Part shown: piece after piece, positions 1 through 64,000 of the stretch
Position numbering within the stretch: position 1 is the stretch's first letter
Layout of the letters: each line of letters begins with the position of its first letter
From: Anaerolineae bacterium
Lineage (GTDB): Bacteria; Chloroflexota; Anaerolineae; Anaerolineales; Anaerolineaceae
Direction: 5' to 3'
Assembly (NCBI GenBank): GCA_013314735.1
Contig: JABUFD010000001.1
Span: 620,001-684,000 of the forward strand
Length of the DNA stretch: 64,000 bases
Position numbers and translations under genes: made by a program
Notes under the pieces: model-generated
Seen by the model: the letters and a program-made list of their open reading frames with translations, nothing else
Databases searched by the model: none
What the model was told of the DNA's origin: nothing

Positions 1-244
1 CGTCAGGCAGGTAAATGCGTGGTTTTTTGGAAAATAGCCGGATCAGGGTGGAGACTATTTTGTAAGCCAGAGTTTTCAATGCAGCTCCTTTCCATAAAGC
101 CAATCTTCCCAATAAATTATAAAGGCATGGACGATCGTTACCAACAGGAGGAAAGCTTGAAAATGAGGGTCAAGCAGATTCGTTTGAGCTCTGAAAAGAA
201 AAAGGTATACTTAATCCAATGCGAGTCTTTCGGAGGAGTACGCA
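1..244. other. Upstream region of pyk, no gene recognised
   Basis: No convincing gene is visible. A short open frame at 19-291 overlaps the start of pyruvate kinase, has no family resemblance and is rejected. The 3' part holds a possible promoter and the ribosome binding site GGAGG at 233-237 for the next gene. Confidence 0.6.
184..211 (+). promoter_or_regulatory. Possible pyk promoter
   Basis: TTGAGC at 184-189 and TATACT at 206-211 are separated by 16 bp, 34 bp upstream of the pyk start. This fits a housekeeping sigma promoter. It is a sequence match only. Confidence 0.45.
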
Positions 245-1705
245 ATGCAAAGAAAAGCGAAAATCGTAGCTACCATCGGGCCAGCCAGTGATACACCCGA
301 ACGGTTGAAGACATTGATCCATGCTGGAATGGATGTTGCCAGACTCAATTTCTCACATGGCACCCACGAAGAACATGCCCAGAAAATTCATTTGCTGCGG
401 CAGCTCTCGGAAGAGACACACAAACCCATCACTATTTTGCAGGATTTGCAGGGTCCCAAACTACGGGTAGGCAGATTGCCGGTGGGTGGGATAGAGCTGA
501 TCGCAGGACAGACGGTGGTCTTGAATTCGATTGACCCGGATGATGAAGCAGAACTTATGTACAGTCAGGAACGGGTAGTGATACCGCTGACAGTGCCTGA
601 CCTGGCCAGTGCTGTCAGCCCTGGCAACCGGATTTTAATGGATGATGGTAACCTGGAATTGGTTGTCACCGGGACTGAAAAGGACGATGTTTGGACACAG
701 GTGGAAGTGGGTGGTTTGTTGACCTCGCATAAAGGGGTGAATTTACCCGGCGCGAAGTTGAGTATCCCCAGCATCACCGACAAAGATAAGGCTGATCTGC
801 GCTTTGGCCTGGCCGAAGGCGTCGACCTTGTGGCGATTTCTTTTGTGAGTACTGCGGAAGATATCCTGGCGGTCAAAGCCCTGGTAAAGGAATATGCACC
901 TGACCGGCAGGCGGTGCCGATTGTGGCAAAGTTGGAGCGGCCGGAAGCGATTGACCATTTGGAAGAGATCATGAAAGTAACCGATGGGGTGATGGTGGCA
1001 CGCGGCGACCTGGGGGTGGAAACGTCAGCTGCCTCCGTGCCAATCATGCAGAAACGCATTATCGAGATGGCTGCCAAGTACAATCGGTTCGTGATCACAG
1101 CCACCCAGATGCTGGATTCGATGATCCACAATCCACGGCCAACACGCGCAGAGGCGTCTGATGTTGCCAACGCCGTGTTTGATGGAACCGATGCCGTGAT
1201 GCTCTCCGGTGAAACCGCAACAGGGAAATTCCCTGTGAAAAGTATTCAGTATATGGATGAAATCGTGCGGGAAGCAGAGCTGAACTACCAGCGGTGGGGC
1301 CATGCTGTCAATCAGCAGCCAGCCAGTGAACTGGATGCGCTGGCCCTGGCTCGCGCCGCACTTGCTCTGGCACGTGACACGAATGTCTCCGCGATCGCGG
1401 TTTTCACCCGCTCAGGCAAAACGGCCTTACTGGTTTCCAAGGTCCGTCCGGATGTTCCGATCTTCGCTTTCACCCCGGACCCGCAGGTGTACCAGCGCAT
1501 GGGAGTGTATTGGGGCATCAAGCCATTCTTGATCCCATTTGCCACCAGTGTCAAATCGATGGTTTCCTACGTGGAAACGAGCGTCATTGCGCAGACATCA
1601 TTAACCCCCGGACAACAAATGGTGATCATTTCAGGTTACCCGGTCGGTGCATTTAAGCCCGCCAACCTGGCACTGTTGCATACCATTGGAGAAGAATTGG
1701 GATGA
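245..1705 (+). CDS. pyk: Pyruvate kinase
   Basis: Catalyses the last step of glycolysis, phosphoenolpyruvate plus ADP to pyruvate plus ATP, in the cytoplasm. The 486-residue length fits a bacterial pyruvate kinase without an extra C-terminal PEP-utilising domain. The N-terminus (KAKIVATIGPAS) is canonical. The signature block with KLERPEAI, VMVARGDLGVE, ATQMLDSM and DGTDAVMLSGETA is intact, so the Mg/K-binding and catalytic residues are present. The C-terminal third is the usual allosteric domain. The ATG follows GGAGG by 7 bp. The next gene is convergent, so pyk is probably transcribed alone. Confidence 0.97.
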   Translation: MQRKAKIVATIGPASDTPERLKTLIHAGMDVARLNFSHGTHEEHAQKIHLLRQLSEETHKPITILQDLQGPKLRVGRLPVGGIELIAGQTVVLNSIDPDDEAELMYSQERVVIPLTVPDLASAVSPGNRILMDDGNLELVVTGTEKDDVWTQVEVGGLLTSHKGVNLPGAKLSIPSITDKDKADLRFGLAEGVDLVAISFVSTAEDILAVKALVKEYAPDRQAVPIVAKLERPEAIDHLEEIMKVTDGVMVARGDLGVETSAASVPIMQKRIIEMAAKYNRFVITATQMLDSMIHNPRPTRAEASDVANAVFDGTDAVMLSGETATGKFPVKSIQYMDEIVREAELNYQRWGHAVNQQPASELDALALARAALALARDTNVSAIAVFTRSGKTALLVSKVRPDVPIFAFTPDPQVYQRMGVYWGIKPFLIPFATSVKSMVSYVETSVIAQTSLTPGQQMVIISGYPVGAFKPANLALLHTIGEELG

Positions 1706-1719
1706 TTCCTGCCTGAGGC

Positions 1720-2898
1720 TCAGGCAGACGCTTTTAGAATTGTAACAGCGGCATTGGCCAGAACGGCTGCGCCGATGGGAAGCGCGTCCTCGTCAAAATC
1801 GAAGCGTGGATGATGGTGCGGGTAATTTACCCCTTTATCCGGGTTGGCTGAACCCAGGAAGAAGAAGCATCCTGGTGCTTCATTGAGCCAGATCGACATA
1901 TCCTCAGACCCCATGGTCTGGTGTTTTTGGTCAATGATTGCGTCCGGGAGTAATTCCAGTGCAGCATCACGCGTGAGACGGGCGATGCGTTCATCATTCG
2001 TAGTCGACAGGATCGGGTCTTCAAAAATGATTTTCGCCTCGCAGCCGCAAGCCCGTGCTGTATTTTCCACAGTTTCCACAAAACGCCGGTTGAGGATAGC
2101 CCAGATCTCAGGTGTAAATGCCCGCATGGTGCCTTTCAGCGTGGCGCTGGCGGGAATCACATTGGAGGCCGTCCCCGCGTGCAGCATGCATACACTGACC
2201 ACGGCTGATTCCAGGGGGCTGATGGAACGTGACACAATGTTTTGCAGTGCTACTGTCACCTGTGCTGCTGCAAGGACCGGGTCAACCGCCAGATTGGGCA
2301 GAGCGCCATGACCGCCTTTCCCCTGGATTTCCACCTCGAAAATTTGGGCGCCAGCCATCAATGGGCCACCATGGATAACCATTGTGCCAACCGGCATTTC
2401 ATTCCACAGGTGCAATCCCAGGCTGTAATCGGGGCGAGCCCATTCCAGCGCACCGGCTTCCAGCATTTTCAAAGCGCCAAAACCACCTTCTTCCGCAGGT
2501 TGAAACAGGAACAGAATCCTGCCCGGGAAGGTCTCCCGTGCTTCTGCCAGTAGCCGGGCAGTGGTGAGCAGGATGGCGACATGGCCATCATGGCCGCAGG
2601 CATGCATTTTTCCCGGAACCTGGCTGGCGTAGGGAACCTCATTGGCTTCGGACATCGAAAGCGCATCCATATCTGCCCGGATCATTAAGGTGGGGCCGCT
2701 TCCGTTTCCTTCCAGCAACCCGAGGACACCCGTTGAACCGACGCCAGTTTTGACCTCCATTCCCAGGTGGCAAAGGGTTTTCTGCACGATACCAGCAGTG
2801 CGATATTCTTCGTGTTGAATCTCAGGATGCTGGTGAATATCCCGCCGAATGGCAGTCGTCTCAGCCTGCAGGTTGAGTGCTTTTTGTAAGAAATTCAT
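1720..2898 (-). CDS. M20 family amidohydrolase (hippurate hydrolase/IAA-amino acid hydrolase type)
   Basis: A metal-dependent hydrolase of N-acyl amino acids or related amides, 392 residues, the normal length for the M20D (AmhX/HipO/ILR1-like) group. The metal-binding block HACGHDGHVAILL lies near residue 100, followed by the QPAEEGGFGA segment with the general-base glutamate and a late H-H pair (YPHHHPRF). The inserted dimerisation domain contains GGHGALPN. No signal peptide is seen, so it is cytoplasmic. It lies 23 bp downstream of the PSP1 gene on the same strand and may be the last gene of that run. The true substrate cannot be read from the sequence. Confidence 0.9.
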   Translation of the reverse strand: MNFLQKALNLQAETTAIRRDIHQHPEIQHEEYRTAGIVQKTLCHLGMEVKTGVGSTGVLGLLEGNGSGPTLMIRADMDALSMSEANEVPYASQVPGKMHACGHDGHVAILLTTARLLAEARETFPGRILFLFQPAEEGGFGALKMLEAGALEWARPDYSLGLHLWNEMPVGTMVIHGGPLMAGAQIFEVEIQGKGGHGALPNLAVDPVLAAAQVTVALQNIVSRSISPLESAVVSVCMLHAGTASNVIPASATLKGTMRAFTPEIWAILNRRFVETVENTARACGCEAKIIFEDPILSTTNDERIARLTRDAALELLPDAIIDQKHQTMGSEDMSIWLNEAPGCFFFLGSANPDKGVNYPHHHPRFDFDEDALPIGAAVLANAAVTILKASA

Positions 2899-2921
2899 CG
2901 GATGATCCTCCGTTATTTGCC

Positions 2922-4013
2922 TTAACCTGTTTGACCCTCGCTGGAATCCTTCCTGCGCCGTTGATCAGGGTTGCGGCGGGGACGCCGGTTTTGCCCATCA
3001 CGCGCGCCGCCGGGTTGATTGCCATCACCCCTGCCGCGTGGTGGACGGTTTCCCCCACGGTTCTGGCTCGAGGAACGGTTTGATCGGCGGTTATCCGTTG
3101 GTTCTTCTTCTCCGGGTTTGTCAGCAGGAGCCGGAGGTTGATACCCGGAAGAACGGCGGGGGGCTTCCTCGCGCGGGGCAGGACGTTGTGTGACCGTAAC
3201 TTGTTCGCCGGTGAATTCTTTGAAACCAACATCCGGGATATCAACCATTACGGTACCCTTCAACGGCAACACCAGGCTGACCCTTCCCACTCCTTCGGGG
3301 GTCTCTACCCACTTGGATTTTTTCGGGAGGCCTTTGCGGCCTTCGACATACTGGTCATATTCATAGATCAGGCAGCAGCGCAAGCGGCCGCACATACCGG
3401 TGATTTCTTCCGGCGTGAGTGATATTTCCTGTTCCTTTGCCATTCGGATCGAAATTGAGGTGAATTCATTCAAAAACTGCGAGCAGCAGCGTTCATTCAA
3501 ACCACAGGCGCCGATTCCACCGAAAATTTTTGCGACATCGCGCGGACCAACCTGCCGGACATTGATCGAGGCACCATGAAATTGGCGGATTAAAGCTTCG
3601 CGGATGGGGTGAATATTAATTTTTTCATCCGACAGCGATGATACCAGTACATTCAGGCTTTCACCGGAATACCCATATTCGACGTCGATGATCTTGACGT
3701 TTTTAATGCGGTTTTCTCGCAGTGCTTTCCTGGCGAGTTCGATGGTTTCTTCTTCCTTTTCCAGCCATTCCGCCTGTGCCCTGACGTCATCCTCCGTGGC
3801 CTTGCGAATGATGGGTTTCAGGTTGGCATAACTATGATCGCCTTCCGGAGGTGTAATCATCTGTGCCACCCGGCCTAATTGGAGGCCGCGGCTGGTTTCC
3901 ACCAATACATGGTCATTGATCGCGAGGTCGCGGTCTTCATTCGCTTTGAAGTTGTATAATTTTCCAAGGCGGGTAAATTGGATGCCGATAATGAAATCTG
4001 TGTTGTCCTCCAT
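2922..4013 (-). CDS. PSP1 domain protein, RicT/YaaT-like, with basic RG-rich tail
   Basis: A 363-residue PSP1-family protein. In Bacillus the homologue RicT (YaaT) forms the RicAFT complex, which carries Fe-S clusters and acts with RNase Y. The PSP1 core covers about residues 10-270 and includes the cysteine motifs CGLNERCCSQF and MCGRLRCCLIYEYDQY that are typical of RicT. The last 90 residues are an Arg/Gly/Asn/Pro-rich disordered tail resembling RGG RNA-binding tails, which Bacillus RicT lacks. The gene starts 3 bp after the stop of the Mrp gene, so the two are probably cotranscribed. A role in RNA processing or Fe-S-linked regulation is inferred. Confidence 0.85.
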   Translation of the reverse strand: MEDNTDFIIGIQFTRLGKLYNFKANEDRDLAINDHVLVETSRGLQLGRVAQMITPPEGDHSYANLKPIIRKATEDDVRAQAEWLEKEEETIELARKALRENRIKNVKIIDVEYGYSGESLNVLVSSLSDEKINIHPIREALIRQFHGASINVRQVGPRDVAKIFGGIGACGLNERCCSQFLNEFTSISIRMAKEQEISLTPEEITGMCGRLRCCLIYEYDQYVEGRKGLPKKSKWVETPEGVGRVSLVLPLKGTVMVDIPDVGFKEFTGEQVTVTQRPAPREEAPRRSSGYQPPAPADKPGEEEPTDNRRSNRSSSQNRGGNRPPRGRGDGNQPGGARDGQNRRPRRNPDQRRRKDSSEGQTG

Positions 4014-4016
4014 GGG

Positions 4017-5087
4017 TTATCCTTCCGTGATCACTTCCGCATTGGCCGCGGCCTGGATACTGAGCTGCTGCGCCAGGTTTTCTGCGATGGAACGGAGGGC
4101 ACGGGCGGCAGGTTTTTCGGGATCCGAAACGACAATCGGTTGGCCAATATCACCCCCGACACGAACCTGCGGGTCCATCGGGATTTCACCGAGGAAGGGG
4201 GAGCCGGTTTCGAGCGCCAGTGTTTTTCCGCCGCCGTTCCCGAATACATCCATCCGCGTGCCATCGGGCATTTCCAGGTAGCTCATATTCTCAACCACGC
4301 CCAGAATGGGTACATTGAGTTTGTTGAACATTTTCAGACCACGCAATGCGTCTTCCAATGAGACTTTCTGGGGCAGGGTGACAATGATCCCGCCGGAAAG
4401 AGGGAGGGTCTGGGTGAGGGATAGCTGGATGTCACCGGTTCCTGGTGGTAGGTCAACGATCAGGTAATCGAGTGTTCCCCACTCAACGTCGGCAACAAAC
4501 TGGCGGATGGCGTTATGGAGCATTGGGCCACGCCAGATCAGGGGTTGATCCGGTTGGACGAAAAAGCCGATTGAGATGATTTTGACACCGAAGGATTCCG
4601 GGGGAATAATCCGTTCACCTTCCGAGCGGGGTGGTTCGTCCACATGCATCATGGTAGGGATGTTGGGACCGTAAATGTCGGCATCCATCAAGCCAACTTT
4701 GGCACCCGATTGCGCCAGGGCTACCGCCAGGTTGGCGGAAACGGTCGATTTCCCCACACCACCTTTGCCAGAAGCAACAGCCACCACATTGCGGATGGGC
4801 AGTTTGATCTCGCGGGAAACGCCATCTGAACGGACTTTGGCAGACATTTCAATCTCGATTTCGCCAATATTTGGGATGGTAGAGACTGCCTGATGGGCGT
4901 CTGCTTTAATCTTGTTCTTCAATGGGCAGGCAGGTGTAGTCAACACGATCGTAAACCGTACGGCATTGTTATCCAGAACTTCGACATTCTGAATCATATT
5001 CAGGGTGACAAGGTCGCGTTTTAAGTCAGGATCAAGTACGGTGCTGAGAGCAGCAATGACTTGGTCTTTGGTAATGGAAGCGGACAT
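4017..5087 (-). CDS. mrp: Mrp/ApbC-type P-loop ATPase (iron-sulfur carrier family)
   Basis: A 356-residue cytoplasmic ATPase of the Mrp/NBP35 family, which carries and transfers Fe-S clusters. Residues 1 to about 85 form an MIP18/DUF59 domain. The deviant Walker A motif SGKGGVGKST lies near residue 110 and the Walker B-like LIVDLPPGTGD near 205. The CxxC pair that normally follows VENMS in Mrp proteins is missing and reads SYLEMPDGTRMDVFG instead. Such Cys-less forms occur in several phyla. It lies between the RicT-like gene and a small protein with two CxxC motifs, with 3-bp gaps on both sides, so one operon is likely. Confidence 0.92.
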   Translation of the reverse strand: MSASITKDQVIAALSTVLDPDLKRDLVTLNMIQNVEVLDNNAVRFTIVLTTPACPLKNKIKADAHQAVSTIPNIGEIEIEMSAKVRSDGVSREIKLPIRNVVAVASGKGGVGKSTVSANLAVALAQSGAKVGLMDADIYGPNIPTMMHVDEPPRSEGERIIPPESFGVKIISIGFFVQPDQPLIWRGPMLHNAIRQFVADVEWGTLDYLIVDLPPGTGDIQLSLTQTLPLSGGIIVTLPQKVSLEDALRGLKMFNKLNVPILGVVENMSYLEMPDGTRMDVFGNGGGKTLALETGSPFLGEIPMDPQVRVGGDIGQPIVVSDPEKPAARALRSIAENLAQQLSIQAAANAEVITEG

Positions 5088-5090
5088 GAT

Positions 5091-5441
5091 TTATCCTTTC
5101 TGATTTGACCGATCCAGGTCAATGTGATGCTTTTGCAGATAAGCCAACATGATGCTGCGTTTCTTCTGGTACAGGGCGACCAGCGCCTCATCGCTGTCAC
5201 GGAACCGCTGTACGGCGGAAATGGCACAGGTGGCACAGCCGCGCATGGCGCGGAAGGAATATGAGTTGCATGAATTACAGCTTCCCAGCTCAACCATCAA
5301 CAAGCCAAATCCCAGCTGGTCTGCGATGGTCACCTCATCCGATAACAGGTGATCAATCAGAACCTGCCATGGTTTTCCCCGGAGGTCCCGTAATTCGGGG
5401 ATGAGTCTTAATGGAAATATCAATTCCGTGTCTGCATTCAT
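5091..5441 (-). CDS. Small protein with CxxC-x10-CxxC cluster, function unknown
   Basis: A 116-residue protein that I do not recognise. Its central part has CNSC, ten residues, then CATC, a spacing suited to a Zn site or an Fe-S cluster. The flanks are mostly helical and charged (LRLIPELRDLRGK; EALVALYQKKRSIMLAYLQKHH). It has no signal peptide or membrane segment. It is the first gene of a tight minus-strand run with the Mrp ATPase and the RicT-like PSP1 protein, both tied to Fe-S chemistry, so a role as scaffold or accessory protein there is possible but unproven. Confidence 0.7.
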   Translation of the reverse strand: MNADTELIFPLRLIPELRDLRGKPWQVLIDHLLSDEVTIADQLGFGLLMVELGSCNSCNSYSFRAMRGCATCAISAVQRFRDSDEALVALYQKKRSIMLAYLQKHHIDLDRSNQKG

Positions 5442-5551
5442 GCCTGGTCACTACACTGCCATCCAGTGGCAGTAATTTTTATAAGAATTGCACGATTTAT
5501 TGTAACATCCTGAAAACAGATGTCAAGAAGGGCGATTTTCATTTACGCCTG

Positions 5552-6319
5552 TCAGTCCAGTTCCAGTTCTGCAACGGAACTGATCACGGTGTTCGGGCGG
5601 TATGGGTAATTCCCGATATCTTCCACTTTGCTGATGCCTGAAAGCACCAGGATCGTATCCATGCCTGCCTCAATCCCAGCGATCACATCCGTGTCCATGC
5701 GGTCGCCGATCATGGTGGTGTTCTCGGAATGAACCCCCAGGTAATTCAGGGCGGAGCGCATCATCAGTGGATTGGGTTTACCGGTGAAAAAGGGCGTTTT
5801 ACCGCTGGCTTTTTCGATCAGGGCCGCCATGGCACCGCAGGCCGGCACAACACCGCTTTCTGACGGTCCGGTGGGATCAGGGTTGGTGGCGATGAAAATT
5901 GCCCCTTCCATGATGAGTTGGATCGCTTTGGTGATGCGCGGCAGGCTGTAGTTTTCTGTTTCACCAAGGACGACATAATCGGGATCCATGTCGGTCAGGA
6001 TGTAGCCTTTGCGGTGAATGGCGTCGGTCAGGCCGGATTCGCCCAGTACATAGGCTTTGCCGTTTGGTTTTTGCGAAGCAATGAAATTGGCAGCAGCCAT
6101 GGCGGAGGTGAAAATCTGGCCGGCATCGATTTTCAGGCCGATGGTCTGCAATCGGTGTGCAAGGTCGCCGGGTGTGTACGAGGGGTTGTTGGTGGTTACC
6201 AGGAACTTTTTTCCTTTTTGCCGCAGCCTGTCCAGAAATTCATTTGCACCGGGAATCATCATATTGCCGTGGATTAAAACACCGTCCATATCGATCAGGT
6301 AGTTTTCTCTGGTCGTCAT
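5552..6319 (-). CDS. HAD-IIA family hydrolase (NagD-like sugar phosphatase)
   Basis: A 255-residue cytoplasmic phosphatase of the haloacid dehalogenase superfamily, class IIA (NagD/AraL/PGP group). The nucleophile motif is DMDGVLIHG at the N-terminus, motif II is TTNNPSY, and the late motif GDRMDTD binds Mg. The IIA cap lies between motifs II and III. Likely substrates are small phosphosugars or nucleoside monophosphates; the exact one is not readable. It is divergent from the L,D-transpeptidase gene, with 128 bp between them. Confidence 0.9.
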
Positions 6320-6447
6320 TGCCTTGTGCCGCTCCTTCTTTATTTAATAAATTCTTTAGAATAATGTCAAATATTCAGAGAATCGGTAATTCTATGGTAT
6401 ACATGAAAGTATAATGGAAAGCCAGTTACCATAACTAATTATAGGCG

Positions 6448-7494
6448 ATGAAAAAGAAAACTCAAATAAACCGGAGAGATTTCCTGAAGCTGGGGCTGCT
6501 CACGCTTTCCAGTTTGGCCTTTGTCCCATTCGCGGATGAAGGGGATCAATATCGGGAGGAAAACCTGGGGCGCGTGGCCACGACGCAGGTTTCGGTCTAC
6601 GCGGCACCCTCTGACAGTGCCCGCATCGTTCACCAACGTTTCCGAGATGAGCTGGTACATATTTATGAAGAAATTGTCGCTGAAGATGGCCCGGGATACA
6701 ATCCATTATGGTACCGGGTGTGGGGGGGCTATGTCCATTCTGCGCACATCCAGCGCGTAAAACTGTGTTTCAACCCGGTGCTGAAGTCCATTCCCGAGCA
6801 GGGACAATTGGTGCAGGTGACCGTTCCCTGGTCCCAGGTGATCTACCGCAAGGATGAGAAGGCGGAATGGCGAAACATTTACCGGCTCTATTACGGTTCA
6901 AATCACTGGGTGATTGGGGTTGAGGAAGGGCCGGACGGAGAAGCCTGGTACCGGATTCAGGACGACCTGACCAAAGATGAATATCACGCCCAGGCGAGGC
7001 ACTTGCGCCCGATCCTGGCTGATGAATTGCAGCCGATCAATCTGGATGTACCGCTTTCTGAAAAGTTACTCGAGGTTTCAATTGCGATGCAGGAAACCAC
7101 CGCTTATGAATATGGAAAAGTGGTGCGCAAAATGAAAATCTCCTCCGGGATGCTGAAATCCGTACCGCAAGGCGAGGTGCCGACGGCGACACCCAAGGGA
7201 ACCTTCCATATCACCTCTAAAATGCCATCCAAACACATGGGCGGTGGCCAATTGACAGACGACCTGGAAGCCTATGTGCTGCCGGGAGTGCCCTGGGTGA
7301 GTTTTTTCGAAACGGTAACCGGGGTGGCTTTTCATGGTACTTATTGGCACCACAACTTTGGCACTACGATGAGCCATGGCTGCATCAACATGACCAATGA
7401 GGATGCGCGATGGGTTTACCTGTGGTCGCAGCCACCGGTGAATGATGACCAATGGCTGCACAAAGGATTTGGCACGCGAGTGGTGGTGTATTAG
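6448..7494 (+). CDS. L,D-transpeptidase with twin-arginine-like signal
   Basis: A 348-residue exported cell-wall enzyme. The N-terminus NRRDFLKLGLLTL followed by a hydrophobic stretch resembles a Tat signal. The middle has SH3-like repeats (VSVYAAPSDSARIV; WYRVWGGYVHS). The C-terminal YkuD domain carries the catalytic motif HGTYWHHNFGTTMSHGCINM, with the nucleophile cysteine in SHGC. YkuD enzymes make 3-3 peptidoglycan cross-links or attach proteins to the wall, and one is meaningful only if this cell makes peptidoglycan. TATAAT lies at 6410-6415, about 30 bp upstream. The stop overlaps the stop of the convergent HemW gene by 4 bp. Confidence 0.93.
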   Translation: MKKKTQINRRDFLKLGLLTLSSLAFVPFADEGDQYREENLGRVATTQVSVYAAPSDSARIVHQRFRDELVHIYEEIVAEDGPGYNPLWYRVWGGYVHSAHIQRVKLCFNPVLKSIPEQGQLVQVTVPWSQVIYRKDEKAEWRNIYRLYYGSNHWVIGVEEGPDGEAWYRIQDDLTKDEYHAQARHLRPILADELQPINLDVPLSEKLLEVSIAMQETTAYEYGKVVRKMKISSGMLKSVPQGEVPTATPKGTFHITSKMPSKHMGGGQLTDDLEAYVLPGVPWVSFFETVTGVAFHGTYWHHNFGTTMSHGCINMTNEDARWVYLWSQPPVNDDQWLHKGFGTRVVVY

Positions 7495-8711
7495 TCCCGC
7501 AGGAAATGATAGAAGACCTGGTTTCCGAGCAGCCTGCCGCGCGGTGTTAGACGGATAGCCAGGTGGTTGTTGGTGAATTCCAACAGCCCTTGTTTCGTCA
7601 ACAGCGCGATCTGGCTGCCGAAACATTCCAACGGGTCGATTCCGTACCGGATTGTGACATCCGCTAGATTGACACCTTCCTCCGTGAGGCGGAGGCCGAG
7701 GATCATGTGGTCATCGATTGCCTCCTGCGGGGTACGGGGCGTGGCCTGGGTGGTAGCTGGCCCACGGGGAAATTCAGCAGGCTGGGTGGTCTCACATGCT
7801 TTGATGTAAGCAGTGAGTCCGGGTAGATTGACCAGGCGTTGCTCTGCCAGCAAGGCATGGGCTCCAGCGCCAAACCCGAAATAAGGGCGATTTTCCCAGT
7901 ATTGGCGGTTATGGCGGGATTGGAATCGCTGACCCGGGGCATCCAGGGCCCAATTGGAAATTTCGTATTGCGCGTAGCCATTTTGCAGCAACATGCCGGC
8001 AGCGGCTTCATACATATCGGCAGCCAGATCGGGATCCGGTTCGGGTAAGTCTCCGCTTGCAACACGGAGTGCCAGGGGGGTGCCGTCTTCCAGTTTCAGC
8101 GCATACAGCGAAAGGTGTTGCGGTTGCAGTTCCACTGCATCTTGAACTGTGGCCTTCCAGGATGCCAGGTTCTGGCAGGGTAGGCTGTAGATCAGATCGA
8201 GGCTGATATTGGTAAAGCCAGCTCGACGGGCGAGGTCGACAGCTTCGATTGTACCGGCATTGGTGTGGATTCGGCCCAGCATACGCAATTCTTCCGCGTT
8301 GCTGGTTTGCATTCCCAGGCTGATGCGGTTGATGCCGGCCGCATGGTATCCCGCAAGTCGATCCAGCTCCAATGTGCCCGGGTTGGCTTCCATGGTGATT
8401 TCCACTCCTGGCAACAGGTTGAAAACGTGGGAAATGGTACCCAGGATATCCTGGACCTGCTCTGGCTGCAGCAGGCTGGGGGTTCCACCGCCAAAATAGA
8501 CCGTGTGTACAGGCAGGGGTTGGTGCAAATTCGCCGTTGTTGTTACGATCTCTGTACAAAGCGCATGCACATAGCGTGGAATCAATGAGGATCGCCCGGC
8601 AACTGTGTTAAAATCGCAATACGTACAGCGTTGTTGGCAGAAGGGTGTGTGCAGATAGATGCTATAAGCATGGATGCTGCCTGCCAGGACGGAATCGTGC
8701 GAATGCTCCAT
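7491..8711 (-). CDS. hemW: HemW-like radical SAM protein (coproporphyrinogen III oxidase family)
   Basis: A 406-residue radical SAM enzyme of the HemN/HemW family. The [4Fe-4S] motif CQQRCTYCDF lies near residue 27, and the SAM-binding GGGTPSLL follows. Length and the missing N-terminal extension favour HemW, a haem chaperone that delivers haem to respiratory proteins, over the true oxidase HemN. The ATG at 8711 is chosen over the one at 8753 because the longer form adds an unconserved segment and runs into the promoter region of the divergent gene. The haem-binding membrane protein at 25.6 kb shows that the cell uses b-type haem. Confidence 0.85.
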   Translation of the reverse strand: MEHSHDSVLAGSIHAYSIYLHTPFCQQRCTYCDFNTVAGRSSLIPRYVHALCTEIVTTTANLHQPLPVHTVYFGGGTPSLLQPEQVQDILGTISHVFNLLPGVEITMEANPGTLELDRLAGYHAAGINRISLGMQTSNAEELRMLGRIHTNAGTIEAVDLARRAGFTNISLDLIYSLPCQNLASWKATVQDAVELQPQHLSLYALKLEDGTPLALRVASGDLPEPDPDLAADMYEAAAGMLLQNGYAQYEISNWALDAPGQRFQSRHNRQYWENRPYFGFGAGAHALLAEQRLVNLPGLTAYIKACETTQPAEFPRGPATTQATPRTPQEAIDDHMILGLRLTEEGVNLADVTIRYGIDPLECFGSQIALLTKQGLLEFTNNHLAIRLTPRGRLLGNQVFYHFLRD

Positions 8712-8715
8712 ATGG

Positions 8716-8721
8716 TATAAT
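8716..8721 (+). promoter_or_regulatory. -10 box of the LysM membrane protein gene
   Basis: TATAAT lies 55 bp upstream of the start at 8777. No good -35 box is seen at 17 bp spacing. Confidence 0.4.
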
Positions 8722-8776
8722 TTTATCCTGCTTTCAGACTTTGAAAGGGACATTTCCGTACGCGAGAACGATATTT

Positions 8777-9913
8777 ATGGCTGATCAATCCAAATCAATG
8801 AAGACTTGCCCGACCTGCGGGACCCGCCTGGAAGCAGACGCCAAACGCTGCGTGGTGTGTGGACGCAATTTCCATGATGCCGAGGAACCGAAAACCCAGC
8901 AAAAACGGGAACGGGAAGTCCGCACCCAGAAAATGCCAGAAATCACCCTCAGTCTGCCGGTTGCGATCGGACTGGTGGTGCTTGTATTCCTGATCGGGGC
9001 AGGCCTGTTTTTTGTTTTTCTTAAAGAACAGGATGTGATTGTTGAACCAACCATCACTGTCACGCCTTCCCAAACCCCAACCATCACCCTGACACCTACT
9101 GCAACCTTAACCTTTACGCCAGAACCAACCTGGACACCTTTACCCCCGGTGGATTATGAAGTCCAGTTCGGCGATAACTGCCTGGTGATTGCGACCTTGT
9201 TTGATGTTTCTGTGCGCAGCATCATCCTGGAAAACAACCTGAATGCGGAATGCACCGACCTGAACCAAGGGCAAATCCTGAAGATTCCCCAACCAACCCC
9301 TACCGCTTCACCGGAGCCAACATCCACCCTGAGTGCGGCAGAAGCGACCGAAGCAGCCTGTGAGAAACTGGATTACACCGTGGTTGCCGGTGATACCCTG
9401 AGCCGGATTGCTGACCTGTATGATGTCAGCATGGATACCATCCGCTCTTATAATGAGTTGACCTCCGACACCGTGTTTGAGGGCCAGCGGTTGAAAATTC
9501 CGCTTTGCGAACGCCTCCCAACCCCGGGACCCACCCCGACTCCGACCCTGCCGCCGCCGTATTACGCCCCGGCGCTGCTGTTGCCTTCCGATGGCGCTGC
9601 TTTCATGAAGATGACCGACACGATCACCCTGCAATGGGAAAGCGTGGGCACGCTGCGCGCGGGTGAAGCGTACGCGATCTCGGTGTTGGATGTGACCGAT
9701 GAGGATGGCATCAAAGTGACAGAATATGTGACCGATACCAAGTTCATCGTTCCCGAAGGTCTGCGCCCGAACGACAGCATTCCGCACATCTTCCGCTGGT
9801 GGGTGGTGCCCGTCCGGCAGATTGGTACCACGGATGATGGTGAGCCGATCTATGACGCCGCTGGGGAAATCAGTGATGAATATGTTTTCAGCTGGTGGGG
9901 GATCGGCGAGTAA
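8777..9913 (+). CDS. Zinc-ribbon, membrane-anchored protein with two LysM domains
   Basis: A 378-residue protein with an unusual layout. A zinc ribbon (CPTC...CVVCGR) occupies about residues 10-32 and one membrane helix about 58-82 (LPVAIGLVVLVFLIGAGLFFVF). A Thr/Pro-rich linker follows, then LysM 1 (about 130-180), a short linker, LysM 2 (about 198-242) and a C-terminal beta domain of about 115 residues. The predicted topology puts the zinc ribbon in the cytoplasm and the peptidoglycan-binding LysM domains outside. The ATG at 8777 is chosen because the upstream extension overlaps the divergent gene. A bridge between a cytoplasmic partner and the wall is inferred; no enzyme domain is visible. 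Confidence 0.85.
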   Translation: MADQSKSMKTCPTCGTRLEADAKRCVVCGRNFHDAEEPKTQQKREREVRTQKMPEITLSLPVAIGLVVLVFLIGAGLFFVFLKEQDVIVEPTITVTPSQTPTITLTPTATLTFTPEPTWTPLPPVDYEVQFGDNCLVIATLFDVSVRSIILENNLNAECTDLNQGQILKIPQPTPTASPEPTSTLSAAEATEAACEKLDYTVVAGDTLSRIADLYDVSMDTIRSYNELTSDTVFEGQRLKIPLCERLPTPGPTPTPTLPPPYYAPALLLPSDGAAFMKMTDTITLQWESVGTLRAGEAYAISVLDVTDEDGIKVTEYVTDTKFIVPEGLRPNDSIPHIFRWWVVPVRQIGTTDDGEPIYDAAGEISDEYVFSWWGIGE

Positions 9914-9942
9914 ATCGAATGTGTAAATAATGACTTTGATCG

Positions 9943-9977
9943 AACCCCGGAATCACAAATGTTCCGGGGTTTTTTCT
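9943..9977 (+). terminator. Rho-independent terminator
   Basis: The stem AACCCCGGAA / TTCCGGGGTT (9943-9952 with 9962-9971) is followed by a T run. It lies 30 bp after the LysM gene and separates it from the SDR gene. Confidence 0.9.
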
Positions 9978-10023
9978 TTCTGCCTGGTTGTATAATCAAA
10001 CCCATGATGACAGGAGGAACAGG

Positions 10024-10794
10024 ATGAAACCAGTTGCATTGGTCACGGGGGGCGCAAGCGGGATCGGTTTTGGGATTGCCATGGCGCTGGCGAGGGCAGG
10101 ATACGACCTGGTATTGTGCGGTCGGCGGGATTCCTCCACCGCGGCGGACGCTTTGGCGCGTTTACGAACTGCCAATTGCACGGCGCTGTACCATTCGGCT
10201 GATATCGCAATCGCTGAAGAGCGCCGGCAATTGATCGAAACAGCACGGGCGCATTTTGGCGCGCTGCATGTGCTGGTGAACAATGCCGGAGTTGCGCCTG
10301 CGGTGCGTACCGATTTGCTGGAAGCAACCGAAGAGAGTTTTGAGCGGGTGATGCGTATCAATTTGCAGGGGCCGTATTTTCTGACCCAGCTGGCGGCGCG
10401 CTGGATGGTGGAGCAGCACCATGCAGATGCCCATTACAGTGGATGCATTGTGAATATCAGCTCCATTTCTGCGGAAGTGGCTTCGATCAACCGCGGAGAA
10501 TATTGCATTTCCAAGGCCGGGGTCAGCATGGCAACGAAATTATGGGCGGTGCGCCTGGCGCAGTACGGCATTGGGGTGTATGAGGTGCGACCGGGGATCA
10601 TTGCCACGGAGATGACTGCCGGGGTGAAGGACAAGTATGATCGCCTGATCGATGAAGGCTTGCTGCTGGAGTCGCGTTGGGGCACGGCGGACGACATCGG
10701 TAAGGCGGTGGCAGCACTGGCCACGGGGCAAATTCCTTACGCCACCGGCCAGGTGTTGACACTGGACGGCGGGTTGACCATGCCGCGGCTGTGA
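10024..10794 (+). CDS. Short-chain dehydrogenase/reductase (3-ketoacyl reductase type)
   Basis: A 256-residue NAD(P)-dependent oxidoreductase of the classical SDR family. It has the nucleotide motif TGGASGIGFG at the N-terminus, NNAG near residue 90, and the catalytic serine in NISSIS followed by YCISK (YxxxK) near residue 160. The ATG at 10024 is preceded by AGGAGG at 10012-10017, and TATAAT lies at 9991-9996. The next gene, an FAD flavoprotein, starts 13 bp after its stop, so the two are probably one operon acting on one substrate. That substrate is unknown; sugar or polyol catabolism is possible. Confidence 0.9.
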   Translation: MKPVALVTGGASGIGFGIAMALARAGYDLVLCGRRDSSTAADALARLRTANCTALYHSADIAIAEERRQLIETARAHFGALHVLVNNAGVAPAVRTDLLEATEESFERVMRINLQGPYFLTQLAARWMVEQHHADAHYSGCIVNISSISAEVASINRGEYCISKAGVSMATKLWAVRLAQYGIGVYEVRPGIIATEMTAGVKDKYDRLIDEGLLLESRWGTADDIGKAVAALATGQIPYATGQVLTLDGGLTMPRL

Positions 10795-10807
10795 GAGACA
10801 ACCAGTC

Positions 10808-12751
10808 ATGATGAAGCAGGTGGATGTATTGATTGTCGGCAGCGGCGCGGCGGGTTTGAATGCCGCCCTCCAACTGCATTATCGTGGGATCACGGACCTC
10901 CTGGTCCTGACCGATGGGCTTGAACACAGCACTTCGATCAATACCGGCAGTGACAAGCAAACGTATTATAAGCTGGCATTGTGTGGTGATGCGTTGGACG
11001 CCCCGGCAGCCATGGCAGCGAGTTACACAACGGGCGGTGCAATGCACGGCGACCTGGCGCTGGTGGAGGCTGCGGTTTCCCCTCGTGCTTTTGCGCACCT
11101 GGTGGAGCTGGGGGTGCCATTCCCACAGGATGCATTCGGGCAATATGTGGGATACAAGACGGACCATGATCCGCGCCAACGGGCAACCTCGATCGGGCCG
11201 TACACCTCGCGAGTGATGTGTGAACGGATGGTCGCACGCGTGCGCTCGTTGGGGATTCCCGTGCGGGAAAAGTGCACCGTGGTTGAACTGTTGACGGAGC
11301 CCCTGGTGGATGGAAAACGATCCGCTTGTGGGGCGGTGTTTGTGAATGAACACCAGCAATTGGAAGCCATCCTGGCGCGGGACATTGTGTTCGCCGTTGG
11401 CGGTCCGGGCGACCTGTACCGCGACAGCGTGTACCCGCCCATGCACCGTGGCGGGATCGGGCCGGCGCTGCTGGTAGGGGCATGGGCGCGCAGCCTGCCG
11501 GAAAGCCAGTTCGGCCTGGCATCGACTGCCTTCCGCTGGAATGTGTCCGGCAGTTATATGCAGGCACTGCCGCGGGTGGTCAGTACCGCGCGGGACGGGT
11601 GCTGCGACGTGCGTGAATTCCTGCTGGATTGGATTCCAGACACAAACGAGTTGTATTCCCTTCTTTTCCTGAAAGGCTACCAGTGGCCATTTGATGCGGC
11701 ACGGGTGCCAGCGGGTTCATCCCTGCTGGATTTGTTGATCTACCACGAACAAACCGTAAAGCAGCGGCGGGTGTTCCTGGATTACCGAACGAACCCGAAC
11801 GGGCTGGATGTGGGGAGCCTGGCGGAAGAGGCGCGTTTGTACCTGGAAAAATCTGGCGCGGTGGGTGAAACCCCGCTGGAACGGCTGCGGCAGATGAACC
11901 CGGCTGCAGTGGAGTTGTACCGCACGCAGGGGATCGATCTGGCGGTGGAGATGTTGGAGGTCGCTGTGAGTGCACAGCACAACAACGGCGGACTGGCGGC
12001 GGACCGCTGGTGGCGATCCGAGAATATCCGGCACCTCTACCCGGTGGGGGAAGTGAACGGATCGCACGGGGTGAAGCGTCCGGGTGGATCGGCGTTGAAT
12101 GCCGGGCAGGTGGGAGGTTTTCGAATTGCCGAATATATTGCGCATAGCCGGTATGCTGAACCGCAACAGCCGATCACTCACATTCATCAACAGGCTGCAT
12201 GGGTGATGCTGACGAAGCTGCAAAGCTGGCTGGCGCTGCCCGGCGTCACAGATGCAAACACCGCCATGGCGGAAATCCGCGCACGGATGAGTGATTGCAG
12301 CGGTATCCTGCGCCATGCTAGCCAACTGCAGCAGGCAGTGGATGAATCCTGTGAGCTGCTGCAATCCATCCTGCAGAACGGGGTTGTGGCAGGTTCAATC
12401 CGGGAACAACTCTACCTGCGCCAGGCTGCTGCGACTTCGCTGCTGTACCTCGACGCGGTCCGCTTCCAGGCGGAAGCAGGGGTGGGCAGTCGGGGTTCGT
12501 ACCTGATGCTGGCAGATTCGGGGGAATCCCTTCATCCTGCGTTGCCACTGTCATGGCGAAAAACCGCCGAAAATGTACATTTTCGCTCCCAGGTTCTGGT
12601 CAGCTGGTTGGACGAGTATCAACAGCCGCGACACCGCTGGGAAGCATGCCGCCCGGTGCCCCAACCGGAGCACTGGTTCGAACGCGACTGGGCCGATTTT
12701 CGCGATGGAAAAGTCTTTGGGGAGGATGCGGGTACGGTCTCATTCTCCTGA
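10808..12751 (+). CDS. FAD flavoprotein of the fumarate reductase/L-aspartate oxidase family
   Basis: A 647-residue cytoplasmic flavoprotein. The dinucleotide-binding motif VLIVGSGAAGLNAAL opens the protein. The family's conserved HNNGGL segment lies near residue 390 and the C-terminal FAD-binding block (SHGVKRPGGSALNAGQVGG) near 420. A helical C-terminal domain like that of SdhA/NadB follows. No iron-sulfur or membrane-anchor subunit gene is adjacent, and nadA/nadC are absent, so neither succinate dehydrogenase nor L-aspartate oxidase is clearly supported. Pairing with the upstream SDR suggests a two-step oxidation of an unknown hydroxyacid or sugar acid. The start could instead be the second ATG, at 10811. 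Confidence 0.8.
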   Translation: MMKQVDVLIVGSGAAGLNAALQLHYRGITDLLVLTDGLEHSTSINTGSDKQTYYKLALCGDALDAPAAMAASYTTGGAMHGDLALVEAAVSPRAFAHLVELGVPFPQDAFGQYVGYKTDHDPRQRATSIGPYTSRVMCERMVARVRSLGIPVREKCTVVELLTEPLVDGKRSACGAVFVNEHQQLEAILARDIVFAVGGPGDLYRDSVYPPMHRGGIGPALLVGAWARSLPESQFGLASTAFRWNVSGSYMQALPRVVSTARDGCCDVREFLLDWIPDTNELYSLLFLKGYQWPFDAARVPAGSSLLDLLIYHEQTVKQRRVFLDYRTNPNGLDVGSLAEEARLYLEKSGAVGETPLERLRQMNPAAVELYRTQGIDLAVEMLEVAVSAQHNNGGLAADRWWRSENIRHLYPVGEVNGSHGVKRPGGSALNAGQVGGFRIAEYIAHSRYAEPQQPITHIHQQAAWVMLTKLQSWLALPGVTDANTAMAEIRARMSDCSGILRHASQLQQAVDESCELLQSILQNGVVAGSIREQLYLRQAAATSLLYLDAVRFQAEAGVGSRGSYLMLADSGESLHPALPLSWRKTAENVHFRSQVLVSWLDEYQQPRHRWEACRPVPQPEHWFERDWADFRDGKVFGEDAGTVSFS

Positions 12752-12846
12752 ATCCATTTGGACCCTGTGTTTTCGATCTGGCAAGGTTAGCGAGTCGCTG
12801 TAGTGCTTTCACAGGTCACCCGATTTGGTTTGACCCGTTTTTTTCC

Positions 12847-13935
12847 CTATTTCAGCATTCCCAGGACGATTTCGGCAGCTTGTTCTGCGCCGTTGGTGTG
12901 CACGATGCATGATGGGGACAGCGCCAACAGTTCGGGAACGCGTTCTGTCCATCGGCCGGCACGGTACTCGCTTTCGGTGATCTCGATCGAGGGGATATGC
13001 TGGCGGATATAGCGGGATAGCACTGATGCTTCCCGGAAACGCTCCCGGCTGATGAAGGCAAAGGGGATGCCGGCTTGCACCACTTCGGCGATGGTCGAGT
13101 AGCCGGCTTTGCCGATCACAAAATCTGCCGCGTTGATCAGATCGGGGTGATAGAACTCCGAATAATGCGGCAGGAAAATGCAATTACCCGCATGGAGCAG
13201 GCGGTCGCTCCCGCCGGGAATGAGAAAGGCGGTATGTGGAAAGGCGTGCAACTGATCCAGCGTCTGGAAATCCTCGGCAATCCCGCCCATCGAGAGCAGC
13301 ACAACGGTTTCTTCAGCTTCGATCCCCAGCCGGGCGCGCGTTATGGCGCGCGGGGTAAAGGCGCGACGGGCGATGGGGTAGGGTACGAAATGGGCGTTTT
13401 CCACCGGCGAGCAAAGCGGTTCGGATTGAATGCGCACATCAGCCTGTTGAAAATCGGCAGCCAGGTGGGCGATCAGTTCTGCAAAGGCGGGATAGTCTGC
13501 TTCATATGCCTGGTAGATCCAATCCCAGGTGAAATTCTCCACCAGGACGGATGGAATTCCCGCTTTTTGCGCCGCGAGGATGCCTGACGGGGCAATATCA
13601 CATATCACCAGTGCGGTGCGGTTTTCAACCAGTTTTGCGGCAAGGAGGTCGAGGAGGGCATCTGGCACCGGGTAGAACTGGTGCAGGGCGGTCAGGGTGG
13701 CGGGTATATCTTCCGTAAAGGGAGTAGATTGGAGAAGGCCGATGTCGGTACGGGTGTCAATCCAGCGAAACCAGGTGATTCCGGATTGTTCAAAAAACCA
13801 GGCAGGTACGCTGGTGTACAGGTCGAAGTGCAGATCATCTCGCAGGGACTGGCTGGCTTGCATTACCGCGGCGGCACGGGCGGCATGCCCGAAGCCGTGG
13901 GGTGAAATGAAATAAGCAATCGTGGTTGGATTCAA
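12847..13935 (-). CDS. GT-B fold glycosyltransferase-like protein
   Basis: A 362-residue protein with a GT-B type layout. The N-terminal half begins with FISPHGFGHAARAAAVM, the nucleotide-sugar glycosyltransferase motif also found in the N-terminal domain of plant L-arabinokinase. The C-terminal half has VVLLSMGGIAE and the donor-site segment INAADFVIGKAGYSTIAEVVQAGIPFAF, as in MurG/UGT-like enzymes. No membrane segment is seen. The donor and acceptor are unknown. It is convergent with the flavoprotein gene and divergent from tex. Confidence 0.8.
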   Translation of the reverse strand: MNPTTIAYFISPHGFGHAARAAAVMQASQSLRDDLHFDLYTSVPAWFFEQSGITWFRWIDTRTDIGLLQSTPFTEDIPATLTALHQFYPVPDALLDLLAAKLVENRTALVICDIAPSGILAAQKAGIPSVLVENFTWDWIYQAYEADYPAFAELIAHLAADFQQADVRIQSEPLCSPVENAHFVPYPIARRAFTPRAITRARLGIEAEETVVLLSMGGIAEDFQTLDQLHAFPHTAFLIPGGSDRLLHAGNCIFLPHYSEFYHPDLINAADFVIGKAGYSTIAEVVQAGIPFAFISRERFREASVLSRYIRQHIPSIEITESEYRAGRWTERVPELLALSPSCIVHTNGAEQAAEIVLGMLK

Positions 13936-14159
13936 GCGTGCCTCCAGGTCTGGTTTCGTACGGGTATTTGACCCCGGGATGTCCAGGGTTCCGGCTGATC
14001 ATGCCAGGCAGGTATATTAATAACACCAAATCACAAAGTTTGCCCCGAAATAACACCGGGCAGCCTCTTTCGCGCTTGATCGTGCATTGATATCAGTGGT
14101 TTGGGTGTAGAAAGGTGCGGATGGGCTTGCTGCGGTGTTTCCATCGGTGAAAATTCGGG

Positions 14160-14165
14160 TACAAT
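14160..14165 (+). promoter_or_regulatory. -10 box of tex
   Basis: TACAAT lies 51 bp before the tex start. No clear -35 box is seen. The remaining sequence between 13936 and 14216 shows nothing recognisable. Confidence 0.35.
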
Positions 14166-14216
14166 AATGCCCTGCTCGCAAATACATTGGATTCGTTGAA
14201 AAGGGCATAGAACACC

Positions 14217-16346
14217 ATGACGCATATTGAACAAATCGCCAAAACCTATCAATTACAGCCGCGCCACGTACAGGCGGTGGTGGAACTGCTGGATGAAGGC
14301 AACACGATTCCATTCATCGCCCGTTACCGCAAGGAACGCACCGGTACGATGGATGAAGAATTTATCCGCAGTGTGGCGGAGAGCATCGAACGCCTGCGCA
14401 CACTGGATGAGCGACGTGAGGTGGTGCTCAACTCGATCCGTGAACAGGAGAAATTGACCCCTGCGCTGGAAGCGCAGATCCATGCTGCGAAAACGATGAC
14501 CCAATTGGAAGACCTGTACCGCCCCTACCGCCCCAAGCGGCGCACGCGCGCCAGCATCGCCAGAGAAAAGGGGTTGCAAGGGCTGGCGGATATCATCCTC
14601 GCGCAGCCGACCGCCAAAGTGGCGATCGAGATCATGGTGAAGCCATTCCTCAACGATGATGTTCCGGATGTCGAAAGTGCGCTGGCAGGCGCGCGCGACA
14701 TTGTTGCCGAAACGATCAGTGACCATGCCGGGGTGCGGGAACTGCTGCGCGAAAAGGCGATGGAATTCGGCGAGATCATCAGTGAAAAGAAAAGCGACGC
14801 CGAAGATGAACGCAAGGTGTTCGAGATGTACTATGATGATGCCTGGCGGGTGGACCGCATCCGCCCACACCAGGTGCTGGCGCTGAACCGGGGGGAGAGC
14901 GAAAAAGTGCTCAAGGTGAAGGTGACGGTACCGGAACGGGACTGGCAGGAGGCGGTTGAAACCTACTTTATGGGTGACCGGCGTTCGCCCCTGTTTGAAC
15001 AGTTCACACTGGCGGTCTCAGACGCAGCCGATCGCCTGCTGCTGCCGGCGATCGAACGGGATGTACGCGGTACATTGACTGCGACAGCAGAAGAACATGC
15101 GATTCATGTCTTCGCTGAGAATCTACGGGCACTCCTGAACCAGCCGCCGATTGCGGGGCAGGTGATCCTTGCGATTGACCCGGGGTTCCGCACCGGCAGC
15201 AAGGTGACGGTGATCGATCCCACCGGTAGTGTGCTGTATACCGAAACAATCTATCCGCATCCGCCGCAGAACAAACGCAATGAATCACTCAAAGCACTGG
15301 CGCTGATGGTGAAGCAGTACAATGTGACCCTGATCGCGATCGGGAACGGCACCGCTTCCCGTGAAACCGAAGCCCTGGTGGCCGAAGTGTGCGGATTGTT
15401 CAAGCATGTCAAATACCTGATCGTAAGTGAAGCCGGGGCAAGCGTCTATTCCGCCAGCAAACTGGCAAAAGAAGAACTGCCCGGGATGGATGTGAGTATG
15501 CGCGGAGCGGTATCCATTGGGCGGCGCGTGCAGGACCCGCTGGCAGAACTGGTCAAGATCGACCCCAAGGCGATCGGGGTGGGCATGTACCAGCACGATG
15601 TCAACCAGCAGGCGCTGGGTGCCAGCCTGGGCGCAGTGGTGGAAAGTGTGGTGAACCAGGTGGGGGTGAATGTCAATACCGCTTCCCCGGCGTTGCTGAC
15701 CTACGTGGCAGGGATCGGGCCGACCCTGGCGGAACGGGTGTACGCCCACCGCGAGGAACAGGGTCCCTTCCGCAGCCGCAAGGAGCTGATGGCGGTGAAG
15801 GGGCTAGGGGCAAAAGCCTTCGAGCAGTGCGCCGGGTTCCTGCGCATCCGCGGCGGGGAAGAGCCGCTGGATGGCAGCGCAATCCACCCGGAGAGCTACG
15901 CCGTGGCGCGTAAAGTGATCCGCGAAAGCGGGGTGGATTTACGCGCCAGCGCGGAACAACGCAAAGCGGCGTTGGACGCATTTACCCGCGGCAAAAAGCT
16001 GGCGGACCTGGCACAGCATTTTGAATGCGGTGAACCCACCCTGGCGGATATTCTGGAGCAGTTGGTGAAGCCCGGACGCGATCCGCGTGAGGACCTGCCC
16101 GCACCGATCCTGCGCAGTGATGTGCTTTCGATGGATGACCTCACCGATGGACTGGTATTAAAAGGCACCGTGCGCAACGTGGTGGATTTTGGGGCATTTG
16201 TCGATCTTGGGGTGAAAACCGATGGCCTGCTGCACCGATCGCAAATCCCACGCGGGGTGAGTTTAAAAGTGGGCGATGTGATCCAGGTGGAAATTCTGCA
16301 GGTGGAAAAGGAACGCAAACGCATATCCCTGGCCTGGGGCGGATAG
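14217..16346 (+). CDS. tex: Tex-family RNA-binding transcription accessory protein
   Basis: A 709-residue cytoplasmic nucleic-acid-binding protein of the Tex/YhgF family. It contains the N-terminal helical Tex domain (IPFIARYRKERTG), a YqgF/RNase H-like domain starting at VILAIDPGFRTGSKV, a helix-hairpin-helix region (VNTASPALLTYVAGIGPTLA) and a C-terminal S1 RNA-binding domain (GLVLKGTVRNVVDFGAFVDLG). Full length for the family. Tex proteins affect transcription complexes and stress tolerance; the precise role varies between organisms. It is flanked by genes on the opposite strand and is probably monocistronic. Confidence 0.96.
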   Translation: MTHIEQIAKTYQLQPRHVQAVVELLDEGNTIPFIARYRKERTGTMDEEFIRSVAESIERLRTLDERREVVLNSIREQEKLTPALEAQIHAAKTMTQLEDLYRPYRPKRRTRASIAREKGLQGLADIILAQPTAKVAIEIMVKPFLNDDVPDVESALAGARDIVAETISDHAGVRELLREKAMEFGEIISEKKSDAEDERKVFEMYYDDAWRVDRIRPHQVLALNRGESEKVLKVKVTVPERDWQEAVETYFMGDRRSPLFEQFTLAVSDAADRLLLPAIERDVRGTLTATAEEHAIHVFAENLRALLNQPPIAGQVILAIDPGFRTGSKVTVIDPTGSVLYTETIYPHPPQNKRNESLKALALMVKQYNVTLIAIGNGTASRETEALVAEVCGLFKHVKYLIVSEAGASVYSASKLAKEELPGMDVSMRGAVSIGRRVQDPLAELVKIDPKAIGVGMYQHDVNQQALGASLGAVVESVVNQVGVNVNTASPALLTYVAGIGPTLAERVYAHREEQGPFRSRKELMAVKGLGAKAFEQCAGFLRIRGGEEPLDGSAIHPESYAVARKVIRESGVDLRASAEQRKAALDAFTRGKKLADLAQHFECGEPTLADILEQLVKPGRDPREDLPAPILRSDVLSMDDLTDGLVLKGTVRNVVDFGAFVDLGVKTDGLLHRSQIPRGVSLKVGDVIQVEILQVEKERKRISLAWGG

Positions 16347-16399
16347 TCAGATAGTCTTGATCACAAACATCGTCTTTCCCGTTCAAGCGGTGTGTGAAC

Positions 16400-17470
16400 T
16401 TAACAAATCCGTGGGAGAATCTCTCCGGAAAGTGAATCAACCAACCGGGTACCGCCGATGAGGGTGCGCAGGAGGACTTTGCCGGGGTCGGCAGCACGCA
16501 CTTCCCCCAGCAGGGCTGCCCCCTGCCCATAGGGGTGGCTGCGCATCGCCTCCAGGGCAGCATCGGCTTCCTCCGCCGGGCAGATCACGATCAGCTTGCC
16601 TTCGTTGGCGATATACAGCGGGTCGAACCCGAGCATTTCGCAGGCAGCCTGCACCACGGGTTTCACCGGCAGGCGGTTTTCATCGAGCCAGATCGACACC
16701 TTTGCCTGGTGAGTGATCTCGTTGAGCGAGGTGCCCAGCCCACCGCGGGTGGGGTCGCGCAGGACGTGGGTGTGGGGGGCGGCTGCCAGGACGGCAGCGA
16801 TCAGGTGGTTGAGCGGGGCGACATCGGATTCCACATCGGCATCAAAACCGAGTTCGCCGCGTGCCGCCAGGACGGCGATGCCGTGGTCACCCAATGTACC
16901 AGAAACCAGCACCTTGTCACCGGGCCGGGCATACTGCCCGCCGATGCGGATGTCATCCGGCACCCAGGCGACACCGGCGGTATTGATGAACAACTGGTCG
17001 GCGCTGCCTTTTTCCGCCACCTTGGTATCACCGGCGGCAATCTGCACCCCGGCTTCATCGGCTGCCGCGCGCATGGAAGCCGCAACCTGCGCCAGGGTTT
17101 GCATGGGCAGTCCTTCTTCCAGAATGAAACCGGCGGTGAGGGCCAGCGGAATTCCGCCGGACATGGCAATGTCATTGACCGTGCCACAGATCGCCAGCCG
17201 GCCGATATCCCCACCGGGGAAAAAGAGCGGGGTGACCATGTGCATGTCGGTGGAGACTGCCAACCGGCCAGGCCGGGGCAGATCGGCGGGAAGGGGTACC
17301 AACCCGAAATCATTCCCGACTTTGAGGGCTTCGTAATCGAACACCTGCTGGAACAGGTCCCGGATCAACTCCTGGCTCATTTTCCCGCCGGCGCCATGCC
17401 CCATGACAATGGTTTCATTATGTTTGAGGGGTATCGGGCAGACCGGCCCCTGCATGTGTATGGTTTCCAT
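16400..17470 (-). CDS. hypE: Hydrogenase maturation protein HypE
   Basis: HypE dehydrates the carbamoyl group received from HypF to a thiocyanate, giving the CN ligands of the NiFe-hydrogenase active site. The protein has 356 residues with the PurM/AIRS-like fold (MGHGAGGKMSQELI; VSGTLGDHGIAVLA; LRDPTRGGLGTSLNEI). It ends in PRIC, the essential C-terminal cysteine that carries the cyanide. The start at 17470 is chosen because the longer open frame to 17602 reads into hypD. Last gene of the hypABFCDE run. Confidence 0.96.
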   Translation of the reverse strand: METIHMQGPVCPIPLKHNETIVMGHGAGGKMSQELIRDLFQQVFDYEALKVGNDFGLVPLPADLPRPGRLAVSTDMHMVTPLFFPGGDIGRLAICGTVNDIAMSGGIPLALTAGFILEEGLPMQTLAQVAASMRAAADEAGVQIAAGDTKVAEKGSADQLFINTAGVAWVPDDIRIGGQYARPGDKVLVSGTLGDHGIAVLAARGELGFDADVESDVAPLNHLIAAVLAAAPHTHVLRDPTRGGLGTSLNEITHQAKVSIWLDENRLPVKPVVQAACEMLGFDPLYIANEGKLIVICPAEEADAALEAMRSHPYGQGAALLGEVRAADPGKVLLRTLIGGTRLVDSLSGEILPRIC

Positions 17471-17484
17471 GGGTTGCTCCCTGC

Positions 17485-18582
17485 CTATTCGGCGATCCCA
17501 CTGCGGGAAAAGTTGTAGTACGCGGCACAGGCCCCTTCGGAGGAAACCATGGTAGCGCCTAACGGGGTGCGGGGGGTGCACAAGGTCCCAAACGCCGGAC
17601 ACTGGTGCGGCTTTTTGCGTCCCTGCAAGACCTCACCGGAAATGCAAATTTCCGATTCCTGGGTTTGAATATGGCCGACATCGAATTTTTTCTCAGCGTC
17701 AAACGCGCCATATTCGGGACGCAGACACCAGCCGCTCTGCGGGATCATCCCGATGCCGCGCCATTGTCGGTCGCACACCTGGTAGACCTTGCGGATCATC
17801 GCCTGGGCAGGCAGATTGCCCTCCTGGGTGACCACACGCGGGTAGGCGTTGTGCACCTCGCAGGTACCGGCTTCCAGTTGGCGCACCGTCATCAGAATGC
17901 CATTCAGCAGGTCCAACGGTTCAAAACCGGTGACGACGATGGGGATGCGGTATTGTTCCGCTACTGGCGGGTATTCCTGTGTGCCCATGATGGAGCACAC
18001 ATGCCCGGCCGCCAGAAACCCCTGCACGCGGTTTTCGGGTGAACCGAGGATGGCATGCATCGCGGGGGGCACCAGCGCCTGCGAGACGAGGATGGAGAAA
18101 TTGGTCAGGCCCAGGTTTTGCGCCTGGATGACCGCCATCACGTTGGCTGGGGCGGTGGTTTCAAAGCCGATGGCGAAAAAGACGACTTCCTTGTCCGGGT
18201 TTTCACGGGCGATCTTGACCGCATCGAGCGGAGAGTAAACCGTTTTCACCTGTCCGCCCGCGGCGCGGATCGAGAACAGGTCCTGGTGGCTGCCGGGCAC
18301 ACGCAGCATGTCACCAAAGGAGGTGAAGATCACATTTGGCATGGCGGCAATCGCCAGGGCTTTGTCGATCAGTTCAAGGGGGGTGACGCACACCGGGCAG
18401 CCAGGGCCGTGCACCAATTCAATTTTCTCTGGCAGGAGTTGGTCGATGCCGTACTGCATAATGGCATGGGTCTGCCCGCCGCAGATTTCCATGATGACCC
18501 AATGCCGGGTGGTAATGCGGTGGAGTTCATCCAGCACCGCCCGGGCGTAATCGGGAGAACGGAAATGTCGCAGAAGTTCCAT
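17485..18582 (-). CDS. hypD: Hydrogenase maturation protein HypD
   Basis: HypD is the Fe-S scaffold on which, with HypC, the Fe(CN)2CO group is assembled. The 365-residue protein keeps the family motifs [30 protein letters not shown] and [11 protein letters not shown], and a C-terminal region with several cysteines ([28 protein letters not shown]). It lies 5 bp after hypC and 14 bp before hypE on the same strand, which supports cotranscription. Confidence 0.97.
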
Positions 18583-18587
18583 CGGAA

Positions 18588-18851
18588 CTACTCCGCCGGT
18601 TGGGTTGGCATGCGCAGCATCGCGTCAAACTTTTCCAATTCGGCAAAAGCTTCCAGTGTCAGACGGGCTTCCTCTTCGCTGAGGATGTTCAGGCCGAAGC
18701 CGGCATGGATGATGATGTAATCGCCGATTTTGGCTTCGGGCAGGGTTTCAATGCAGACTTCCTGCGTGACCCCGCTGATATCGACCTTGCACATACGGAG
18801 ACCGCCGCTTTCGCTGGTCTCAATGATTTTTCCGGGAATTGCCAGGCACAT
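18588..18851 (-). CDS. hypC: Hydrogenase maturation chaperone HypC
   Basis: An 87-residue chaperone that binds HypD and the hydrogenase large subunit precursor. It starts with the invariant MCLAIPGKI, whose Cys2 ligates iron after removal of Met1. The [12 protein letters not shown] segment is also typical. It sits between hypF (12 bp) and hypD (5 bp). Confidence 0.96.
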
Positions 18852-18863
18852 AGGGTTGTCCTT

Positions 18864-21179
18864 TCAAGAACGGGTTGGTTTCAATTCTAATACAGAAGCC
18901 GCCCCAGCTAGTTGTCCCAGGGCGATTCCGCCATCATTGGTGGGAACCTGCCGATGGGTCAGTACCTCAAAACCGTGGGTTTCCAGGGCTGAAACGGTGC
19001 GGTTGAACAGATAACGATTTTGCCAGACCCCGCCGCTGAGAACAACCGTGTTGAGCTGGCGTTCCTGCCGCAACTGGCAGCAGATGGTTTGGGTCAACTG
19101 GACGATGCTGTTGTGGAAGCGTGCCGCGAGGACCGCCTGCGGGATGCCCTGCAGAATCTCATCGAGAAACGACGTCCAGAACGGGTCCAGATCGATTTGG
19201 TGAGAAGTGGGATCCACATGGATCGGGTACCAACCCCGTTCGGTTCGGGACGCCACTGCTTCCATCTCGATCGCTGCCTGGCCTTCGTAGTTCACCACGT
19301 GGCGGATGCCGATCAGGGAGGATACGGCATCAAACAACCGGCCCATACTGGATGTCAGCGGGGTGTTGACCTGACGGGTCAGCTGGTTGTCCAGCACGCT
19401 TTTTTCCTGCTCGGTCAGCGCGATGCAGGAGGGGAGGGATTTGTTCCAGGCCATCTGCGCCTGCCAGAGATGCGCCAGCGCCATCACGGCGGGTTTGCGG
19501 GTGGCACGGTCGCCGCCGGGTTGGGGGACATACGGCAAATGTGAGGCGCGCTCATAATGGTGAATGTTGCCCACCAGGAATTCACCTCCCCACACCGCGC
19601 CGTCGGTGCCATAACCAGTGCCGTCGAAAATGCAGCCGATCACCTCCTGCCGGGTGTCCCAGCGTTCATGTTCCGCCAGGCAGGCTGCCAGGTGGGCATG
19701 ATGGTGATGGATTTCCACGAGCGGCAGGCTTTCCTGCTCGGCACGCCTGTGGGCATAGGCAGAAGCCAGGTAGGCGGGATGGAGGTCACAGGCGATCGCC
19801 TGGGGCTGGATGCGGAACAGTTTCTCGAAATGGCGGATGCCTTCGGTGAAGGAGCGTTCGGTTTCATAGTTTTCCAGGTCGCCGATGTGATGGCTGAGGA
19901 AAGCATACCGCTCACGGCTGAGGCAGAAGGTGTTCTTCAGCTCCGCCCCGGCAGCCAATATTTGGGGAAACTCGCGGTTGAAAACCAGCGGATCGGGGGC
20001 GTAACCGCGCGAGCGGCGGATTGGATAGAGATCATTCCGCAGGACCTGTACCACGCTGTCATCGGTGCTGATGTGGATCGGGCGGTCATGCAGTAAAAAG
20101 CCGTCCGCCAGTGGTGAGAGGCGCTGGATGGCGTCATCGTCTTCGTAGGCGATCGGTTCTTCACTGAGGTTGCCGCTGGTCATCACCAGCACGGGCGGGA
20201 AGCCGGTTGCTGGTTCCATCAACAGCAGATGCAGCGGGGTGTACGGCAGCATAAAGCCGAGGGTAAGCTGCCCGGGAGCCAGCTCCGCCGGCAGGCTGCA
20301 GCCCGGTTTGCGCTGCAACAGGACAATCGGTTTCTGGCGTGATATGAGGATTTCCGCTTCCTGCGGTGGTACACAGCAATGGGTTTCAACCGTTTCGAGG
20401 TCGAACGCCATCAGGGCAAAAGGCTTGTCCGAACGGCGTTTGCGGCGGCGCAGTTCTGCCACGGCAAACGGGTTTGCGGCATCACACGCCAGGTGGTATC
20501 CGCCCAACCCCTTTACTGCGAGAATTTTACCGTTTTGGAGTGCTTTTCGTGCGTTCTGGATGGCATCGTCCTTGCGAGCAAAGACCGCGCCGTCCTCTTG
20601 GTACCAGACTTGCGGTCCGCACACATCGCATGCCACCGGTTGGGCATGAAATCGCCTATCAAGCGGGTTTTCATACTCCATGCGGCAGTCAGCACACAGC
20701 GGAAAATCCGCCATGGCGGTATATGGCCTGTCATAGGGAATATCACGGATGATGGTGAAACGTGGCCCACAATTGGTGCAGTTGATGAACGGGTAACGGT
20801 AACGACGGTCGGCAGGATCGAACAATTCTCGTCGGCAGTCTTCGCAGATCGACGTATCCGGTGACACCGGGATAAATTCCCCGGCCTGCGGCAGGCTGTG
20901 GCGGATTTCAAAGCCGGTGAAGGATTGAGGAGGTATGCTTTCCTGTTGAATCTCATCGATCTTTGCCAGCGGGGGCATTTTAGCGCGCAGGTCGGCAGAA
21001 AAGGCCGCCAACTGGGCAGGTGTGCCATCTACCTCAATCTGCACACCGCTGGAGCTGTTGAGTACCCAGCCATTGAGGTGGTGTTCCCGGGCAAGTGAAT
21101 AGACAAAGGGGCGGAATCCGACCCCCTGAACGATCCCCCGTATGTTGATCCTGAGTCCATCCAGTGGGGTTGTTTCCAT
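18864..21179 (-). CDS. hypF: Carbamoyltransferase HypF
   Basis: HypF uses carbamoyl phosphate and ATP to carbamoylate the C-terminal cysteine of HypE, the first step of cyanide ligand synthesis. The 771-residue protein has the normal domain order: acylphosphatase (about 1-95, RGIVQGVGFRPFVYSLA), two zinc fingers (CEDCRRE...CTNCGPRF and CADCRMEY...CDVCGP), a YrdC-like domain (LAVKGLGGYHLACDA), and the C-terminal Kae1-like carbamoyltransferase domain (VEIHHHHAHLAACLAEH; GTGYGTDGAVWGGEF). No truncation is seen. It lies 29 bp after hypB. Confidence 0.97.
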   Translation of the reverse strand: METTPLDGLRINIRGIVQGVGFRPFVYSLAREHHLNGWVLNSSSGVQIEVDGTPAQLAAFSADLRAKMPPLAKIDEIQQESIPPQSFTGFEIRHSLPQAGEFIPVSPDTSICEDCRRELFDPADRRYRYPFINCTNCGPRFTIIRDIPYDRPYTAMADFPLCADCRMEYENPLDRRFHAQPVACDVCGPQVWYQEDGAVFARKDDAIQNARKALQNGKILAVKGLGGYHLACDAANPFAVAELRRRKRRSDKPFALMAFDLETVETHCCVPPQEAEILISRQKPIVLLQRKPGCSLPAELAPGQLTLGFMLPYTPLHLLLMEPATGFPPVLVMTSGNLSEEPIAYEDDDAIQRLSPLADGFLLHDRPIHISTDDSVVQVLRNDLYPIRRSRGYAPDPLVFNREFPQILAAGAELKNTFCLSRERYAFLSHHIGDLENYETERSFTEGIRHFEKLFRIQPQAIACDLHPAYLASAYAHRRAEQESLPLVEIHHHHAHLAACLAEHERWDTRQEVIGCIFDGTGYGTDGAVWGGEFLVGNIHHYERASHLPYVPQPGGDRATRKPAVMALAHLWQAQMAWNKSLPSCIALTEQEKSVLDNQLTRQVNTPLTSSMGRLFDAVSSLIGIRHVVNYEGQAAIEMEAVASRTERGWYPIHVDPTSHQIDLDPFWTSFLDEILQGIPQAVLAARFHNSIVQLTQTICCQLRQERQLNTVVLSGGVWQNRYLFNRTVSALETHGFEVLTHRQVPTNDGGIALGQLAGAASVLELKPTRS

Positions 21180-21208
21180 CCTGCGGGTGGTTCTTTCTAT
21201 CGGGGCGG

Positions 21209-21937
21209 TCAGTGGGTATGTGTATGCTCCCGGTGGTGCCGGTGCTGATGTTCGTGGATTCTCTCTTCCAGCCAGGCTGTCCAGGCGGCAATGCCTTCAC
21301 CCGATTTTGCGGAAAGCGCGAAGCTTTCCAAACCGGGGTTGAGCATTTCCAACCCCTGCAGGAAGTAATCCATCTTGAAATCAATATAGGGCATCAGGTC
21401 GGTTTTGTTGAGCAGGATCACGTCAATCCCGCGGTAAATGTTGGGGTATTTGTAGGGCTTGTCATCGCCTTCCGGCACAGATGCGATCACCACATTGGCG
21501 TGGGTGCCCAGGGCAACCCCCGCCGGGCACACCAGGTTGCCGACATTTTCGATGATCAGGAGGTCCAGTTCATCCAGTTCCAGTTCATCCATGCCGTGCA
21601 GGGTCATGTGCGCATCGAGGTGGCAGTTGCCGCCTGTATTGATCTGGACGGCAGGTACACCCTTTGCGATGATCTTGTCAGCATCAATCGTCACCGGGGC
21701 AGTATCGCCCTCGATCACGGCAATTTTGTAGCGATCAGAAAGTGCTTCGATGGTCTTGAGAATGACCGAAGTTTTCCCTGCGCCGGGGGAAGCCATGATA
21801 TTGATGCCGAACACACCGGCCTTGTCAAGTAGTTTGCGGTTGTGGGCAGCCAGCTGGTCATTCTGGCTCATGATGTTTTCGACTATCGAAACATGGTCGT
21901 GAGTATGGTCGTGGGAATGGTCGTGGCTATTGCACAT
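21209..21937 (-). CDS. hypB: Nickel-inserting GTPase HypB
   Basis: HypB is a SIMIBI GTPase that works with HypA to insert nickel into the hydrogenase large subunit. The 242-residue protein has the P-loop SPGAGKTSVILKTIEAL near residue 40, the motif IENVGNLVCPA with the metal-binding cysteine, and NKTDL. Histidine-rich stretches occur at both ends: CNSHDHSHDHTHDH at the N-terminus and HEHQHRHHREHTHTH at the C-terminus. N-terminal His stretches in HypB store nickel; a second one at the C-terminus is less usual. The ATG at 21937 overlaps the end of hypA by 11 bp. Confidence 0.96.
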   Translation of the reverse strand: MCNSHDHSHDHTHDHVSIVENIMSQNDQLAAHNRKLLDKAGVFGINIMASPGAGKTSVILKTIEALSDRYKIAVIEGDTAPVTIDADKIIAKGVPAVQINTGGNCHLDAHMTLHGMDELELDELDLLIIENVGNLVCPAGVALGTHANVVIASVPEGDDKPYKYPNIYRGIDVILLNKTDLMPYIDFKMDYFLQGLEMLNPGLESFALSAKSGEGIAAWTAWLEERIHEHQHRHHREHTHTH

Positions 21938-22289
21938 GGGTGGTCTCTTCCTTTGTGATTTTGATGCTGTCCACGTAGAATTCTTCGCCTTCGATGATCT
22001 TGAAACGGGCGGAATCACATTGCGGGCAGGGCATCAGTTCCTTCAATTGAAATTCATGTCCGCAGTTGTTGCACTTTGCGCGGGCAGGGATGCGGCGGAA
22101 ATGCAGGAGCGATTTTTCACACACGGTGTCTTTGGTGATGAAATCCCAATAAAATTGCACCGAATCATCGATGATGCTGGATAGGTCTCCAATCACCAGG
22201 TAGACATCTGTCACCCGTGTGGCGTTTTCCTGTCGTGCGAAGCGGGTGGTGATATTGAGGATGCTTTCAGTTACTGCCAGTTCATGCAT
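21927..22289 (-). CDS. hypA: Hydrogenase nickel metallochaperone HypA
   Basis: A 120-residue nickel chaperone acting with HypB. It starts with MHELAVTESI, whose His2 binds nickel, and has the zinc site CNNCGHEFQ...CPQC with two CxxC pairs. Full family length. First gene of the hypABFCDE run; its 3' end overlaps hypB. Confidence 0.96.
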   Translation of the reverse strand: MHELAVTESILNITTRFARQENATRVTDVYLVIGDLSSIIDDSVQFYWDFITKDTVCEKSLLHFRRIPARAKCNNCGHEFQLKELMPCPQCDSARFKIIEGEEFYVDSIKITKEETTHVQ

Positions 22290-22382
22290 GCGGTGATTAT
22301 ATCACGCGGCCTGCGCCAGGCGTTGAATATTAATAAATTATTGCTTGTAAATTGGCATGTCTTTTCGTGAAAAAAGTCACAT

Positions 22383-22877
22383 TCAGGGGTTTTCATCGAG
22401 CCATGCGAGGATGCCTGCCACAGCTTCCTGTGCCAACACGGCAGTACGAGGCGATAATGATTGTTCGAAACCAAAGGCATATCCGCGAACGGACATCAGC
22501 ATGGCGTCTGGGACATGGCCATTCACGGTTTGCGCCAGGGAAAGCAAGCTTTGCGGATTCATGTGGTGCGTCAGAGGGGAGTGTTCGTAGAGGGACTGGA
22601 GTGGGATGAATTGAAGTTCCTCCGGGATGGCACCGGTGTGGGCGTCGACAAAGCAGACCGCATCATATTGGGCGAGGATATCAACCATTTCGGGCAGGAG
22701 CTGGAGCTCAAACAGGAAATGCGGGTATGCGCCTTCTTGTGCAAAGGATTCGCTGTATGGGCTCGATGGGCAGGTTCGTCCCAACCCCGCGGCAACGCCA
22801 CACAGGATATGCCAGGCAACGCCATCGTCGCCGCGGTCAAAATTTCCAATTCCTATGATTAAAACTGATTGTTCCAT
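22383..22877 (-). CDS. Hydrogenase maturation protease (M52/HyaD family)
   Basis: A 164-residue endopeptidase that removes the C-terminal tail of a NiFe-hydrogenase large subunit after metal insertion. It shows the family pattern: IIGIGNFDRGDDGVAW at the N-terminus with a metal-ligand Asp, VDAHTG near residue 75, and THHMNPQSLL with the later His ligand. The start at 22877 fits the family N-terminus; the frame open to 22994 adds an unconserved segment. It lies 93 bp upstream of hypA on the same strand. The hydrogenase it processes must be encoded outside the window. Confidence 0.9.
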   Translation of the reverse strand: MEQSVLIIGIGNFDRGDDGVAWHILCGVAAGLGRTCPSSPYSESFAQEGAYPHFLFELQLLPEMVDILAQYDAVCFVDAHTGAIPEELQFIPLQSLYEHSPLTHHMNPQSLLSLAQTVNGHVPDAMLMSVRGYAFGFEQSLSPRTAVLAQEAVAGILAWLDENP

Positions 22878-22961
22878 GTCGATACGCTCCGAACCAGGGG
22901 ATATGTTACCAGAAAACCAATCCAGCCACAAGAAAGGCTTGCCTCGAACGGAGGCTACCGG

Positions 22962-22967
22962 TACAAT
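22962..22967 (+). promoter_or_regulatory. -10 box of the HExxH protein gene, probably leaderless
   Basis: TACAAT ends 6 bp before the ATG at 22974, so transcription would start at or very near the start codon. No Shine-Dalgarno sequence lies in between. Confidence 0.45.
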
Positions 22968-22973
22968 AGCAAT

Positions 22974-23615
22974 ATGAGCAGTCTGGAAGACCAAATATCA
23001 CACCGCTTTGGCTGGCGGATGGCATCGACCTTTGGAGAGCGCGAGATGCAGGTGATGCTGGAGGCCGGCCAATCCATCGGGGCCATGATCGAGCGGAAAT
23101 TGCCCGGCGTGAATGGTGATAACTGGATTCGCCACTATCTTGGTCGGGCAGTGATCCACCGTGGGGGTTTACCGCAAAAAGTAGTATCATTGGCGAACAA
23201 TGGGGCGGACATCTCGCTGGTGTTTGTCAATTTTCATGTGTGGCTGTATCCGCGCCTTTTCCAAACTTACAAGCCGGAACGCTGGTTTGTGCACGAACTG
23301 GTGCATGTGCTTGACAACGAAATCCGCCGTTACGGGGTCTGGATCGGCGGAGGGCCATCGGATGAATTGATTGTAGCGATGGGTGGAAAACCGTCCGGGC
23401 TGCGCTGGGGCAACGGAAAATCCCTGGCGGCCACACTCCCCATGGGCAACCTGTGGGCAGTTCACAACCACGGCATGTCACCGAAATACGGTGATAACTC
23501 GAGCGCGGATTACTTCGCTGAAGCCTTCACCTGGCTGGTCTACGATGAGAGCAAAATTCCGGAGAATGCGTTGGTCTGGATGAATCGTTGGCTGGCAACC
23601 ACAGCGGTTCCCTAG
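22974..23615 (+). CDS. Putative zinc metallopeptidase-like protein (HExxH), function unknown
   Basis: A 213-residue protein of unknown function. The motif WFVHELVHVLDNEI near residue 105 gives a HExxH zinc site, and DYFAEAFTWLVY about 75 residues later supplies a plausible glutamate ligand. This pattern resembles the anthrax lethal factor/Pro-Pro endopeptidase-like gluzincins. No signal peptide is visible. It lies beside the hydrogenase protease gene on the opposite strand. The start at 22974 is preferred over the upstream frame because of its -10 box. Protease activity is inferred from motifs only. Confidence 0.7.
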   Translation: MSSLEDQISHRFGWRMASTFGEREMQVMLEAGQSIGAMIERKLPGVNGDNWIRHYLGRAVIHRGGLPQKVVSLANNGADISLVFVNFHVWLYPRLFQTYKPERWFVHELVHVLDNEIRRYGVWIGGGPSDELIVAMGGKPSGLRWGNGKSLAATLPMGNLWAVHNHGMSPKYGDNSSADYFAEAFTWLVYDESKIPENALVWMNRWLATTAVP

Positions 23616-23633
23616 CCTTATGGACATACATTT

Positions 23634-23668
23634 AAAAAGAAATGGCCAACGTTTCTGTTGACCATTTC
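23634..23668 (-). terminator. Terminator of the cold-shock gene
   Basis: The stem GAAATGG-CAAC / GTTG-CCATTTC (23639-23650 with 23657-23668, one mismatch) is followed on the minus strand by TTTTT. It also lies between convergent genes and may stop transcription both ways. Confidence 0.75.
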
Positions 23669-23691
23669 CAATTGGGTTGTTTTATTCTCGT

Positions 23692-23904
23692 TTACTCAAG
23701 AACGGTCACATTGACCGCTTTCTTGCCTTTGTCACCCTGCTCAACAGCGAACTCGACGCGCTGGCCTTCGACCAGTTCGCGGAAGCTGCGACCATTGATG
23801 CCGGAATAGTGCACAAAGTAATCTGTGCCGTCTTCGCCGGAAATAAAACCATAGCCTTTTTGGCTGTTGAACCACTTTACGGTTCCGTGCTGCGTGTTGC
23901 TCAT
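23692..23904 (-). CDS. Cold-shock protein (CspA family)
   Basis: A 70-residue single OB-fold protein that binds single-stranded RNA and DNA and melts RNA structure. It has both nucleic-acid-binding motifs, KWFNSQKGYGFIS (RNP1) and DYFVHYSGI (RNP2). AGGAGA at 23913-23918 is the ribosome binding site. Its leader has a promoter and a hairpin-plus-U-run structure, listed separately. Confidence 0.97.
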   Translation of the reverse strand: MSNTQHGTVKWFNSQKGYGFISGEDGTDYFVHYSGINGRSFRELVEGQRVEFAVEQGDKGKKAVNVTVLE

Positions 23905-23920
23905 TAAAAAAATCTCCTAC

Positions 23921-23952
23921 AAAAAAAGAAAAAAAGCAACCTGTGTCAGGTT
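23921..23952 (-). promoter_or_regulatory. Terminator-like hairpin in the cold-shock mRNA leader
   Basis: On the minus strand the leader forms AACCTG-ACA-CAGGTT (23938-23952), followed by two T runs (23921-23935) just before the ribosome binding site. This has the form of an intrinsic terminator inside the 5' leader and may act as an attenuator or temperature-sensitive structure. Confidence 0.55.
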
Positions 23953-23979
23953 ACTGCCGGATTTAACCCAGCGATTAAC

Positions 23980-24007
23980 ATTATACACGAAATTTCCGTA
24001 CCGGCAA
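23980..24007 (-). promoter_or_regulatory. Cold-shock gene promoter
   Basis: On the minus strand TTGCCG (24002-24007) and TATAAT (23980-23985) are separated by 16 bp. Transcription would begin near 23973, giving a leader of about 69 nt. Confidence 0.6.
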
Positions 24008-24255
24008 GATGGAATATGATGTGAGTAACGGTACCTTCACGTTTTGGGTGTCAACCTTTCTTTCCGATGTATGACGTTGCTGCATTGATACTGTTCTGAA
24101 TCCGGCAATTACTGGAAGTGGTATGCAGGAATCAGAACCCATCAATCGGAATACACCAGAGCAACCTTTCTTTATCATTTCTCAAAAGAGATCAACAATT
24201 GGATGCAGTAGTTGAAAGAAATGAAAACAAATAAAATAGAATAAACCGATAGAAA

Positions 24256-24284
24256 TTGACACTGAACATGTTCATTTGTATACT
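24256..24284 (+). promoter_or_regulatory. rhaA promoter with palindromic operator in the spacer
   Basis: TTGACA (24256-24261), a 17-bp spacer and TATACT (24279-24284) form a near-consensus promoter. The spacer holds the perfect 12-bp palindrome TGAACATGTTCA (24263-24274), and a further TGAACA half-site lies at 24302-24307. A repressor binding here would block polymerase; its identity is unknown. Confidence 0.65.
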
Positions 24285-24316
24285 GGTGAAAAGATTGATA
24301 CTGAACAGGAGCAAAT

Positions 24317-25576
24317 ATGGACACTTTGGAAAAAGCGTATGCTGTCGCAAAAGAACAGTACGCAGCATATGGTGTGGATACAGAGGCAGCATTGGCCTGG
24401 TTGGACAAGATCCAGCTTAGTATGCATTGCTGGCAAGGTGATGACGTGGCTGGCCTGGAATCCACCGGCGAAGCCCTCAGCGGTGGGATTGCAACCACTG
24501 GCAACTATCCGGGACAGGCACGCAATGGAGATGAACTGAGAGCTGATCTTGATCTGGCCTACAGCCTGATTCCCGGCACACACCGGATTAACCTGCATGC
24601 CAGCTATGCCGAAACCGATGGCGTGGTGGTTCCGCGCAACGAACTACGCCCCGAACATTTTTCCCGCTGGGCGGATTGGGCCAAGGACAAAGGGCATGGC
24701 GTCGATTTCAATCCAACCTTCTTCAGCCACCCACTCGCTGCAAGCGGCTTCACTCTTTCCGATGTAGATGCGGGTATCCGCCAATATTGGATCGAGCATG
24801 CCATTGCCTGCCGTGAGATCGGCGCTGCGTTTGGTAAAACACTGGGCACCCCGACAGTGACCAATGTCTGGATTCCTGATGGGATGAAAGATGTCCCTGT
24901 CGACCGGTTGGCACCGCGCGAACGGCTGGTGAAAAGTCTGGATGCGATTTTTGAAAAGGAAATTGATCCGGCCTATAACCTGGATGCTGTGGAATGCAAA
25001 CTGTTCGGGCTGGGTTCTGAAAGCTATGTGGTGGGTTCCCATGAGTTCTACATGGGGTATGCCGTCAGCCGCGGCAAACTGCTGACGCTCGATAGCGGTC
25101 ACTTCCATCCTACTGAAGTGATCTCTGATAAATTGTCCTCGATGTTCCTGTATGTTGATGAAATCCTGCTGCATGTCAGCCGCGGTGTACGCTGGGACAG
25201 CGACCACGTGGTGACATTGAATGATGAATTAAAGGCGATTGCCCACGAACTGGTAGCCGGGAATTTCCTGGATCGGGTCCACATCGGCCTCGATTACTTC
25301 GATGCCAGTATCAATCGCATCGCTGCCTGGTCGATCGGTATGCGCAACACGCAAAAAGCCCTGCTGATGGCGATGCTGGAACCGCTGGAAGTAATGCGCT
25401 CGTTTGAAAATGCCGGCGATTATACCAAACGGCTGGGCTTCATGGAAACCTGGAATGAAATGCCCTTTGGGGCGGTCTGGAACCAATTCTGCCTGACACA
25501 CGGTGTCCCGGTTGGATTCGATATGATGAAACCGATCAGCGATTATGAAGAGAAGGTCCTCTCCAAGAGAGGGTAA
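24317..25576 (+). CDS. rhaA: L-rhamnose isomerase
   Basis: Converts L-rhamnose to L-rhamnulose, the first step of rhamnose catabolism, in the cytoplasm. The 419-residue length is normal. Family segments are intact, including [13 protein letters not shown] at the N-terminus, [11 protein letters not shown], and the metal-site region [22 protein letters not shown] upstream of the ATG is the ribosome binding site. Rhamnulokinase and aldolase genes are not adjacent, so the rest of the pathway lies elsewhere. The promoter is listed separately and appears to be regulated. Confidence 0.96.
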
Positions 25577-25598
25577 TTCTCACAAAGCAAAACATCCC

Positions 25599-25631
25599 AA
25601 CAACACAGATGAATCACTCATCTGTGTTGTT
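25599..25631. terminator. Bidirectional terminator
   Basis: A perfect 14-bp stem (25599-25612 with 25618-25631, 5-nt loop) lies between the convergent rhaA and ferric-reductase-like genes. It includes the last codons and stop of the latter. T-rich sequence follows on both strands. Confidence 0.8.
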
Positions 25632-26385
25632 TCATTTCATAGGATTCTTTCGATTGTGGTAGTTGGTAGTCGACCTTTTTGTCATGGATTCTCACCATCT
25701 GTTGCCGCTGGGTGATGATACGGTAGAACAGGGCGGTAGCAAAAATACTTCCAGTAGACCAGTAAAGGGAATTCATCCACAAGGTTTCACTGTCTGAACC
25801 AGCCATGATACCGTGGATTAATATGCTGAGGAATACGATGTAACTAAAATAGTGCACGAGGCGCCATGTGCGCTTACCGATACGTTTTTTAAGGAAGTGG
25901 CTGATGAAAACAATGACCCAAAGGTAGAAGCCGATCTGCCCCATGCCAACCCATACAGGAAGATAATTGGTAGACCCAAATGGGAGAAAAATTTGTATCA
26001 ACGTATAATTCAAAAACCGGTCGCCCATGAGAATCAGAGCATGCACAACAGAAAAGCAAAGGCCCAGAATGCTCAAATATTGGTGCACATCCGAAGACAC
26101 AAGTCCCCCAGGGATTGCACTAGCTAGCTTGCTGGTGATGCCAACGCCCAATGTCATATTTAACCAGAGCAATAGGTAAGCAACAATCGCCGTTGCCCTG
26201 GAAAGATACCAAAAAATGTGCTGTTCCTGGCTCATGAGAGATGCGTTTAACGTTGGCACCCAGTTAAGAATCGCATAATAAGCAGCCATTGCACCTGTTG
26301 CTCCAGCCATGATCCATATCAGCAGCACTGGAAATTGGGTTTGTTTGATGACATTACTTTTTTGGGTTTCCTGTTGATGATTCAT
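25618..26385 (-). CDS. Ferric-reductase-like transmembrane haem protein
   Basis: A 255-residue membrane protein with about six helices, of the ferric reductase-like/MsrQ (YedZ) superfamily. Two haem-ligand pairs are visible: H-x13-H in HQYLSILGLCFSVVH, and HYFSYIVFLSILIH on a later helix with 12 residues between the histidines. This arrangement holds two b haems across the membrane. No FAD/NAD-binding domain is present, so electrons must come from a partner. It is the last gene of the PepSY/ApbE operon, 3 bp after apbE. The C-terminal tail is cytoplasmic and hydrophilic. Its electron donor and acceptor are unknown. Confidence 0.82.
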   Translation of the reverse strand: MNHQQETQKSNVIKQTQFPVLLIWIMAGATGAMAAYYAILNWVPTLNASLMSQEQHIFWYLSRATAIVAYLLLWLNMTLGVGITSKLASAIPGGLVSSDVHQYLSILGLCFSVVHALILMGDRFLNYTLIQIFLPFGSTNYLPVWVGMGQIGFYLWVIVFISHFLKKRIGKRTWRLVHYFSYIVFLSILIHGIMAGSDSETLWMNSLYWSTGSIFATALFYRIITQRQQMVRIHDKKVDYQLPQSKESYEMKQHR

Positions 26386-26388
26386 CGA

Positions 26389-27420
26389 TTATGTTTCCTG
26401 TAGATATGCCGAATGCATGGTCTTTTTCGTTGCAGGTTGCTGTGGTGATGGGGATTCCCATATAAGTTTTGGGAATTCCTGTGTCTGGCATGTTATGTAG
26501 GGGTGAAAATTCCGGGTCATTTTGATTGTCTGGTCATCAGTGATAATCAATGCAGCATGGTCGGGTTTCTCCTTAATCCATTCCAATCCTTTTTCGCTGC
26601 CCAAGATTAAAATTACTTTCGTAGAAATTTCTGCAAGCAGTGTGGTAGGCGCAATGACTGTGACGGAAAGTACATCAGTGTCTGCTGGTTGGCCAGTACG
26701 TGGATCTATAATGTGATGAACCATTTGGCCATCCACTGCCCATTTACGGTAGTCTTTACCAGAAGTAGCAACACCGCCAAGTCTGACATTAATTCTCTCA
26801 ATCTCACGATTATCACTCAGAGGATCTCTGATTCCGATTTTCCACGCCTGTTCGTGCCGTGGTTGGGCCGTGATGAAAAGATCGCCACCTACATTGACAA
26901 GTGATGGTCCAAAAGCACGCAGACGCTCTGCGGCACGCTGAGCAGCCCATCCTTTTGCAATGCCGCCATAATCCAATTGCATACCCTGGGGTATAGAGAT
27001 GACACGGTCTGTCGCATCCATATATATGTTGGATACATTGGGAATATTATAGATCGAATTCTGTGAAAAATCGCCGGCTACAGCCTTTGGAGAATGGCGC
27101 ATTCGGTCAAAATCATCTGTATAACCCGCACGCATTAATGCAGGCAATATGGCAGGATTCACCAATCCATCAGAAATTCTGACAGCAAGGAGAGCAAGGC
27201 GGGTTACTTCCCACAATGTTTCACTTGCCAGGAATGGTTTCCCTTCGGACCGGTTCAGTTGGCTGAGTTCACTATCCTTGCGAAATCGACTTAACGATTG
27301 TTCCCAATCCTCAAACCATCCGGGAACCTGCATGAGTGCTTGTTTTGTTCGAGAAGATGGATCGTCAACAATTGCGGTTACATGGCAACCCATGGCGCGA
27401 AATTGAATTTGCTGTATCAT
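26389..27420 (-). CDS. apbE: FAD:protein FMN transferase (ApbE family)
   Basis: ApbE enzymes attach FMN covalently to Thr/Ser of FMN_bind-type proteins, usually outside the membrane. The 343-residue protein has the family motifs LSRFRKDSELSQLN, LDYGGIAKGWAAQRA, NVGGDLF, GVATSGKDYRKW and HHIIDPRTGQPA. No clear signal peptide or lipobox is present, so export is uncertain. It overlaps the upstream gene by 4 bp and precedes the haem membrane protein by 3 bp. No FMN_bind substrate protein is visible in the operon. Confidence 0.92.
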   Translation of the reverse strand: MIQQIQFRAMGCHVTAIVDDPSSRTKQALMQVPGWFEDWEQSLSRFRKDSELSQLNRSEGKPFLASETLWEVTRLALLAVRISDGLVNPAILPALMRAGYTDDFDRMRHSPKAVAGDFSQNSIYNIPNVSNIYMDATDRVISIPQGMQLDYGGIAKGWAAQRAAERLRAFGPSLVNVGGDLFITAQPRHEQAWKIGIRDPLSDNREIERINVRLGGVATSGKDYRKWAVDGQMVHHIIDPRTGQPADTDVLSVTVIAPTTLLAEISTKVILILGSEKGLEWIKEKPDHAALIITDDQTIKMTRNFHPYITCQTQEFPKLIWESPSPQQPATKKTMHSAYLQET

Positions 27421-27842
27421 TTTGATGAACCTGTGGTTGTGACAGATGTTGGCTGCGGACGAGGTTGTTGTGGTATATCTGGTTGTTGTGGCTGTCCAAC
27501 CGTAACGCTCTCAATAATGGGTGCTTGATGTTGTGTCGGGGGAAGAGGGGTTGGGGCTGATACTTCACGGATATCGCCCGGTATTATTTCTTCTCCAGCC
27601 GAATTGACTTGGGTGTCGTCTGCCAGTGGCTCCCAAACCAAGGGAACTAACGTAGGCAGAATGAAGTCATTTGTTCCTGTGTCACCCCATGGTTCACCGA
27701 TCAGGGTTTCCTGATTTCCGCTGCTATCTGTTTGTGCCTTTTTCGCAAAGAGATTCCAGAAACCCAGTACCAGGGTTATAGAGAATGTTGTTAGGAGGAA
27801 CTTAATCCCAAATTGATTGTTTTGCTTCATGTGATTTGCCAT
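27417..27842 (-). CDS. Membrane-anchored Pro-rich protein, unknown function
   Basis: A 141-residue protein with one N-terminal membrane helix (about 13-32, KFLLTTFSITLVLGFWNLF). The remaining 105 residues are Pro/Gln/Thr-rich and probably disordered outside the cell. No domain is recognised. It lies between the PepSY gene (12 bp) and apbE (4-bp overlap), so it belongs to the same operon and may act as a tether or small assembly factor. Confidence 0.7.
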   Translation of the reverse strand: MANHMKQNNQFGIKFLLTTFSITLVLGFWNLFAKKAQTDSSGNQETLIGEPWGDTGTNDFILPTLVPLVWEPLADDTQVNSAGEEIIPGDIREVSAPTPLPPTQHQAPIIESVTVGQPQQPDIPQQPRPQPTSVTTTGSSK

Positions 27843-27854
27843 AACATCAACCTT

Positions 27855-28616
27855 TTAATCATCATCTTCATGATCGTCATCGTCATCGTCATCATCATAC
27901 GGAGTTCTTGTGGTTGAGGGATTGTCATCATCATCAGTTGTGGCTTGTGGAGTGGGTTTTGTGTCATCTTTGACATACATTTGAACATATACAATCTGCC
28001 CCGTCTGATCCACATATACGAAATGTCCAGCGTTGAAAATGATCCGATAGACAGGCTTTCCATTAATACTCACCACATCGGCAAGATAGATTGAAGATAA
28101 CCCCAGGTAATTTTTGGCGATTTCAGTTGCCTGCTCGAGGGTGATTTCATCCGTGAAAGTGATTGTTCCATTGAGCAGGACTTCGCCGGTTGTGAAGCTT
28201 ACGTAGATGGCACCTACTTCATATTTCACTTCATAAGCAACTGTACCTTCAAAATTAACCAACTCAGGAATGCCGATCTGGGATTCAGGTAGCACAGCAA
28301 CAGTCTGCGCTATCGTGATGGCTTCCTCGGCGGTCAATCCAACAGACTCTGTTGGTTGTACTTCATTGGTGCCTGCAATAGCGGCAAATGTCGCATTGGC
28401 TGCCATCAGTTGTTCATTTGCCTGTTGAATCAACTCCTCATACGCCTGCTGCTGGGCCTCATATGCAGCCATTGTTGCCTGGTAATTAATTACCTCTTGA
28501 ACAGAAAGAGTGTCATCCATTTTGGATGGGAATGCATTGGCAGATACTGTACCAATCACCACCATCACAAATACCAGGAAAAAAACCCCAACCGCTGTAG
28601 GTATCTTGTTTCGCAT
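27855..28616 (-). CDS. Exported double-PepSY protein with poly-Asp tail
   Basis: A 253-residue protein starting with a signal peptide (PTAVGVFFLVFVMVVIGTVSANA). A helical Gln-rich segment follows, then two PepSY-like units (about 92-150 and 153-208: LTAEEAITIAQ...YEVKYEVGAIYVSF; ITLEQATEIAK...YRIIFNAGHFVYVD). The last 25 residues are almost all Asp with a few His/Glu, encoded by a GTCATC-type trinucleotide repeat. PepSY domains are known as protease inhibitors or regulatory domains and also occur with flavin/haem redox systems. The acidic tail could bind metal ions; that is an inference. First gene of the operon with apbE and the haem protein. Confidence 0.82.
   Translation of the reverse strand: MRNKIPTAVGVFFLVFVMVVIGTVSANAFPSKMDDTLSVQEVINYQATMAAYEAQQQAYEELIQQANEQLMAANATFAAIAGTNEVQPTESVGLTAEEAITIAQTVAVLPESQIGIPELVNFEGTVAYEVKYEVGAIYVSFTTGEVLLNGTITFTDEITLEQATEIAKNYLGLSSIYLADVVSINGKPVYRIIFNAGHFVYVDQTGQIVYVQMYVKDDTKPTPQATTDDDDNPSTTRTPYDDDDDDDDHEDDD
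27872..27899 (-). repeat. Short trinucleotide repeat encoding the poly-Asp tail
   Basis: Repeated GTCATC units, in frame within the PepSY gene, encode the run of aspartates at the C-terminus. Such repeats can change length by slippage. Confidence 0.7.
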
Positions 28617-28662
28617 GTTAATCCTCTAAGAAAAGCATAGCAAAGACGGAAATTCGTTTTGT

Positions 28663-28744
28663 TATATAGTTATAAGCAGCGAATATTGGAAAACCGTGAA
28701 AAAAGCATGGAATATTTCCAATCAATTTCCAATGTTTGTATAAT
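28663..28744. promoter_or_regulatory. Divergent promoters with shared ATTTCCAAT boxes
   Basis: Plus strand: TTCCAA (28716-28721), 17 bp, TATAAT (28739-28744), reading toward the response regulator. Minus strand: TTCCAA (28686-28691), 17 bp, TATATA (28663-28668), reading toward the PepSY operon. ATTTCCAAT occurs at 28714-28722 and 28725-28733, an 11-bp period, and ATTGGAAA at 28685-28692 is an inverted copy. TGGAA-TAT-TTCCA at 28708-28720 is a palindrome. The pattern fits binding by an OmpR-type response regulator overlapping both -35 positions. Confidence 0.65.
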
Positions 28745-28794
28745 AAATTTATGAATTATTTATATCTCTGTCATGATCCTGGGCAGGAGGAACG

Positions 28795-29475
28795 ATGCGG
28801 ATACTCATAATTGAAGATGACAAACGCCTGGCAAAATTGGTAGCAGAAGTTCTAACCGACGAGCATTTCAATGTTGATATTGCACATGATGGAAACATAG
28901 GGCTGGAAATTGCGATGCGAGGGGGGCATGATGTGATAGTGGTTGATTGGATGCTCCCAGGACGTGATGGCGTCAGTATATGCCGTGGTATTCGAGCCGC
29001 CAAACTGCCTGCTAGAGTCCTGATGCTAACCGCAAGGAGTATGATCGAAGACCGGGTCGCAGGTTTGCAGAGCGGTGCGGATGATTATCTGGTGAAGCCA
29101 TTTGCTTTTGAAGAATTGATCGCAAGGATCCAAGCTTTGGGGCGGAGGGATTTATTCAATACAGATCCGATGGAACTGCGAGTAGGTTCATTGGTGATGG
29201 ATCTTTCTGCCCAGCGGTTTCGACGTGGCAACCAAGTACTCACATTAACCAAAACCGAAGGGGATTTGCTGGAATATTTTATGCGGCATCCGGGGCAGGT
29301 CTTAACGCGTGACCAAATTTTGGATTATGTATGGTCTTATGATCGGCATGTCAGGTCGACAATGGTAGATGTGTATGTATCGTATCTCCGGCAAAAGTTG
29401 GACCAACCCGGTTTACGCGATCCACTGGAGACAATCAGGGGAACAGGATACCGACTGGAGCCGAAGTATGCTTAA
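28795..29475 (+). CDS. OmpR/PhoB-type response regulator
   Basis: A 226-residue DNA-binding response regulator. The receiver domain (about 1-115) has the acidic pair EDD near the N-terminus, the phosphoacceptor Asp in VVDWMLPGRDG near residue 51 and the conserved Lys in DDYLVKPF. The C-terminal winged helix (about 125-222) has the usual RR...YVSYLRQKL...IRGTGYRLE pattern. AGGAGG precedes the ATG. The gene overlaps the kinase gene by 8 bp and is divergent from the PepSY operon, which it probably controls. Confidence 0.95.
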   Translation: MRILIIEDDKRLAKLVAEVLTDEHFNVDIAHDGNIGLEIAMRGGHDVIVVDWMLPGRDGVSICRGIRAAKLPARVLMLTARSMIEDRVAGLQSGADDYLVKPFAFEELIARIQALGRRDLFNTDPMELRVGSLVMDLSAQRFRRGNQVLTLTKTEGDLLEYFMRHPGQVLTRDQILDYVWSYDRHVRSTMVDVYVSYLRQKLDQPGLRDPLETIRGTGYRLEPKYA

Positions 29476-30826
29476 GACACTGCGGTGGAAGCTTACGTTT
29501 TTTTACTTTATCATCGCCTTATGTTTGATTGCTCTGGTTGGCGGAGGGGCTTATTGGATGCTCTCGCGCTATTTCCAGCAAACCACTGATATGGCACTCC
29601 AGTATCGAATGGCCCAGGAGTTAAGTCGTTATGGTGTGCATATGCCATCTGATATGGCCTCAACAACTGCCAGATGGTGTGAGCGGAACCACTTACCGAC
29701 CCCTCTGATACAAACAAATATTGGTGAAAATGCAGAATATGAAGACAATGATGAAGATGAATGGTATGAAGATGAAGCGTATAATGCTGACCTTGCAACA
29801 ATTTTTGTGTTTCCCCTTGATAAAGATGGTGCCATGTTATTCGATCCCAATCCGGTTTCCCCAAGAGTAGCACCGGTTGTTGATGCCGTTCTCAGTGCTT
29901 CGGTGAATGGCTGTGATTGGCGGACAGTCAACCTGGATGATGGACGTGCTCTTCGTCTTTTTACCTATTCGCTGCCCCCAAATACGGCACCACAGGTGCT
30001 TCAGGTTGGGAGGTTCATGGAATATTCAAGAAGCGTCTTGCGAACCTTGATGGTGGGCATACTTGGTTTGGCAGGTTTCAGCACCTTCGTGCTTGGTTTT
30101 GGCGCATGGTATCTTGCAGGACGTTCGTTAAAGCCTGCCCAACGGGCATTTGATCAGCAGCAAGCATTTATTGCGAACGCAAGCCATGAATTAAGAGCGC
30201 CATTGACTATTATCAGGGCAACAGCTGAGGTGGCGATGCGGCACACGGAAATTGAAAAGCAAAAGGCGTTACTCCACGGATTGGTGGATGAGATTGATCA
30301 TATGGCCTCCCTTGTTGAAGACCTATTATTATTGTCTCGATTGGATGCAGGGAAATTGATTCTTGAGAAAGAGGATGTTTCTATTGATGAGTTAGTTAAT
30401 GGAATCATTCACTCAAGTCAGAGCCTCATGGAAAGCAAAGGGATTGTTATTGACCAAACCATTCAACCAATATTGGTTTTTGCTGATCAAACACGGTTAC
30501 GACAGGTACTATTGATTTTGTTAATTAATGCGATCCATCATACACCTGTTGGTGGGAAGATCCACATTTCAGCAGACACTGATCCTAAAGGGATAACACT
30601 GGTTGTTGAAGATACTGGAGAAGGTATCAGTTCTGATCATTTACCTCACGTGTTTGAGCGTTTTTACCAGGGTGATTCGACAATGCAACAGGATTATCGA
30701 GGTTCAGGATTAGGCCTTTCGATTGCAAAAAGTCTGGTTGAAGCCCATGGTGGTAGCATCAGTATTCAAAGCAAAGAGCGCGTTGGCACCCAGGTAACAA
30801 TTCTGCTTCCAGCGAAAAAACAGTAA
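29468..30826 (+). CDS. Sensor histidine kinase with acidic extracytoplasmic loop
   Basis: A 452-residue membrane kinase. TM1 lies at about 8-30, an extracytoplasmic sensor of about 165 residues follows, then TM2 at about 195-218. The HisKA domain has the phosphoacceptor His in NASHELRAPLT, and the HATPase domain has N, G1 (VVEDTGEGIS), F and G2 (GSGLGLSIAKSLVE) boxes. The sensor loop contains a strongly acidic stretch (YEDNDEDEWYEDEAY), which suggests a cationic signal such as a metal ion or basic peptide. The start at 29468 overlaps the end of the regulator gene. The stop lies 2 bp from the 3' end of the convergent rnpB. Confidence 0.93.
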   Translation: MLKTLRWKLTFFYFIIALCLIALVGGGAYWMLSRYFQQTTDMALQYRMAQELSRYGVHMPSDMASTTARWCERNHLPTPLIQTNIGENAEYEDNDEDEWYEDEAYNADLATIFVFPLDKDGAMLFDPNPVSPRVAPVVDAVLSASVNGCDWRTVNLDDGRALRLFTYSLPPNTAPQVLQVGRFMEYSRSVLRTLMVGILGLAGFSTFVLGFGAWYLAGRSLKPAQRAFDQQQAFIANASHELRAPLTIIRATAEVAMRHTEIEKQKALLHGLVDEIDHMASLVEDLLLLSRLDAGKLILEKEDVSIDELVNGIIHSSQSLMESKGIVIDQTIQPILVFADQTRLRQVLLILLINAIHHTPVGGKIHISADTDPKGITLVVEDTGEGISSDHLPHVFERFYQGDSTMQQDYRGSGLGLSIAKSLVEAHGGSISIQSKERVGTQVTILLPAKKQ

Positions 30827-30827
30827 G

Positions 30828-31182
30828 AACCCGGGTCAGCCTGTACGCCGCATTCTGTCCAGCACCGAAGTGCCTGTGTGACCATCTCTCTTGGCGGGAT
30901 GTTACCATACCGCTCCAGCAGTCTACCCGGTGCTCAAATGAAACGGGCAGCTTCTTGCACCTGCTTGACCTTGCTCCGATCGGGGGTTACCTGGCAGCCC
31001 TGTTACCAGAACTCCGGTGGTCTCTTACACACACCGTTTCACCCTTACCGGACCGAAATCCGGCGGTTTGTTTCTGTGGCCCTGTCCAGGGATATGCTCC
31101 CTCCGGGTGTTACCCGGCGACCTGCCCTGTGGAGTACGGACGTTCCTCGGCTTACGCCGCGGTCACCCGGCTGACCCGGGTT
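30828..31182 (-). ncRNA. rnpB: RNase P RNA, bacterial type A-like
   Basis: The catalytic RNA of RNase P, which matures tRNA 5' ends. On the minus strand the conserved 5' segment GAGGAACGTCC lies at 31138-31148. The segment AGGGTGAAACGGTG followed by GTAAGAG lies near 31018-31046, and the 3' segment with ACAGAAT lies near 30850. The 5' and 3' ends pair as helix P1 (AACCCGGGTCAG at 31171-31182 with CTGACCCGGGTT at 30829-30840). The length of about 355 nt is normal. Short open frames across this region are not proteins. Confidence 0.93.
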
Positions 31183-31188
31183 AAATTA

Positions 31189-31217
31189 ATCGTATAGGTT
31201 TCTACCTTTGCCGTCAA
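31189..31217 (-). promoter_or_regulatory. rnpB promoter
   Basis: On the minus strand TTGACG (31212-31217), a 17-bp spacer and TACGAT (31189-31194) lie directly upstream, placing the start at the first base of helix P1. Confidence 0.75.
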
Positions 31218-31229
31218 TGGCTGGGATAC

Positions 31230-31457
31230 TTATTTTTTCTTATTCAGAAATCCACCCAATAAACTCGCGGCATCATCCAACCCGAAACCGGAATCATCTT
31301 TACCATCGGTATCCTGGTCTAGAAAGTCTTCAAGGTGATCTCCGATGGCGGGGGGAAGTTTATCTGCCAGGAAGTTCAGCACCATGCGAATGGCCTGTTC
31401 AGCCTGTTCTTCACTGATTCCGACCTTTTTGGCAATCATTTTGCTTAACTGTTCCAT
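31230..31457 (-). CDS. Small helical protein (DUF2267-like), unknown function
   Basis: A 75-residue protein. The first 50 residues are helical (MEQLSKMIAKKVGISEEQAEQAI...FLADKLPPAIGDHLEDFLD), resembling small DUF2267/YidB-type helical domains. A short Asp/Gly linker and LLGGFLNKKK close the protein. The start at 31457 is chosen because the upstream extension overlaps the GDPD gene. Function unknown. It lies just upstream of rnpB on the same strand. Confidence 0.65.
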   Translation of the reverse strand: MEQLSKMIAKKVGISEEQAEQAIRMVLNFLADKLPPAIGDHLEDFLDQDTDGKDDSGFGLDDAASLLGGFLNKKK

Positions 31458-31495
31458 GTGACGCTCTCTTTCTGTTGTATGTAGGTTGAATCGTA

Positions 31496-32314
31496 TCAAA
31501 TTTCTTGCAATATTTCACGCAATCGCTGGGGGAAGTCGGTAATAATTCCGGACACTCCCGCCTCAATCAGGGAAACCATCCTTTTCTGTTCGTTAACCGT
31601 CCAGATGTTGACATCCAATCCGAGTTTCCTGGCGCGACGGATATGCCCACCAGTGATGGAGTAAACCGGCGGATGGTAGGCATAGCAACCCAGTGAAAGG
31701 GTTTTCTTCAAATCCCACGGTTTTTGTATACCCACAAGGGCAGCTGTCTTGATTCCGGGAGCGGCTGAATGGCACTGTCGCAGGTAGCGGTGGTTGAACG
31801 ATGAAATGAGTACCTGATTTTCCATGCCCATCGACCGGATCATTTTCACAACGGATTCCGCAATCGAGGCATCCCAGGGCGTACCCTTCATGTTTTTGAT
31901 CTCCACATTGACTTGCCAGTGGTGATCTTTGGTAAATGACAAGGCTTCTTCCAGCAATGGGATCGGCGCACCGCGAAAGCTCGCGATGTCAGCAGCACTC
32001 ACATTCCCTTCCTGTATCTGACCAAATGGATCTGTATCAATATAACTGGAACCTGCATCCAGTTGCTGAACCTCCTCCCACAAAAAAGTGGAAAGGTGAT
32101 CGGTTTTTCGTTCGGGGAATACCTGATCGATATTGGTGGTGCGCTTGAAATTGTCATCATGCAAAACAATTAACGTACCGTCTTTCAGAACACCGCAGTC
32201 CAATTCCCATGCGTCGGCTCCCAGATCATACGCTTTCTTTGCTGCAAATAAGGTGTTTTCCGGTGTCACGGATCGGGCACCACGATGAGCGATGTTTTGA
32301 ATGTCTTTTCGCAT
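31496..32314 (-). CDS. ugpQ: Glycerophosphodiester phosphodiesterase
   Basis: Hydrolyses glycerophosphodiesters to glycerol 3-phosphate and an alcohol. The 272-residue TIM-barrel enzyme has the family start NIAHRGARSVTPENTLFA (catalytic His, metal-binding Glu), ELDCGVLKDGTLIVLHDD (metal and second catalytic His), and VNVEIK in the middle. The last part ends in VNEQKRMVSLIEAGVSGIITDFP. No signal peptide is seen, so it is cytoplasmic like E. coli UgpQ. Confidence 0.95.
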   Translation of the reverse strand: MRKDIQNIAHRGARSVTPENTLFAAKKAYDLGADAWELDCGVLKDGTLIVLHDDNFKRTTNIDQVFPERKTDHLSTFLWEEVQQLDAGSSYIDTDPFGQIQEGNVSAADIASFRGAPIPLLEEALSFTKDHHWQVNVEIKNMKGTPWDASIAESVVKMIRSMGMENQVLISSFNHRYLRQCHSAAPGIKTAALVGIQKPWDLKKTLSLGCYAYHPPVYSITGGHIRRARKLGLDVNIWTVNEQKRMVSLIEAGVSGIITDFPQRLREILQEI

Positions 32315-32412
32315 ATTTTGTCTTCCTGGCCAAATGATAGGTGCTGTTTGCGGAGGATGGAATGTAGAGGCTGTTCGCCTGAACCCATTGTAACAAAAGA
32401 ATGTAATTTCAG

Positions 32413-32418
32413 TATAAT
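32413..32418 (+). promoter_or_regulatory. -10 box of mutL, probably leaderless
   Basis: TATAAT ends 6 bp before the mutL ATG, so the mRNA should begin at or next to the start codon. There is no Shine-Dalgarno sequence. Confidence 0.5.
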
Positions 32419-32424
32419 TGCGGT

Positions 32425-34176
32425 ATGGAAATTCAAGTATTGAATAACGAACTGGTTTCCCAGATTGCCGCGGGGGAAGTTATTGAACGGCCGGCATCGG
32501 TTGTTAAAGAATTGGTGGAAAATGCCATTGATGCGGGAGCCGGCAAGATCACCATCCGGGTTGAAGGCCACGGCCTGCGGTTGATTGAGGTGGCGGATGA
32601 TGGAGAAGGAATCCGGTTTGAGGAGTTGGAATTGGCCGTCACTCGCCATGCCACCAGCAAGCTTGCCAGTCTTGAGGATCTTTACCATATCCATTCGCTG
32701 GGGTTTCGCGGTGAAGCACTGGCTTCGATCGCTTCAGTGGCGAGGCTGCAGCTGATCTCTCGCAATGCACAGGCAGAAACCGGCGGAGAAATCCAGGTGG
32801 ATGGAGGAAAGGTCACTGCATTAAGGCCTGTTGGCGTACCGCAGGGAACTGTGGCGCGGGTGGCGAATTTATTCTTCAATGTGCCTCCACGGATGGCTTT
32901 TCTTAAATCGCCTACAACGGAGAAAAGCCGGATCAATGACCTGGTTTTTCGTTACGGGTTGGCATATCCTTCTGTCCGCTGGCAATTGTTCCAGGACAAT
33001 AAACCTGTTTTACAAACCAGCGGTAGAGGAGACCGCCGTGAGATTCTGGCAGAGTTATACGGAGTGGCTGTTTCACACGATCTGATCGAAGTCAGCTTCC
33101 AGGAAAATGATTATCAGATCAGCGGCTACATCAGCCCTGCACAAATCACCCGATCCAACCGCCGGGAGATCACCGTTTTTGTGAACGGCCGTTGGGTGCT
33201 GGATGGCGGGTTGACAGCGGCGCTGATGCAAGCTTATGGGCATTTGCTTCCGCCCCAACGGTATCCTTTGGCAGTCCTTTTCATCAACATGGACCCCCTG
33301 GCAGTCGATGTGAATGTTCATCCTGCGAAGGCTGAAGTCCGATTCAGAGACAGCGGGCAGGTATTTACCACTGTGCAGCGTGCCATCCGGCGAGCTTTCA
33401 TGGCATTTTCACCTGTAGGTGATGCAAATCAAACGTCTGCACTTCATGGTGGCAGGACATCTGGAACAATCGCAGGAACCACAAACACAATCGATCCAGC
33501 CTGGACATTGGCGCGTTTGATGCGTGACGAAACCAATCAACCTTTAACTGGCACAGAACCGGCCAGGACTGTTGACCCGGCAACGGGCGAAGTATCGTTT
33601 ATTGCGGATGGCATGGATTTGCTGCGGTACATCGGGAAAATGCGGGATCGTTATATACTCGCAGAAGCACCCGATGGACTTTATTTGATTGACGGCTGTG
33701 CGGCATGGGAACGTATTCTCTACGAACGCTTACTGCAATATTATGATGAGAAGCGTGACCAGACAGCGGAGCGTGCTGCAACATTTGATATTGCCAATAG
33801 CGAGGGGTTTGATGAGTGGCTGCCTGTATTCAAACGCCTGGATATCCACATGGAGACTTTTGGTCCTACAACAATTCGCGTGAGACGGACGCCAGATATC
33901 CTCACGATAGAGGATGTGCAGTTAGTGATGACCCAGGTTATGCAGGAACTGCCAGGCGCTTCCCGGCTGCTGACAGTGGAAGAAAAAATGGAATGGCTGC
34001 TGGCACGGATTGTTTACTGGGCTGGAAGCCGATACGGGACAGATGAGAACATGCCATCTCCGGCGGATTTATTGTCTCAACTACAGGTTTGCCGTTCACC
34101 TCGGATCACTCCTTCCGGAAAAGCAACCATGATCCATCTTTCTCTGGATCTGCTGACACGGCAATTTGACCATTGA
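32425..34176 (+). CDS. mutL: DNA mismatch repair protein MutL, endonuclease motifs degenerate
   Basis: MutL links mismatch recognition by MutS to strand removal. The 583-residue protein has an intact N-terminal GHKL ATPase (ELVENAIDAGA, DDGEGI, RHATSKL, HSLGFRGEALASI). The C-terminal dimerisation domain spans about residues 395-583. In MutL proteins that nick DNA this domain carries DQHAxxExxxxE, ACR and CPHGRP-type motifs. Here the first reads DGCAAWERILYE, the ACR site reads ARIVYWAG, and the last reads CRSPRITPSGKATM. The Asp and both Glu remain, but the usual metal-site His and Cys residues do not. The protein may lack nicking activity. mutS is not adjacent. Confidence 0.93.
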   Translation: MEIQVLNNELVSQIAAGEVIERPASVVKELVENAIDAGAGKITIRVEGHGLRLIEVADDGEGIRFEELELAVTRHATSKLASLEDLYHIHSLGFRGEALASIASVARLQLISRNAQAETGGEIQVDGGKVTALRPVGVPQGTVARVANLFFNVPPRMAFLKSPTTEKSRINDLVFRYGLAYPSVRWQLFQDNKPVLQTSGRGDRREILAELYGVAVSHDLIEVSFQENDYQISGYISPAQITRSNRREITVFVNGRWVLDGGLTAALMQAYGHLLPPQRYPLAVLFINMDPLAVDVNVHPAKAEVRFRDSGQVFTTVQRAIRRAFMAFSPVGDANQTSALHGGRTSGTIAGTTNTIDPAWTLARLMRDETNQPLTGTEPARTVDPATGEVSFIADGMDLLRYIGKMRDRYILAEAPDGLYLIDGCAAWERILYERLLQYYDEKRDQTAERAATFDIANSEGFDEWLPVFKRLDIHMETFGPTTIRVRRTPDILTIEDVQLVMTQVMQELPGASRLLTVEEKMEWLLARIVYWAGSRYGTDENMPSPADLLSQLQVCRSPRITPSGKATMIHLSLDLLTRQFDH

Positions 34177-34210
34177 TTCACCCCTGGAAACACACGGTAC
34201 CAGCCCTCGC

Positions 34211-35437
34211 TCAGGACAAAGTTGTCGGGAGCAGCATTGTGAACGTGGAACCCAGGTTGACTTCGCTATTAACCCGAATTGATCCGCCATGAGCTTCGAT
34301 AATTTGTTTGCAGATCGATAATCCCAGACCGGTGCCATCGGCGACCGCAACAGCGTTGGAACTGCGGAAGAAACGTTCAAACAGGTGTTGAAGATCATCG
34401 GGTGACATCCCGATGCCAGTATCGGTGAATGATACCTGCACCTGGTTTTTTCCCAAGTTGTGGGCTTTGACCTCAATCCTCCCGTGCCTGCTGTTGTACT
34501 TGATCGCATTACTGAGAAAATTTAATATGACTTGCTTAATCTTTTCGCGGTCTGCTTCGATGGATGAGAGTTGGGGTTCGATATCGATCATTAATGTCTG
34601 GTTCTCGTGATCGATTTTCGATCGAACAATTTCGATACATTCTGCCAATAAATCAGCGAGATTGAAAGTGGTTGCCCGGAAGAAAATTCTGCCGGATTCC
34701 AACCGTGCAAAGTCAAGATAATCACTGGCCATCTGGTTGAGCCGTTCTGTTTCTTGCTGAATGGTTTGAGCGAGGGATAGGCGCTGGTCATCTGACAGGC
34801 CTGGTCGCTGCAGGAGATAGGCAACAGTTGACATGGAACCCAGTGGGGTGCGAAGTTCGTGGACCAATTCGGATATCAGGTCAGATTGCTGGAACAGGCG
34901 AGTATTATTAATCGCAACTGCGGCCTGGGATCCCAGCAATTCCAAAAAACCCTGATCCTGTAAGTCAAATGTCCCGCTGCTTTTGTTTAACACCTCAAGT
35001 ACCCCGATCAATGTGTTCTGGGTAATCATCGGGACTGCAATAATGTTGCGAGTGGGAAAATCGATCTTTTTAGAAACGTTTGTGAACCAGCGTTTGTCCT
35101 GATGTACATCTTCGACAATCACTGACTCCCGGTTGGTTGCCACCCAGCCGGCGAGGCTTTCTTTGGGAACAACCATTGTATGTAACAGAGCTTCTTTGCT
35201 GGCGTTGGTCATAGCCGCAAAGTGCAAACCCTGGTTGGGTTCATCATACAGCAGTATGGAAGCTGCTTCAGCCGATGTCAAATCTTTTGCAGTATGAATG
35301 ATCTTCCGCAAAATCGTGTCCAGGTCAAATGTCGAGGCGAGGTCTTTAAAGATGTCGATGAATTTCTGGTAAATCATCAACATCTCACCAGGATCCGTGG
35401 GTGTATCCCGGCGCAGTTCCCCATCCATTGCTATCAT
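34211..35437 (-). CDS. GAF-domain sensor histidine kinase (soluble)
   Basis: A 408-residue kinase without membrane segments. Residues about 25-180 form a GAF domain (LDTILRKIIHTAKDLTSAEAASILLYD...LIGVLEVLNK). The HisKA domain has the phosphoacceptor in ELVHELRTPLGS, and the HATPase domain has NAIKYN, FTDTGIGM, FERFFR and GTGLGLSICKQIIE. It lies 7 bp downstream of a receiver-CpaE-like fusion gene on the same strand, which is probably its partner. The signal bound by GAF is unknown. A shorter start at M4 (35428) is possible. Confidence 0.92.
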   Translation of the reverse strand: MIAMDGELRRDTPTDPGEMLMIYQKFIDIFKDLASTFDLDTILRKIIHTAKDLTSAEAASILLYDEPNQGLHFAAMTNASKEALLHTMVVPKESLAGWVATNRESVIVEDVHQDKRWFTNVSKKIDFPTRNIIAVPMITQNTLIGVLEVLNKSSGTFDLQDQGFLELLGSQAAVAINNTRLFQQSDLISELVHELRTPLGSMSTVAYLLQRPGLSDDQRLSLAQTIQQETERLNQMASDYLDFARLESGRIFFRATTFNLADLLAECIEIVRSKIDHENQTLMIDIEPQLSSIEADREKIKQVILNFLSNAIKYNSRHGRIEVKAHNLGKNQVQVSFTDTGIGMSPDDLQHLFERFFRSSNAVAVADGTGLGLSICKQIIEAHGGSIRVNSEVNLGSTFTMLLPTTLS

Positions 35438-35444
35438 ACCAGAT

Positions 35445-36629
35445 TCATTCCTTCCCAGACGGTGCGTTTTCCCGGGAATTCTTATATTCCTGGTATCGTT
35501 CCACCAGTTTTAGGGATGCGTTCACAATTTGCTGCGAAACCAGATCATTCGGCCGCAGGAAACTGATCGGTTTATGGGCGTTTTCTGCCTGGTAGGCCTG
35601 TTCTGGTGAAGCAGGGATCACATGTGCTATCGAGTGATGGATTTGTTCTTCCATCTGGCTCAGGGTCAGTGAAATTGATGACCTTGCCTGGGATATGGAT
35701 GCGAGTGTCAATGGTTTCAAACTATCGAATTCATAGGCAGAAACCTGGGTGATTAATTTCCTCGTTTTTTCGATAATTGATGGGAATGGGGCCGTGATCA
35801 GGATCAATTCATCGCACTGCGAAAGCATGCGAGCGTAATTGCTCCAACACATGGTCCCAAAATCCAGAAACAGGAGGGGCGCCAGGTTGGATAATTCTTG
35901 TACGACCAATTCTGCCTGGTCAACAGCCTGTCCATATTTGATATTTTCCAGTTGGTCTGATGCTGCCAGAACCAGAGGACCGTAATTCATACGGATTAAT
36001 TCTGTTTGCAGGCTTTGCCCATCAATTTCCGGGATGGGCATCTTTAAGAAATCTTCCAGTGTTTTCTTGGATTCCGAACCGTAAAAATTTAAGAACGAAC
36101 CATGACCTGGAGTCATCTCTGCCAATACCACTCTGGAATGGAGGTGTTGGGCTGCGTTACAGGCCAGGTTTACCGCCATGGTGGATGCACCCGCACCGCC
36201 GACTGCTCCCATAACCCCCACAGTATAACTGGCTGTGCGGTGGGTTGGTTCAGGTGATGTGCTTTTATCCAACAAGGTTTTCACATGAGAGATCAATTCC
36301 GCAGGATGAATCGGCTTGGTGAGGTAATCATCCGCGCCTGATTCGTAACCGGTGACCTTATCGTCAAGCTGGTTGCGAGCGCTGAAAATCAACACAGGGA
36401 TATCCGTGGTTTTTTTGTTCTTTTTCAGCCGTTTTACGACCTCAAAACCACTGATATCAGGCATCATGATATCAAGAATGATCAGGTTAGGATTCTCCGT
36501 AATGGCAAGTTCAAGAGCCTGGGTGCCGTTATTGGCATTGATAACCTGTAATCCCTGACGGCGCAAAGCGATGCTGATTAAACGAAGCGTTTCGACTTCA
36601 TCATCCACGATAAGTATTTTCTTGATCAT
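35445..36629 (-). CDS. Receiver domain fused to CpaE/MinD-like ATPase
   Basis: A 394-residue fusion. The receiver domain (about 1-125) has DDE, the phosphoacceptor in LIILDIMMPDISG and the conserved Lys in DDYLTKPIHP. The C-terminal domain (about 135-380) is a ParA/MinD-type ATPase of the CpaE group. Its Walker A-like loop reads GAVGGAGASTMAVNLA, with Ala where MinD has the P-loop Lys, as in many CpaE proteins. CpaE localises Flp/Tad pilus machinery, but no tad genes are nearby. The pairing with the GAF kinase suggests phosphorylation-controlled positioning of some complex. Confidence 0.88.
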   Translation of the reverse strand: MIKKILIVDDEVETLRLISIALRRQGLQVINANNGTQALELAITENPNLIILDIMMPDISGFEVVKRLKKNKKTTDIPVLIFSARNQLDDKVTGYESGADDYLTKPIHPAELISHVKTLLDKSTSPEPTHRTASYTVGVMGAVGGAGASTMAVNLACNAAQHLHSRVVLAEMTPGHGSFLNFYGSESKKTLEDFLKMPIPEIDGQSLQTELIRMNYGPLVLAASDQLENIKYGQAVDQAELVVQELSNLAPLLFLDFGTMCWSNYARMLSQCDELILITAPFPSIIEKTRKLITQVSAYEFDSLKPLTLASISQARSSISLTLSQMEEQIHHSIAHVIPASPEQAYQAENAHKPISFLRPNDLVSQQIVNASLKLVERYQEYKNSRENAPSGKE

Positions 36630-36793
36630 TCATGACCTCTCATTTTTGTTACGGCGTTCGGCCTTGTATCCAAATGATGGCAAATTACTTTGGATTGGCC
36701 TGATAAATGAACTCAATGAAACCTAGGAATGGATTCCCTTTTATCATACAATATTTTTTAATATGATGCTACTAAATTCTCCCTCTTTTTTAA

Positions 36794-38254
36794 TTGAAAA
36801 TGCAGCTTGCTGAGGATTTTCTCTCCGTCTTTGTGCATGAATGCGCAGGTGACAGCCAGGGGTTGTACTTGGTGTGTGTATCCGGCGGGATGGACAGTGT
36901 TGTTTTACTGGACCTGGTGGTGGGTTGTGAGATCCCCTGCATCGTTGCGCATTTTAACCATCAACTGCGTCCCTCTGCAAACAAGGAGGAAGCTTTCGTT
37001 CGTTCCCTGGCGCAAACATATCAGCTTCCTGCACTGGTTGCTGGCTGCGATGTGAAGACAGTGGCGGTAGAAAAGAAAACCGGGCTAGAAGAGACCGCAA
37101 GGCAGCTGCGTTATGACTTTTTCTTCCAGCAAGCACGGAACAATGGTTGCATGGGCATTCTCACTGCACATCATGCAGATGACCAGGTGGAGACGGTAAT
37201 GATGCATCTCCTGCGCGGAGCGGGAATAGATGGCCTGGGCGGGATGGCCTACCATGGCATCCTGCCCGGCTGGGATTCCAAAATTCCTGTATTGCGGCCA
37301 CTTTTGGGAGTATGGCGCGATGAAATCAATGAATATGCACTGACGCAGGGTTTGGGCTATATTGAGGATGAATCAAACACTGACACACGGTTTTTCCGGA
37401 ACCGCCTGCGGCATGAAGTGTTGCCTTATCTGGACCAGGTATCGCCCGGGGTCAAGAAACGTATATGGCAAACGGCTGCCATTGCCGCAGGGACCCGCTC
37501 CATCACCCAAATGGTAACAACGCAAGACTGGCAATTGTGTGAAGGTGGTCAGATCGGTGGAGTTATTCAAATGAGTACCGCGCGATTCCGATCATTACCC
37601 GTGTACCGTCAGCGCAATTTACTTCGCGAGGTCTTGCGGTTGGCGATGCCACAGCAGCGTGACATTGGCTTTGGGGTTGTTGACCGGTTGATCGCATTTC
37701 TGGAGAATCCTTCTGAACGGAAGGTATATACCATCGATGATCAACATTCCGCCCGGATTGATGGCAGGCACTGTTTTTTGGGGAACTCCCGGCAGATCGA
37801 AGATCACTTAAAACTGGCTCATCCACAATGGAATCAGGATACATTCCTGATCAAGGTTACCTGCCAGGGGGTACTCAACTTGAGTAATGGATACCAAATA
37901 TCATGGGAACTGCTGGATTACCCGGATGTTCCTTCCGGATTTCGAGATCAATATAACCCGGAGGAAGCATGGCTGGATGCGGCAGTATTCGATGGCGCTA
38001 TTCTGTTACGCCATTTTGTGCCTGGGGATGCAATGGCACCCCTGGGAATGGAAGGACGAACGGCCAAGATTTCAGACTTACTGATCAATCACAAAATCCC
38101 TAGACCCGTGCGGGAATGCTACCCGGTTATCACTTCAAAGGATGGGGTCATTTGCTGGCTGCCCGGTATCCGTCAGGCAGAATATGGAAAGATCACCGGC
38201 AGAACCCGCCATACTCTCCATTTGGTGATCAGTAACAATGATGGCAGTGGATAG
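36794..38254 (+). CDS. tilS: tRNA(Ile)-lysidine synthetase
   Basis: TilS converts C34 of tRNA-Ile(CAU) to lysidine so that it reads AUA codons; it is essential in most bacteria. The 486-residue protein has the PP-loop CVSGGMDSVVLLDLV near residue 30, HFNHQLRPSANKEEAFV, ARQLRYDFF, and TAHHADDQVETVMMHLLRGAG. The C-terminal TilS domain is present (PGDAMAPLGMEGRTAKISDLLINHKIPRPVR). The second ATG at 36800 is an alternative start. TACAAT upstream near 36745 may be its -10 box. Confidence 0.95.
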   Translation: MKMQLAEDFLSVFVHECAGDSQGLYLVCVSGGMDSVVLLDLVVGCEIPCIVAHFNHQLRPSANKEEAFVRSLAQTYQLPALVAGCDVKTVAVEKKTGLEETARQLRYDFFFQQARNNGCMGILTAHHADDQVETVMMHLLRGAGIDGLGGMAYHGILPGWDSKIPVLRPLLGVWRDEINEYALTQGLGYIEDESNTDTRFFRNRLRHEVLPYLDQVSPGVKKRIWQTAAIAAGTRSITQMVTTQDWQLCEGGQIGGVIQMSTARFRSLPVYRQRNLLREVLRLAMPQQRDIGFGVVDRLIAFLENPSERKVYTIDDQHSARIDGRHCFLGNSRQIEDHLKLAHPQWNQDTFLIKVTCQGVLNLSNGYQISWELLDYPDVPSGFRDQYNPEEAWLDAAVFDGAILLRHFVPGDAMAPLGMEGRTAKISDLLINHKIPRPVRECYPVITSKDGVICWLPGIRQAEYGKITGRTRHTLHLVISNNDGSG

Positions 38255-38269
38255 ATTGCTCCCCGGTGA

Positions 38270-39169
38270 TTAACTTGCGCTCGCTAACCGCTGTAATTTC
38301 ATTTTTAATTCACGAAACTGGATGGCAGATACGCCAAGCTTGATCCGGATTTGTTCGGGGTCGGTTCCATTTTCCCAGTCACGCAGCACAGCTGTCCAGC
38401 GGCACATGTCGAAAGAAAGGTGCTTTTCAATCCCTGCCCGTTTGCCGATATCTTCCAGCAGGTATTCCAGCCGGCGGGGAGACCAGGGAAAAAGTTTTTC
38501 GTCCGGTTGATATTGAGCCAGGTATTCCTGGTAAGCTTCAACCCATTCTGCATTTAATTCCAGGCGGCGTTCTTTATAACGGTAAGCAGGATTGGCATAC
38601 CGAATATAGAGTGCTGCGCCAGCAGGAGAGTCAAGATCGAGATGATTGATATTAATTTCGCGGCACTCACCTTTTTTTATGCCTGTTAACAGAAGTAGAG
38701 AAAGCAGCGTAAAGGGACGGGCATCAGCGGGGGAATCACTTCGGTACGCCTGGGCGGCTTCAATTACTTTTGCTTCTTCCTCATGTGTCAGCACCAGGGG
38801 GAGAGGGCTGATGACGGAATGCTGGACGACCTTCTCTGATGGGTCAGCCAGAATCACACCCGCACCCTGGAGCCATCGAAAGAACGATTTCACCGAGGTG
38901 ATTCTACGGGCCAATGTTTTTGGGCTGCAGGATGTGCCCCGCCCGTTTTGGAGCCAGTCGAGAAACAGGTTGATATCATTGGTATGAATACCGCCGATAG
39001 CCTGGTCTGGCGGGAGAAAGCCGGCAAACAAATTCAAGTCACCGATGAATGCTTTAATGGTGTAAGGGGAACGTCCTTTGTCATCAAGAAAAATTTCCCA
39101 TGCCTGAATGGCAACATTCAGGGGGGTATCACTGGTTAACCGGGTGACAGGTTTCGCATTATCGTTCAT
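38270..39169 (-). CDS. Tyrosine-recombinase-fold protein lacking catalytic residues
   Basis: A 299-residue XerC/D-like protein. It has an N-terminal SAM-like DNA-binding domain (about 15-120, SPYTIKAFIGDLNLFAGFL) and a C-terminal recombinase fold. Catalytic positions are changed. ArgI (TGLR) reads TGIKKGE and the HxLRH box reads FDMCRWTA, so only the Arg remains. The GH motif reads GVSAIQF, and the Tyr nucleophile region (QFRELKMKLQRL) has no Tyr. Recombination is therefore unlikely. It probably binds DNA as a regulatory or structural protein. No mobile-element features flank it. Confidence 0.82.
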   Translation of the reverse strand: MNDNAKPVTRLTSDTPLNVAIQAWEIFLDDKGRSPYTIKAFIGDLNLFAGFLPPDQAIGGIHTNDINLFLDWLQNGRGTSCSPKTLARRITSVKSFFRWLQGAGVILADPSEKVVQHSVISPLPLVLTHEEEAKVIEAAQAYRSDSPADARPFTLLSLLLLTGIKKGECREININHLDLDSPAGAALYIRYANPAYRYKERRLELNAEWVEAYQEYLAQYQPDEKLFPWSPRRLEYLLEDIGKRAGIEKHLSFDMCRWTAVLRDWENGTDPEQIRIKLGVSAIQFRELKMKLQRLASAS

Positions 39170-39285
39170 CAGCCCCTCCTCGGTGGTGGATGGAAGTAAA
39201 TCGCCGGACTAATTGCGCATAGATAAGGCTAGTTTACAGCAAAATGATGATCAAGTCAATCTTTTTGCTGTGAAGGTGGGCCGTC

Positions 39286-40344
39286 TCATTCGGTGAAAAA
39301 AGCCTGCTGAATGATCGGGTCAATGTAGTAATGATTAGGCAATGAAACGTATGCGCCATTGGATTGCCTGGTATCAATCACTTCAGGCGGTTCCAGCGTT
39401 TCCCGGTAAATCGTATTCATATCCAGAACAGACGCTACTTTAGCCAAACCAAGGACAATATCCAGTGGAATGTTTGTTTCAACATAATCCGCGTAGATAT
39501 CGTACATGCTGGGTATTTTCGCAAGGACATCGAGGCTGATCATACGGTTGAACAGGGCCTGAATCACTTCCTGAGCACGGCGCAGCCTGTCATAGTCACT
39601 GGTGCTATAGCGGGAGCGGACATACCATAATGCCGTTTCGCCGTTCATCAGCATTGTACCGGGATAGACCGTACAATACCCGTTGGATGCTTGTGGTAAT
39701 GAACACTTGTCACTTAAAGTTTGTGCGATCTCGACTTCTACCCCGCCCAGATTTTCGACCAATGCAGTGAATCCCTGCATGTTAATGAGTGCGTAGTAAT
39801 CAGGACGAACGCCAAAGTTTGCCTCAAACATATCCTGGGTTGTGCCGAAACCGAATTGCATGGCGGTGTTGATCCGGTCGCACGATTCAACATCATACCC
39901 GCTGTAGGTGCCGGGGATGTAAACACACAAATCGCGCGGGAAGGATACCACTGACACCTTGTTTGAGATCGTATTGATTCCCACCAACATGATGACATCA
40001 GTGCGAAAACCGCTGTCAGGGCGGTAATCGGAACCGAGCAATAAGAAGTTGATCTGGCCTTCCGGGATATCCAAACCGATCAGGGCTGTTTCTGTTTCGG
40101 TAGGATTTTCATCCGCGCTATTCTCAATTTCTGCTACAGGGGTATTCTCCACCTGCTTTGCCTGGGGTTGGAATGGTGTGGCGGTTGGCTGAGCATTGGG
40201 GTTGGGAGTTATTAATACCCAATCCCGTACCGAACGGTTGATAAAAGCCATCGGTACTGCCTGCACGCCGCAGCCTGCGATCAAAAGTACAATGATTAAT
40301 GTGAAAAAAAACGTTGCCCAGAACTTTTTCATGTTGAAACTCAT
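39286..40344 (-). CDS. LytR-CpsA-Psr (LCP) family glycopolymer transferase
   Basis: LCP enzymes move polyprenyl-linked glycopolymers onto peptidoglycan or proteins outside the membrane. The 352-residue protein has an N-terminal membrane helix (about 9-28, ending in AGCG, a possible lipobox), a short Thr/Pro linker, and the LCP core. Core motifs include LLLGSDYRPDSGFRTDVIMLVGI, VSFPRDLCVYIPG, the conserved RINTAMQFG and the catalytic Arg region VRSRYSTSDYDRLRRAQEV. The start is uncertain: 40344 overlaps upstream codons less well than the later 40332, and both have imperfect ribosome-binding-site spacing. The gene follows the LysM protein gene by 7 bp. Confidence 0.92.
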   Translation of the reverse strand: MSFNMKKFWATFFFTLIIVLLIAGCGVQAVPMAFINRSVRDWVLITPNPNAQPTATPFQPQAKQVENTPVAEIENSADENPTETETALIGLDIPEGQINFLLLGSDYRPDSGFRTDVIMLVGINTISNKVSVVSFPRDLCVYIPGTYSGYDVESCDRINTAMQFGFGTTQDMFEANFGVRPDYYALINMQGFTALVENLGGVEVEIAQTLSDKCSLPQASNGYCTVYPGTMLMNGETALWYVRSRYSTSDYDRLRRAQEVIQALFNRMISLDVLAKIPSMYDIYADYVETNIPLDIVLGLAKVASVLDMNTIYRETLEPPEVIDTRQSNGAYVSLPNHYYIDPIIQQAFFTE

Positions 40345-40351
40345 CACCTTC

Positions 40352-41020
40352 TCATGGCTCAGATTTGGTTGGTGCTGCTGTAGTTTCCGTTGGTGACGGA
40401 GATGAAGATTCTTCTGTAGGCTGCCCGGTCGGTTCGGGCGTGTCTGTCGGGATGTCTTCGGTAGCCATAATCGTTGGGGTTGGCTGTGGTGTATGGGTTG
40501 GCTGGGGCCTGGCTGTTTCAGTAACATCCGGTGTACTTGTGGCGACATTGGGAACCCACAATAATTGACCTGATATGATTGTGGTGCTGTTCCCAAGGCA
40601 GTTTGCCTTTTGAAGTAATGAAATTGATACCCGGAATTTCAAACTGATGCGGTAGAGATTATCACCTGATTGTACTGTATAAAGACGCCACCCAACAGGC
40701 GGTTGGCATTGGACTGAAAAACTGGTCGCAGTTGCTGTCATTGAAGGGGTAATGCTTGCAGAGGGAGTGGCCATGAGTGGTTCTGTTGCCATTTTCGTGC
40801 CAGTGACGGTTGGCGTTGGCGAAGGCATGGTGGGTGAATTTTGGGGTAAAACAATAATCCGCAAGGTGGACGTGGGGTTAGAAGTTAATGGCGTGTCAGA
40901 ATCGGCGGCCAGGGTGCTCTCCACTTGACCAAGCCCTGCAGCACCTGCTCCGATAATGACAACCATAAACCATGCCAGAAGGAGAAGCGTACTGGCACCT
41001 TGCCGGATCAGGTTACTCAT
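40352..41020 (-). CDS. LysM-domain membrane/exported protein
   Basis: A 222-residue protein. An N-terminal hydrophobic helix (TLLLLAWFMVVIIGAGAAGLG) acts as signal or anchor, followed by a Thr/Pro-rich stretch. A single LysM domain covers about residues 108-152 (RLYTVQSGDNLYRISLKFRVSISLLQKAN). The tail is Pro/Thr/Glu-rich and probably spans the wall. LysM binds peptidoglycan. Its start overlaps the end of the upstream 7TM protein by 8 bp, and the LCP gene follows by 7 bp. A cell-envelope operon is likely. Confidence 0.88.
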   Translation of the reverse strand: MSNLIRQGASTLLLLAWFMVVIIGAGAAGLGQVESTLAADSDTPLTSNPTSTLRIIVLPQNSPTMPSPTPTVTGTKMATEPLMATPSASITPSMTATATSFSVQCQPPVGWRLYTVQSGDNLYRISLKFRVSISLLQKANCLGNSTTIISGQLLWVPNVATSTPDVTETARPQPTHTPQPTPTIMATEDIPTDTPEPTGQPTEESSSPSPTETTAAPTKSEP

Positions 41021-43565
41021 GCTGGGTCAATGCCTCGGGAGGAGAAGGTGGGCGAACCGATCCACTCTTATGGATCGAACCATCGGGCGAATGTTTCACA
41101 ATTTCGTCATTCCTTTCTGCACAGGAGATTAACTTATTCACCTGGTCCTGAATGGTACGGGTTGACGCATTGATCTGTTCAAACAATTGGGCAGCACTGT
41201 CGTTTTCGTCCATGTGGGCGGATAACAGGTTTGAACAACCGGTGATTGTGCTGATCGGTTGAAGTATGTCCTGGATGAGAGAGATGATGATCTGGTTGTT
41301 TTCCCGGATTCCCTCACTGACCATGTCCTGTTCCAGTTGGATGGTGTGGATCATCTCCTGCTTCTGTTCGATTTTATCTCGTAAATATTCCACTTCTTCC
41401 AGCGTGCTGATCATCTCAGCCTGGAGATTTTCGATGGTCAGGGAATCCCCTTGATTTTTTGCCAATGCTTCCAGCATCGTCATTCTCAGTTTTTCGTTTT
41501 CCTCCTGAATGCTGGATAATATCAGGCTGGCTTCTTCACTTTTACTGCGATGTTTTTCCAGTTCCACAAAAATCTGATTGATCTTCTTGTAGTTCCGTTG
41601 GTTGATTTGTGCCAGGTGGTCGAAAAAGTCCTTCATTTTCAAACTGTTGAGGAAGCTTTCCTCGAGCATTTTCTGAAGGCGCGACTGTTCTTTCAATACC
41701 GATTGCGCGGTACGAATATCTTCCAGGAAATATTCAGCTTGCAATAGGAATGATTCCCCGTCTTGCGCATCATCATTCGGTGTCTGGAATTGATGGAGGT
41801 TCACGATTTGTTCCTGGATGCTCTCCAGGACTATCACACTCTGCACCTGATTCTGTTCCAGAATGGCGTTCATTTCGGTGGTTCGGTAGAGGAGATCCTT
41901 GGCACGGGCAAGAGTCTCATTGAGATGGGTCTTTTCATCCAGGGGCTGGTTTTCCTGTGGTTGCAAATACGCGAGTTGTGATGGTGTGGGCTGCGCCCCA
42001 TGCAGGGCCTCAATTTCCAATTGCAAGGATTGATTTTCACGAATAGTTTGTTCCAGTTCTGCGTGGAGCAGGCTGTTTTGGGTTTGGGCATGGTCAAGCC
42101 ATGCTTTCAGAATCTGGATGGTCTCTTTGAAACGTTTGCAGCCATCGCTTTCCACCGGCATGCTGACAATTTGGTCAGTCATCCGAACCAGGTCATTTTG
42201 CAGTTCTTTGGCGCGTTCTTTCAGGTTTTCATGTTCATTGGAAAGGCGGTTGAAGTTTTCCTGGAGGTCTTGAAAATTGAACGAAGCGATCGAACGGAAA
42301 TCGGGCTGCTTTGATTCCAGCATGCGTTGGATCGTTTTCTGGAGTTGTTCTTCGCGTTGTTTTTGGTGAAGCAACAGCAGCAGTGAGTTGACAGATGATG
42401 CAAGGGCTGCCCGGTTTACATCATCCCACTGGCCTTTCGTCCTGGCTGTCAGAATAAGGCTGGTCCTGGTTTCCGGCTGCAAGGGAAAGGGCAGCACCAA
42501 TATGTCCGGAACGCCGAAAAGATTAAGTCGCCTTCCAAGCGTTCTGAACTCATCACGGAATCCCGGCACGGAATCATATGTCATGATGAATTGTGCTTCG
42601 AGGGCATGTGAGAGAAATGGGATGGTTTCCGGTTCACACTCAACCACTGGGATGGCTTCAACGGGTTCTGTTCGTTGGGGGCCGGCAGGGATACCCTCGA
42701 TCACAACTGCGGGTGAATGGCTGCAACTTTTCACCAGGTAGCAATATTTGGCATCTGCCAATTCGATCAGTATGTGGGGAATGGTTTGTTGGAAAATTTG
42801 AGAATTACTTTCCGACAGGCTTTTTAATTGACGGTTCAGGGCTGTGATAGCGGCATTACCGGCGGGTGATTCGCCCTTTTTCCCGGTTGTAGTTATCATC
42901 ACGGCAGTCATTTGCGGCATCATGGCGAGTAAAAACAGAAAACCCAGGCGAACCAGGGCAGTGCCGTCATTTTGTTGCTGGTTCAAATAGATGTGTAACG
43001 ATAAGGTGATTGTCGGTACAAGTAAGGCGAGCAAACTTTTCAACCAACCTGAAGGCCTGCGCACAACCATAACCAGCACACCAGTGCTGAGCAGCACCAG
43101 GACGGCAATTGCGGCATACCAACCTGATGCACTAACGGGAAATGCCTGATTATGGGTACCAGACCACCAATTCTGGCTGATCAACCAGAATGCAGCAGCC
43201 GTGGCGGCACCGAGTGCGCCAAAAATGGCGTCCCAAACCTGGTGTCGCACTGGAGTGGACAAAATCCAGGAAAAAGCAATGGCAATGACTGCATAACTGA
43301 GCCATTCAACAATTGGCAAAACTGCTGGACCATGCACCAATTCCTGCCACGACATCAGACTCAGGGTAAATAGGGCAAGCAATGCCAGCAGCACAATTCC
43401 GTTGGCGAATCCATACCTAGTGCGGATTTGAGGGCTCATAGATTCACGGTTGGACAGGATAGTCTGCAAAGTAAACGTGCAGGCGAAGACAACAACAATG
43501 TAAAAAGCCATGGTCCCGGCTGGTGCCAGGAGCAGTGCTGAGAGTTGGGTTATGAATGCATACAT
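41013..43565 (-). CDS. 7TM protein with GAF-like domain and long coiled coil, kinase-like but without catalytic parts
   Basis: An 850-residue protein of unknown function. About seven membrane helices fill residues 15-225. A GAF-like region (about 260-420) follows, then a long Glu/Gln/Leu-rich coiled coil (about 420-770). The C-terminus (LIQDILQPISTITGCSNLLSAH) resembles a HisKA dimerisation helix, but the phosphoacceptor His position is not conserved and no HATPase domain follows. The start at 43565 is chosen because the upstream extension is unlike a protein. It heads a minus-strand run with the LysM and LCP genes. TATAAT on the minus strand at 43614-43619 may be its -10 box. It may sense and transmit through the coiled coil. 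Confidence 0.72.
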   Translation of the reverse strand: MYAFITQLSALLLAPAGTMAFYIVVVFACTFTLQTILSNRESMSPQIRTRYGFANGIVLLALLALFTLSLMSWQELVHGPAVLPIVEWLSYAVIAIAFSWILSTPVRHQVWDAIFGALGAATAAAFWLISQNWWSGTHNQAFPVSASGWYAAIAVLVLLSTGVLVMVVRRPSGWLKSLLALLVPTITLSLHIYLNQQQNDGTALVRLGFLFLLAMMPQMTAVMITTTGKKGESPAGNAAITALNRQLKSLSESNSQIFQQTIPHILIELADAKYCYLVKSCSHSPAVVIEGIPAGPQRTEPVEAIPVVECEPETIPFLSHALEAQFIMTYDSVPGFRDEFRTLGRRLNLFGVPDILVLPFPLQPETRTSLILTARTKGQWDDVNRAALASSVNSLLLLLHQKQREEQLQKTIQRMLESKQPDFRSIASFNFQDLQENFNRLSNEHENLKERAKELQNDLVRMTDQIVSMPVESDGCKRFKETIQILKAWLDHAQTQNSLLHAELEQTIRENQSLQLEIEALHGAQPTPSQLAYLQPQENQPLDEKTHLNETLARAKDLLYRTTEMNAILEQNQVQSVIVLESIQEQIVNLHQFQTPNDDAQDGESFLLQAEYFLEDIRTAQSVLKEQSRLQKMLEESFLNSLKMKDFFDHLAQINQRNYKKINQIFVELEKHRSKSEEASLILSSIQEENEKLRMTMLEALAKNQGDSLTIENLQAEMISTLEEVEYLRDKIEQKQEMIHTIQLEQDMVSEGIRENNQIIISLIQDILQPISTITGCSNLLSAHMDENDSAAQLFEQINASTRTIQDQVNKLISCAERNDEIVKHSPDGSIHKSGSVRPPSPPEALTQHE

Positions 43566-43687
43566 TGTGTTCGTTGATCTTCCCTTCGCATCAATGACCA
43601 GTATCCCACAACAATTATAGCATTGCGTCTGTGCAAGAATAGCGCCAGAGTGCAAAACGTTTGCTTTGGAAGTGGAGCACAGATAAC

Positions 43688-43715
43688 TTGACAAAATGAC
43701 CAATTGGTATAAAAT
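43688..43715 (+). promoter_or_regulatory. tRNA-Leu promoter
   Basis: Consensus TTGACA (43688-43693), 16 bp, then TAAAAT (43710-43715), 14 bp before the mature tRNA 5' end. Confidence 0.75.
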
Positions 43716-43729
43716 AATGAAGCATTAGA

Positions 43730-43814
<85 letters not shown>

Positions 43815-43816
43815 TT

Positions 43817-43845
43817 AACCAGGTTGAAAGACCTGGTTTTTTATT
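43817..43845 (+). terminator. tRNA-Leu terminator
   Basis: The stem AACCAGGT / ACCTGGTT (43817-43824 with 43831-43838) is followed by a T run, directly after the tRNA. Confidence 0.88.
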
Positions 43846-43908
43846 ATCCTGTTTTCGTTCCTCCTGCTATAATGAAATGAATATAGAATCTGGACGGATT
43901 TGTAAAAT

Positions 43909-44319
43909 ATGAAACAGCCAGACCTGCTTCGAAACTTTTTTAAGAAAACTTTGGTAAAGCAACTGATCCTTATTGGCCTGGTAGTTGCGGCATTTTTCTT
44001 CTTGTTGAATCTTAATTACCGGTTGAGCAGTGTTTTTACCAACCGCCGCACTGTTGAAACCCTGCAGACAGAAGTAGTGGCACTGTATGCCACAGATATT
44101 GCTTTGCGTACCGAGATAGCTGAAGTGCAGTCAGAGCATGCGGTTGAAGAATTCAGCCGTGAAGCCGGATATATCCAGGCTCAGGATGTTCCGGTAGCTG
44201 TTGTCGGGATTGAAGGCGATCTGCCTGACCTTTCCGTACCGGATGAACCAGCGGTAACACGTACATACGAAAACTGGGAACTTTGGATGTACCTTCTGTT
44301 TGGCAAGGTTTTCCCTTAA
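43909..44319 (+). CDS. FtsB/DivIC-like septum protein
   Basis: A 136-residue bitopic membrane protein. TM at about 18-37 (LILIGLVVAAFFFLLNL) is followed by a coiled coil (about 45-85, TVETLQTEVVALYATDIALRTEIAEVQSEHAVEEFSRE), the layout of the FtsB/DivIC/FtsL group of divisome proteins. It also ends with a hydrophobic segment (WELWMYLLFGKVF). TATAAT lies at 43868-43873. A cell-division role is inferred from architecture. Confidence 0.7.
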   Translation: MKQPDLLRNFFKKTLVKQLILIGLVVAAFFFLLNLNYRLSSVFTNRRTVETLQTEVVALYATDIALRTEIAEVQSEHAVEEFSREAGYIQAQDVPVAVVGIEGDLPDLSVPDEPAVTRTYENWELWMYLLFGKVFP

Positions 44320-44329
44320 ATGTAAAACT

Positions 44330-44357
44330 GGGAGTTCCACTTTGTGTCGGAACTCCC
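44330..44357. terminator. Terminator hairpin between convergent genes
   Basis: The 9-bp stem GGGAGTTCC / GGAACTCCC (44330-44338 with 44349-44357) lies between the FtsB-like and ugd stops. It is followed by T-rich sequence on the minus strand (AGTTTTACATTT). Confidence 0.65.
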
Positions 44358-44378
44358 ATAATCCTTTATTGTTGGCAC

Positions 44379-45734
44379 TTATTGACCGTTCTCACCGGTT
44401 TGTGCCTGCTGGTTATAATTTCCCCGGCCAATGGAATAATAAATGAACCCGTTTTTCTGCATCACCTCCGGGTTCCAGAGGTTGCGGCCATCCACGATCA
44501 CCGGCGAGCGCATTGCGGATTTGACCTGCTCAAAATCGAGATTTTTAAACTCATTCCACTCTGTCGTTAATACCAACGCATCCGCGCCACTGACTGCTTC
44601 AATGGCACTGCTGCATAACACCACGGACTTTTTCTGGTATTCTTCGCTGAACACCTGACGGGCATTATCTATCGCCTGCGGATCATAGCAGCGAACAATA
44701 GCCCCCTCGTTCTGGAGCAAATGGATGATTTCCAGCGAAGGTGCTTCACGGATATCATCTGTGTTGGGTTTAAAGGAAAGACCCAAAATGGCAATGGTTT
44801 TATCGCTTAAGCTTTTAAGCACTTTTCGAAGGCGATAGACCACCTGCCGCCGCTGGTTGCGATTGATTTCCATCACCGCCTGGAGCAGCTGTGGATGCGT
44901 GCCGTGAAGGACTGCCATATGAGCAAGTGCCTTAACATCTTTGGGGAAACACGAGCCACCCCAACCGATGCCGGCGTTGAGAAAAGCAGAGCCAATGCGT
45001 TTATCCAAACCCATTCCGACTGCCACCTGTTCCACATCTGCGCCCAGTTCCTCGCAGATATTGGCGATTTCATTGATGAATGAAATCCGGGTTGCCAAAA
45101 ATGCGTTTGACGCATACTTGATCATTTCTGCTGTGCGCAGGTCGGTGATCACCACCGGGCAGCGCAGGCTGAGGTACAGGTGGGCAACCGATTTGGCGGC
45201 CTCCTGATCGGTGGAGCCCAAAACCACACGATCCGGTACCATAAAATCGTTGATCGCAGATCCTTCCCTGAGAAATTCCGGATTTGATACAACTTTAAAA
45301 TCCAACGGCTTACCTGCACGGCGTTTACTCACCACCTCAGTAACCCAATCACCGGTACCGACAGGGACGGTGGATTTGTTAATAATGATGATTGGATGGT
45401 CAATCGCATCTGCAATCCCTTCGGCTGCTGAGCGGACATATTGCAGGTCAGCTTCGCCATCGGCTCCTGAAGGTGTACCCACCGCAATGAAAGCAAATTC
45501 CGCATCTTCCAAGGCTTCATCGTAACTCATGGTAAAGCGAAGCCTGCCTGCATTCACATTACGAAGCACAATCTCGTTTAATCCGGGTTCATATATTGGC
45601 ATGATCCCCTGGCTTAATTTTTCAACCCGGTCCGGGTTTACATCCAGGCAAAATACCTGGTTACCAAGATCTGCGAAGCACACCCCCGTAACCAGACCGA
45701 CATAACCTGTGCCCACTACACAAATATTGCTCAT
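44379..45734 (-). CDS. ugd: UDP-glucose 6-dehydrogenase
   Basis: Oxidises UDP-glucose to UDP-glucuronate with 2 NAD+, supplying precursors for surface polysaccharides. The 451-residue protein has the NAD-binding motif [16 protein letters not shown], the middle-domain segment [21 protein letters not shown] and the catalytic cysteine in [13 protein letters not shown]. The C-terminal UDP-binding domain starts at [19 protein letters not shown]. Full length. It may also be a UDP-N-acetylmannosamine-type dehydrogenase, but the motifs fit Ugd best. Confidence 0.94.
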
Positions 45735-45865
45735 ACGAAGCTCCTTTATTATCTCCTGCTCGGGTTTCAGCAGGAATCATGATTGCTATCTAGATTATAT
45801 CTGATGTAAGGGTTTTCCATGGCGCCAGCGCGCAGCTGAGATTTTTCTCCCCTGGAAGTTTCGGG

Positions 45866-45898
45866 TACAATACAGAAGATAGTGTACATCGGTGGAGG
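45866..45898 (+). promoter_or_regulatory. folD -10 box and ribosome binding site that decides the start
   Basis: TACAAT lies at 45866-45871. GGAGG at 45894-45898 is 6 nt before an in-frame CTG at 45905. No in-frame ATG, GTG or TTG lies at a usable distance from this GGAGG. Confidence 0.6.
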
Positions 45899-45904
45899 TG
45901 TGAT

Positions 45905-46795
45905 CTGACAGCTAAAATTCTCGATGGCAGGAAAATTGGGGCCGGGATTCGCGAAGAGGTTCGCCAAGCGGTTGATAGGATGGTGAAGGATGGATTGCGC
46001 CGACCGGGGCTGGCAACTGTATTGGTGGGAGAAGATCCTGCATCTCAGCTATATGTCCGCATGAAACATGCCGCATGTGTAGAGGCAGGCATTGAATCGT
46101 TCCATTACTCACTGCCAGTCACTGCCTGCCAGAGCGCATTGGATGCGGTGATAGATCATCTCAACCAGGATGATCAGGTATCGGGGATACTGGTGCAACT
46201 GCCACTTCCTGATCCTTTCGATGCAGAGCAAACGTTGCGCAGGGTGGCGCTTGCGAAAGATGTGGATGGCTTTCACCCGGTCAATATTGGCCGCCTTGCA
46301 CAGAAAGGCCGCACAGCTCTTCTGCCGCCCTGCACGCCCCTGGGAATTCTGACATTATTAAAGCTCGAAATCGGGAACCTTGCCGGAAAGAACGCGGTTG
46401 TGCTGGGGCGTTCGAATGTGGTAGGCATGCCAACCGCGTTGATGCTGGTCAAAGAGGATGCAACGGTGACCATTTGCCATTCACGCAGCGAAAACCTCCC
46501 GGCAATCTGCCGGGGGGCAGATATTTTGGTATCGGCTGTGGGTAAACCTGCATACGTTAAAGGTGACTGGGTACGCGAAGGTGCAGTGGTGATTGATGTG
46601 GGTATCTCCCGGGTGCCGGATGAACGCAGTGTACGCGGTTACCGCATGGTGGGAGATGTTGATTTCGCTGAAGTTTCGAAGGTGGCTTCAGCGATGACAA
46701 AAGTGACCGGCGGGGTTGGCCCCATGACGATTGCCATGTTAATGCGCAATACACTGGCTGCGGCCCAGATGCAGCAGGGGATGCAACCGGCGTAA
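45905..46795 (+). CDS. folD: Bifunctional methylenetetrahydrofolate dehydrogenase/cyclohydrolase FolD, CTG start
   Basis: FolD interconverts 5,10-methylene- and 10-formyl-tetrahydrofolate in the cytoplasm. Starting at the CTG gives 296 residues and the family N-terminus MTAKILDGRKIGAGIREEV. Starting at the first ATG (45980) would lose 25 conserved residues. Further motifs are YVRMKHAACVEAGI (with the catalytic Lys), ILVQLPLPD, VDGFHPVNIG, PPCTPLGIL and GRSNVVGMP, and GGVGPMTIAMLM near the end. CTG starts are rare, but the ribosome binding site fits exactly. Confidence 0.92.
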   Translation: MTAKILDGRKIGAGIREEVRQAVDRMVKDGLRRPGLATVLVGEDPASQLYVRMKHAACVEAGIESFHYSLPVTACQSALDAVIDHLNQDDQVSGILVQLPLPDPFDAEQTLRRVALAKDVDGFHPVNIGRLAQKGRTALLPPCTPLGILTLLKLEIGNLAGKNAVVLGRSNVVGMPTALMLVKEDATVTICHSRSENLPAICRGADILVSAVGKPAYVKGDWVREGAVVIDVGISRVPDERSVRGYRMVGDVDFAEVSKVASAMTKVTGGVGPMTIAMLMRNTLAAAQMQQGMQPA

Positions 46796-46852
46796 AAACA
46801 ACCAGGGCCGACATTGCTATGGGGTGTCCGCGAGGGGTGTGTGCCATTTGAT

Positions 46853-46893
46853 ATTGTCTGACAATTGACAAGGTTTCGGCCTTTGGTTAAACT
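46853..46893 (+). promoter_or_regulatory. Promoter and palindromic operator of the purine deaminase operon
   Basis: The perfect palindrome ATTGTC-T-GACAAT (46853-46865) adjoins a -35 box TTGACA (46865-46870), 17 bp from TAAACT (46888-46893). The same palindrome with A in the centre lies at the promoter at 59.7 kb. It fits the TNGTnnnACNA pattern bound by several GntR-family regulators. Confidence 0.7.
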
Positions 46894-46961
46894 GAAATAA
46901 CAAATGACCTTGAATGTCGGGCCATATCCCGTTGGTTGGCCACTAGAGTAAGGTGATCACC

Positions 46962-48353
46962 ATGCCCACACTGTTAGTCAAAAATGCAACTGTACTTGTG
47001 ACGATGGACGCAAACCGCCGCGAAATTGATGGAGGGTGTTTGTTCATCAGGGACGGTTTCATAGAGCGGGTGGGAATCCTGAAAGACATGCCGCAGGAAG
47101 CGGATGAGGTGGTGGATGTTTCCGGTCAACTGGTGCTGCCGGGATTGGTCAATACCCACCACCATTTTTACCAGACGCTGACCCGGGCACTGCCTGGGGC
47201 TCAAAATGCCAATCTGTTCCAATGGCTGACCACATTGTATCCCATCTGGGCGAGGATGCGACCGCAGGATATCCGGATTTCGACGCAAACCGCCATGGCG
47301 GAACTGGCGTTATCGGGCTGCACAACAGCCTCTGACCACCTGTACCTCTTTCCCAACGGTTCCCGCCTGGATGATGAAATTGAGGCTGCCAGAACCATCG
47401 GCATTCGTCTGCATGCTTCGCGGGGATCGATGAGCCTGGGCCAAAGCCAGGGCGGATTGCCGCCTGACAGCGTGGTCGATACTGAAAGCGCGATCCTGCA
47501 AGACAGTATCCGCCTGATCGAGACATATCATGATCCCTCTCCGGGTTCAAAATTACAAATTGTTTTGGCTCCCTGTTCGCCGTTTTCGGTGACTGGTGCA
47601 CTGATGCGTGAAAGCGCAGCACTCGCCCGGCAATACCGTGTTCACCTGCACACTCACCTTGCTGAAACGCAGGATGAAGAGCAATTCTGCCTGGAAAAGT
47701 TTGGACACCGCCCGCTGGCATATATGGAGAGCCTGGATTGGGTGGGCCGCGATGTGTGGTTCGCACATTCCGTGTGGATCAACCATGATGAAATCGAAGT
47801 GTATGCCCGAACAGGATGCGGTGTGGCGCACTGTCCAAGCTCCAACATGCGTCTCGCTTCTGGCATTGCTCCCATTCCTGGGTTTTTACAGGCGGGAGTG
47901 AATGTTGGGTTGGGAGTGGATGGTTCTGCCAGCAACGATGGTTCTCATATGCTGGGTGAAGCGCGACAGGCAATGTTGATTTCCCGCATTGGGGCAGGGA
48001 TGAGCGGCGCGTCACTTTCCGGGAAGGACCAACCCGTTTTGATGACTGCCCGGCAGGTGTTGGAAATGGCCACGATCGGTGGAGCACAGGTATTGGGACG
48101 GGATGATATTGGCAGCCTGGCACCCGGAAAATGCGCGGACCTGGTCTGTATCGACCTGAACAAGCTGGAGTTCAGCGGCGCGCAGGAAGATCAGGTGGCT
48201 GCCGTGGTGTTCTGCCAGCCAGTCAATGCATACCATACTATTGTCGGTGGCGAATTCGTGGTGCGCAACGGCGAACTGGTCGATTTTGACCTTGAGCGCC
48301 ATGTCAAGGCCCATAACAAAGCATCCCGGCGTATCATCCGTGGTGAGGAGTAG
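46962..48353 (+). CDS. 8-oxoguanine deaminase-like amidohydrolase (TrzN/AtzA family)
   Basis: A 463-residue metal-dependent deaminase. It has the metal site NTHHHFYQTLTRA near residue 65, HTHLAETQDE near 230, the His/Glu region AHSVWINHDE, HCPSSNMRLASG, and the metal-binding Asp in VGLGVDGSASNDGSHM. The combination fits 8-oxoguanine deaminase, giving urate, rather than guanine deaminase or SsnA, but chlorohydrolase-like enzymes share the fold. ATG at 46962 with AAGG upstream is preferred over GTG at 46953. The adenine deaminase gene starts one base after its stop. Confidence 0.83.
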   Translation: MPTLLVKNATVLVTMDANRREIDGGCLFIRDGFIERVGILKDMPQEADEVVDVSGQLVLPGLVNTHHHFYQTLTRALPGAQNANLFQWLTTLYPIWARMRPQDIRISTQTAMAELALSGCTTASDHLYLFPNGSRLDDEIEAARTIGIRLHASRGSMSLGQSQGGLPPDSVVDTESAILQDSIRLIETYHDPSPGSKLQIVLAPCSPFSVTGALMRESAALARQYRVHLHTHLAETQDEEQFCLEKFGHRPLAYMESLDWVGRDVWFAHSVWINHDEIEVYARTGCGVAHCPSSNMRLASGIAPIPGFLQAGVNVGLGVDGSASNDGSHMLGEARQAMLISRIGAGMSGASLSGKDQPVLMTARQVLEMATIGGAQVLGRDDIGSLAPGKCADLVCIDLNKLEFSGAQEDQVAAVVFCQPVNAYHTIVGGEFVVRNGELVDFDLERHVKAHNKASRRIIRGEE

Positions 48354-48354
48354 T

Positions 48355-50166
48355 ATGAAAAATTTGCACCTTGCAGATCGACGCGCCCTGGTCGATTGCG
48401 CGATGGGCAGGATCCCCGCCGATGTTGTAATTATGAACTGTCGCTGGGCCTGTGTCCAGTCCGGCGAAATCATCCCGAATTCCATGGTGGCAATTCTGGG
48501 TGAACGGATTGCCTACATCGGTTCCTGCCAGGATGTCATTGTTGCCCAGGCGTATCAGGTTCTGGATGCCAAAGGACAATACCTGGTACCTGGTCTGTTG
48601 GATGGACATATGCATGTGGAATCAGGCATGCTGACGGTAACAGAATTTGTTCGGGCGGTTGGCATCCGGGGTACAACGGGCATGTTCATCGACCCTCATG
48701 AAATTGCCAATGTTTTCGGCCTGGATGGGGTGCGATTGATGGCCGATGAAGCCAGCCAACAGCCGATCCATGTGTTTGTGCAGGTGCCTTCCTGTGTTCC
48801 TTCTGCACCAGGTCTGGAAACACCTGGTGCGGAGGTGACCGCTGCTGATGTAGATAATGCCCTGGGTTGGGATAATGTCATCGGCCTGGGGGAGATGATG
48901 AATTACCCGGGAGTTTACCTGGGCGATGCGGAAGTTCACCGTAAAATGGAATACAGCCGCAAGGCAGGAAAAGCGATTGGCGGGCATTATTCAACCGACG
49001 ACCTGGGACTGCCGTTCCACGGGTATGCCGCCGGTGGGCCAGGCGATGACCACGAAGGAACACGGGTTGAGGATGCGATATCCCGCATTCGCCAGGGAAT
49101 GTGGCTGATGATGCGTGAGGGATCCGGTTGGCACGATGTGGCTGTCCTGTCGCGGGCAATTACTGAACATCATTTGGATCCCAGGCGGTTTCTCCTTTGC
49201 ACCGATGATTCTCATTCTCACACACTGGTCACTGAAGGACATATGGACCGGGTGGTGCGGTTTGCCATCTCGCGCGGCTTGAGTCCCATGCAGGCGATTC
49301 AAATGGCAACGATCAACACTGCGGAACGTTTCGGTTTGGATGATCACCTGGGGATGATCGCACCAGGCCGGTATGCTGATTTATTACTGATGCCTGACCT
49401 GACCCAGATACGGCCAACCGTGGTGTTTGCCAAGGGCAGAGAGATTGCCAGGGACGGCGTGTGGGTGGTGGGTCTTCCTGAAATGACCTACCCGGAATGG
49501 ACGCTCAACAGTGTACATTTATCTCAAACCGCCAAAGCAGGTGATTTCCGAATTCGCGTGCGTACGCCATTACCAATGGTAAAGGTCAACGTAATTGGTG
49601 TGATCGAGAATCAGGCACCAACACGTCACCTGGTCCATGAGATGCCGGTCATCAATGGTGAAGTTAAGGCGGATTGGCGCAATGACCTGGCAAAGGTGGC
49701 GGTGCTCGATCGGCACCATGACAGTGGGCGAATGGCGACTGGTTTTGTGAGTGGGTTCGGTTTTACCGAACCCTGCGCAGTCGCATCAACCGTTGCCCAC
49801 GACTGCCACCAATTGATAGTCGTCGGCACAGAGGATGAGAATATGGCGATTGCAGTGAATACCCTGCGGGAATGCCAGGGAGGCCAGGTGGTGGTCCGTA
49901 ACCAGCAGGTGATCGGCCTGGTACCGCTGCCGATTGGCGGGCTGATGTCGATGAAAACCGCGGAAACCGTTTCTCGTGAAGCAGATTCGGTACTGGCTGG
50001 CATCCAGGCATGTGGCTGCCGGTTTCAAAATGCAAACATGCAGCTCAGCTTGCTGGCGCTCGTTGTCATACCGGAACTGCGGCTTTCGGACCTTGGCCTG
50101 TTTGATGCTGCTCATTTCCAAATGATCCCATTAATTGATTCCGATAAAGGGGGTAATCATGATTGA
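48355..50166 (+). CDS. ade: Adenine deaminase
   Basis: Deaminates adenine to hypoxanthine, in the cytoplasm. The 603-residue protein has the amidohydrolase core with VPGLLDGHMHVESGMLTVTEF, FIDPHEIANVFG, ALGEMMNYPGV-like IGLGEMMNYPGV, GHYSTDDL and CTDDSHSHTLVTEGHMD. The C-terminal lid domain (NDLAKVAVLDRHHDSG...MATGFVSGFGF) is also present. It is one base downstream of the 8-oxoguanine deaminase gene and overlaps the GntR gene by 8 bp, so the three are one operon. Confidence 0.96.
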   Translation: MKNLHLADRRALVDCAMGRIPADVVIMNCRWACVQSGEIIPNSMVAILGERIAYIGSCQDVIVAQAYQVLDAKGQYLVPGLLDGHMHVESGMLTVTEFVRAVGIRGTTGMFIDPHEIANVFGLDGVRLMADEASQQPIHVFVQVPSCVPSAPGLETPGAEVTAADVDNALGWDNVIGLGEMMNYPGVYLGDAEVHRKMEYSRKAGKAIGGHYSTDDLGLPFHGYAAGGPGDDHEGTRVEDAISRIRQGMWLMMREGSGWHDVAVLSRAITEHHLDPRRFLLCTDDSHSHTLVTEGHMDRVVRFAISRGLSPMQAIQMATINTAERFGLDDHLGMIAPGRYADLLLMPDLTQIRPTVVFAKGREIARDGVWVVGLPEMTYPEWTLNSVHLSQTAKAGDFRIRVRTPLPMVKVNVIGVIENQAPTRHLVHEMPVINGEVKADWRNDLAKVAVLDRHHDSGRMATGFVSGFGFTEPCAVASTVAHDCHQLIVVGTEDENMAIAVNTLRECQGGQVVVRNQQVIGLVPLPIGGLMSMKTAETVSREADSVLAGIQACGCRFQNANMQLSLLALVVIPELRLSDLGLFDAAHFQMIPLIDSDKGGNHD

Positions 50167-50896
50167 AAGCATCGATCGACGTGAAACATCCTTCCACAAA
50201 CTTCAGACCGAACTTGGGAAGGTGATCGCCAATACGCCTCCCGGTGAACGCCTGCCCTCAGAACCCAGACTCTCCAAGCAGTTGGGGGTCAGTCGTGCCA
50301 CGCTGCGTGAAGCGATGCGGGCGTTTGAGGGGCAGGGAATTATCCGCCGGAAGCAAGGGGTGGGCACATTCGTCATCAGCCATACTCATGTGATAGAAAG
50401 CGGCCTGGAGGTTTTGGAGAGCATCGAGACCATTTCCAAACGGCTTGACCTGCCTGTGTCGATGGGAGAAAAGACAATAACCTTCATCAGCGCTGATGAT
50501 GAACTTGCGTTAATGTTCGATATGCCTGTTAGAACGCCGTTGGTGAAGGTAGAACGTGTGATCAATGTTGAAGATCGCCCCGTGGCTTTCTTAATTGATA
50601 TCGTTGTAAATGACATTTTATTGCCTGTTGACTTGCAGAAGGGATTCACAGGGTCTGTCCTCGATTTTCTCATCCGCCGCGGAAATCCGACATTATCCCA
50701 TTCTGTCGCAGAAATCCAGGCGGTAGCAGCGAGTTCTGACATTGCACGATACCTGGAGATTCAACGGGGAGATCCTCTGATCCAATTATCGGCAAAGCTT
50801 TATTCGGATGAAGGACGGATGATTGATGCCTCCAGCAGTTATTTTTTGCCCGGTGTCTTCCGATTCCAGGTAGTTCGACGGGTTGGATCGCTGTAA
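50159..50896 (+). CDS. GntR-family transcriptional regulator with UTRA domain
   Basis: A 245-residue regulator. The N-terminal winged helix (about 8-80) has PPGERLPSEPRLSKQLGVSRATLREAMRAFEGQG and GVGTFV. The C-terminal domain (about 100-240) looks like a UTRA ligand-binding domain of the HutC subfamily (PLVKVERVINVEDRPVAFLIDIVV; MIDASSSYFLP). It overlaps the ade stop and is likely to control its own operon through the palindrome at 46853, possibly with a purine as effector. Regulator and site fit only partly: the site has FadR-type spacing. Confidence 0.9.
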   Translation: MIESIDRRETSFHKLQTELGKVIANTPPGERLPSEPRLSKQLGVSRATLREAMRAFEGQGIIRRKQGVGTFVISHTHVIESGLEVLESIETISKRLDLPVSMGEKTITFISADDELALMFDMPVRTPLVKVERVINVEDRPVAFLIDIVVNDILLPVDLQKGFTGSVLDFLIRRGNPTLSHSVAEIQAVAASSDIARYLEIQRGDPLIQLSAKLYSDEGRMIDASSSYFLPGVFRFQVVRRVGSL

Positions 50897-50929
50897 GCGA
50901 AAAGCAGGAAAGATAGAGGTATAAGCGAT

Positions 50930-52132
50930 ATGGATAGAGCCAAATGGGCGAATCAGGTGGCCAATAGGATTAGCAGCCAGCGCGATGAGATTCTCGACTT
51001 CATGTTCAACATAGTTGCTATTCCGAGTATGGATTCGCAAATCCAAAAAGTGGGCGAGCGGATCGCGATTGAAATGACGAAATTGAAGTTCGATGAAGTC
51101 CGATTTGATGTAATGGGGAATATTCTGGGGCGGATTGGAAATGGCCCGAGGACGATTGTCTATGATTCCCATATTGATACGGTGGGTATCGGCGATCCTT
51201 CTGCCTGGGCATGGGACCCCTTCAAGGGCAAAATTGTGGATGGCTACTTTTATGGTCGGGGAGTCTGTGATGAAAAGGGCAGTACGCCAGGAATGGTGTA
51301 TGGTCTGGCTGCATCAAGAGACATGGGCTTGCTGGAGGGCTTGACTGTTTATTATTTTGGCAATATGGAGGAATGGTGTGATGGTATTGCACCTAACAGT
51401 TTTGTTGAAATTGACCCGGGAATTCGCCCTGATTTTGTGGTGATCGGCGAACCAACGAAAATGAATGTGTATCGGGGACACAAAGGCCGGGTGGAGTTGA
51501 AGGTCACTGCCAAAGGGAAGTCTGCACATGCAGCCAGCAACCAGCTCGGTGATAATGCCATTTACAAGTTATTACCGTTAATTGATGGTATCAGTAAGTT
51601 AGAACCAACTTTGGGCAATGACCCTTTTTTGGGACACGGGAAAATTACCGTCTCTGACATGCAGGTGATAACACCCAGCATCAATGCCGTGCCAGATGAG
51701 GCAACCATTTTTATTGATCGCCGGATGACGTTTGGCGAAACAAAAGCCATGGCGATAAACCAAATCCGTACGTTGATACCAGAAACATTGAGAGACAGTA
51801 TTTTTATTGAAGAAATGTTTTATGATGAGCCCTCATATACCGGATTTCAATTCCCGGTAGAAAAGTATTTTCCTGCTTGGGCATTGGAAGAAACTCACCC
51901 ATTGGTTCGGGCCGGCCTGGACGCACGGAAATTGATCGGATTACCAGAGATGCCAGCAGGAAAATGGAATTTTAGTACGAATGGGACTTATTGGGCGGGG
52001 AAGGCAGGGATACCTGCTATTGGTTTTGGCCCGGGAGATGAAGAAACTGCTCATACGGTCAACGAAAACGTAGCGATTGACGATGTTGTGAAAGCAGCAG
52101 TATTTTATGCAATCCTGCCCGGATTGTTGTAA
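50930..52132 (+). CDS. ygeY: YgeY-family M20 metallohydrolase
   Basis: A 400-residue M20 peptidase-fold hydrolase of the YgeY group, found with YgeW and carbamate kinase in anaerobic purine-degradation clusters. It has the metal site YDSHIDTVGIGD, GRGVCDEKGSTPGM, the general-base region FGNMEEWCDG, IGEPTKMNVYRGHKGRVEL and GKSAHAA. The late His ligand is in DEETAHTVNE. The cluster context suggests hydrolysis of a ureido or carbamoyl amino acid intermediate; some annotations link it to selenium metabolism. It starts 33 bp after the GntR gene. Confidence 0.9.
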   Translation: MDRAKWANQVANRISSQRDEILDFMFNIVAIPSMDSQIQKVGERIAIEMTKLKFDEVRFDVMGNILGRIGNGPRTIVYDSHIDTVGIGDPSAWAWDPFKGKIVDGYFYGRGVCDEKGSTPGMVYGLAASRDMGLLEGLTVYYFGNMEEWCDGIAPNSFVEIDPGIRPDFVVIGEPTKMNVYRGHKGRVELKVTAKGKSAHAASNQLGDNAIYKLLPLIDGISKLEPTLGNDPFLGHGKITVSDMQVITPSINAVPDEATIFIDRRMTFGETKAMAINQIRTLIPETLRDSIFIEEMFYDEPSYTGFQFPVEKYFPAWALEETHPLVRAGLDARKLIGLPEMPAGKWNFSTNGTYWAGKAGIPAIGFGPGDEETAHTVNENVAIDDVVKAAVFYAILPGLL

Positions 52133-52181
52133 TTTCAACATGATTAACATTTATCTAGTTAAGACAGAAGGAGATTCATTC

Positions 52182-53162
52182 ATGATAACCAATTTGAGAG
52201 GGAGAGACTTGATCGGAGATCTTGACTTCTCCAAAGAAGAAGTGGAAACCGTGTTGAGTGTGGCGTGGGATTTGAAGATGAAGCGAGCGCTTGGAATCGA
52301 ACATGCCATTCTGCGTGATAAGGTGCTTGCGATGTTGTACTTTTTCAGCAGCACTCGCACTCGGGCTTCGTTCGAGGCTGGAATTGCGCAGTTGGGCGGG
52401 CACGGTGCATTTATCGAGAGCCGCACTACCCAAATATCACATGGTGACACCGAAAAAGAAATGGGGGAGATTTTCGGCCGCTATTTCGATGGCATTGCCA
52501 TCCGCCACTGTGATTGGGGCATCGGTAATCGTTACCTGAACCTGGTGGCGGAAGCTTCCAGAGTACCGGTGCTCAATATGCAATGCGACGTGTATCATCC
52601 TTTCCAATGTCTTGCGGATTTGATGACGATCATGGAGAAAAAAGGGCGCATGCTTCGGAAAAAGAAAGTTGTAGTGTCCTGGGCGTATGCCGCCAGTTAC
52701 AGTAAACCGATGTCTGTACCGCAAAGCCTTGTCTTACAGTTGCCGCGGTTTGGAATGGATGTTACCCTGGCACACCCGCCAGAATTTTCACTGATGCCTG
52801 AGATCATGGCACAGGCTGAAGCAGAAGCCCGAAAAGCCGGGGTACATTTTGAGGTTGTTCACGACATGGAAGAAGGATTCAAGGATGCCGATGTCGTATA
52901 CGCCAAATCATGGGGGTGCATGAATTACAGTACCGACGCAGATGAAGTCAGGCGGATTACCGACAAATACAAAGATTGGATCACTGATGACGCCAAAATG
53001 GCACTTGCGAAGGAAGACTCCATCTACATGCATCCGCTGCCGGCGGACCGTGATATCGAAGTGACCAGTGCCGTAATGGATGGTTCGCATTCTGTGGTAT
53101 TCGACCAGGCAGAAAACCGCCTGCATGCACAAAAAGCCGTAATGGCATTAACCATGAATTAA
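52182..53162 (+). CDS. ygeW: YgeW-family carbamoyltransferase
   Basis: A 326-residue member of the aspartate/ornithine carbamoyltransferase superfamily, the knotted YgeW group. The carbamoyl-phosphate motif SSTRTRASFE lies near residue 58, with HCDWGIGN, HPFQCLADL and the HPLPADRD segment near the C-terminus. Acting in reverse with carbamate kinase it can make ATP from a carbamoylated intermediate. AGAAGGAG precedes the ATG at 52182. It lies between ygeY (49 bp) and the carbamate kinase gene (11 bp). Confidence 0.93.
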   Translation: MITNLRGRDLIGDLDFSKEEVETVLSVAWDLKMKRALGIEHAILRDKVLAMLYFFSSTRTRASFEAGIAQLGGHGAFIESRTTQISHGDTEKEMGEIFGRYFDGIAIRHCDWGIGNRYLNLVAEASRVPVLNMQCDVYHPFQCLADLMTIMEKKGRMLRKKKVVVSWAYAASYSKPMSVPQSLVLQLPRFGMDVTLAHPPEFSLMPEIMAQAEAEARKAGVHFEVVHDMEEGFKDADVVYAKSWGCMNYSTDADEVRRITDKYKDWITDDAKMALAKEDSIYMHPLPADRDIEVTSAVMDGSHSVVFDQAENRLHAQKAVMALTMN

Positions 53163-53173
53163 GGAGACAATGA

Positions 53174-54121
53174 ATGTCAGACAAAAAAGTTGCAGTAATT
53201 GCGGTTGGGGGGAATTCGCTGATCAAAGATAAACATCATCAAACCATTCCGGACCAATATGCTGCCGCGCAGGAATCGATCGGTCATATTGCTGCAATGA
53301 TCGAGGATGGCTGGGATGTGGTCATCACGCATGGAAACGGTCCCCAGGTGGGTTTCATCTTGCGTCGTTCCGAATTATCGATGCATGAGCTGCATCCAGT
53401 TCCGCTGGATTACTGCGGCGCGGATTCACAGGGAGCGATTGGCTACATGTTTGAGCGTGCCCTGTACCAGGAACTGAAAAAACGGGGAATTGCGAAACAC
53501 GCTGCGGCTGTGGTGACCCAAACCGTGGTTGACCGGCTGGATCCTGCCTTTGACCATCCGACCAAACCGATCGGTTCGTTTATGGATGAGGCCACTGCTC
53601 AACAGCAGGCAGCTGAGAATGGCTGGGTGGTGGTCGAGGACGCCGGGCGCGGCTGGCGGCGGGTGGTAGCTTCACCCAAGCCGGTGGACATTGTTGAGGC
53701 CCCTGCCATTAAAACCCTGATCGATGCCGGGATCATCGTGGTTGGCGTCGGTGGGGGTGGCATACCGGTGATCAAGAAAGAGGATGGCAGCCTGGAAGGG
53801 GTGGAGGCCGTGATTGACAAAGATTTCGGATCCTCACTGCTGGCGACAGAAATTAATGCCGATATGTTCATCATCAGTACTGCTGTCGAACAGGTGTACA
53901 TCAACTTCAACAAACCGGATCAGCAAGCGATATCCAAGATGACCGTAGCTGAAGCGAAACAGCATATTGCTGATGGCCACTTTGCCAAAGGCAGCATGCT
54001 TCCGAAAGTGGAGGCGATCATCAAGTTCCTTGAGAATGGCGGAAAATCCGCCCTTATCACCGATCCGGCCAACATCAGCCGGGCATTGCGTGGTGAAACC
54101 GGTACGCTGGTCGTTCCCTGA
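53174..54121 (+). CDS. Carbamate kinase (YqeA/ArcC)
   Basis: Converts carbamoyl phosphate plus ADP to ATP, carbon dioxide and ammonia. The 315-residue protein has the family motifs AVGGNSLIKD, THGNGPQVGFILRRSE, SQGAIGYM, the loop GGGGIPVIK, and DKDFGSSLLATEINAD. It is the last gene of the ygeYW run and gives the energy-conserving step. A hairpin follows its stop. Confidence 0.96.
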   Translation: MSDKKVAVIAVGGNSLIKDKHHQTIPDQYAAAQESIGHIAAMIEDGWDVVITHGNGPQVGFILRRSELSMHELHPVPLDYCGADSQGAIGYMFERALYQELKKRGIAKHAAAVVTQTVVDRLDPAFDHPTKPIGSFMDEATAQQQAAENGWVVVEDAGRGWRRVVASPKPVDIVEAPAIKTLIDAGIIVVGVGGGGIPVIKKEDGSLEGVEAVIDKDFGSSLLATEINADMFIISTAVEQVYINFNKPDQQAISKMTVAEAKQHIADGHFAKGSMLPKVEAIIKFLENGGKSALITDPANISRALRGETGTLVVP

Positions 54122-54140
54122 TAAATTTTTTTTCAAATCA

Positions 54141-54170
54141 TCCCAGAGATGGTGTATGCCATCTCTGGGA
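54141..54170. terminator. Hairpin after the carbamate kinase gene
   Basis: A perfect 12-bp stem, TCCCAGAGATGG / CCATCTCTGGGA (54141-54152 with 54159-54170), has no T run after it. It may be a weak terminator or an mRNA-end stabiliser. Confidence 0.55.
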
Positions 54171-54305
54171 AATCATGTACAATACGTATAAGCACCATCC
54201 ATATGCTGCACACATTACCACCGGATGCCTGGGGGTTGGTACGGGGCAAAGTGATCCCATAAAAAATTTAACCTTAAAACTTGTCTAAACAACCAGTTTT
54301 ATATG

Positions 54306-54334
54306 TTGATTAAATGCTCACTGTTGAGTACAAT
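54306..54334 (+). promoter_or_regulatory. Promoter of the BMP importer operon
   Basis: TTGATT (54306-54311), 17 bp, TACAAT (54329-54334). This gives a leader of about 110 nt before the lipoprotein gene. Confidence 0.55.
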
Positions 54335-54449
54335 CGCATTGTTGTCTGGTCATTCTTCAGGAGGTGGAAACGGAAAATTTTGATCGTCTTGAGAATGTGT
54401 TGTGTGTTTGTCGTATTCCGGTTGTTATAGATATGGAGGAACTCATTCA

Positions 54450-55706
54450 ATGAGTAAAAAAGTTTTGTTTGGTTTGCTGACCATGATGCTGGTTTTTGCC
54501 TTGATCCTGGTTGGCTGCGGTGAACAAGATACCCCGCAGGCAGAAGAAGAAGCTGCCGCTGAAGAAGCACCTGCTGAAGAGTCCGTTGCAGGTGGCTTTA
54601 TGATTCCTGAAGTGGTTGATGGAAAATTCAACATCGCCATGGTACTGATTGGACCGCATGATGATGGCGGCTGGTCCCAGGCGCATTATGAAGGTTTGAT
54701 GTATGTTGCCGAGAACATGGACAATGTCAATACTGCATATGTCGAATTGGTCCCGGAAGGTGCCGATTCGGAACAGGTGACGCGCTCCCTGGCTCGCAAG
54801 GGGTTTGACCTGATCTTCACGACCTCCTTCGGCTACATGGATGCCACTGAAACTGTTGCAGAAGAATTCCCGGATCAGATGTTCATTCACGTTTCGGGAT
54901 ACAAATCCAACGGCAGCAATTTTGGCAACCTGATGGGCGCCATGGAAGATATGAAATATCTGGCTGGCGTGATTGCCGGGGCGCGTGCGCACCAGGACGG
55001 CCAGACCAAGATGGGCTATATGGCCACCTTCCCGATTCCGGAAGAGCTGCGTCTTGGGAATGCATTCGCGCTGGGTATGAAAGAATTCTGCCCGGAATGC
55101 ACGATGGATGTGCGCTGGATCAATACCTGGCATGACCCGGTCATTGAAAAAGAAGCAGCCGCTTCACTCTTTGACAGCGGTGCCTATGTTGTCTTCACCG
55201 GCGCTGACACCCCCGCCCCCGCTGATGTAGCGACAGAACGTGGAGACGTTTACGGTATCACCTATGACTGGTCTGGCTCCTGCACCGCAGAACGCTGTTT
55301 GACCGCTCCATACTGGAACTGGGGTTCGGTGTACCTGCAGATTGCTGAAGGCACCCGCGATGGCACCTACACTGCCGGATGGCATTACTTCGATGCTGAC
55401 AGCGGTGGTCTGGGGCTGTACGGTTTCATGGAAGGTCAGGAGTTGACCCCTGGTATGCAGGACCTTGACCCGGAAGTGATCGCTTATGTAGAGGAAACGC
55501 TTGCACAAATGCTCGCTGGTGAGTTCGATCGGTTTGATGTTTTCGCTGGTCCGATTATGGATAACCAGGGCAACATTGTTGTCCCCGAAGGGGAGAAAAT
55601 GGTTCAGGCTGATCTGGATCAATTCCCTCCCGGTGCTGAAGGCCTGGAATGCACCTACTGCATGTACTGGTGGGCTGATGGCGTAACCGCTGAACTTCCA
55701 GAATAG
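54450..55706 (+). CDS. BMP-family substrate-binding lipoprotein (nucleoside ABC importer)
   Basis: A 418-residue exported lipoprotein. The signal peptide ends in a lipobox, LILVGC near residue 23. An Ala/Glu-rich linker follows, then a BMP/PnrA-like binding domain (FNIAMVLIGPHDDGGWSQAHYEGL). Related proteins bind purine nucleosides, which fits the neighbouring purine genes. The ATG at 54450 follows GGAGGA. The ABC ATPase and two permease genes lie downstream, beyond a terminator and inverted repeat, an arrangement that usually gives excess binding protein. Confidence 0.93.
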   Translation: MSKKVLFGLLTMMLVFALILVGCGEQDTPQAEEEAAAEEAPAEESVAGGFMIPEVVDGKFNIAMVLIGPHDDGGWSQAHYEGLMYVAENMDNVNTAYVELVPEGADSEQVTRSLARKGFDLIFTTSFGYMDATETVAEEFPDQMFIHVSGYKSNGSNFGNLMGAMEDMKYLAGVIAGARAHQDGQTKMGYMATFPIPEELRLGNAFALGMKEFCPECTMDVRWINTWHDPVIEKEAAASLFDSGAYVVFTGADTPAPADVATERGDVYGITYDWSGSCTAERCLTAPYWNWGSVYLQIAEGTRDGTYTAGWHYFDADSGGLGLYGFMEGQELTPGMQDLDPEVIAYVEETLAQMLAGEFDRFDVFAGPIMDNQGNIVVPEGEKMVQADLDQFPPGAEGLECTYCMYWWADGVTAELPE

Positions 55707-55724
55707 CAGATCGTTTTATCGCAA

Positions 55725-55755
55725 GGGACAGCCGTAAACAGGCTGTCCCATTTTT
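55725..55755 (+). terminator. Terminator after the binding-protein gene
   Basis: The stem GGGACAGCC / GGCTGTCCC (55725-55733 with 55741-55749) is followed by ATTTTT. It could be leaky and reduce expression of the downstream transporter genes. Confidence 0.85.
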
Positions 55756-55798
55756 ACATCAAACAATCCATTAACCGGGTTGTTTGATGTAAAAATGG
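55748..55798. repeat. 19-bp perfect inverted repeat overlapping the terminator
   Basis: CCATTTTTACATCAAACAA (55748-55766) and its exact reverse complement (55780-55798) are separated by 13 nt. The left arm shares two bases with the terminator stem, so the two hairpins cannot both form fully. Confidence 0.9.
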
Positions 55799-55888
55799 AC
55801 TATGTTGTGCAATCGTGTATGAATTCTTCGCTTACAATATTGTCTATGCGGACGAGATGATCCGGAAACTAAGTGGAATTGAGGTTGT

Positions 55889-57478
55889 ATGGTGGATGGT
55901 AACCCATTAGAAGCAGCAGAAACTGTTGTGAAGATGCGCGGCATCGTGAAACAATTTCCCGGTGTCGTTGCCAATGACCATGTGGATTTCACCCTCTACC
56001 GCGGCGAAATCCATGCATTATTGGGGGAGAATGGTGCAGGCAAAAGTACCTTGATGAATGTCCTCGCCGGTATCTACCGGCAGGAACACGGCCATGTTTA
56101 CATCCACGATCGAGAAGTTCACTTTTCATCTCCCCGTGATGCCATCATGGCTGGGATCGGGATGGTGCATCAACACTTCATGCTGGTTCCTTCACTGACT
56201 GTGACCGAAAATATCCTCCTGGGTCTCGATGAACCTCGATTTGTGATGAACCTTGATCGGTATGATCAGGCGATTGCTGCATTGAGTGAGCAATATGGGC
56301 TGCGGGTCGATCCCAAAGCGAAAGTCTGGCAGCTGAGTGTGGGTGAGCAGCAACGAGTGGAACTGTTGAAAATGCTGTACCGCGGTGCTGAAATTTTGAT
56401 TCTGGACGAACCGACGGCGGTCCTGGCACCGGTGGAAATTGATGAGCTATTCCTGACGCTGCGCTCCATGGTCGCCAACGGGAAATCAATCATTTTCATC
56501 TCGCATAAACTGAATGAGGTCCTGGCAATTTCAGATCGTTTGACCGTGCTGCGACGCGGACAGGTGACGGCGGATGGAATTCCACTGCAAGGGATCACGC
56601 GGCGCGACCTGGCACGCCTGATGGTTGGGCGCGAGGTGATTTTTGAGTTTGAAAAGCAAGCCCATGCTACTGGCGATGATGTTCTTTGTGTTGAAAACAT
56701 CTGGTCAAAGAATGACAAAGGGTTGGATGCCCTGAAGGGCGTCAGCTTTTCGATCAAGGCCGGTGAAATCGTGGGTATCGCGGCGGTGGCTGGCAATGGC
56801 CAGAGTGAATTGGCAGAGGTAGTAACCGGCTTGCGCCGCAGTTCCAAAGGAACAGTGCGCATTTTGGGGGAAGATTTTACCAACAGCCCTGTGCGGCGGG
56901 GTATCCAGTTTGGCGTCGGGCATATTCCCGAGGACCGCACCCATGTGGGGACCGCACCCAATCTGGATGTGACAGATAATGTGATCATGAAAAACTATGC
57001 CCGTGAACCAATAGGTCATGGGATGGTGGTGGATATGGGTGCCGCCCACTCCTTTGCGAAAGATTTGCGCGCATTGTACGATATTGTGGTACCGAACATT
57101 GACACACCTGTCCGGCTGCTTTCCGGTGGAAATTTGCAGCGGTTGATCCTGGCACGCGAATTGTCAGGAAATCCACCTTTCCTGGTGGCGGTTCAACCCA
57201 CCCGGGGACTGGACGTGGGCGCGATAGAGGGCGTGCAACGCCTGTTGTTGAAACAGCGCGAAGAAGGAGCTGCGATCCTCCTGATCTCCGAAGAACTGGA
57301 TGAATTACTGCGTTTGAGCGACCGCCTGTTTGTCTTCTATGAGGGAGAAATCATGGGAGAAATCACCAATGTCCATACCAATGATGATGAGCTTGTGGAA
57401 CAAATCGGGCTGATGATGACCGGTACGCGCATGGACGAATTACACCTGGAGACAGAAGGAGCTTCCCACCATGACTGA
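55889..57478 (+). CDS. ABC importer ATPase with two nucleotide-binding domains
   Basis: A 529-residue ATPase of the sugar/nucleoside-type importers, with two tandem ABC domains. The first has Walker A LLGENGAGKSTLMN, signature LSVGEQQRVELLK and Walker B ILILDEPTAVL. The second (from about residue 265) has AVAGNGQSELAEVVTG in place of a standard Walker A and LSGGNLQRLILARELSG as signature, as is usual for this family. The next permease gene overlaps by 8 bp. TACAAT upstream at 55833-55838 may allow separate initiation. Confidence 0.95.
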   Translation: MVDGNPLEAAETVVKMRGIVKQFPGVVANDHVDFTLYRGEIHALLGENGAGKSTLMNVLAGIYRQEHGHVYIHDREVHFSSPRDAIMAGIGMVHQHFMLVPSLTVTENILLGLDEPRFVMNLDRYDQAIAALSEQYGLRVDPKAKVWQLSVGEQQRVELLKMLYRGAEILILDEPTAVLAPVEIDELFLTLRSMVANGKSIIFISHKLNEVLAISDRLTVLRRGQVTADGIPLQGITRRDLARLMVGREVIFEFEKQAHATGDDVLCVENIWSKNDKGLDALKGVSFSIKAGEIVGIAAVAGNGQSELAEVVTGLRRSSKGTVRILGEDFTNSPVRRGIQFGVGHIPEDRTHVGTAPNLDVTDNVIMKNYAREPIGHGMVVDMGAAHSFAKDLRALYDIVVPNIDTPVRLLSGGNLQRLILARELSGNPPFLVAVQPTRGLDVGAIEGVQRLLLKQREEGAAILLISEELDELLRLSDRLFVFYEGEIMGEITNVHTNDDELVEQIGLMMTGTRMDELHLETEGASHHD

Positions 57479-58601
57479 ATTGAGTGTGAAACCCGGTAAA
57501 AAATCCTTTTTCCCTTACCGGATTGGCCTGGAACCACGTATGGCGCAGGTTTCATCCTGGCTGCCGGCATCACTGTCGCTGGGTGCTGTAGTTGTGGCAC
57601 TGATGATCGGCGCACTGATCCTGGCACTCGGCGGCGGTAATCCATGGGCTACGTATGCGCACATCGCCAGGGCTTCCTTTGGCTCACTGGGTGTGCTCTC
57701 GGATACACTGGTGAAAGCAACTCCTCTCATTTTCATCGGGCTGGCGTGTTCGCTTGCATTCCGCATGCGCATGTGGAACATTGGTGCTGAAGGGCAATTT
57801 TATATGGGCGCTTTCGGGGCAAGCGCTATTGTGCTGTTGCCGGTTTTACCAGCTGAGGCACCACGATGGCAGTTCTTGATCCTGATGGCCATATCGGGGA
57901 TGTTCTTTGGCGCGATCTGGGGTTCGCTGCCCGGCTTGTTGAAGGCAAAATTTAATGTCAATGAAGTCATCTCGACCCTGATGTTAAATTATATTGCGAT
58001 TGCTTTTTGCAATTTCTTCATATTCAATGTTTGGAGCGAAGGTGGATTCCAAATGTCTCCCAAATTTCCGAAAAATTCCTGGCTTCCTCGATTAACCGAT
58101 TATGCCAGCACCGTACCTGAATTTGCCGGATTAACCACCCATGCAGGATTTATCCTTGCCGTCCTGGCAGCGGTTGTGGTGTGGTTTATCCTGCACAGGA
58201 GCAAATGGGGGTATGAAATCCGCTTGGTTGGTGACAACAAACGTGCAGCGGAATACGCGGGTATTCGCATCAGCCGCAATATTGTGTTTGTGATGATGTT
58301 GTCCGGCGCATTGGCCGGCCTGGCTGGAATGTCCGAAATCAGCGGGGTTGTGCATCGTTTCCAGGGAGCCATTTCACCGGGGTATGGGTTCACCGGGATC
58401 ATCGTGGCGTGGCTGGCAAAATTGAACCCTTATGCAGTGATTCCTGTATCGATACTTTTTGGTGCCCTGATTCTGGCAGGACGTGAAATTCAACCATCAG
58501 GCATCCCGAAGATGATTCAAGGCATCATCCTGGTATGTTTAATCGCCAGCGACTTTTTCCTGCGCTACCGGGTGCGAATTCGCAAACAGGTGGAGGCGTA
58601 A
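57471..58601 (+). CDS. ABC importer permease (nucleoside type, first subunit)
   Basis: A 376-residue integral membrane permease with about nine or ten helices, of the BPD_transp_2 family (BmpC/NupB-like). The conserved loop GLACSLAFRMRMWNIGAEGQFYMGAFGAS is present, as is the later KLNPYAVIPVSILFGALI. The N-terminal segment before TM1 is about 40 residues. It overlaps the ATPase gene and is followed 2 bp later by the second permease gene. Confidence 0.94.
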   Translation: MTELSVKPGKKSFFPYRIGLEPRMAQVSSWLPASLSLGAVVVALMIGALILALGGGNPWATYAHIARASFGSLGVLSDTLVKATPLIFIGLACSLAFRMRMWNIGAEGQFYMGAFGASAIVLLPVLPAEAPRWQFLILMAISGMFFGAIWGSLPGLLKAKFNVNEVISTLMLNYIAIAFCNFFIFNVWSEGGFQMSPKFPKNSWLPRLTDYASTVPEFAGLTTHAGFILAVLAAVVVWFILHRSKWGYEIRLVGDNKRAAEYAGIRISRNIVFVMMLSGALAGLAGMSEISGVVHRFQGAISPGYGFTGIIVAWLAKLNPYAVIPVSILFGALILAGREIQPSGIPKMIQGIILVCLIASDFFLRYRVRIRKQVEA

Positions 58602-58603
58602 AC

Positions 58604-59572
58604 ATGGATATCCTTGTTATTTTGCAGGCGGGCGTGGCAAGTGGTACTGTCTTGCTGTTTGCCACACTCGGTGAGATTCTTTCTGAACGCTCTGGCGTTA
58701 TGAATCTTGGGGTGGAAGGAATGATGTTGGTCGGAGCGATGAGCGCCTATAGCATCGCCGTGCACCTGGGAAATCCGTGGTTGGGTTTGGTGGTGGCAAT
58801 GCTGTTCGCAGGGATCATCTCCCAGATCCATGCTTTCATCACCATCACTCTCCATGCAGACCAGGTGGTCAGCGGCCTGGCGTTGACGTTTGTGGGCACG
58901 GGCCTCAGCCTGGTGCTGGGTGAAGGTCTCAACAAGGCGGGGACAGTTGCATTACTTCCGACTCTCAGCATTCCCTTATTGGAACATATTCCAGTGATCG
59001 GTGATATTTTCTTTAAAAACCACAGCATTATGGTCTATATAGGTTACCTGTTCATCCCACTGACGTGGTACTTTATTAATAAGACCCGCCCAGGGATGCA
59101 CCTGAAAGCGGTTGGTGAATTTCCTGCTGCTGCTGATTCACAGGGTATTAAGGTGTACAGGCTGCGTTATCTCTATGTATTTATCGGCGGGATGCTGGCA
59201 GGCCTGGCCGGTGGGACGATCAGCCTGGCGATATCACCGGGCTGGTTCAGCGAATTGACCACCGGAGGACAGGGATGGATTGCAGTTGGGTTGGTGATTT
59301 TTGCCCAATGGAACCCGATCCGTGCGGCAGCAGGCTCGTACATTTTTGGCGCTTTACGACGGTTGGTTCTGGATATCCAGGGGCCGACCATGCTGTTGGG
59401 ATTTGCCAACCCGTTTTTTTATAATCCCTACCTGGGTTTCTTTCTGCAGATGATCCCGTATGCCTTCACCATCGTTGTTCTGGTGATTGGATCACAGGAG
59501 GCGATGCGTAAACGGATCGGAGCGCCGGCCGCCCTGGGTGAACCATATGTTCGAGGGGAACGCGGGAAGTAA
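58604..59572 (+). CDS. ABC importer permease (nucleoside type, second subunit)
   Basis: A 322-residue integral membrane permease of the same family (NupC/YufQ-like). It shows LGEILSERSGVMNLGVEGMMLVGAMSA near the N-terminus and LAGGTISLAISPGWFSELTTGGQGWIAVGLVIFAQWNP in the second half. The ATG at 58604 follows GGAGG and the stop of the first permease gene. Last gene of the importer operon. Confidence 0.94.
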   Translation: MDILVILQAGVASGTVLLFATLGEILSERSGVMNLGVEGMMLVGAMSAYSIAVHLGNPWLGLVVAMLFAGIISQIHAFITITLHADQVVSGLALTFVGTGLSLVLGEGLNKAGTVALLPTLSIPLLEHIPVIGDIFFKNHSIMVYIGYLFIPLTWYFINKTRPGMHLKAVGEFPAAADSQGIKVYRLRYLYVFIGGMLAGLAGGTISLAISPGWFSELTTGGQGWIAVGLVIFAQWNPIRAAAGSYIFGALRRLVLDIQGPTMLLGFANPFFYNPYLGFFLQMIPYAFTIVVLVIGSQEAMRKRIGAPAALGEPYVRGERGK

Positions 59573-59663
59573 TTTCGTGGTATATGGGTGTTTACCGGAC
59601 GGGTGGTATTTGCCTGTCTGGTTTTTTTTCGATCAGAAGTGATGGAATTCACCCCTCACAAAG

Positions 59664-59693
59664 ATTGTCAGACAATTGGAAAATCAGTATAAT
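59664..59693 (+). promoter_or_regulatory. Promoter and palindromic operator of the threonine-synthase-like operon
   Basis: The palindrome ATTGTC-A-GACAAT (59664-59676) contains the -35 box TTGTCA (59665-59670), 17 bp from TATAAT (59688-59693). It matches the operator at 46853 in all 12 arm positions. Confidence 0.72.
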
Positions 59694-59734
59694 TCCTGGT
59701 AGCCAATGACTACATCCACGGAAAGGATGGCCTG

Positions 59735-60997
59735 ATGCGAGACGATTTCATAGGGTATCAATGTTCTCTGTGCGGCAAGGAGTATGAACCTGCCGATGTG
59801 CTGTACACCTGCCCCGATGATGGTGGTAACCTGGATGTAATCCTTGATTATGCCGCCATCCGAAGGAAAACCACAGTCAATCAAATCATAGGTAGCCATG
59901 AAGAATCTCTATGGCGCTACCTGCCATTGCTGCCGGTTTCTGATCCTGGCGGCGCTGACACCCCGCTGCATGCTGCCGGGTGGACGAAAGTCTACCAGCC
60001 GCCATTGTTATCTCAATCTCTGCATCTCAGGCATTTCTGGTTGAAGGATGAAGGTCGCAATCCGACAGCGTCTTTCAAAGATCGCGCCAGTGCCATCCTG
60101 GTGGCCAGGGCCCGTGAAATCGGCGCGGAGGTAATCGTAACCGCTTCCACCGGCAATGCCGGGGCGGCTTTGGCTGGCATGGCTGCCGCAGTGGGGCATA
60201 AAGCGGTGATCTTTGCCCCAAAAACCGCCCCGCCAGCAAAAATCGCACAACTGCTGGTGTTTGGGGCAGAAGTGATCCTGGTGAATGGCACCTATGACCA
60301 GGCATTTGACCTGGCGGTGGAAGCATCAGATAAATTTGGCTGGTATTGCCGGAACACAGGGTATAACCCATTTACTGCAGAGGGGAAAAAGACTGCCAGT
60401 TTTGAGATTTGGGAGCAAATTGTGAAGCCGCATCCCGAATTACGGCAGCCAATCAATGTGTTTGTTTCTGTTGGTGACGGGAATATTATATCCGGGCTGC
60501 ATAAAGGGTTTAAAGACCTGATGGCATTGGGTTGGATTGATGCCATGCCAAAATTGTTCGGTGTTCAAAGTACAGGATCGGCTGCGGTAGCCAATGCGTA
60601 TTTTAATCATTCCGAAACAATAGTGCCTGTGCAGGCGACCACCCTAGCGGACAGCATATCTGTTGACCTGCCACGGGATGGGGTGCGTGCGATTCGAGCT
60701 GCCACACAAACCGAAGGCGCATACCTTACGGTGACAGACGATGAAATTGTGTCAGCCATAGCCCAAATTGGGAAAGCTGGCATCTTTGCCGAACCCGCTG
60801 GAGCCGCAGCCTATGCTGGCTTGATCAAAGCAATCGCTAATGGCATGGTGTCAATTGATGACCCTGTGGTGGTTATCAACACTGGTTCTGGACTGAAGGA
60901 CGTGCGTGCCGCCAGCATGGCGGTAGCGGCAGCACCGGTGATCGAACCAGATTTCAATTCACTGAAGAATTACATGGCCAACAAGGAAAGATCATGA
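59735..60997 (+). CDS. Threonine-synthase-family PLP enzyme
   Basis: A 420-residue fold-type II PLP enzyme of the ThrC family. The N-terminus has a cysteine-containing ribbon ([12 protein letters not shown]...YTCPDDGG) as in many threonine synthases. The PLP lysine lies in [11 protein letters not shown] near residue 112, and the phosphate-binding loop in [17 protein letters not shown]. Threonine synthase makes threonine from O-phosphohomoserine. Its operator is shared with the purine deaminase operon, so a lyase acting on another amino acid is a real alternative. The glycosyltransferase gene overlaps its stop by 4 bp. Confidence 0.85.
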
Positions 60998-61965
60998 AAC
61001 CGACAATTTCCATTATAGCTCCCATATACAACGAACAGGATTGCCTGCATGAGTTGTACCGGCGTATTCGTGAGGTGATGCATTCTGCGAAAGAGGACTG
61101 GGAACTGGTACTGGTGAATGACGGTTCCAAAGACCGCTCCTATGAAATCATCCGTGAATTGGCAGCAGCAGATCCCGAGCATGTTCGCCCGGTGATTTTT
61201 GCACGTAACTTTGGGCATCAAATTGCTGTGACTGCGGGTATGGAATTCTCCCGCGGTGATGCGGTGGTGATCATTGATGCTGACCTGCAAGACCCCCCCG
61301 AGTTGATCCTGGAGATGATCGCGAAATGGCGTGAAGGATACCAGGTGGTATATGCGGTCCGCACCGAACGGGAAGGGGAGAGCTGGTTCAAATTATTTAC
61401 CGCCAAACTGTTTTACCGGATTGTGTATAAAATTACCGATGTTGATATCCCGCTCGATACCGGTGATTTTCGCCTGCTGGACCGGAAAGTTGTTGACACG
61501 ATGAATGCCATGCATGAGCGCCACCGTTTTCTGCGGGGGATGTCCTCCTGGGTGGGATTCAAACAAGTGGGGGTGGAATATAAACGAGCAGCCCGGTTCG
61601 CGGGTGAAACAAAATACCCGATCAAAAAAATGTTGAAATTCGCACTGGATGCCATCACCAGTTTTTCATACTTTCCCCTCCAGGTTGCAACCTACCTTGG
61701 GTTCATTTTCGCAGCCATCAGTGTGATCGGTGTGATCACCGTGGTGGTCATGCGTCTTTCCGGTTCGCAGGAATTTCTGGGGCAAGCAACCACCCTGGTA
61801 GCGGTGTTGATTTTTAGCAGTGTCCAATTGATCTGCCTTGGCATCCTGGGTGAATACATAGGACGGTTATATGACGAGGTCAAGGGGCGGCCGCTTTACA
61901 TAGTGAGTGAAACCCCCGATGATTTCGCGGAACAGCATCTCACCAATTCAATCCATGAGGAGTAA
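60994..61965 (+). CDS. GT2 family glycosyltransferase with two C-terminal membrane helices (GtrB/DPM-like)
   Basis: A 323-residue membrane glycosyltransferase. The GT-A domain has [20 protein letters not shown] at the N-terminus, [23 protein letters not shown] (the DxD-like site) and [14 protein letters not shown]. Two helices at about 235-260 and 270-298 anchor it. Such enzymes load a sugar onto a polyprenyl phosphate. It overlaps the threonine-synthase-like gene by 4 bp and precedes the second PLP gene by 4 bp, so all three are cotranscribed, although no biochemical link is obvious. Confidence 0.92.
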
Positions 61966-61969
61966 ATGA

Positions 61970-63436
61970 ATGTCTAAAATTGACCTGACGATCTATCCCG
62001 ACAAGCTTGAGCATGCCGTAAAACGTGCGCGGGAACGCAACATCATCATTCCGACCATTGCGCAAATGAAAAATCCAGCACTGGTTCCGGACCACATCAA
62101 AGCAGAATTGGCGCAATTGGGATTGTGGGATGTCACGCCGCGAAACCTGTTCCGGATCACCTGGAAAAATGAGCCCAAAAGTGCCGGCGGGTTGTACGGC
62201 GGCGTGAATTATATGGAACTGCCGAAATCATTGACCGGTGTGGATGCCCGGATCATCGCCCTGGTAGGCAAGTGGTTTCCCACTGGTGCACACAAAGTTG
62301 GCGCTGCTTACGGATGCCTGGTACCGCGCCTGGTTACCGGCCAATTCGATCCGATTCATCAAAAGGCAGTCTGGCCTTCCACAGGGAATTATTGCCGCGG
62401 TGGCGCGTATGACAGTACCCTGCTGGCCTGTGAAAGTATCGCCATCCTTCCGGAAGGGATGAGCCGGGAACGCTTTGATTGGCTTCGCACGGTTTCCGGG
62501 GAAATTATTGCCACACCGGGAACAGAGTCGAATGTGAAGGAAATCTTCGACAAATGCTGGGAATTACGCGCTTCGGGACAAGACCTGGTAATCTTCAACC
62601 AGTTTGAGGAATTTGGTAATTATCTGTGGCATTACGAGTTGACTGGCCATGCTTTCGAGGAAGTACTCGCCAGGGAATTGGGCGCCGATGACAAATATTT
62701 TGGCGTTGCTCTTACGACTGGTTCTGCTGGCACCATTGGCTGTGGTGATTACCTGAAGCAACTTTTCCCGGGGAGCAAGATCGCGGCAAGTGAAGCGCTG
62801 CAATGCCCCACCCTGGTCTACAATGGTTTCGGCGCACACCGGATTGAAGGCATTGGGGACAAACATGTACCCTGGATCCATAATGTGCAAAACACCGATA
62901 TGGTCATGGCGATAGATGACAATGCAGTGGTGAACCTTTCCCGTTTGTTCAATGAGGTTGAGGGTAGGAAATACCTGGTTGAGCAGGGAGTCCCTGAAAA
63001 CCTGGTTTCCAACCTGGACCTGTTAGGATTTTCTGGGATTGCCAATCTTTTATCATCGATCAAGATGGCAAAATGGTACGAGCTGACTGAAAATGATGTG
63101 ATTCTGACTATTTTTACCGACAGTATGGAACTTTACGGCAGCCGTATTCATGAAATGCGTGAAGAAATGGGTGATTACACCAGGTTTGATGCAGTAAAAG
63201 ACTACCACCGCTGGCTCCAGGGAATCACAACCGATGCCACCATCGAATTGAGTTACCCTGACCAGAAACGGGTTCATAACCTGAAGTATTACACTTGGGT
63301 GGAGCAACAAGGGAAGACCTATGAGGAAATTCAAGATCAATGGTACGCCCCGGATTATTGGACCGAAATGCAGTCCCAGGTGCCGGAAATTGACGCATTG
63401 ATTGAGGAATTTAACGCCCGTGTCGGGTTGATCTGA
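61970..63436 (+). CDS. Fold-type II PLP-dependent enzyme, substrate unknown
   Basis: A 488-residue enzyme of the tryptophan synthase beta/cysteine synthase superfamily. The PLP lysine is in FPTGAHKVGAAYGCL near residue 105 and the loop PSTGNYCRGGAYDSTLLA near 140 corresponds to the SxGN loop. The Gly-rich phosphate site TTGSAGTIGCGDYLKQ lies near 245. It is longer than cysteine synthase and has its own C-terminal region (LTENDVILTIFTDSMELYGSRI). It shares an operon and operator with the threonine-synthase-like gene. A lyase on a diamino or hydroxy amino acid is possible; the substrate cannot be told from sequence. Confidence 0.8.
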   Translation: MSKIDLTIYPDKLEHAVKRARERNIIIPTIAQMKNPALVPDHIKAELAQLGLWDVTPRNLFRITWKNEPKSAGGLYGGVNYMELPKSLTGVDARIIALVGKWFPTGAHKVGAAYGCLVPRLVTGQFDPIHQKAVWPSTGNYCRGGAYDSTLLACESIAILPEGMSRERFDWLRTVSGEIIATPGTESNVKEIFDKCWELRASGQDLVIFNQFEEFGNYLWHYELTGHAFEEVLARELGADDKYFGVALTTGSAGTIGCGDYLKQLFPGSKIAASEALQCPTLVYNGFGAHRIEGIGDKHVPWIHNVQNTDMVMAIDDNAVVNLSRLFNEVEGRKYLVEQGVPENLVSNLDLLGFSGIANLLSSIKMAKWYELTENDVILTIFTDSMELYGSRIHEMREEMGDYTRFDAVKDYHRWLQGITTDATIELSYPDQKRVHNLKYYTWVEQQGKTYEEIQDQWYAPDYWTEMQSQVPEIDALIEEFNARVGLI

Positions 63437-63455
63437 CGATAAGACATCAATCGAC

Positions 63456-63485
63456 AAGCCTCCAGCGAAATCTGGAGGCTTTCTT
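63456..63485 (+). terminator. Rho-independent terminator
   Basis: The stem AAGCCTCCAG / CTGGAGGCTT (63456-63465 with 63472-63481) is followed by a short T-rich stretch, 20 bp after the PLP enzyme gene. Confidence 0.85.
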
Positions 63486-63507
63486 GTGCAGCAGCATAGC
63501 CTCGAAT

Positions 63508-63529
63508 TATAATGATAAAAATTTTTATC
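63508..63529 (+). promoter_or_regulatory. -10 box and palindromic operator of the GH2 gene
   Basis: TATAAT (63508-63513) is followed at once by the perfect 16-bp palindrome GATAAAAATTTTTATC (63514-63529), which would cover the transcription start. The ribosome binding site GAGGAG follows directly. Confidence 0.55.
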
Positions 63530-63540
63530 GAGGAGTCACA

Positions 63541-64000
63541 ATGAGTATACCGAGAAATGAATATCCCCGCCCCCAATTTGCCAGGACTGATTGGCTGTGT
63601 TTAAATGGTGAGTGGGAGTTTGAAATTGATGCCGGAGATAGCGGTAAGGAGCGTGGTTTACTCGCCCGAAAACTGACCCAGATCATCACCGTACCCTTTT
63701 GTCCGGAAAGCGAATTATCAGGGATCGGTCATGTCGATTTTATGAATGTGGTCTGGTACCGAAAACGGGTGATGGTGCCGGCGGAATGGGCGGGGCGGCA
63801 GGTGCTGCTGCACTTCCAGGCAGTCGATTATGATGCCACTGTGTGGGTAGACGGGGAAGAATTGGTTCGTCATCGTGGCGGTTCGACACCATTCACCGTG
63901 AACCTGGGCAGTTGTGCCGGGAACGAGGTTGAGATCGTAGTACGCGCACGTGACTTTCAACAGGAGTTAAAACCACAGGGAAAACAGTCGCGGCTGTACC
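63541..64000 (+). CDS. Glycoside hydrolase family 2 protein (beta-galactosidase/glucuronidase type), 5' part
   Basis: Only the first 153 codons lie in the window; the frame stays open to the edge. The sequence is the GH2 N-terminal sugar-binding beta-sandwich: PRPQFARTDWLCLNGEWEFE at the start, the conserved WYRKRV, and the segment LHFQAVDYDATVWVDGEELVRHRGGSTPF. Catalytic residues would lie further on. No signal peptide is seen, so the enzyme is probably cytoplasmic and acts on imported oligosaccharides. GAGGAG lies 5 bp before the ATG. Confidence 0.92.
   Translation, partial: MSIPRNEYPRPQFARTDWLCLNGEWEFEIDAGDSGKERGLLARKLTQIITVPFCPESELSGIGHVDFMNVVWYRKRVMVPAEWAGRQVLLHFQAVDYDATVWVDGEELVRHRGGSTPFTVNLGSCAGNEVEIVVRARDFQQELKPQGKQSRLY

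Follow-up and report, generated by a model that had tools for sequence, protein, structure and literature searches.

Chloroflexota appear to possess a natural C-terminal flavin tag, a reading that we regard as reasonably likely: a remodelled ApbE without a signal sequence would put FMN on the last or next-to-last serine of disordered proteins that are tethered to the membrane or anchored by a lipid. Such proteins, with no domain folded around the flavin, would serve as swinging-arm electron carriers; a di-haem cytochrome would drive them, and a PepSY protein with a two-component system would place them under metal-sensing control. For the cluster in the window (the whole stretch of DNA analyzed, 64,000 nucleotides), the likely function is that of an extracytosolic electron-transfer module, with FMN on Ser140 of a tethered tail, electrons supplied by the cytochrome and regulation linked to metal.

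Organization of the locus

Six genes make up the locus, and when re-read from the window sequence all of them lie where the sequence-only reading had placed them (Table 1). The four minus-strand genes are closely spaced, two of their junctions leaving 12 and 3 bp and the third being a 4-bp overlap, and the PepSY gene lies within four genes of the kinase and regulator, its divergent neighbors. The block had also been described as more AT-rich than the hyp genes beside it. This holds against the hyp region (44-49% GC versus 55-62%) but not as a local oddity: the 15 kb on the side of the block away from the hyp region have a GC content of 46-52%, and it is therefore the hyp region, not the PepSY/ApbE block, that is the outlier.

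Table 1. Features of the locus, in window coordinates
Feature	Positions	Strand	Basis
Terminator-like hairpin downstream of the operon	25599-25631	-	15 pairs, then T-rich tail
Predicted six-helix di-haem membrane cytochrome (Ferric_reduct/MsrQ-like)	25618-26385	-	Pfam 19.8 bits (below cut-off), His, model
ApbE, FAD:protein FMN transferase, signal-less, Glu264/Lys268 subfamily	26389-27420	-	Pfam 1e-54
Tail protein (the Pro-rich anchored protein), 141 aa: N-terminal membrane anchor and Pro-rich linker	27417-27842	-	Counterpart adjoining apbE in relatives
C-terminus of tail protein, T137-G-S-S140-K141, proposed flavinylation tail	27420-27434	-	Sequence, conservation in relatives
Predicted membrane anchor of tail protein, residues 15-33	27744-27800	-	Hydropathy, flanking charge
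PepSY gene, membrane-anchored tandem PepSY protein, 253 aa, its C-terminal tail acidic and disordered	27855-28616	-	Pfam PepSY 5.2e-6, two stretches
Poly-Asp/His tail of PepSY protein, YDDDDDDDDHEDDD	27858-27899	-	Sequence
Inverted ATTGGAAA accompanying the tandem repeat	28685-28692		Sequence
Tandem repeat TTTCCAAT-caa-TTTCCAAT, 11-bp-spaced, divergent promoter region	28715-28733	n/a	Sequence
OmpR-type response regulator	28795-29475	+	Response_reg 1e-26, Trans_reg_C 3e-25 (Pfam)
Sensor histidine kinase	29468-30826	+	HisKA and HATPase_c (Pfam)
Acidic stretch in predicted extracytoplasmic loop of kinase, EYEDNDEDEWYEDE	29735-29776	+	Sequence

A conserved C-terminal motif in the tail protein

The tail protein is probably the substrate of this ApbE through its C-terminus, a role overlooked by the sequence-only reading, and Ser140 is proposed as the FMN acceptor. 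No Pfam, NCBIfam or PHROG family was matched by this protein. Among the four proteins of the operon, the pattern [ST]G[AGS][ST] occurs only in its C-terminus, and in relatives, represented by 100 ApbE loci retrieved mostly by score out of a longer match list, the protein adjoining this ApbE has, in most cases, the C-terminus [S/T]-x-[S/G/A/T]-S-(R/K)-COOH. The exact ending TGAS is found in two loci (L190 and L227), and other relatives carry TGSS, TGGS, SGGS or TKAS. Of 128 distinct tails, 100 end in xSS, 20 in xGS, 4 in xTS, 3 in xAS and 1 in xRS; x, the second place of the motif, is Arg in 68 and Gly in 31.

The motif reported for ApbE substrates is D-x-x-[S/T]-G-A-[S/T], and the available text of that work states that seven residues are enough as a tag, best placed at a terminus, and that loss of the leading Asp has minor effects only (PMC12052999). 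Residue 134 of the window tail protein is Val where the standard motif has Asp, and across the 128 tails Asp falls outside the seven commonest letters at this place. Compared with D-x-x-[ST]-G-A-[ST], the tails lack the conserved Asp and in most cases the Ala as well, an observation that runs counter to flavinylation.

When adjacent ORFs were picked by position and hydrophobicity only, the motif stood at the end of 76 of 84, against a shuffled mean of 0.9 and maximum of 5; the motif had been defined after the tails were viewed, so this test is blind in its picking and not in its design. It took in 95 of 101 ApbE loci and 62 of 80 cytochrome loci (the best 80 of 159). An overlapping set picked via the cytochrome has the motif in 45 of 48 (shuffled mean 0.6, maximum 3), and is not independent, for its loci overlap those of the class and some are apparently identical contigs. 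The remaining 8 of the 84 adjacent ORFs lack the motif, and 11 of the 95 usable loci lack an adjacent anchored ORF. A protein with DxxSGA[S/T] lies near none of the 101 tail-type ApbEs, versus 16 of 19 FMN_bind-linked ApbEs of the same class; one control locus (L140) also holds a tail-type ApbE, which was scored separately and has no DxxSGA[ST] protein nearby.

Further counts were made on 144 tail proteins, a set selected by the motif itself. Shine-Dalgarno-like letters occur in 6 of them and the codons vary, which indicates that selection acts on the protein. The apbE ribosome-binding site as the cause of the tail conservation was rejected on both these grounds, and because the tail is kept where its gene lies away from apbE. 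Net charge is greater before the anchor than after it in 119 of the 144 and the reverse is found in 6, a bias that predicts an N-in/C-out topology. A second scaffold, with a lipobox as read by eye, bears the same tail (L101, L106, L117).

A distinct, probably cytosolic ApbE subfamily

The window ApbE matches PF02424 with 186.3 bits (curated cut-off 25.6), aligns with solved ApbE structures and is the single ApbE match in the window genome by profile search. The operon had been said to hold no FMN_bind substrate, and profile searches extend this observation, with PF04205 absent from both the operon and the whole genome; NqrB/RnfD and DUF2271 profiles likewise found no match in the window genome. 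The one Flavodoxin_4 protein of this genome (G000:C11) has an SGNT loop and no signal, and was dismissed as the ApbE substrate, being judged by eye from its sequence to be an ordinary non-covalent cytosolic flavodoxin. Throughout the class, an FMN_bind match is absent from 99 of 124 genomes that have ApbE.

The catalytic triad of the Vibrio cholerae ApbE is described as Ser241, His257 and Asp285 (PMC12052999). Its positions were read off chain 6nxi_A, with the numbering taken as offset by 16. Ser220 and His236 of the window enzyme align with Ser241 and His257, and are kept in 100 and 101 of 101 tail-type ApbEs, respectively. The Asp/Thr pair of the ApbE family is absent from the window enzyme, in which Glu264 occupies the position of Asp285 and Lys268 follows four residues later, where the Thr of other ApbEs presumably has a functional part. 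Glu and Lys stand at both positions in 85 of 101 tail-type loci, and Asp and Thr at the equivalent positions in 18 of 18 FMN_bind-linked control ApbEs. Judged from these alignments, enzyme and substrate type appear to change together, Glu/Lys with the tail and Asp/Thr with FMN_bind.

ApbE proteins usually carry a secretion or lipoprotein signal, and cytosolic exceptions are known. In the present subfamily, the median distance between the ORF start and the ApbE domain motif is 6 residues, and 79 of 97 have the motif within 25 residues, a measure of motif position rather than the output of a signal predictor. Natural fusions join a kinase to ApbE and, in L172, ApbE to the cytochrome. The signal-less start together with these fusions points to a cytosolic enzyme.

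The predicted di-haem cytochrome and the distribution of the module

The membrane protein at the end of the operon had been read as a di-haem protein without a flavin reductase, and Pfam likewise matched no NAD or flavin-reductase domain in it. Its match to Ferric_reduct (PF01794; E 8e-4, 19.8 bits) is below the cut-off of 28. Histidines 101, 115, 178 and 191 do not vary among 23 aligned haem proteins, one of which is that of the window. In a structural model with a pLDDT of 85, H101 and H115 lie on helix 94-120 and H178 and H191 on helix 171-195, as expected of a membrane helix bundle with two bis-His haem sites, the haem itself being predicted. The closest folds in a structure search were SpNOX, STEAP and Dcytb, all of them weak matches (best E 0.013), and the fold assignment therefore leans on the four histidines and the helix pattern.

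The genes behave as a module, as the sequence-only reading had supposed: of 396 class genomes, 113 have both ApbE and the haem gene, 11 have only ApbE and 4 only the haem gene, so that 113 of 124 ApbE-bearing genomes have the haem gene. In the window's own family, the 10 genomes listed have neither, and the cluster is thus patchy. The pair also occurs beyond the class, where 7 of 20 hand-picked loci are without the tail. Chloroflexus islandicus (L193) and Herpetosiphon geysericola (L224) have ApbE, tail and cytochrome together; these species carry the full set and thereby make the proposal directly testable.

Proposed mechanism and alternatives

From the orphan ApbE, the conserved tail, the distinct ApbE subfamily and the cytochrome we infer a flow of electrons to a tethered FMN. 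The cytosolic ApbE would move FMN from FAD onto the penultimate residue, Ser140, in T-G-S-S-K, and the flavinylated tail would end up on the outer side of the membrane, borne by a flexible, Pro-rich linker of ~100 residues; with the enzyme in the cytosol and its product outside, the chain would have to be exported already flavinylated, a demand that counts against the model. The six-helix cytochrome, fed by the quinol pool or by a donor in the cytosol, would carry the electrons via an inner haem (H101/H178) and then an outer haem (H115/H191), and would reduce the tethered flavin. The flavin arm could then swing out and pass its electrons to an acceptor outside, for which a metal ion such as Fe(III) is the most likely candidate. 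The PepSY protein, exported and with an acidic tail, may bind that cation and/or act on the kinase, and kinase and regulator would in turn govern the operon through the divergent promoter.

The tail could instead be a signal with a purpose unrelated to flavinylation, such as cytochrome docking, protection against C-terminal proteases or sorting, with the ApbE acting on an unrecognized target elsewhere. Such a role would suit the 11 of 80 loci in which cytochrome and tail occur without ApbE in the same locus, and one genome (G396) with tail and cytochrome in which no ApbE was found. However, of the 8 genomes in which a locus lacks ApbE, 7 have the gene at another place, in one case as a fragment only (G399), and the tail variants converge on the ApbE site. 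No DxxSGA[ST] protein lies near these ApbEs, and the window genome has no FMN_bind, NqrB/RnfD or DUF2271 match and one ordinary-looking flavodoxin; we consider a non-flavin signal unlikely. It is more doubtful still that this ApbE subfamily does modify the tail but attaches another group or uses another chemistry. The change to Glu/Lys, seen in most tail-type loci, hits the Asp285 position of the triad and altered chemistry is therefore possible, but the Ser and His of the triad are kept, and with a haem protein as partner a redox group is the most natural assumption.

A flavinylated tail might also face the cytosol and feed electrons into the cytochrome, which would then reduce something outside, much as MsrQ receives its electrons from a soluble flavin reductase. 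The cytosolic character of ApbE, by its sequence and natural fusions, would fit such an arrangement, whereas the charge around the anchor and the lipobox of the second scaffold argue for a tail on the outer side, and we give the cytosol-facing version a low probability, slightly below that of a non-flavin signal. As it shares flavinylation with the preferred extracytosolic module, the confidences attached to the two do not sum to one. That the locus is an ordinary MsrQ-like flavinylation cluster which has lost its FMN_bind gene and is now decaying would agree with its absence from the window's own family, but it is contradicted by the breadth of the ApbE-cytochrome pair within and beyond the class and by the conservation of the tail, the haem ligands and the catalytic Ser and His, and is hardly credible.

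Relation to known flavinylation systems

The statement that no described system has this exact set of genes stands in so far as our literature search found none, but MsrQ-like flavinylation clusters have already been described (Meheust et al. 2021, PMC8238504). In the available text of that survey, these systems pair ApbE with a di-haem membrane protein of the PF01794 type, which the window cytochrome resembles below the profile cut-off, and a transmembrane electron transfer to an extracytosolic flavin is proposed for them as for the window. They typically include a gene for an FMN-binding substrate, unlike the window cluster, which is predicted to be a variant with the flavin on a floppy tail rather than a folded domain. 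The substrates other than FMN_bind named in the available text of two sources, DUF2271, DUF3570, Flavodoxin_4 and FMN_red, are described as domains, and DUF2271 and DUF3570 were found via orphan apbE genes (PMC8238504, PMC11334425); the window site, in contrast, lies on no recognized domain. The artificial flavin-tag likewise uses a short terminal peptide without a folded flavin domain as ApbE substrate, but is engineered and has the standard motif, as far as its available text describes (PMC12052999), whereas the window tail is apparently natural, lacks the Asp and is paired with a modified ApbE. In titles and abstract openings, with preprints and subscription papers mostly outside this scope, no paper linked ApbE to a natural substrate that is C-terminal or disordered, and none had both "Chloroflexota" and "flavinylation".

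If the proposal is true, it offers a new route for bacterial electron export that recurs in many relatives, as well as a very short natural tag that comes with an enzyme of its own. A flavoprotein would then need no fold around its flavin, and flavinylation in the cytosol before export would be suggested. The proposed substrates are invisible to profile searches because little beyond their last five residues is conserved. Further signal-less ApbEs may lie outside the 2021 survey, judging by its available text (PMC8238504).

PepSY protein and two-component system

A response regulator is found in 70 of 101 loci; the nearest NCBIfam families of the window pair are RppA for the regulator and RppB for the kinase, both below their cut-offs. 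The tandem repeat TTTCCAAT-caa-TTTCCAAT, found a single time in the genome with up to 1 mismatch allowed, is a candidate site for the OmpR-type regulator. A search for an FMN_bind protein behind the same promoter boxes, as had been suggested, leads nowhere, since the genome has no FMN_bind and the box TTTCCAATcaaTTTCCAAT has no second copy there when up to 1 mismatch is allowed.

In an AlphaFold2 model, the PepSY protein has an N-terminal helix (7-28), a long helix (45-83), two helix-plus-strands units and a low-confidence tail, and its fold neighbors in the PDB, all weak, include YpmB and UipA (7ath, E 0.024). The PepSY-like flavinylation system (PF03929/PF16357) has a three-helix PepSY transmembrane protein, whereas the window protein matches PF03413 PepSY only. 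Parallels are found in regulatory systems. UipA-UipRS of Microbacterium also encodes a single-pass tandem PepSY membrane protein with a two-component system, and UipA has a negatively charged metal-binding face; unlike the window, its description, in the available text, mentions no ApbE, flavin tail or haem protein (PMC8963506). DbfQRS of Vibrio cholerae encodes a PepSY protein beside a kinase and regulator, and DbfQ acts directly on the sensor domain of the kinase, but DbfQ has a single PepSY domain and the available main text describes neither ApbE nor a ferric reductase (PMC12714742). We propose that the window PepSY protein is a metal-binding or regulatory partner.

A common cationic ligand of the PepSY tail and the kinase loop is plausible. 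The acidity of both, pointed out from the sequence, recurs in relatives: an ORF with an acidic C-terminal tail lies close to ApbE in 62 of 101 loci, the window included, and at least 10 D/E/H per 20 loop residues are present in 8 of 12 window-type kinases (including that of the window) versus 10 of 46 other kinases there.

An orphan ApbE and its partner genes

The six genes that the sequence-only reading had placed in this block were confirmed at their coordinates, as was the tight packing of the four minus-strand genes, which are separated by 12 bp and 3 bp at two junctions and overlap by 4 bp at the third; a hairpin follows this operon. Pfam identifies the ApbE gene (1e-54), the PepSY gene (5e-6, in two stretches), the OmpR-type regulator and the histidine kinase. 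The cytochrome gene gives a weak Ferric_reduct match (19.8 bits against a cut-off of 28), and the 141-residue Pro-rich protein, here called the tail protein, matches no family in Pfam, NCBIfam or PHROGs. The block had been described as more AT-rich than the adjoining hyp genes, now confirmed as HypD, HypF and a CobW/HypB-like protein; this contrast is real, yet the block's other flank has a similar composition. On the strand opposite the kinase gene, one base past its stop codon, lies an RNase P RNA of bacterial class A, and a long ORF with a TTG start elsewhere in the window is without a Pfam match at 1e-6.

The absence of an FMN_bind substrate from the operon extends to the whole genome (4.09 Mb in 13 contigs, 95.5% complete), which likewise holds no match to NqrB/RnfD or DUF2271 and a single ApbE, that of the operon. 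Its sole Flavodoxin_4 match appears, from its sequence, to be a normal cytosolic flavodoxin that binds flavin non-covalently. In a sample of 396 Anaerolineae genomes (ApbE counted at E up to 1e-20), ApbE of the window type is found in 124 and FMN_bind in 28, with both in 25, leaving 99 with this ApbE and no FMN_bind. The cytochrome gene is present in 117 of these genomes, together with ApbE in 113; 11 have only ApbE and 4 only the cytochrome (Fisher 3.5e-80, uncorrected for kinship). The gene set is a real and widespread module. ApbE is matched in 151 of 301 genomes sampled across the phylum, class members included, and among 20 hand-picked loci outside the class a tail-like ORF lies beside ApbE in 13, some of them loose (SHTS, SSTS), and the cytochrome in 17. 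Neither ApbE nor the cytochrome was found in the 10 listed members of the window's own family, and the cluster may therefore have been acquired or often lost. In L004-L006 (the same places as L033-L035) and in L063, a gene inside the operon, between ApbE and cytochrome, encodes a membrane protein in which an adenylate-cyclase-like domain was recognized by eye.

Coordinates of features in the window and in fetched loci
Feature	Locus	Coordinates	Strand	Length
RNase P RNA, bacterial class A	window	30828-31178	-	
ORF with TTG start	window	41013-43703	-	896 residues
Flavodoxin_4 protein	G000:C11 (L232), window genome	254054-254446		
Lipobox-like-start protein	L101	1111-2049	-	
Lipobox-like-start protein	L106	3752-4477	+	
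Lipobox-like-start protein	L117	3027-3812	+	
Histidine kinase-ApbE fusion	L127	2947-5472	+	841 aa
Histidine kinase-ApbE fusion	L254	3907-6450	-	847 aa
ApbE-cytochrome single ORF	L172	2494-4194	+	
Tail-protein anchor-ApbE fusion	L191	1209-2252	+	

Conservation of the C-terminal tail

In 101 ApbE loci of the class (100 fetched, plus the window), the gene directly upstream of ApbE usually encodes a small protein that combines a single membrane segment with a Pro/Ala-rich linker. The most striking conservation of these proteins is at the very C-terminus, which reads TRSSR, TKSSR, VTRSSR, TGSSK, THSSK and the like; many loci failing the strict pattern carry the variants TRTS, TKAS, TRAS, TRGS, SGGS, TGGS or TSGS. 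With the cytochrome as the seed of another scan, the best 80 of 159 loci were retained, all of which we take to be from Chloroflexota lineages; the tail is present in 68 of these 80, including exact TGAS tails in two (L190 and L227). Of the 12 exceptions, four end at contig ends (L152, L170, L202, L219), four have residues added behind the motif (SGSSH, TGSSG, TRSSRGG, SRSSG), one reads TRPSGR (L208), one appears frameshifted (L179), one has neither tail nor ApbE (L161), and in L191 the tail protein's anchor continues directly into ApbE and the tail is absent.

Because selection by motif was to be avoided, ORFs were then picked by position and hydrophobicity alone and scored for [ST]-x-[GASTR]-S-(RKP)0-2 at the C-terminal end, a motif defined after the tails had been seen. 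It terminates 76 of 84 ORFs picked in the class set, where 95 of 101 loci were usable, and 45 of 48 in the overlapping cytochrome set, where 62 of 80 were; in 500 shuffles of the last 60 residues the means were 0.9 (maximum 5) and 0.6 (maximum 3), respectively. The eight class misses include L095, L098, L109 and L117, where the tail gene is downstream of ApbE and a different ORF was picked. Of the 720 remaining ORFs in these loci with 150 residues or more, 9 carry the motif. Tail codons vary, with Ser encoded by both TCN and AGY and all three stops in use, and Shine-Dalgarno-like letters occur at the tail in 6 of 144 cases. SGGS or TGGS tails are also found on what would be a second scaffold for the proposed flavin, proteins of L101, L106 and L117 that are unrelated to the tail protein, have lipobox-like starts and give no Pfam match at E 0.05.

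A candidate flavinylation site and a changed ApbE

The established target of ApbE is D-x-x-[S/T]-G-A-[S/T], which receives FMN on its last residue; as described in PMC12052999, seven residues are enough for ApbE, tags perform best at a terminus, the Asp can be lost with only minor effects, and flavinylation falls to about 50% when Gly or Ala is changed. Among the four operon proteins, [ST]G[AGS][ST] occurs only as T137-G-S-S140 of the tail protein. For comparison we used 20 loci of this class that contain FMN_bind, 19 of which have ApbE: of these 19 FMN_bind-linked ApbEs, 16 have a DxxSGA[ST] protein no more than 2.5 kb away (the misses are L145, L146 and L151), against 0 of 101 in the tail-type loci. 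The two kinds are adjacent in L140, where a signal-less Glu/Lys/Trp ApbE, a cytochrome and a protein ending VTKAS accompany a twin-arginine ApbE with an FMN_bind protein. The likely answer to the orphan-ApbE puzzle, for which the comparative evidence is good, is a flavin attached to the C-terminus of a disordered tether. Tail and cytochrome also occur with ApbE missing from the locus, in 11 of 80 cases; of eight genomes searched behind such loci, seven have an ApbE match, in one case only an 82-residue fragment (G399), and one has no match in the genome though tail and cytochrome are present (G396). Literature searches covering titles and the starts of abstracts turned up no natural ApbE substrate of the C-terminal or disordered kind, and the PepSY-like flavinylation system described in PMC8238504 differs in that its PepSY family is other than the window's.

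The triad of Vibrio cholerae ApbE is Asp285-Ser241-His257 (PMC12052999). Alignment of the window ApbE with chain 6nxi_A, with a numbering offset of 16 that we inferred, places Ser220 and His236 at Ser241 and His257, Glu264 at Asp285, and Lys268 at the Thr four residues on. The Glu/Lys pair is present in 85 of 101 tail-type loci, with Asp/Thr in none and other pairs or a gap in 16, whereas Asp and Thr are found in 18 of 18 aligned FMN_bind-linked enzymes; Trp227 is in 101 of 101 tail-type ApbEs and 0 of those 18. This split argues that substrate and enzyme changed together. The Asp and Thr at these two positions hold the metal ion.

Membrane topology and electron path

Net charge is greater before the anchor than after it in 119 of 144 tail proteins (equal in 19, reversed in 6), and the tail should therefore lie outside the membrane. 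Tail-type ApbEs begin near the domain, without a signal, whereas among the control ApbEs eleven have a twin-arginine-like signal at the start (SRRxF and similar, read by eye). In two genomes from a single genus ApbE is fused to the C-terminal end of a histidine kinase, possibly as a sensor carrying its own flavin transferase, and in another locus it stands at the front of the cytochrome in one ORF. From the missing signal and these two kinds of fusion, ApbE should be inside; with the tail outside, flavinylation would precede export of the tail protein. The odd anchor-ApbE fusion of L191 would place ApbE outside; it may be a deletion, an assembly error or an ApbE so positioned.

The structure model of the cytochrome (pLDDT 85) has six long helices, two of which bear four invariant His; these would be ordered as in NOX and STEAP proteins, with the pair 101/178 near one side and 115/191 near the other. 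No structure neighbour was found at E 0.001, the nearest folds being weak matches to SpNOX (8qt6, E 0.013), STEAP1, STEAP2 and Dcytb. Since no NAD-binding domain was matched in the cytochrome, quinol or a separate cytosolic donor may supply the electrons.

Regulation and the PepSY protein

The divergent promoter carries TTTCCAAT-caa-TTTCCAAT, which has no second copy in the genome when up to 1 mismatch is allowed and whose spacing fits expectation for an OmpR-type site. A regulator is present in 70 of 101 loci, 61 of which also have a kinase, and 62 of 101 have an acidic-tailed ORF close to ApbE. An acidic loop (at least 10 D/E/H in 20 residues) is found in 8 of 12 window-type kinases against 10 of 46 other kinases. 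The PepSY model (pLDDT 78.5, pTM 0.41) contains two PepSY-like units; its only neighbour below E 0.001 is a YpmB entry (9a5z), followed more weakly by YpmB 2gu3, UipA 7ath (E 0.024) and a putative calcium-regulated periplasmic protein. UipA binds uranyl by a negatively charged face and adjoins UipRS, whose role in uranium sensing is described as unestablished (PMC8963506). According to PMC12714742, the kinase DbfS is a direct target of DbfQ, and PepSY genes are found close to two-component genes more than 60 times as often as expected by chance.
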